NCBI GenBank assembly: GCA_946184255.1
Contig: CAMHFA010000003.1
Span: 1-17,413, forward strand
Origin: an uncultured Bacteroidales bacterium
Lineage (GTDB): Bacteria; Bacteroidota; Bacteroidia; Bacteroidales; UBA932
Reading direction: 5' to 3'
DNA: 17,413 nt
Shown here: piece by piece, positions 1-17,413 of the stretch
How the letters are laid out: the number at the start of each line of letters is the position of its first letter
Position numbering within the stretch: the first letter of the stretch is position 1
The notes under the pieces: generated by a model
What the model saw: only the letters and a program-made list of their open reading frames with translations
Told to the model about the DNA's origin: nothing
The model's database searches: none
Program-made: the position numbers and the translations under genes

Positions 1-169
1 TGAGGAAGCAGGCTGCTGCGCACAGTATATTGCTCAGGGTGGTGAAAAAACGGAGCGCAAACTTTCCCCGTTCCGGTACCCACTGCCCGTCCTTGCGAAA
101 AAACGAAACCACAATCAGCAGGGTCAGCAGCGCAATCAGGGTATTCAGGAACCGGTCCACTGTCATCAT
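1..169 (-). CDS. Partial membrane protein, N-terminus only (runs off window edge)
   Basis: The reading frame begins at ATG 169 and stays open for 56 codons to the window edge. It starts MMTVDRFLNT, followed by a hydrophobic helix (about residues 9-24), a polar charged stretch (FRKDGQWVPERGK) and a second hydrophobic stretch from about residue 40 containing FTTLSN. This is the pattern of a small multi-pass inner-membrane protein; the motif reminds me of clostridial membrane proteins, but I do not firmly recognise the family. Its ATG overlaps the TGA of the upstream sulfoxide reductase fragment (ATGA), so the two were probably co-translated. GC content is high (about 60% in the neighbouring lines) compared with the rest of the window, so it probably belongs to a different genome than the genes to the right. 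Confidence 0.6.
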   Translation of the reverse strand, partial: MMTVDRFLNTLIALLTLLIVVSFFRKDGQWVPERGKFALRFFTTLSNILCAAACFL

Positions 170-414
170 GTCCAGCTCACCTTCTCCTCAATCACCTTCA
201 CCAGCTGTTCCAGCCCTTCCCGGTCTTCCGGGCTGAACCGGTCCTTCACCGGGCTGTCGATATCCAGCACCGCCTTTACTTCCCCGTCTCCATGGATCGG
301 GATGACGATCTCCGACTCGGAAGCCCCGTCGCAGGCGATATGTCCCGGGAACAGGTGCACGTCCGGCACCACGGTGGTTTCATTGTGCGAGAAGAACAAC
401 ATAACTCGTCGCAC
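166..414 (-). CDS. Free methionine-(R)-sulfoxide reductase (GAF domain), C-terminal fragment
   Basis: The fragment carries the second half of the fRMsr/YebR family, GAF-domain enzymes that reduce free methionine-(R)-sulfoxide. Visible family motifs are VVPDVHLFPGHIACD, SEIVIPI and VLDIDSP. The Cys of HIACD corresponds to one of the conserved catalytic cysteines. The usual first ~85 residues, including the VCGTA segment with another conserved Cys, are absent, and the nearest upstream gene (maf) ends only 28 bases away, so there is no room for them. The GTG at 414 is only the first possible start after an in-frame TGA; the first nine residues (MRRVMLFFS) do not look like the family, and homology seems to begin at HNETTVVPDV (about 390). 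Gene order is an ATGA overlap with the membrane gene downstream. I read this as a gene cut by a chimeric join, not a natural short protein. Confidence 0.75.
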   Translation of the reverse strand: MRRVMLFFSHNETTVVPDVHLFPGHIACDGASESEIVIPIHGDGEVKAVLDIDSPVKDRFSPEDREGLEQLVKVIEEKVSWT

Positions 415-442
415 AATCCTTCACATAGGACACAGGCTTGTT
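382..442. other. Probable chimeric junction between two genomes
   Basis: To the left the sequence is about 60% GC (36 of 60 in each of two lines counted, 181-240 and 241-300) and encodes the tail of a sulfoxide reductase. To the right it drops to about 47% (481-540) and encodes a Bacteroidales-style operon ending with the maf stop at 443-445. Family similarity of the reductase stops near 390. A 9-bp inverted repeat, ATTGTGCGA (382-390) and TCGCACAAT (409-417) with an 18-base loop, sits exactly at the switch. There is no T tract on either side, so it is not a typical terminator. The join is inferred, not proven. Confidence 0.6.
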
Positions 443-1021
443 CTATAGGAAAGCCTTAAGTTCTTCGAAGAAGCGTTGGGTCGGGAAGCCCATCACATTG
501 TAGAAGGAGCCTTCAATTCCGGTAATACCGATGTAACCTATCCATTCCTGGATCCCGTAGGCTCCGGCCTTGTCGAAAGGCTTGTAATTGTCGATATAAT
601 AGTCTATTTCCGAATCGGATAAATCCTTGAAATAAACATTGGAAGAGACCGAGAAGGTCTTTTCCTGTTCAGCGCTCCGGATTGTCACTGCCGTTATGAC
701 CTGGTGTCCCCGTCCGGAAAGAAGCTTAAGCATCCTGACTGCGTCATCCCTGTCGGAGGGTTTCCCTAGAATCTCCGTTCCGCAGAGGACCATGGTGTCG
801 GATGTGACCAGTATTTCGTCAGGAGAAAGCTCGCGGTGGAATCCGTGGGACTTGCCTTGAGACATTAACTCGGGCACTTTAACGTGTGGAGTATCAGGTG
901 AATAGTCTTCTATAAAAGATGTTCCCGTATCCACGGAGAAATCGAACCCCAGCGAAGCGAGAAGTTCCCTTCTCCTAGGGGAGTTGGAAGCCAGGATTAT
1001 CCTCTTCCCGTTCGTCTCCAT
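443..1021 (-). CDS. maf: Maf-like nucleoside triphosphate pyrophosphatase
   Basis: Maf/YhdE enzymes hydrolyse non-canonical or excess nucleotides (typically dTTP/UTP and modified bases) to monophosphates in the cytoplasm; some affect septum formation. The N-terminal signature LASNSPRRRELL (residues 9-20), the catalytic Asp in VTSDTMV (Asp75), the DKAGAYGIQ motif and the C-terminal GSFYNVMGFP are all present. With the start at ATG 1021 the protein has 192 residues, normal for the family. An ATG further upstream would add 11 basic residues overlapping kdsC; I prefer 1021, which lies 4 bases after the kdsC stop and puts the family motif at the usual place. It is the last gene of a DUF3467-kdsC-maf operon. 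Substrate preference cannot be read from sequence here; the dTTP/UTP-type is the best guess. Confidence 0.93.
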   Translation of the reverse strand: METNGKRIILASNSPRRRELLASLGFDFSVDTGTSFIEDYSPDTPHVKVPELMSQGKSHGFHRELSPDEILVTSDTMVLCGTEILGKPSDRDDAVRMLKLLSGRGHQVITAVTIRSAEQEKTFSVSSNVYFKDLSDSEIDYYIDNYKPFDKAGAYGIQEWIGYIGITGIEGSFYNVMGFPTQRFFEELKAFL

Positions 1022-1025
1022 ATTC

Positions 1026-1550
1026 CTAGAACTTCTTTTTGTAAACCTGGACATCGAATTTCCAGTGCCCCTGGGCCTTCATCACTTCTTCCATGTGGTG
1101 ACGGACACAGCCTTTGCCACCTGGAAATTCAGACACGATGTCAGCTGCCTCACGGGCTTCTCCACAGGCATCTGAAGGAGCTACCCCGATTCCGGCAGCA
1201 AGGATTACGGGTACGTCAGGTACATCATCTCCGAAATACATTACCTCTGAACGCTTCAAACCATACCTCCTGCAGAAATCATCGAAATCGGCCAGTTTGT
1301 CCCTGGAACCGAGGTAAATGTCCTCCGGGGGAATGCCGTTGCCACCGAAACGGGCGCGGACACTCTGCGACCTGGCTCCGGTGATGACTGCAACCGGGAA
1401 ACCATTCATGGAAGCCATCCTGACGGCGAAGCCATCCTTGGCATCGAATGTCCTGTAGAGCTGTCCTTCAAGGTCGGCAAGGATGCCCCCGTCGGTCATG
1501 ACTCCATCGATGTCAAAGGCGAAACCCTTTATGTCTTTTAAATCTGTCAT
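1026..1550 (-). CDS. kdsC: 3-deoxy-D-manno-octulosonate 8-phosphate phosphatase (HAD family)
   Basis: KdsC removes phosphate from KDO-8-phosphate, giving KDO for the inner core of lipopolysaccharide. The 174-residue protein is a cap-less HAD hydrolase of normal length. HAD motif I is FAFDIDGVMTDG with nucleophile Asp13 and acid/base Asp15; motif II is ITG (Thr57-Gly58); motif III Lys is probably Lys85; motif IV is YFGDDVPD (Asp108, Asp109, Asp112). The C-terminal GGKGCVR (residues 144-150) is typical of the KdsC/YrbI subgroup that forms tetramers. It starts 3 bases after the DUF3467 stop and ends 4 bases before maf, so the three are surely co-transcribed. Pairing of kdsC with maf is common in Bacteroidales, in line with the assignment. 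Another HAD-IIIA phosphatase function is possible but less likely. Confidence 0.92.
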   Translation of the reverse strand: MTDLKDIKGFAFDIDGVMTDGGILADLEGQLYRTFDAKDGFAVRMASMNGFPVAVITGARSQSVRARFGGNGIPPEDIYLGSRDKLADFDDFCRRYGLKRSEVMYFGDDVPDVPVILAAGIGVAPSDACGEAREAADIVSEFPGGKGCVRHHMEEVMKAQGHWKFDVQVYKKKF

Positions 1551-1553
1551 GCT

Positions 1554-1880
1554 CTATGATTTGGTTCCACCGGGACCGAATTGGGGAAGGTCTCCAAGAT
1601 TGAATGTACCACCTTGTTGCTGTTGGCCGCCGAGGGATATCAGTCCGAATTGGGATTCGTATTTAGTGACATTGTCCATAAGGGCGTTAAGTAGTCTCTT
1701 GGCGTGTTCTGGGGTCATGATGATCCTGTTGCCGATGTCAGGTTTGGGCAGTCCCGGCAGCATGGTAGCGAAATCGATGATGAATTCGCTGTGGGAATGG
1801 GTGATTATGGCCAGGTTTGAATATGTCCCTTTAGCTATCTCGGGCTTGATTTCGAGACTGATTTCCTTTTTCTCTTCCAT
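1554..1880 (-). CDS. DUF3467 family protein
   Basis: This 108-residue cytoplasmic protein matches the DUF3467 family, small proteins of unknown function. Recognisable parts are the acidic/basic start MEEKKEISLEIKPEIAKGTY, the segment SNLAIITHSHSEFIIDFATM, the PDIGNRIIMTPEHAKRLLNAL helix region, and a Gly/Gln-rich tail (GGQQQQGGTFNLG, then FGPGGTKS). The tail looks flexible. There is no signal peptide or membrane helix. The open frame extends far upstream on this strand, but that part is antisense to valS; the ATG at 1880 is the sensible start because a -7 box lies 20 bases upstream of it and the family begins there. It heads the operon with kdsC and maf (3-base gap). I cannot assign a molecular role. 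Confidence 0.88.
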   Translation of the reverse strand: MEEKKEISLEIKPEIAKGTYSNLAIITHSHSEFIIDFATMLPGLPKPDIGNRIIMTPEHAKRLLNALMDNVTKYESQFGLISLGGQQQQGGTFNLGDLPQFGPGGTKS

Positions 1881-1900
1881 GATAGTCTGTGTTTGTGAAG

Positions 1901-1908
1901 CAAAATTA
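1901..1908 (-). promoter_or_regulatory. -7 box for the DUF3467-kdsC-maf operon
   Basis: On the minus strand the sequence is TAATTTTG, an exact match to the Bacteroidetes sigma-ABfr -7 consensus TAnnTTTG, ending 20 bases before the ATG at 1880. No good TTTG -33 element lies 19-21 bases upstream, so the box alone is the evidence. Confidence 0.55.
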
Positions 1909-1921
1909 GTGAAAAATATGC

Positions 1922-1929
1922 TATATTTG
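1922..1929 (+). promoter_or_regulatory. -7 box for valS and the plus-strand run
   Basis: TATATTTG is an exact TAnnTTTG match ending 26 bases before the valS ATG at 1956. It lies only 13 bases from the oppositely directed -7 box of the DUF3467 operon, so the two promoters overlap in their upstream regions. A TTTG at 1892-1895 is 26 bases upstream, too far for a standard -33. Confidence 0.55.
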
Positions 1930-1955
1930 TATTTCTTGAATGCAGTAAGAACGAT

Positions 1956-4619
1956 ATGAGCGAGAAAAAAGAGCTTTCCGCGAAGTACAATCCGGCCGAA
2001 GTGGAGGACAAGTGGTACTCCTGGTGGCTGGACCATGGATGTTTCCATTCCGAACCCGACAGCAGGGAACCTTATACTATTGTTATCCCTCCGCCCAACG
2101 TGACGGGTATCCTCCATATGGGGCATGTCCTCAACAACACTCTGAATGATGTCCTTATCCGCAAGGCTCGGATGGACGGAAAGAACGCCTGCTGGGTTCC
2201 CGGTACGGACCATGCCTCCATCGCTACAGAAAGCAAGGTTGTGGCCAGGCTTAAGGATAGAGGTATTTCCAAGGAAGACATCACCCGTGAGGAATTCATG
2301 AAATACGCGTGGGAGTGGAAGGAAGAGCATGGTGGAATAATCCTGCAGCAGCTCCGTAAGCTCGGCGCTTCCTGCGACTGGGACCGTACTAAGTTCACCA
2401 TGGATCCTGAACTCTCCGATGCGGTCATCGCAACCTTCTGCTATTTCTACAAGAAGGGATTGATTTACAGGGGAGTGAGGATGGTAAACTGGGATCCGGT
2501 CGCCCTCACTGCCATCAGTGACGATGAGGTGATCCACAAGGATACCAAGAGCCATTTCTATCACTTGAGGTACTATATCTCTGACGGAAAAGGGAATCCT
2601 ACCGACAAGTACCTTGTCATTGCCACTACACGTCCCGAGACCATAATGGCAGACTCGGCCATATGTGTCAACCCTGCTGATGAGCGTTACCATTGGCTGA
2701 AGGGTAAGAAGGTGCTGATTCCGTTGATCAACAGGGAGATACCTGTAATCGAGGACAGCTATGTTGAAATGGACTTCGGAACCGGATGCCTCAAGGTCAC
2801 TCCAGCACATGATGCCCATGACTACGAGATCGGACTCCGTCACAACCTTCCCATAATCAATATTATCGAAGACCATGGACGCCTTACCGAGGATGCCGTC
2901 ATCCTGGTGGGAGAGGACCGTTTCGTGGCCAGGAAGAAGATTGTCAAGATGCTGGAGGAAGCCGGTAACCTCGAGAAGGTCGAGGAATATATTTCTCCGG
3001 TCGGATATTCAGAAAGGACTGACGCCGTCATCGAACCCAAGCTTTCCGCTCAGTGGTTCCTAAAAATGGAAGACCTTGCAGCATCTGCCCTCGATAAGGT
3101 CGAGTCAGGCAGGATCAAGTTCATTCCGGACAAGTATCGCAACACCTACCGCCATTGGATGGAGAATGTTCATGACTGGTGCATCTCACGCCAGCTCTGG
3201 TGGGGACAGCGGATTCCTGCATATTACCTTCCCGATGGCCAGGTGGTAGTTGAAGAAACTCCTGAAAAGGCCCTTGAAGCAGCCAGAAAGATCAATCCGG
3301 CCATCACGGCTGCTGATCTGAGACAAGATGAAGATGTCCTTGACACCTGGTTCTCCAGTTGGCTCTGGCCTATTTCGGTTTTTGATGCCGAGCGCCCCGG
3401 CCATCCTGAACATGAACCCAACAAGGATCTCTCATACTACTATCCAACCAGCGACCTGGTGACCGGTCCGGACATTATCTTCTTCTGGGTGGCCAGGATG
3501 ATTATGGCAGGAGGGGAGTTCATGAATGACATCCCGTTCAGCAACGTCTATTTTACCGGAATCGTTAGGGACAAGCTGGGAAGGAAGATGAGCAAGACCC
3601 TTGGCAATTCACCGGATCCTCTTGAACTGATTAAGAAATATGGAGCCGATGCCGTCAGGATCGGAATGCTTCTCTGCTCATCTGCCGGCAATGACATCTT
3701 CTACGACGAATCCCAGGTGGAGCAGGGACGCAACTTCTGTAACAAGATATGGAATTCATTCCGTCTGGTACAAGGATGGAGAGTTGATGAATCACTTGAG
3801 CAGAGTGATGTCAATGCGCTTGCTGTCAAATGGTTCAGAAATAAGTTAAACCAGACGGTCAAGTCTGTTGAAGACCTTTATTCCAAGTTCAGGATCTCGG
3901 ATGCCCTGATGGCAATATACAAGCTATTCTGGGATGACTACTGCTCCTGGTATCTGGAGGCAGTCAAGCCCGCCTTTGGCGAAGCAATCGACAAGGCGAC
4001 GATGACTGCAACGGAGGAGTTCCTCGAGAACCTTCTTAAGATGATTCATCCCGTAATGCCTTTCATCAGCGAGGAACTGTGGCAGTCGATGTCTGGCCGC
4101 AAGGAAGGGGAGACCATCATGTACCAGCCCTCACCGGTTGCCGGCGAATATGATGAAAAGGTCATTTCAGACTTTGAAGCAGCAAAGGAAGTTGCCGGAG
4201 GAGTCCGTGCAACCAGGCAGCAGAAGAACATTCCTCCCAAGGAAGCCCTGGACATCAAGGTCAAGGGTGACTTCCCCATGGAGATGATGCCTCTTGTGGC
4301 CAAGCTTTCCAATGTGGGTAAGGCCGAAAAGGTATCCGAAACCTCAGAAGGCAATGGAGTTTCATTCATGGTAGGTACCGTCGAGGTTTTCATTCCCCTT
4401 GATGGCTTCGTGGATGCTGAAGCTGAGATCTCCAAGTTGGAAACTGAGCTGACAAGACTCCGGGGATTCCTCGAGGGAGTGCGGAAAAAGCTTTCAAACG
4501 AGTCCTTCACGGCCCATGCACCGGAGAAAGTCGTGGCAATAGAGCGCAAGAAAGAAGCTGATGCCCTTCTGAAGATAGAAAATATAGAGAAGAGCCTTAA
4601 ATCATTGAAATCCAAGTAA
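1956..4619 (+). CDS. valS: Valyl-tRNA synthetase
   Basis: This 887-residue class Ia synthetase charges tRNA-Val with valine and edits mischarged threonine. In order: an N-terminal Rossmann catalytic core with the HIGH motif as PPPNVTGILHMGH (His54-His57), the CP1 editing domain containing TTRPETIMAD, the second half of the core with WCISRQLWWGQ, the KMSKS loop as GRKMSKT (Lys544-Thr548), an anticodon-binding helical bundle, and a C-terminal coiled-coil arm (about the last 65 residues, starting AEISKLETELTRL) that contacts tRNA. The pattern is complete, with normal length for bacterial ValS. The ATG at 1956 sits 26 bases after a -7 box and gives the usual start NPAEVEDKWYSWW. No T-box was looked for successfully in the short leader. 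It is the first gene of a plus-strand run that continues to the M19 dipeptidase. Confidence 0.98.
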   Translation: MSEKKELSAKYNPAEVEDKWYSWWLDHGCFHSEPDSREPYTIVIPPPNVTGILHMGHVLNNTLNDVLIRKARMDGKNACWVPGTDHASIATESKVVARLKDRGISKEDITREEFMKYAWEWKEEHGGIILQQLRKLGASCDWDRTKFTMDPELSDAVIATFCYFYKKGLIYRGVRMVNWDPVALTAISDDEVIHKDTKSHFYHLRYYISDGKGNPTDKYLVIATTRPETIMADSAICVNPADERYHWLKGKKVLIPLINREIPVIEDSYVEMDFGTGCLKVTPAHDAHDYEIGLRHNLPIINIIEDHGRLTEDAVILVGEDRFVARKKIVKMLEEAGNLEKVEEYISPVGYSERTDAVIEPKLSAQWFLKMEDLAASALDKVESGRIKFIPDKYRNTYRHWMENVHDWCISRQLWWGQRIPAYYLPDGQVVVEETPEKALEAARKINPAITAADLRQDEDVLDTWFSSWLWPISVFDAERPGHPEHEPNKDLSYYYPTSDLVTGPDIIFFWVARMIMAGGEFMNDIPFSNVYFTGIVRDKLGRKMSKTLGNSPDPLELIKKYGADAVRIGMLLCSSAGNDIFYDESQVEQGRNFCNKIWNSFRLVQGWRVDESLEQSDVNALAVKWFRNKLNQTVKSVEDLYSKFRISDALMAIYKLFWDDYCSWYLEAVKPAFGEAIDKATMTATEEFLENLLKMIHPVMPFISEELWQSMSGRKEGETIMYQPSPVAGEYDEKVISDFEAAKEVAGGVRATRQQKNIPPKEALDIKVKGDFPMEMMPLVAKLSNVGKAEKVSETSEGNGVSFMVGTVEVFIPLDGFVDAEAEISKLETELTRLRGFLEGVRKKLSNESFTAHAPEKVVAIERKKEADALLKIENIEKSLKSLKSK

Positions 4620-4655
4620 GGAAACTAAATAGTTTTAAGTATTAACTTTTTTGTT

Positions 4656-5069
4656 ATGGTATATTCCGAGACACTTTTCCCGGTCAGATACTATGAAACG
4701 GACCAGATGGGCATAGTCCATCACTCGAATTACATCAGGTACTTCGAGTGCGCTCGCAACAACATGATGCGCGAGTTCGGCTATCCTATCGAAATGTGCG
4801 AGGAAGACGGTGTTACGATCCCTATCGTGACGGTTGAATGCCATTACAAGCATCCTGCAAAGATGGGGGATGACCTCAGGGTTGTGGCCATGATAGACGA
4901 GGCACCTCTGGCAAAGCTCCGCATCCGACAGGCTGTATATAACCAGGACAATGTCCTCTGTGTTGAAGGGCAGGTGGTTCTCGGCTTCCTGAACAAGGCC
5001 ACCGGCAGGCCGACTCGGTGCCCCGAAAAACTACTCGTAGCCATTGAATCACATTTGAATGACAGATAA
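4656..5069 (+). CDS. Hotdog-fold acyl-CoA thioesterase (YbgC/4HBT family)
   Basis: The 137-residue protein is a single hotdog-fold thioesterase of the 4-hydroxybenzoyl-CoA thioesterase/YbgC group, which hydrolyses acyl-CoA or acyl-ACP thioesters in the cytoplasm. The catalytic motif is YYETDQMGIVHHSNY, with Asp16 as the probable catalytic acid; the helix continues YIRYFECARNNMM, as in the family. Later motifs are VECHYKHPAKMGDDL and the central strand GQVVLGFLNKATGRPTR. Length is normal. There are 36 bases between valS and this gene, and 13 bases to tatA. In proteobacteria ybgC belongs to the tol-pal cluster; here it is with tat genes instead, so the partner is unknown. Substrate chain length cannot be told from sequence. 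Confidence 0.9.
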   Translation: MVYSETLFPVRYYETDQMGIVHHSNYIRYFECARNNMMREFGYPIEMCEEDGVTIPIVTVECHYKHPAKMGDDLRVVAMIDEAPLAKLRIRQAVYNQDNVLCVEGQVVLGFLNKATGRPTRCPEKLLVAIESHLNDR

Positions 5070-5082
5070 ACCTTAAATATTC

Positions 5083-5334
5083 ATGAATATGCTTACATTT
5101 ATTCCCTTAGGTGTAGTTGGGCCATGGCAGATTGTCATCATCGCCCTCGTAATTCTCCTCCTCTTCGGTGGCAAGAAGATTCCCGAGCTCATGCGTGGTC
5201 TTGGCAAAGGCATGAAGAGCTTCAAGGAAGGAATGAACGAAGTTGAGAAACAGATCGGAGACATCGAGAAGGATATGAACGAGCCTGCGAAGAGTCCCGA
5301 CAAGATCGAAAAGAAAGAAGAATACAACAAGTAG
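5083..5334 (+). CDS. tatA: Twin-arginine translocase pore subunit TatA
   Basis: TatA forms the oligomeric channel for export of folded proteins with twin-arginine signals across the inner membrane. The 83-residue protein shows the standard plan: one N-terminal membrane helix (about residues 14-28, [14 protein letters not shown]), the hinge [16 protein letters not shown], an amphipathic helix (about 32-55) and a charged, disordered Lys/Glu-rich tail. The hinge FGxKKxPEL is diagnostic. ATG 5083 is the called start; ATG 5089 (Met3) is an alternative. tatC follows after 3 bases. No tatB is seen, so this is a minimal TatA-TatC system in which TatA probably does both jobs, as in many non-proteobacterial systems. 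Confidence 0.95.
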
Positions 5335-5337
5335 CAA

Positions 5338-6111
5338 GTGGAAGAAGAAGAGAAGCAGCAGCTGGAAGGAGCTGAGATGTCCTTCTGGGACCATCTCGAA
5401 GTGTTGAGAGGAACCCTGTTCCGCTCAATACTTGCTATTACCATTATCAGTGTCGTGGTCTTCTGTTTCAAGAAGTTCGTTTTCGACGATGTGGTTTTGG
5501 CCCCTACCAGAAGTGATTTCTGGGTTTACAAGCTTTTCAATATGGATGTGAAAATGAACCTTGTCAACCTGGAGATCTCAACCCAGTTCTTCGTCCACCT
5601 GAAGGTCGCATTCCAACTTGGTTTCATCCTGGCTTTCCCTTTCATCATCTGGGAGATCTGGAAGTTCATAGCACCGGCCCTGTACCAGAATGAGAAGAAA
5701 ACCATCAGCGGAGTGTTTATTGCTGCCTCCTTCCTCTTTTACCTTGGCCTGTATATCGGCTACATACTGATAGTGCCGATTTCACTCAACTTCTTCCTGG
5801 GCTACAAGATCAGCGATGCGATTGTGAACACGATTTCGCTCAATTCCTACATATCGCTCTTCACCTCATGCATACTCGCCTTCGGAATCGTTTTCGAATT
5901 CCCGGCAGTGATCGTGATCTTGAACAAGCTCGGGATAGTGTATAAGGACACCCTCACCAAGTACCGCAAGCATGCGATAGTGGTTGTCCTTTGCATTGCA
6001 GCGCTGATAACACCGGCGGATCCTTTCTCAATGATGATAGCTGCAGCTCCTTTGCTACTGCTTTACGAGGCAAGCATACTTGCCTGCAAGCCAAGACCTG
6101 CTGAGGAATGA
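5338..6111 (+). CDS. tatC: Twin-arginine translocase receptor subunit TatC
   Basis: TatC is the six-helix inner-membrane protein that recognises twin-arginine signal peptides. The 257-residue protein has the N-terminal cytoplasmic motif MSFWDHLEVLRGTLF, then six hydrophobic segments, the loop motif WKFIAPALYQNEKK, FLFYLGLYIGY, the AFGIVFEFP motif (conserved Glu in the fourth helix region) and the late LITPADPFS motif. The start is uncertain: the first codon after the tatA stop is GTG 5338, giving an acidic lead MEEEEKQQLEGAE; ATG 5377 (residue 14) starts directly at SFWDHLE. Because tatA ends at 5334 and the spacing fits translational coupling, I list the GTG start. The end overlaps the next gene by 4 bases (ATGA). 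Confidence 0.95.
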   Translation: MEEEEKQQLEGAEMSFWDHLEVLRGTLFRSILAITIISVVVFCFKKFVFDDVVLAPTRSDFWVYKLFNMDVKMNLVNLEISTQFFVHLKVAFQLGFILAFPFIIWEIWKFIAPALYQNEKKTISGVFIAASFLFYLGLYIGYILIVPISLNFFLGYKISDAIVNTISLNSYISLFTSCILAFGIVFEFPAVIVILNKLGIVYKDTLTKYRKHAIVVVLCIAALITPADPFSMMIAAAPLLLLYEASILACKPRPAEE

Positions 6112-8051
6112 TTTCTATAAACGGACTTACCGTAGCTTACGGCGGATTCACCTTGCTGGATAACATAGATTTCCACATCAGCGGGTCCGACAAGATCGGA
6201 CTTGTTGGTAAGAATGGTGCGGGTAAGTCCACTATTATGAAGCTGATCTGCGGACAGCAGAATCCGACTTCAGGTTCTGTTGACAAGCCCAATGACCTCA
6301 GGATCGGCTACCTTCCGCAGATAATGGAGCATTCCAGGGGGCGTACAGTCATGCAGGAGGCCATGACAGCCTTCGATCATATCACTTCCATAGAGAAAGA
6401 ACTTGAGGGCATCAACCTTCAGCTGTCAAGCAGGACTGATTATGAGTCCGAATCCTATCTTGAGCTGATTACCCGGCTTAACGACCTCACGGACACCCTT
6501 GCTATGACCCACAGCGAGCCACTGGAGGTTCAGGCTGAGAAGACTCTGCTTGGGTTGGGTTTCAAGGATTCTGACTTCAACCGCCCCACTGAAACATTCA
6601 GCCAGGGATGGAACATGAGGATAGAACTTGCCAAGATCCTCCTCTCTTCTCCGGACATCCTGCTTCTGGACGAGCCTACCAATCATCTCGACATAGAATC
6701 AATAGAATGGCTGGAAGATTATTTGAAAGCTTATCGGGGTGCGCTGCTGCTGGTGTCACATGACAGGAAATTCCTGGACAATGTCACCAACAGGACTGTC
6801 GAGATCATGCTCGGTCACATCCATGACTACAAGGTTCCTTACAGCAAGTACATGGAACTGAGGAAGGAACGGCTTGGACAGCAACAGGCAGCCTATGCCA
6901 ACCAGCAGAGGATGATCGAGAAGACGGAAGAATTCATCAACAGGTTCCGTTATAAACCGACCAAGTCAAACCAGGTCCAGTCCAGGATAAAGCAACTCGA
7001 GAAACTTGACAGGATAGAGATTGACGAGACTGACAATGTCAGCCTCACCGTCAAGTTCCCTCCTGCCCCAAGGGCAGGTGACATAGTCTTCAAAGCCAGC
7101 GGGCTAACGGCCGGTTATCCTGGAAAAGTCGTGTTCAAGGATGCGGATATAGAGGTCAAGAGAGGGGAGAAGGTCGCCCTGATAGGGCGTAACGGAGAAG
7201 GTAAGACCACACTGATGCGAGTTATCACCGGTGAGCTCGCTCCAATTGATGGAGAGGCCAAGACAGGTTATAATGTCCTGATGGGATATTACGCTCAGAA
7301 CCAGGAAGATATCCTTGATGGCAGCCTTACTGTCTGGGAGACTCTGGAGCGGATAGCTGTTGGCGATATCAGAGGCAGGCTGAGGGATATACTGGCCCAG
7401 TTCCTTTTCCGTGGCGAGGATATTGACAAGAAGGTAAGTGTCCTTTCCGGAGGAGAGAGGGCGAGGCTTGGAATGGCCAAGTTCATGCTCCAGCCCTATA
7501 ATCTCCTGGCTTTGGATGAGCCTACCAACCATATGGACATCAAGTCCAAGGAAATACTCAAGCAGGCGTTGAAGGCGTTCGATGGCACATTGATTGTTGT
7601 GTCTCACGACAGGGATTTCCTTGACGGCCTCGTTGACAAGATGTACGAATTCAGGGATGGCCGTGTAAAGGAACATCTCGGCACCGTTAAGGACTTCCTT
7701 GAGAGGCGGAAGATCGAGAGCCTGCAGGAGTTGGAAAGGAGATTTCCTGGTTCTGCAACTTCCTCTGCAAACCAAACACCTGTAACGGAAGCCAAAGACC
7801 AGGCACGGCAGGACTTTGAAAAGAAGAGGGGAGAATCCAGGGAGATTCGCAGGTTGAAGCACAGGGTGGAGTTCGTTGAAGGTGAAATCGGAAAGATTGA
7901 AGCTAAGATGAAGGATCTGGATAAGGTGCTGTCAAATCCTACGGCCAGTGATGACATCATGGAACTTACGAGAACTTACCTGGAGTCAAAGAGGGAACAG
8001 GATAGGCTGACTGCCGAATGGGAGGATCTCATGATTAAATTGGAACAATAG
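6108..8051 (+). CDS. ABC-F family ATPase (Uup/EttA-like, ribosome-associated)
   Basis: This 647-residue soluble protein has two ATP-binding cassettes and no membrane helices, the ABC-F plan. These proteins act on ribosomes, freeing stalled complexes or, in some branches, protecting from antibiotics. Domain 1: Walker A GKNGAGKST (34-42), signature FSQGW (164-168), Walker B LLLDEP (185-190), His218. The linker (about 250-305) is the Arg/Lys-rich P-site tRNA-interaction motif region (FINRFRYKPTKSNQVQSRI). Domain 2: Walker A GRNGEGKTT (360-368), LSGGE (446-450), LALDEP (467-472), His500. The C-terminus (about 580-647) is a coiled coil, as in Uup/YfmR-like members. The first signature deviates (Gln for Gly), while the second is canonical. 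It overlaps tatC by 4 bases. A housekeeping role is more likely than drug resistance. Confidence 0.94.
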   Translation: MISINGLTVAYGGFTLLDNIDFHISGSDKIGLVGKNGAGKSTIMKLICGQQNPTSGSVDKPNDLRIGYLPQIMEHSRGRTVMQEAMTAFDHITSIEKELEGINLQLSSRTDYESESYLELITRLNDLTDTLAMTHSEPLEVQAEKTLLGLGFKDSDFNRPTETFSQGWNMRIELAKILLSSPDILLLDEPTNHLDIESIEWLEDYLKAYRGALLLVSHDRKFLDNVTNRTVEIMLGHIHDYKVPYSKYMELRKERLGQQQAAYANQQRMIEKTEEFINRFRYKPTKSNQVQSRIKQLEKLDRIEIDETDNVSLTVKFPPAPRAGDIVFKASGLTAGYPGKVVFKDADIEVKRGEKVALIGRNGEGKTTLMRVITGELAPIDGEAKTGYNVLMGYYAQNQEDILDGSLTVWETLERIAVGDIRGRLRDILAQFLFRGEDIDKKVSVLSGGERARLGMAKFMLQPYNLLALDEPTNHMDIKSKEILKQALKAFDGTLIVVSHDRDFLDGLVDKMYEFRDGRVKEHLGTVKDFLERRKIESLQELERRFPGSATSSANQTPVTEAKDQARQDFEKKRGESREIRRLKHRVEFVEGEIGKIEAKMKDLDKVLSNPTASDDIMELTRTYLESKREQDRLTAEWEDLMIKLEQ

Positions 8052-8071
8052 ACAAACTAATATTTGAGAAT

Positions 8072-8986
8072 ATGAAATCGATGATTATCAAAACTTTGGT
8101 TGCTGCCACCTTAATGATGGCATCAGCTATTGCCGGTTTTTCTCAGACCCGATCTGTCGAACACGATTTCTCTCCGTTCGATGCCATTGAGGCTTCCAGC
8201 GGATTCAAGGTTTCCACAACTGCCAGTGACAGCTATGCAGTCAAGTTGACCATCGATGACATTTTGGAAAGTTATGTAGAGTGTTATGTAAAAGCCGGAA
8301 TCCTCCACATATCCCTGGATGACAAGAGTATCCCCAAGGATCTCAAGAGGCAGTACAAGGGTCGTAATTCTGCAGATCCGACACTTGTAGCGATAGTTTA
8401 TATGCCGACTCTTAAGTCTATTACTCTCAACGATAATTCTGAGTTTTTCAATTCTCCGAATTTCAGTGGCGACAACTTTAACGTCACACTTAACGGGACT
8501 TCAAAGATCTCCGACATGAAGATTGTTGCCAAGACAGTCAATGTCAATCTTACAAAGAACGCCCAGTTCACAAATGCAAATATTACCACCGAAGGCGACC
8601 TTGCTATTAATATGGAAGGCAAATCCTCCCTTTCTGTTAATTGTGCGGCAGAGAACCTTCTCATGACAGCAACCGGCTCTTCTGAGGCTTCGGTTAACTG
8701 TAAGGTTGAAGGAAAGGTGGACCTGACTGTAGGCAGTTCTTCGAAAACCACCTTTAAGGGTAGCTCAGGATCTTTTGAACTGGATGGAAAGGGTATTTCC
8801 GCCAAGGTTGATGCAATCGGGATGCCCGCAAGGAATGTGGTTGTTTCCCTTAGCGGTGCTGATGCAAGTGTTGCCCCTACTGAGAGCATTGAACTGGATC
8901 TTGGCAAGGGCGCAGAGATTACTTACTCCGGCGACCCTTCCGTTAAGATAGTCAAGATTCAGAATGCAACCGTTCTTCGTCAGTAA
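8072..8986 (+). CDS. Secreted GIN-domain (DUF2807) protein
   Basis: The 304-residue protein starts with a Sec signal peptide (basic MKSMIIK, hydrophobic LVAATLMMASAIA, cleavage around residues 21-25 near GFSQ). The mature part is the head GIN domain (DUF2807), a right-handed beta-helix-like fold common in Bacteroidetes periplasmic or surface proteins and sometimes named putative autotransporter adhesin. Visible parts are FDAIEASSGFKVSTT near the start, YMPTLKSITLNDNSEF in the middle and repeated short Ser/Thr/Asn/Gly-rich strands (FNVTLNGTSKI, LAINMEGKSSLSV, LMTATGSSEASV, FELDGKGISAKV) spaced about 20 residues apart, as beta-helix rungs. There is no lipobox, so it is probably periplasmic or secreted. 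It ends in a TAATG, a 1-base overlap with the dipeptidase start. Function is unknown. Confidence 0.85.
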   Translation: MKSMIIKTLVAATLMMASAIAGFSQTRSVEHDFSPFDAIEASSGFKVSTTASDSYAVKLTIDDILESYVECYVKAGILHISLDDKSIPKDLKRQYKGRNSADPTLVAIVYMPTLKSITLNDNSEFFNSPNFSGDNFNVTLNGTSKISDMKIVAKTVNVNLTKNAQFTNANITTEGDLAINMEGKSSLSVNCAAENLLMTATGSSEASVNCKVEGKVDLTVGSSSKTTFKGSSGSFELDGKGISAKVDAIGMPARNVVVSLSGADASVAPTESIELDLGKGAEITYSGDPSVKIVKIQNATVLRQ

Positions 8987-9948
8987 TGTTTGTTCTTGAT
9001 TCTCACTGCGATACCCCAACACAGATGTTGCGGGGACTGGACATTGGGGCCAGTAATTCATCTGGGCAGGTAGATATCTCAAAGTTAAAGGCAGGATGCG
9101 TGGATGCATCCTTCTTTGCCTTATACACTCCAGCTGACATGGGGGAGAAAGAGGCAACTGGGCATGCCCTGGAAATGCTCAGTCTCGTCTATGATTCAGT
9201 CAAGGAGCATGAAAAGGACATTGCCTTGGCTTTCAGCCCGGAAGAGGCATTAATCAATAAGGAGAAAGGACTGGTTTCCATCATGATAGGTATGGAGAAC
9301 GGCTCCCCGATACGCAATTCACTGTCTCTCCTCAGGATGTTCTACAGGCTTGGTGTAAGATACATGACATTGACACACAATGCTGACAATCTGATTGCTG
9401 ACGCCGCGGCTGAGGGTAACAGGTGGCATGGGCTCAGTCCGTTCGGAAGGGAAGTGGTGAGTGAGATGAACAGGCTGGGAATGATAGTGGATGTAGCACA
9501 TGTCTCAGATGAGACTTTTTACGATGTTATAGAATGCTCAAAGGCCCCGATCGTGTCCACTCATTCATGTTGCAGGGCCCTCGCATCACATCGTAGGAAC
9601 ATGACTGACGATATGATCCGGAAGATGGCTGACAAGGGAGGCGTAATCCAGATCAATTTCTATCCGGCTTTCCTTTCTGATTCTTATGAAACTTCGATGC
9701 CTGGAGTTTCCGTCATTGCCGATCATATTGACCATGCAGTGAAGATTGCCGGTATCGAGCATGTCGGAATAGGAACCGATTTCGACGGTATAGAAATAAC
9801 CCCTGACGGCATGGAGGATGTCTCGAAACTTCCCAGGGTTTTCGACGAATTGACAATACGTGGTTATTCTGAAGACCAGATTGAGAAGATAGCTGGCAAG
9901 AACTTTATACGCGTCTTTAATGACGTGATTTCCTGCGCATTAGCCTAG
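8986..9948 (+). CDS. Membrane dipeptidase-type metallopeptidase (family M19)
   Basis: The 320-residue protein is a TIM-barrel amidohydrolase of the renal dipeptidase (M19) family, which splits dipeptides with two zinc ions, including D-amino acid containing ones in bacteria. Likely zinc ligands are His7 and Asp9 (DSHCDTP), Glu104 (GMENG), His172 (DVAHVSDETF) and His193 (STHSCCRAL); Asp265 or Asp267 in GTDFDG is near the site. No signal peptide is present (MFVLDSHCDT starts on the first barrel strand), so it is cytoplasmic. Its ATG shares one base with the GIN-gene stop, giving translational coupling, which is unusual because that gene product is secreted. It closes the plus-strand run and is followed by a strong terminator. 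Possible roles are use of cell-wall or dietary dipeptides. Confidence 0.93.
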   Translation: MFVLDSHCDTPTQMLRGLDIGASNSSGQVDISKLKAGCVDASFFALYTPADMGEKEATGHALEMLSLVYDSVKEHEKDIALAFSPEEALINKEKGLVSIMIGMENGSPIRNSLSLLRMFYRLGVRYMTLTHNADNLIADAAAEGNRWHGLSPFGREVVSEMNRLGMIVDVAHVSDETFYDVIECSKAPIVSTHSCCRALASHRRNMTDDMIRKMADKGGVIQINFYPAFLSDSYETSMPGVSVIADHIDHAVKIAGIEHVGIGTDFDGIEITPDGMEDVSKLPRVFDELTIRGYSEDQIEKIAGKNFIRVFNDVISCALA

Positions 9949-9971
9949 GAAATGGCTTTTGAGCATATTTT

Positions 9972-10016
9972 TACAACAAAAATGTTAACCATCACAACAT
10001 TTTTGTTGTATTTTTT
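9972..10016 (+). terminator. Intrinsic terminator after the M19 dipeptidase gene
   Basis: A perfect 15-bp stem is formed by 9972-9986 and 9996-10010 (TACAACAAAAATGTT and its exact complement) with a 9-base loop, followed by a T-run at 10011-10016. It lies in the 73-base gap between convergent genes. On the minus strand the stem is not followed by a T tract, so it serves the plus strand best, but the palindrome may also help to end cinA transcription. Confidence 0.85.
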
Positions 10017-10021
10017 GTTTA

Positions 10022-11293
10022 CTAATGCTTTAAGTCTTTTATGATGAAAAGGCGCAGGGCATCCAGAGCAGCTGATGTGAATCTTTCGATATTCGTCTTT
10101 CTGTCATTCTTATAGACTCTCATTACAGAGTCTGTCCCATTAGGTCCGGCGAGACCGATCCAGACAGTTCCGACCGCATTGAGGCCATCTCCCCCGGGGC
10201 CGGCCAGTCCGGTTGTGGAAACTGAATATGTACTTCCAGTCAGTTTCCGTACTCCTTCTGCCATTGCAGTAACAACTTCAGAACTGATGACGCCACAGGT
10301 TTCGACTGTTTCTGGACTTACGCCAAGGACATTCTGTTTGACATCCACCGCATAGGAGGTTACAGATCCAAGGAAATAGTCGGAGGCACCTGGAACGGAT
10401 GTAATCATGGAAGCTATCATGCCTCCAGTACATGATTCAGCGGCGCTGAGGGTCATTCCCGTGCCTCTGAGAAGGTCTCCTATGGCACTCTGGAGGGTAT
10501 CATCCTTATAGGAATAGATCATGTCTCCGAGTATGGGTTTCAACTTGGCAAACTCCTCGTCGATACGCCTTTCCTCCTCATCCTTGTTACCTCCATAGAT
10601 AGAAAGCCTGAGTCTTACTCCGGTCAATTGGTTTGGGAGATATGCTAGATGCATATCTGCGGGCAGATTGTCCTCCCAGGACTCTATCTTTTTGGAAAGG
10701 GCTGATTCAGCCATTCCTGCTACCATCAGGCATTTATGGAATATATCTGAGAGTGGATTGTGCTCCTTGATGTCTTTGATGACATCTGGAAGGGCTCCAA
10801 TCGCTTCGAAAGGAACTCCAGGAAGGGCATAGAGGGTAGCAGGATGTCCGAACCTGCTCTCAGGGAAGCGGAAGACCATCACCGGAGCAGTGCCTTTCCG
10901 GTTGGGAATGACTTCGCAGGTGTCCGGGACCAGCGCCTGGGCCTTGTTGATGTCCAGAACGTCTAACCCCCTTGCACGAAGGATTTCATGGACGATCTGG
11001 AGCTGGGGCTCGTTCACAACGTACCCTTTGCTTCCGGACAATCTGGCAAGCGCATCCTTAGTGATGTCATCCTTGGTGGGTCCCAGGCCACCTGTGGAAA
11101 TGACTATCTCATTGAGACTAAGCTCATTATTCAGATTATCAATGATTGATTTGCTATCGTCCCCGATTGACAGCATCCTAGTGACCTTTACTCCGGTCTC
11201 TTCCAGGGCCCTTGAAATTGCCGATGAGTTGGTGTCGAGAATCTGCCCTATAAGGATCTCGTCACCTATCGTACAGATTGAAGCTTGTGTCAT
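10022..11293 (-). CDS. cinA: CinA-like protein, MoaB-like domain plus nicotinamide-nucleotide amidase
   Basis: The 423-residue protein has the two-domain CinA plan. Domain 1 (about 1-170) is a MoaB/MogA-like fold with GDEILIGQILDTNS (10-23) and STGGLGPTKDD (66-76). Domain 2 (about 265-423) is PncC-type nicotinamide-mononucleotide amidase with SAAESCTGGM (283-292; Ser286 probable nucleophile) and TGLAGPGGDG (361-370), and turns NMN into NaMN for pyridine nucleotide salvage. In family members the N-terminal domain has ADP-ribose pyrophosphatase activity. Length is typical. Its ATG overlaps the pyrD stop by 4 bases (ATGA), so it is translationally coupled in an operon of regulator, pyrD and cinA. 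The name (competence/damage-inducible) comes from other bacteria; nothing here points to competence. Confidence 0.93.
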   Translation of the reverse strand: MTQASICTIGDEILIGQILDTNSSAISRALEETGVKVTRMLSIGDDSKSIIDNLNNELSLNEIVISTGGLGPTKDDITKDALARLSGSKGYVVNEPQLQIVHEILRARGLDVLDINKAQALVPDTCEVIPNRKGTAPVMVFRFPESRFGHPATLYALPGVPFEAIGALPDVIKDIKEHNPLSDIFHKCLMVAGMAESALSKKIESWEDNLPADMHLAYLPNQLTGVRLRLSIYGGNKDEEERRIDEEFAKLKPILGDMIYSYKDDTLQSAIGDLLRGTGMTLSAAESCTGGMIASMITSVPGASDYFLGSVTSYAVDVKQNVLGVSPETVETCGVISSEVVTAMAEGVRKLTGSTYSVSTTGLAGPGGDGLNAVGTVWIGLAGPNGTDSVMRVYKNDRKTNIERFTSAALDALRLFIIKDLKH

Positions 11294-12318
11294 TTCAGCT
11301 TTTTAAGTATTTTTTTGACTGCTGCGGGGCCTTCATATATGAATCCCGTACAGATTTCGATCAGAGAAGCACCTGCATCAAGCATTTGCCTTGCCTGTTC
11401 TGCCGTCATTATTCCTCCTACACCTATGACGGGAAGCCTACCATCTGTTTTCTCATTAATGTACTTGACAAGCTTCAGGCTGCGTTCGAACAGGGGAGCC
11501 CCGGACAATCCTCCGGCGCCTATCTTGGTCAGTCTGGAAGTGGAAGTAGAGAGCCCCTCACGTGAGGTAGTGGTGTTACCGGCAATTATGCCGTCCACTC
11601 CGGAGAGCATGCAATAGCCTAGGATTTCGTCCAGTTCTTCACGGGGAATGTCGGGGGAGACCTTTACCAAAAGTGGCTTGTAGGTGTCATAGCAAACACG
11701 GAGCTCGAGTAAAGGGTCGATAATGTCAGAGAGATAGGATACATCCTGAAGGTGCTGCAGGCCTTCCACGTTTGGGCATGAGACATTCACAGAAAACATG
11801 TCCACAAAGTCGTAGAGATAGGAAAAGGCCTTTTTGTAATCAGCCACGATGTCATCGTCAGACGCAGAAGTGGTGTTCTTTGCGATGCTTGCGCAGATAA
11901 TGGTCTTCGGAGGGTCGGACTTCAGCCTGTCTATCGCATGGAACACACCCTTGTTATTGATGCCCATACGGTTAATAAGGGCCTTATCCTGAGGCAATCT
12001 GAAGAGTCTGGGCCGAGGATTGCCCTCTTGGGGAAGAGGGGTCAGGGAACCTATTTCTATGAAAGAGAAACCGAACCAAGCCAGTTCATTATAGTGGTCA
12101 CCATTCTTGTCTATACCGGCTGCGAGGCCCACAGGATTGGAAAACTCCAGACCGAAGAGATTCTTCTTCAAGGAGGGGTCATTATGCCTGTAGAAAAGCC
12201 TCAGGAGCCTTCCCATAAGGGGAATCCGGCGGGCAAATCCAAGCATCCGGAAAGTAAAGTCGTGGGTCTTTTCCGGAGAGAATCTGAACAAAATAGGTCT
12301 TACCAGCTGTTTGTACAT
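11290..12318 (-). CDS. pyrD: Dihydroorotate dehydrogenase, class 2-like (quinone), with active-site Cys
   Basis: PyrD oxidises dihydroorotate to orotate, the fourth step of UMP synthesis. Starting at ATG 12318 the protein has 342 residues. The N-terminal helical extension (MYKQLVRPILFRFSPE) is typical of membrane-associated class 2 enzymes. FMN and substrate motifs follow: VGLAAGIDKNGD, INRMGINNKGV, NVSCPNVEGLQ, AGNTTTSREG, GAGGLSGAPL and VIGVGGI. In class 2 enzymes the general base is Ser in NxSSPN; here this position is Cys181 (codon at 11778-11776), as in class 1 enzymes. An earlier GTG at 12333 would add five residues but nearly overlaps the regulator stop; the ATG fits the family start. 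It lies 18 bases after the XRE regulator gene and overlaps cinA by 4 bases. Confidence 0.93.
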   Translation of the reverse strand: MYKQLVRPILFRFSPEKTHDFTFRMLGFARRIPLMGRLLRLFYRHNDPSLKKNLFGLEFSNPVGLAAGIDKNGDHYNELAWFGFSFIEIGSLTPLPQEGNPRPRLFRLPQDKALINRMGINNKGVFHAIDRLKSDPPKTIICASIAKNTTSASDDDIVADYKKAFSYLYDFVDMFSVNVSCPNVEGLQHLQDVSYLSDIIDPLLELRVCYDTYKPLLVKVSPDIPREELDEILGYCMLSGVDGIIAGNTTTSREGLSTSTSRLTKIGAGGLSGAPLFERSLKLVKYINEKTDGRLPVIGVGGIMTAEQARQMLDAGASLIEICTGFIYEGPAAVKKILKKLK

Positions 12319-12326
12319 GGTACAAA
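12310..12326. promoter_or_regulatory. Perfect palindrome over the pyrD start codon
   Basis: TTTGTAC (12310-12316) and GTACAAA (12320-12326) are perfect 7-bp inverted arms; the start codon of pyrD (minus-strand ATG at 12318-12316) overlaps the left arm. Minus-strand TATATTTG (12330-12323) also fits the -7 consensus TAnnTTTG and would place a transcription start about at the ATG. The site could be an operator, a small translation-blocking hairpin or a leaderless promoter; chance cannot be excluded. Confidence 0.35.
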
Positions 12327-12336
12327 TATACACAAA

Positions 12337-12687
12337 TCACTGGAATTCCCGGAACGTTCCGTTGTCGTAAAATATGACAACCTTGGTAATCTTAGGAGAA
12401 CTTTCTGTTGTTTCTGGCACTTCAACTTGCTCGACAGGTGGTTTGATATCCTCAGCAGGGGGGCAAGGATCCTGAAAAGACTTGTACATACGACCTTGAC
12501 CGCAGATAAGCCATTCCAGATTGAGACGGGGGAAATGCCTGGCTACACTCTCGATGAATTCAAATCCAGGCTTGTTGCGGCCAGCCAGAATGTGAGATAC
12601 GCTTGCCTTGGCTACACCGACCGTGTCAGCGAACTGAGACTGCGAGATATTCTCGGCATTGAGGAATTGTTGAAGGCGCTTGTTCAT
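12337..12687 (-). CDS. XRE-family helix-turn-helix transcription regulator
   Basis: The 116-residue protein (from ATG 12687) begins with an XRE/HTH_3 DNA-binding domain of about 60 residues: MNKRLQQFLNAENISQSQFA, then ADTVGVAKASVSHILAGRNKPG, where the recognition helix is about AKASVSHILAG, then FEFIESVARHFPRLNLEWLICGQG. A Pro/Glu-rich linker follows and the end is a short beta strand motif TKVVIFYDNGTFREFQ, seen in other Bacteroidales regulators of this type. A GTG at 12705 would add six residues, but the -7 box covers it (12705-12712), so ATG 12687 is the right start. It is first in an operon with pyrD (18-base gap) and cinA. Palindromic sites upstream (see 12734-12748 and 13033-13047) are candidate targets, with one overlapping its own promoter. 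Confidence 0.88.
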   Translation of the reverse strand: MNKRLQQFLNAENISQSQFADTVGVAKASVSHILAGRNKPGFEFIESVARHFPRLNLEWLICGQGRMYKSFQDPCPPAEDIKPPVEQVEVPETTESSPKITKVVIFYDNGTFREFQ

Positions 12688-12704
12688 GGCTTTTTCTTTG
12701 TTCA

Positions 12705-12735
12705 CAAATTTAATTAAATTATTCGAAATATTAAA
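12705..12735 (-). promoter_or_regulatory. Promoter of the regulator-pyrD-cinA operon
   Basis: On the minus strand TAAATTTG (12712-12705) is an exact -7 box, and TTTA (12735-12732), one base off the TTTG -33 element, lies 19 bases upstream, the normal spacing. Transcription would begin about 12 bases before ATG 12687. The -33 element overlaps the palindromic site at 12734-12748. Confidence 0.6.
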
Positions 12736-12748
12736 GGATACAATTGTA
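12734..12748 (+). repeat. Palindromic site, copy 1 (inverted relative to copy 2)
   Basis: AAGGATACAATTGTA; within it and one base beyond, 12738-12749 is a perfect 12-bp palindrome (ATACAATTGTAT). The copy overlaps the -33 element of the regulator operon. The reverse complement of the whole 15-mer recurs at 13033-13047. The layout suggests a dimeric regulator's operator. Confidence 0.7.
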
Positions 12749-13032
12749 TAATTGATAATCCCTGTGGTGTGAGAAAGTGGCGTAAATTACTTAAATATTT
12801 AAATAGATAATTTGATATAAATTGCTGATAAACATTAAATTAGTTTTAATATTTTTGATAAATATTTGGCATTGGGGACTTCAATGTGTGATTTTTGCCA
12901 AAAGTTATTGAATTTATAATTCAATAGAATTTTATAATTATTTGATTTCTAATTGTTTATAATCTATATATAATAGTAATGATAAATACTTATTTTACAT
13001 TTGTAATAGTCTTTGAAATCCGGCGTAATTTT

Positions 13033-13047
13033 TACAATTGTATCCTT
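13033..13047 (-). repeat. Palindromic site, copy 2
   Basis: TACAATTGTATCCTT on the plus strand, the exact reverse complement of the 15-mer at 12734-12748, with the 10-bp palindrome TACAATTGTA at its left end (13033-13042). It lies about 43 bases upstream of the queA -33 element, so each divergent unit has one copy. Confidence 0.7.
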
Positions 13048-13090
13048 CGGTATCAATTATCCAAACGCCAATCAAGCCTTTTCCTGAGAA

Positions 13091-13121
13091 TTTGAAAATC
13101 GCGTGCGATGGTTTAACTTTG
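13091..13121 (+). promoter_or_regulatory. queA promoter (-33 and -7 elements)
   Basis: TTTG (13091-13094) and TAACTTTG (13114-13121) match the Bacteroidetes -33 and -7 consensus exactly with a 19-base spacer. Transcription should start near 13127-13130, leaving a leader of about 15 bases before ATG 13143. This excludes the longer frame that opens at 13038. Confidence 0.75.
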
Positions 13122-13142
13122 TACAGATTTAGAATTCTCACG

Positions 13143-14369
13143 ATGAAACCATCAATAAGGATTGAAGACTACAACTACGACCTGCCTGACGACAGGATCG
13201 CGAAATATCCACTCCCCGAACGAGATTCTTCCAAATTGCTCCGTTATTTGGACGGTGTAGTTGATGAACATATATTCAGGGAACTGCCGGAACTGCTTCC
13301 TAAAGATTCTCTGATGATCTTCAACGATACGAAAGTGGTCCCTGCCAGGCTGCGTTTTGAGAGAAGTTCCGGTGCCCACATCGAGATATTCTGCCTTGAA
13401 CCAGTTTCACCGGCTGAATATGTCTCTTCATTCGCTTCAACTGATTCCTGTACGTGGAAATGTGTCATAGGTAATGCCAAACGCTGGAAAGGAGATGTCC
13501 TGACCCTCTGCAATCCGGAAAACGATCCCGAGATTTCCTCAATGGGCCTGGAGGCGAGGTTGATCGGACGCGATGGTCAGACCGGATCCGTTGAATTCTC
13601 GTGGAACGGTGGGCTTCCATTCTCCAGGGTACTCGAACTCTGTGGTACTATTCCTATTCCTCCATACCTTAACAGAAAGACGGAAGCCATTGATTCAGAA
13701 CGCTACCAGACCCTATATGCAAAGATAAGGGGGTCGGTGGCCGCTCCGACTGCCGGGCTGCATTTCACTTCAGATGTCCTGGACCGGATCCGCAAATGCG
13801 GAATCGATACGCAGAATGTATGTTTACATGTGGGAGCAGGGACTTTCCTTCCTGTAAAAAGCGAAGATGTTGCTGACCATCCCATGCACAGGGAGCCGTT
13901 CTCAGTAAGTCTCGGACTCATCAAGAAACTGCGGGATAACGCAGGGAAGCTTATTGCAGTCGGTACCACATCCGTCCGTACTCTGGAATCCCTTTACTAC
14001 ATCGGAGTCAAATGCATTGAAAATGGAGTTCCCGGCGATGTCGATCAGTGGGAACCTTATGACAGGGACTACTCCTATACCGTGCGTCAAAGCCTTGATG
14101 CTATAGCTAAATATTTGGAAGATAATGGACTTGAGACTCTTAAATGCGGGACTAGGATAATCATAGTCCCAGGTTTCAGATTCCGACTTGTTGATATTCT
14201 GGTAACTAATTTCCATCAGCCGGAAAGCACCCTGATCCTTCTCATATCCGCCTTCGTCGATGGAGATTGGCGAACCATATACGACTATGCACTTGGACAT
14301 GGTTTCCGGTTCTTGAGTTATGGGGACAGCTCCCTGCTTTTCCGCCGCGATATTGCTATTGGCCGATAA
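13143..14369 (+). CDS. queA: tRNA preQ1 ribosyltransferase-isomerase (SAM-dependent)
   Basis: QueA transfers and rearranges the ribosyl part of S-adenosylmethionine onto preQ1 at the wobble base of tRNAs, forming epoxyqueuosine. From ATG 13143 the protein has 408 residues, longer than the ~350 of E. coli QueA but in line with the longer form I recall from Bacteroidetes. Motifs: YDLPDDRIAKYP, IFNDTKVVPARL, IPIPPYLNRKTE, VAAPTAGLHFT, HVGAGTFLPVKSED, MHREPFSV, VGTTSVRTLESLYY and NFHQPESTLILLISAF near the end. The frame is open upstream to 13038, but the promoter ends at 13121 and the family starts at the chosen Met, so the extra 35 residues are not translated. The gene is alone on its transcript, with the next promoter beginning inside its last codons. 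Confidence 0.95.
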   Translation: MKPSIRIEDYNYDLPDDRIAKYPLPERDSSKLLRYLDGVVDEHIFRELPELLPKDSLMIFNDTKVVPARLRFERSSGAHIEIFCLEPVSPAEYVSSFASTDSCTWKCVIGNAKRWKGDVLTLCNPENDPEISSMGLEARLIGRDGQTGSVEFSWNGGLPFSRVLELCGTIPIPPYLNRKTEAIDSERYQTLYAKIRGSVAAPTAGLHFTSDVLDRIRKCGIDTQNVCLHVGAGTFLPVKSEDVADHPMHREPFSVSLGLIKKLRDNAGKLIAVGTTSVRTLESLYYIGVKCIENGVPGDVDQWEPYDRDYSYTVRQSLDAIAKYLEDNGLETLKCGTRIIIVPGFRFRLVDILVTNFHQPESTLILLISAFVDGDWRTIYDYALGHGFRFLSYGDSSLLFRRDIAIGR

Positions 14370-14382
14370 ATTGCTAAATTTG
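14352..14382 (+). promoter_or_regulatory. Promoter of the acyltransferase-antiporter-cysteate synthase operon
   Basis: TAAATTTG (14375-14382) is an exact -7 box; ATTG (14352-14355) lies 19 bases upstream as a 3-of-4 -33 element, inside the end of queA. The leader would be about 20 bases. A 6-bp inverted repeat, TTTGTC (14379-14384) and GACAAA (14390-14395), overlaps the box and could be an operator or chance. Confidence 0.65.
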
Positions 14383-14408
14383 TCTTTTAGACAAAAAAGT
14401 TTCGAAAG

Positions 14409-15587
14409 ATGGAATTATCCGAATTTGAAAGCATATCCCCCTACAACGACGAGGAAGCGGTCAAGGCGCTGGGAAAGGTTGCCAACCATCCTGCCGTGTT
14501 GGCTATTTCCGGATATCTTTTCCCCGACAGACCGGTAACCTACCTTCGTGAGGCACTCAAATCCGTCAAGAGTATCGACGAATTCCAGGAAGTGGTGATG
14601 AACGATGCAGTTTCCTGGTGCATCGACCATACTGTCCATAATTTCTCCTATGACGGAATCAGCTATATCAAGGGTATCCAGGGCAAGTTCCTGTTGATGT
14701 CCAATCACAGGGACATAATATTGGATCCTGCCATCACCCAGCTTGTCCTGTTCCGCAACGGGATTCCAATGACCGAAATCTGTGTAGGCGACAACTTGAT
14801 CAAGCAGAGCAAGACTGTTGAGTATCTCCTACGCTCTAACAGGATGATAAAGGTTATCCGCGGTATTTCTGCCCGAGAGCTCTATCTCTCATCGCAGATG
14901 CTGTCCCGCTACATCCGCCAGACCATAACCTCAGGAAAAGCCTCAATCTGGCTCGCACAGAGACAGGGGAGGACCAAGGACGGAATCGACACAACCGAGC
15001 AGGGCCTCCTTAAGATGCTGGACATGAGTGGAGAAAAGTCTTTCCAGGAGAATTTTATGGAGCTGAATATAGTCCCGCTCAGTATCTCTTATGAATATGA
15101 GCCGTGCGACGTCCGCAAGGCCAGGGAAATCCTGATCTCCCGCTCCCAAAAGTATGAAAAGACCCATTACGAGGACATGCACAGCATAGTGATGGGGATC
15201 CGCCAGCAGAAAGGGAATGTACATCTGAATATCGGTCTGCCTCTGACAGCCTATGAGATCGAAATGGCCTCCAAATGCGACAAGAATGACCGTTATCAGT
15301 ACATCCGTCACGCAGTCAACAACAGGATCATAGCAGGATATCATCTCTGGAAGACCAACTACATAGCCTATGACCTCGTAGAAGGAGGACAGAAGTATTC
15401 CTACATGTATTCACCGGAAGATGTCGAGGCTTTCAAGGAATACACTGAGCACAGGCTTGACAAGGTGGAGAAAAGACTGGACAGGAATGAGCTCAGGGAC
15501 ATTTTCCTCCGCATTTATTCAAATCCGGTTCTTTCCAAGGAACGTCTGGTTTCGGGAGAACCTCTCAGACAGGGAACGGCATGGTAA
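14409..15587 (+). CDS. PlsC-like glycerolipid/lyso-phospholipid acyltransferase
   Basis: The 392-residue protein belongs to the LPLAT acyltransferase superfamily (1-acyl-glycerol-3-phosphate acyltransferase-like), which moves fatty acyl groups onto lipid precursors at the membrane. The catalytic block is LLMSNHRDIILDP with His100; classic members have HxxxxD, whereas here the downstream Asp106 is one residue further (H-x5-D) and another Asp is at 102. The substrate block is WLAQRQGRTKDG (181-192), the counterpart of EGTRS. The protein is longer than PlsC and lacks clear membrane helices, as in the Bacteroidetes-specific long form. A C-terminal charged helix (HRLDKVEKRLDRNELR) follows. It opens an operon and overlaps the antiporter by 7 bases. 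The acyl acceptor is unknown; a role in phospholipid or sulfonolipid acylation is possible. Confidence 0.82.
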   Translation: MELSEFESISPYNDEEAVKALGKVANHPAVLAISGYLFPDRPVTYLREALKSVKSIDEFQEVVMNDAVSWCIDHTVHNFSYDGISYIKGIQGKFLLMSNHRDIILDPAITQLVLFRNGIPMTEICVGDNLIKQSKTVEYLLRSNRMIKVIRGISARELYLSSQMLSRYIRQTITSGKASIWLAQRQGRTKDGIDTTEQGLLKMLDMSGEKSFQENFMELNIVPLSISYEYEPCDVRKAREILISRSQKYEKTHYEDMHSIVMGIRQQKGNVHLNIGLPLTAYEIEMASKCDKNDRYQYIRHAVNNRIIAGYHLWKTNYIAYDLVEGGQKYSYMYSPEDVEAFKEYTEHRLDKVEKRLDRNELRDIFLRIYSNPVLSKERLVSGEPLRQGTAW

Positions 15588-16549
15588 CAGATCTGGTTCT
15601 CCTCATAGTTGGTCTTGTACTCCTTATACTGGGAGCCGAGTGGTTGGTTGACGGATCATCTTCAATAGCCCGGAGGGCCGGCCTGAGCGAGTTCCTGATC
15701 GGAATGGCTGTGATAGGCATCGGTACCTCGATGCCAGAGCTGGTAGTCAGTCTCACCGGTGCCTTGAAAGGCAGTGCCGATATTGCGATCGGCAATGTGG
15801 TAGGTTCGAATATTTTCAATGTGTTCCTCATCCTTGGAGTGACGGCTTTAATCAGTCCTGTCGCCATCTCTTCTGCCAACAAGAAGAGGGACATTCCACT
15901 GAACATCGCTGCATGTGTCCTCCTGATTTGTTTCGGCATGCAGTACACCCTTTTCAAGGTGGGCGGCAGCGACACCATCAACGCCTTGGAGGGAGGAATA
16001 TTCCTTCTTTTGTTCGTGGTTTATCTGTTTTATTCATTCCGCAGTGGAAAAGCTGATGCCGAACAGGAGGAAGAAGGCGAAGTAGAGGCACCGAAGAAAT
16101 TGTGGTATGCGATAGCGATGGTTCTGGTCGGCTTGGTATCCCTTGTCTATGGTGGTGACCTTCTGGTCGATTCGGCATGCAACCTTGCCCGCGATGCGGG
16201 ACTGTCGGAGAAGTTCATTGCGATAACGATCCTGGCTGGAGGGACTTCTTTCCCGGAACTGGTTACATGCGTAGTAGCCGCCGCCAAGAAGAAAGATGCC
16301 CTGGCTCTCGGCAACATTATAGGATCCAACATTTCCAACATCCTTCTCATCCTCGGAGCATCTGCCCTGGCCTGTCCGCTTTCATTCGCGAACATCAAAC
16401 CCGTTGACCTCGGGATGCTGGTACTTAGTTCAGTAATCCTCATTTTCAGCGCATGGAGTGGAAGGAACAACCGTATCGGAAAGGGAGATGCCACTCTTTT
16501 CCTGATCATCTTCGCCTCATACTTGACTTACCTTATAATGACAATTTAG
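15581..16549 (+). CDS. Calcium/sodium antiporter (CaCA family, YrbG-like)
   Basis: The 322-residue inner-membrane protein is a Ca2+/cation antiporter with ten or so hydrophobic segments arranged as two inverted halves. The alpha-1 repeat has GTSMPEL (48-54) and GNVVGSN (71-77); alpha-2 has GTSFPEL (221-227) and GNIIGSN (244-250). The two Glu residues of the PEL motifs bind the ion. The halves are joined by an acidic cytoplasmic loop (about 158-173, AEQEEEGEVEA). Length and motifs are standard. ATG 15581 overlaps the acyltransferase stop, and cysteate synthase begins 12 bases after its end. Ion specificity (Ca2+ or another divalent ion, against Na+ or H+) cannot be decided here. Confidence 0.94.
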   Translation: MVTDLVLLIVGLVLLILGAEWLVDGSSSIARRAGLSEFLIGMAVIGIGTSMPELVVSLTGALKGSADIAIGNVVGSNIFNVFLILGVTALISPVAISSANKKRDIPLNIAACVLLICFGMQYTLFKVGGSDTINALEGGIFLLLFVVYLFYSFRSGKADAEQEEEGEVEAPKKLWYAIAMVLVGLVSLVYGGDLLVDSACNLARDAGLSEKFIAITILAGGTSFPELVTCVVAAAKKKDALALGNIIGSNISNILLILGASALACPLSFANIKPVDLGMLVLSSVILIFSAWSGRNNRIGKGDATLFLIIFASYLTYLIMTI

Positions 16550-16561
16550 CATCTTCGTCAT

Positions 16562-17413
16562 ATGAAATTCCAACCAACTGAGTACAAATTGATGGATGTA
16601 GGCACCGGCAGGGTGTTCGAAGACTCCGGATGGAACCTGGCAGATCCTCAGGCACCGGCACCTTCACTTGTAAGGGCCGTCTATGCCAATGAAAAGTTCA
16701 CTCCCAGGGATAATCTCAAAGGCCTCTACAGGTACGCTGACTGGCTTCCGATTAAGAGAACCCTGAAGAAATCCCATGCGCCTGTGACATACAAGAGCAA
16801 GGGACTTGCCGACCTCCTTGAAATGGATAACCTCTTCATAACCCTTTCGGGGTATGTCCCTAAGAAGGGAGCCAGGATGGAGACCTGCTCTTTCAAGGAA
16901 ACAGAAGCCTTCTCCGTCTGTGCAAGGCTTCCGAAAAATGATAAGCACATCCTGGTGGTCCAGTCGGCCGGAAACACCGCCAGGGCTTTCGCCAGGGTAT
17001 GCTCAGACAATGATATTCCGATTGTCATCTGCATCCCTAATGACAACATCTCGGATCTTTGGTTCACCAGGAGGATAAAGCCTTGCGTTAAGGTCATTGC
17101 AACTCCTCATGGAACTGATTATTACGATGCTATCGCCCTGGGAGAGAAGCTCTGCAAGGATTCACGCTATCTTGCCGAAGGCGGAGCTAAGAATGTTGCC
17201 CGCCGTGACGGCATGGGCACGACAATCCTTAGCGCGGTTGAGACAATAGGACGGATACCGGATGCTTATTTCCAGGCTGTAGGAGATCGGAAGAGCGTCG
17301 TGTAGGGAAAGGAAAACGCCTGCAGGCTTGAGAAGGACGGTCGTTTCGGCCGCAATGAGATGAGGGTTTACTGTGTCCAGAATGCTCCTTACACCCTGAT
17401 GTATAACTCATGG
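16562..17413 (+). CDS. Cysteate synthase (PLP enzyme), interrupted by adapter sequence, 3' end cut by window
   Basis: The protein is a fold-type II PLP enzyme related to threonine synthase. The whole pattern resembles cysteate synthase, which makes L-cysteate from O-phosphoserine and sulfite: WLPIKRTLKK, PVTYKSKGLADLL, LFITLSGYVPKKGA, ETCSFKETEAF (PLP Lys112), VQSAGNTARAFA, EGGAKNVARRDGMGT and FQAVG. Cysteate feeds sulfonolipids in Bacteroidetes and coenzyme M in some archaea. Residues 1-241 are intact. Then codons 242-250 read DRKSVV, stop, GK: exactly the TruSeq adapter. After it the same frame resumes with ENACRLEKDGRFG and VQNAPYTLMYNSW to the window edge, again family-like. Nine codons are replaced where the family has the phosphate-binding SGTG loop (SGTGxIxAW), so length is kept. 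The stop is an artefact. Threonine synthase is the main alternative. Confidence 0.8.
17284..17311 (+). other. Illumina TruSeq adapter sequence embedded in the contig
   Basis: The 28 bases begin AGATCGGAAGAGC, the common TruSeq adapter start, and continue GTCGTGTAGGGAAAG, the reverse complement of the universal adapter; the next base departs from it. Translation gives DRKSVV and a stop, a peptide known as an adapter read-through signature. The sequence on both sides belongs to the same gene and frame, so it has replaced about 27 bases of native sequence. Confidence 0.97.

Follow-up and report, generated by a model that had tools for sequence, protein, structure and literature searches.

An Illumina adapter stretch at the SGTG position of a probable cysteate synthase gene in an uncultured Bacteroidales assembly

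Introduction

In the draft assembly of an uncultured Bacteroidales bacterium (GCA_946184255.1; 262 contigs, 58.69% complete), an open reading frame of 247 codons at positions 16562-17305 of contig CAMHFA010000003.1 ends with the C-terminal residues DRKSVV shortly before the contig itself ends. This raises the question of whether the organism makes a shortened enzyme or whether the stop codon arose in the laboratory or during assembly. The window analysed here comprises 17,413 nucleotides, and a first-pass annotation, made from its letters, had proposed the latter, attributing the stop to 28 bases of unremoved sequencing adapter. Here, we compare these bases with adapter sequence, the surrounding gene with its homologues, and the locus with other assemblies that carry the same 28 bases, and we weigh the ways in which such a stretch may have come to lie inside a gene.

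Results

The stop codon lies within an exact adapter match

On the + strand, positions 17284-17311 read AGATCGGAAGAGCGTCGTGTAGGGAAAG, which is identical, with no mismatches, to the first 28 bases of the reverse-complemented TruSeq universal adapter. The match begins at the ligation A of the adapter (AGATCGGAAGAGC...) and holds for 28 of 28 bases from adapter base 1; at the 29th base the adapter has A and the window has G. The core AGATCGGAAGAGC, presumably common to both TruSeq adapters, occurs once in the whole genome. Allowing up to three mismatches, the 28-mer has one match in the window and no other across the genome (1,438,136 bases, 262 contigs), where an exact match would be expected by chance ~4e-11 times (2 x 1.44e6 / 4^28). 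None of 200 dinucleotide-preserving shuffles of the window gave any match to the 28-mer at three or fewer mismatches, and no 12-base piece of the P7 and Nextera sequences, as entered, was present in the window. The adapter points outward, toward the right and nearer contig end, which lies 102 bases past it at 17413. The features of the locus, together with genes from elsewhere in the window, are as follows.

16562..17283, + strand: 5' part of the cysteate synthase gene (PALP family, PLP-dependent), ending within the Gly codon of FQAVG, after its second base; by TIGR03844, PF00291 and the homologues L003 and L004
17284..17311, + strand: Illumina TruSeq universal adapter, reverse complement, bases 1-28, most likely replacing 27-28 native bases; exact match and only copy in the genome
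17303..17305, + strand: false TAG stop derived from the adapter, at which the open reading frame 16562-17305 terminates; the search of the own genome counts one in-gene TAG
17312..17413, + strand: the same gene continued in the same frame, 34 codons to the contig end; TIGR03844 positions 237-270, agreeing with L004 at 33 of 34 residues
443-14369: Pfam content comprising Maf, HAD hydrolase, class I tRNA synthetase with valyl-type C-terminal arm, thioesterase, TatC, ABC ATPase, DUF2807, M19 dipeptidase, CinA and queuosine biosynthesis protein

Of the last of these regions, we note that the ten open reading frames scanned by Pfam look like ordinary genes. As the first-pass annotation had stated, the 28 bases are TruSeq universal adapter in reverse complement, and they create the stop. 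We conclude that the stop at 17303-17305 is a confirmed artefact of the laboratory or the assembly and no biological feature.

Both flanks match the cysteate synthase family

The frame before the adapter (...FQAVG) matches the NCBIfam family TIGR03844, cysteate synthase, over profile positions 1-227 (E 1.8e-74), with its 241 residues also matching PF00291 (E 9.4e-13), and the frame after the adapter (ENACRL..., 34 residues) matches TIGR03844 over the positions listed above (E 1.3e-5). The unmatched profile positions 228-236 are exactly the nine between the two pieces, and the adapter covers the last base of the Gly codon and then nine whole codons. Scored separately, the pieces reach 250.9 and 24.2 bits, to be read against the curated cut-off of 324.9 with the gene being cut by the contig end; the full-length homologues L003 and L004 reach 421.6 and 423.6 bits. 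Both homologues have an open frame and are 92% and 90% identical, respectively, to the interrupted gene. The PDB chain nearest to L004, 9k3c, is named cysteate synthase and contains FQAVG-SGTGAIAAW-E, and, of the database relatives listed, the four with an organism name (P0011, P0015, P0023 and P0107, which are 74-82% identical to L004) come from organisms named Bacteroidales bacterium or Candidatus Cryptobacteroides. These names suggest that the genus is probably Candidatus Cryptobacteroides, or one near it. Judged by these comparisons, the interrupted gene appears to be a cysteate synthase of a Bacteroidales bacterium, and 16562-17283 and 17312-17413 are two sides of one protein. In Chryseobacterium gleum, cysteate synthase is reported to perform the first step of sulfonolipid synthesis (PMC11211663). 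The assignment of the FQAVG and ENACRL frames to one PLP enzyme in the first-pass annotation is borne out by the two TIGR03844 matches; as for the extent of the gene, that annotation was correct in calling the adapter stop false but overlooked that the gene runs off the contig. Because the contig stops at 17413, the gene would be partial even without the adapter: the contig covers 284 codon positions of it, against 427 residues in L004, a shortfall of ~143.

Native bases are most likely replaced rather than displaced

Homologues were searched for in 61 genomes, including the own genome, and found in 33. We compared 29 loci from other genomes, with five more matches in other genomes (one of them full-length) standing outside the comparison, and set aside L031, a distant paralogue with 25% identity, leaving 28 loci that are 54-92% identical to the interrupted gene over its N part. 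In 28 of 28 loci, nine residues starting with SGTG lie between the flanks, preceded by FQA[V/I]G and followed by EN or EA, at the place that is covered by adapter in this contig; the nine residues are SGTGAIAAW in 22 loci, SGTGTIAAW in two, SGTGTIAVW in two, and SGTGAIAAF and SGTGAIAAY in one each. We take the SGTG stretch to be the part that binds the PLP phosphate in PLP enzymes of this fold. Nine residues starting with SGTG are likewise present in all 120 proteins listed of 7931 matches to L004, none of which carries DRKSVV, and the adapter stretch is absent from all 28 loci, which include no clear member of the same species.

Compared with the 28 loci, the DNA is on average 81% identical in the 30 bases left of the adapter and 63% identical in the 30 bases right of it, against 31% within the adapter itself; with the near relative L004 alone, 69 of 89 bases agree to the left, 8 of 28 inside the adapter and 84 of 102 to the right. 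The lower identity to the right looks like that of a more variable stretch of the gene. Judged from these alignments, the two flanks most likely derive from a single gene in one kind of organism, with 28 bases of adapter standing in for 27-28 native ones. The first-pass annotation had claimed that native bases were overwritten without a shift of frame and that the nine replaced codons coincide with the SGTG stretch, and it had proposed an alignment with intact orthologues as a check; this alignment places the nine residues from SGTG precisely where the adapter sits, and agrees with both claims. Its statement that any annotation of a 247-residue protein ending in DRKSVV is wrong also stands, given the intact homologues and the listed proteins free of this ending.

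As a separate observation, the residues at the contig end (within 17312-17413) read MYNSW. This N stands at a place occupied by D in 27 of the 28 homologous loci and by N in L028; it may be a natural substitution or an error close to the contig end.

With regard to intact copies, the closest relative among the 120 listed proteins shares 92.1% of residues in the N part and 97.1% in the C part, and none is clearly conspecific. A search of the own genome with full-length L004 returned the interrupted gene as its sole match (E <=0.001), with neither an intact copy nor the remainder of the gene on a second contig; because the genome is only 58.69% complete, the missing second copy tells little.

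In other assemblies the 28-mer lies nearly always at contig ends

A scan of genome_contigs found the 28-mer in at least 120 stretches, and the 123 places among the matches listed are a sample rather than a total. Of these 123, 38 end exactly in the adapter, 58 leave 1-60 bases after it and 27 leave more than 60, with the adapter pointing to the nearer contig end in 122. The scan of viral_contigs likewise found at least 120 stretches, and its sample of 126 places among the matches listed comprises 87 that end exactly in the adapter, 26 that leave 1-60 bases and 13 that leave more than 60, the adapter pointing to the nearer contig end in 124. Within the phylum, 8 of 395 genomes (the own genome included) contain the 28-mer; the seven others have it at 11 places, always at a contig end: at nine of them the contig stops exactly with the adapter, and at the other two 11 and 13 bases follow it. 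Within the genus, it is present in 4 of 400 genomes, again counting the own genome, and in the three others (L284, G708:C72; L285, G641:C123; L286, G738:C50) it leaves 5, 0 and 18 bases at contig ends. These three were considered as further internal cases and rejected because all their adapters are at contig ends.

The first-pass annotation had named the same 28 bases in independent genomes as an observation that would speak against contamination. The 28-mer is indeed widespread, but it is so as adapter; because it lies nearly always at contig ends and is absent from the 28 homologous loci, its presence elsewhere supports contamination rather than refuting it.

The 40 places with more than 60 bases left were inspected by eye, over the first 30 bases in the 27 from genome_contigs and the first 60 in the 13 viral ones. 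At most of them the adapter runs on with errors, an index or poly-A; in L245, poly-A follows the adapter and is itself followed by other sequence. Two further arrangements were seen: a Marmoricola MAG carries two adapter arms back to back at a contig end (L133:6632-6685), and in the viral contig L271 the 28-mer is followed by a second adapter arm, which we take to be the other TruSeq arm. Native sequence resuming after 28 adapter bases is rare among the places inspected.

The only one of the 40 shown to resume the same gene, on translation, which was applied to this locus, is L078 in an uncultured Archangium MAG (CALNBU010000891.1). Here, a 30-base adapter run at 7009-7038 lies inside a gene for a PolX-type DNA polymerase/PHP protein, and the open reading frame stops at the adapter TAG, again ending in DRKSVV. 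The frame is kept, and the motifs NP and GHPTGR are 10 residues apart, versus 5 in the PolX structures 3au2 and 2w9m (as read from the ends of local alignments), so that the gene is ~15 bases, or about five codons, longer than expected from the two structures. L078 was therefore rejected as a second case in which length is kept.

Contamination and the route into the consensus

We consider it very likely, with a probability of roughly 0.96, that adapter contamination replaced native bases and made the false stop; the assembly step by which this happened lies outside this figure. The sole point in favour of the organism truly carrying the sequence, as a natural truncated protein or a pseudogene of 247 residues, is that the assembled contig reads so. 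Against it stand an exact match to a synthetic oligonucleotide over 28 bases, at the chance expectation given above, and the absence of the sequence from all 28 homologous loci and all 120 listed proteins, and its probability is close to nil. We reject natural truncation, as the first-pass annotation had done, on the exact synthetic match and the intact homologues, and we also reject a pseudogene made by native or mobile DNA because the disrupting bases are synthetic adapter. The gene is most likely intact in the organism, and the homologues suggest that the living cell most likely has a normal SGTG stretch.

How the adapter entered the consensus is less firmly answered. Adapter concatenates such as those in L133 and L271 lend something to the idea of a chimeric library molecule (insert-adapter-insert) that was formed by ligation, sequenced and assembled, but random ligation would link unrelated pieces and here the flanks are one gene at native spacing; we reject this very improbable explanation on that ground. 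The main rival concerns the mechanism and competes with the overlay step described below, not with contamination: an adapter-tailed contig may have been joined end to end with the next one during gap closing or scaffolding, the equal length being coincidental. Adapter tails are common enough for this, as the 38 of 123 and 87 of 126 listed places that end in adapter illustrate, and the mid-gene adapter of L078, with its five or so additional codons, also speaks for it. Blind joining would, however, seldom keep both length and frame, and at the present locus the flanks are spaced just as in all 28 homologous loci. We regard end-to-end joining as unlikely here, though far from negligible.

Given contamination, we think it probable that the tail of a read or contig was laid over overlapping sequence at a contig end of low coverage, and we favour such a consensus overlay because the register is exact on both sides. 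Specifically, a short library fragment would end at ~17283 and its read would continue into the ligated TruSeq adapter, the orientation at 17284-17311 presumably being that of the tail expected from library design in read 2 of a short insert. If this tail were left untrimmed, a position-wise consensus over overlapping reads or contigs could be won by the sequence carrying the 28-base adapter tail, and another sequence would supply the consensus from 17312 up to the end of the contig at 17413. Such an overlay would have happened near a contig terminus, a region in which sequencing depth tends to be low. We infer this route from the assembled consensus rather than from raw reads. Because L078 did not keep the native length, an exact overlay is not the sole route to an internal adapter, and in-register replacement is not a general rule and could be partly a matter of luck at the present locus.

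Discussion

Recognition of the adapter averts a false claim of a truncated cysteate synthase or of a novel short PLP protein ending in DRKSVV; the 247-residue product should not be annotated and the contig should be flagged for correction. For curators, the case shows that an adapter can occur within a coding frame and be followed by native sequence, and that checking only the last bases of a contig is insufficient. We tentatively raise the idea, which we hold to be less likely than its opposite, that overwriting of native bases internally and in register forms a distinct, little-recorded mode of contamination by adapter, in which length and frame are kept and native sequence stands on both sides. 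If this is true, overwriting would escape clean-up by end-trimming and leave reference databases with spurious stop codons in conserved genes. Among the papers listed in our literature search, we recognised no other as dealing with internal adapter overwriting, and such papers may nevertheless exist.

Compared with the family TIGR03844 and its solved relative 9k3c, the contig gene is alike in that the sequences on either side of the adapter align to consecutive sections of the profile, and it differs in that its SGTG stretch is overwritten and its C-terminus lies beyond the contig end. The closest published counterpart of the contamination is that of Moeller et al. 2024 (PMC11536531), who describe Illumina adapter contamination of microbial genome assemblies as concentrated at contig extremities, with the adapter in an example assembly ending ~10 bases from the contig end on average and never more than 74. 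In its main text, "middle of", "internal", "edge" and "overwr" do not occur. The paper also quotes the adapter arm CGTCGTGTAGGGAAAGAGTGT, the first 15 bases of which are present in the adapter stretch of the window. The two cases agree in the order of universal adapter and arm, in the position near a contig end and in the outward direction; they differ in that here 102 native in-frame bases follow the adapter, native bases are replaced and the contig is not ended by the adapter. In the plain form, adapter with index or poly-A makes up the contig terminus; in the present contig, the native gene resumes after 28 bases. The present case is, therefore, the published contamination with a rarer outcome.
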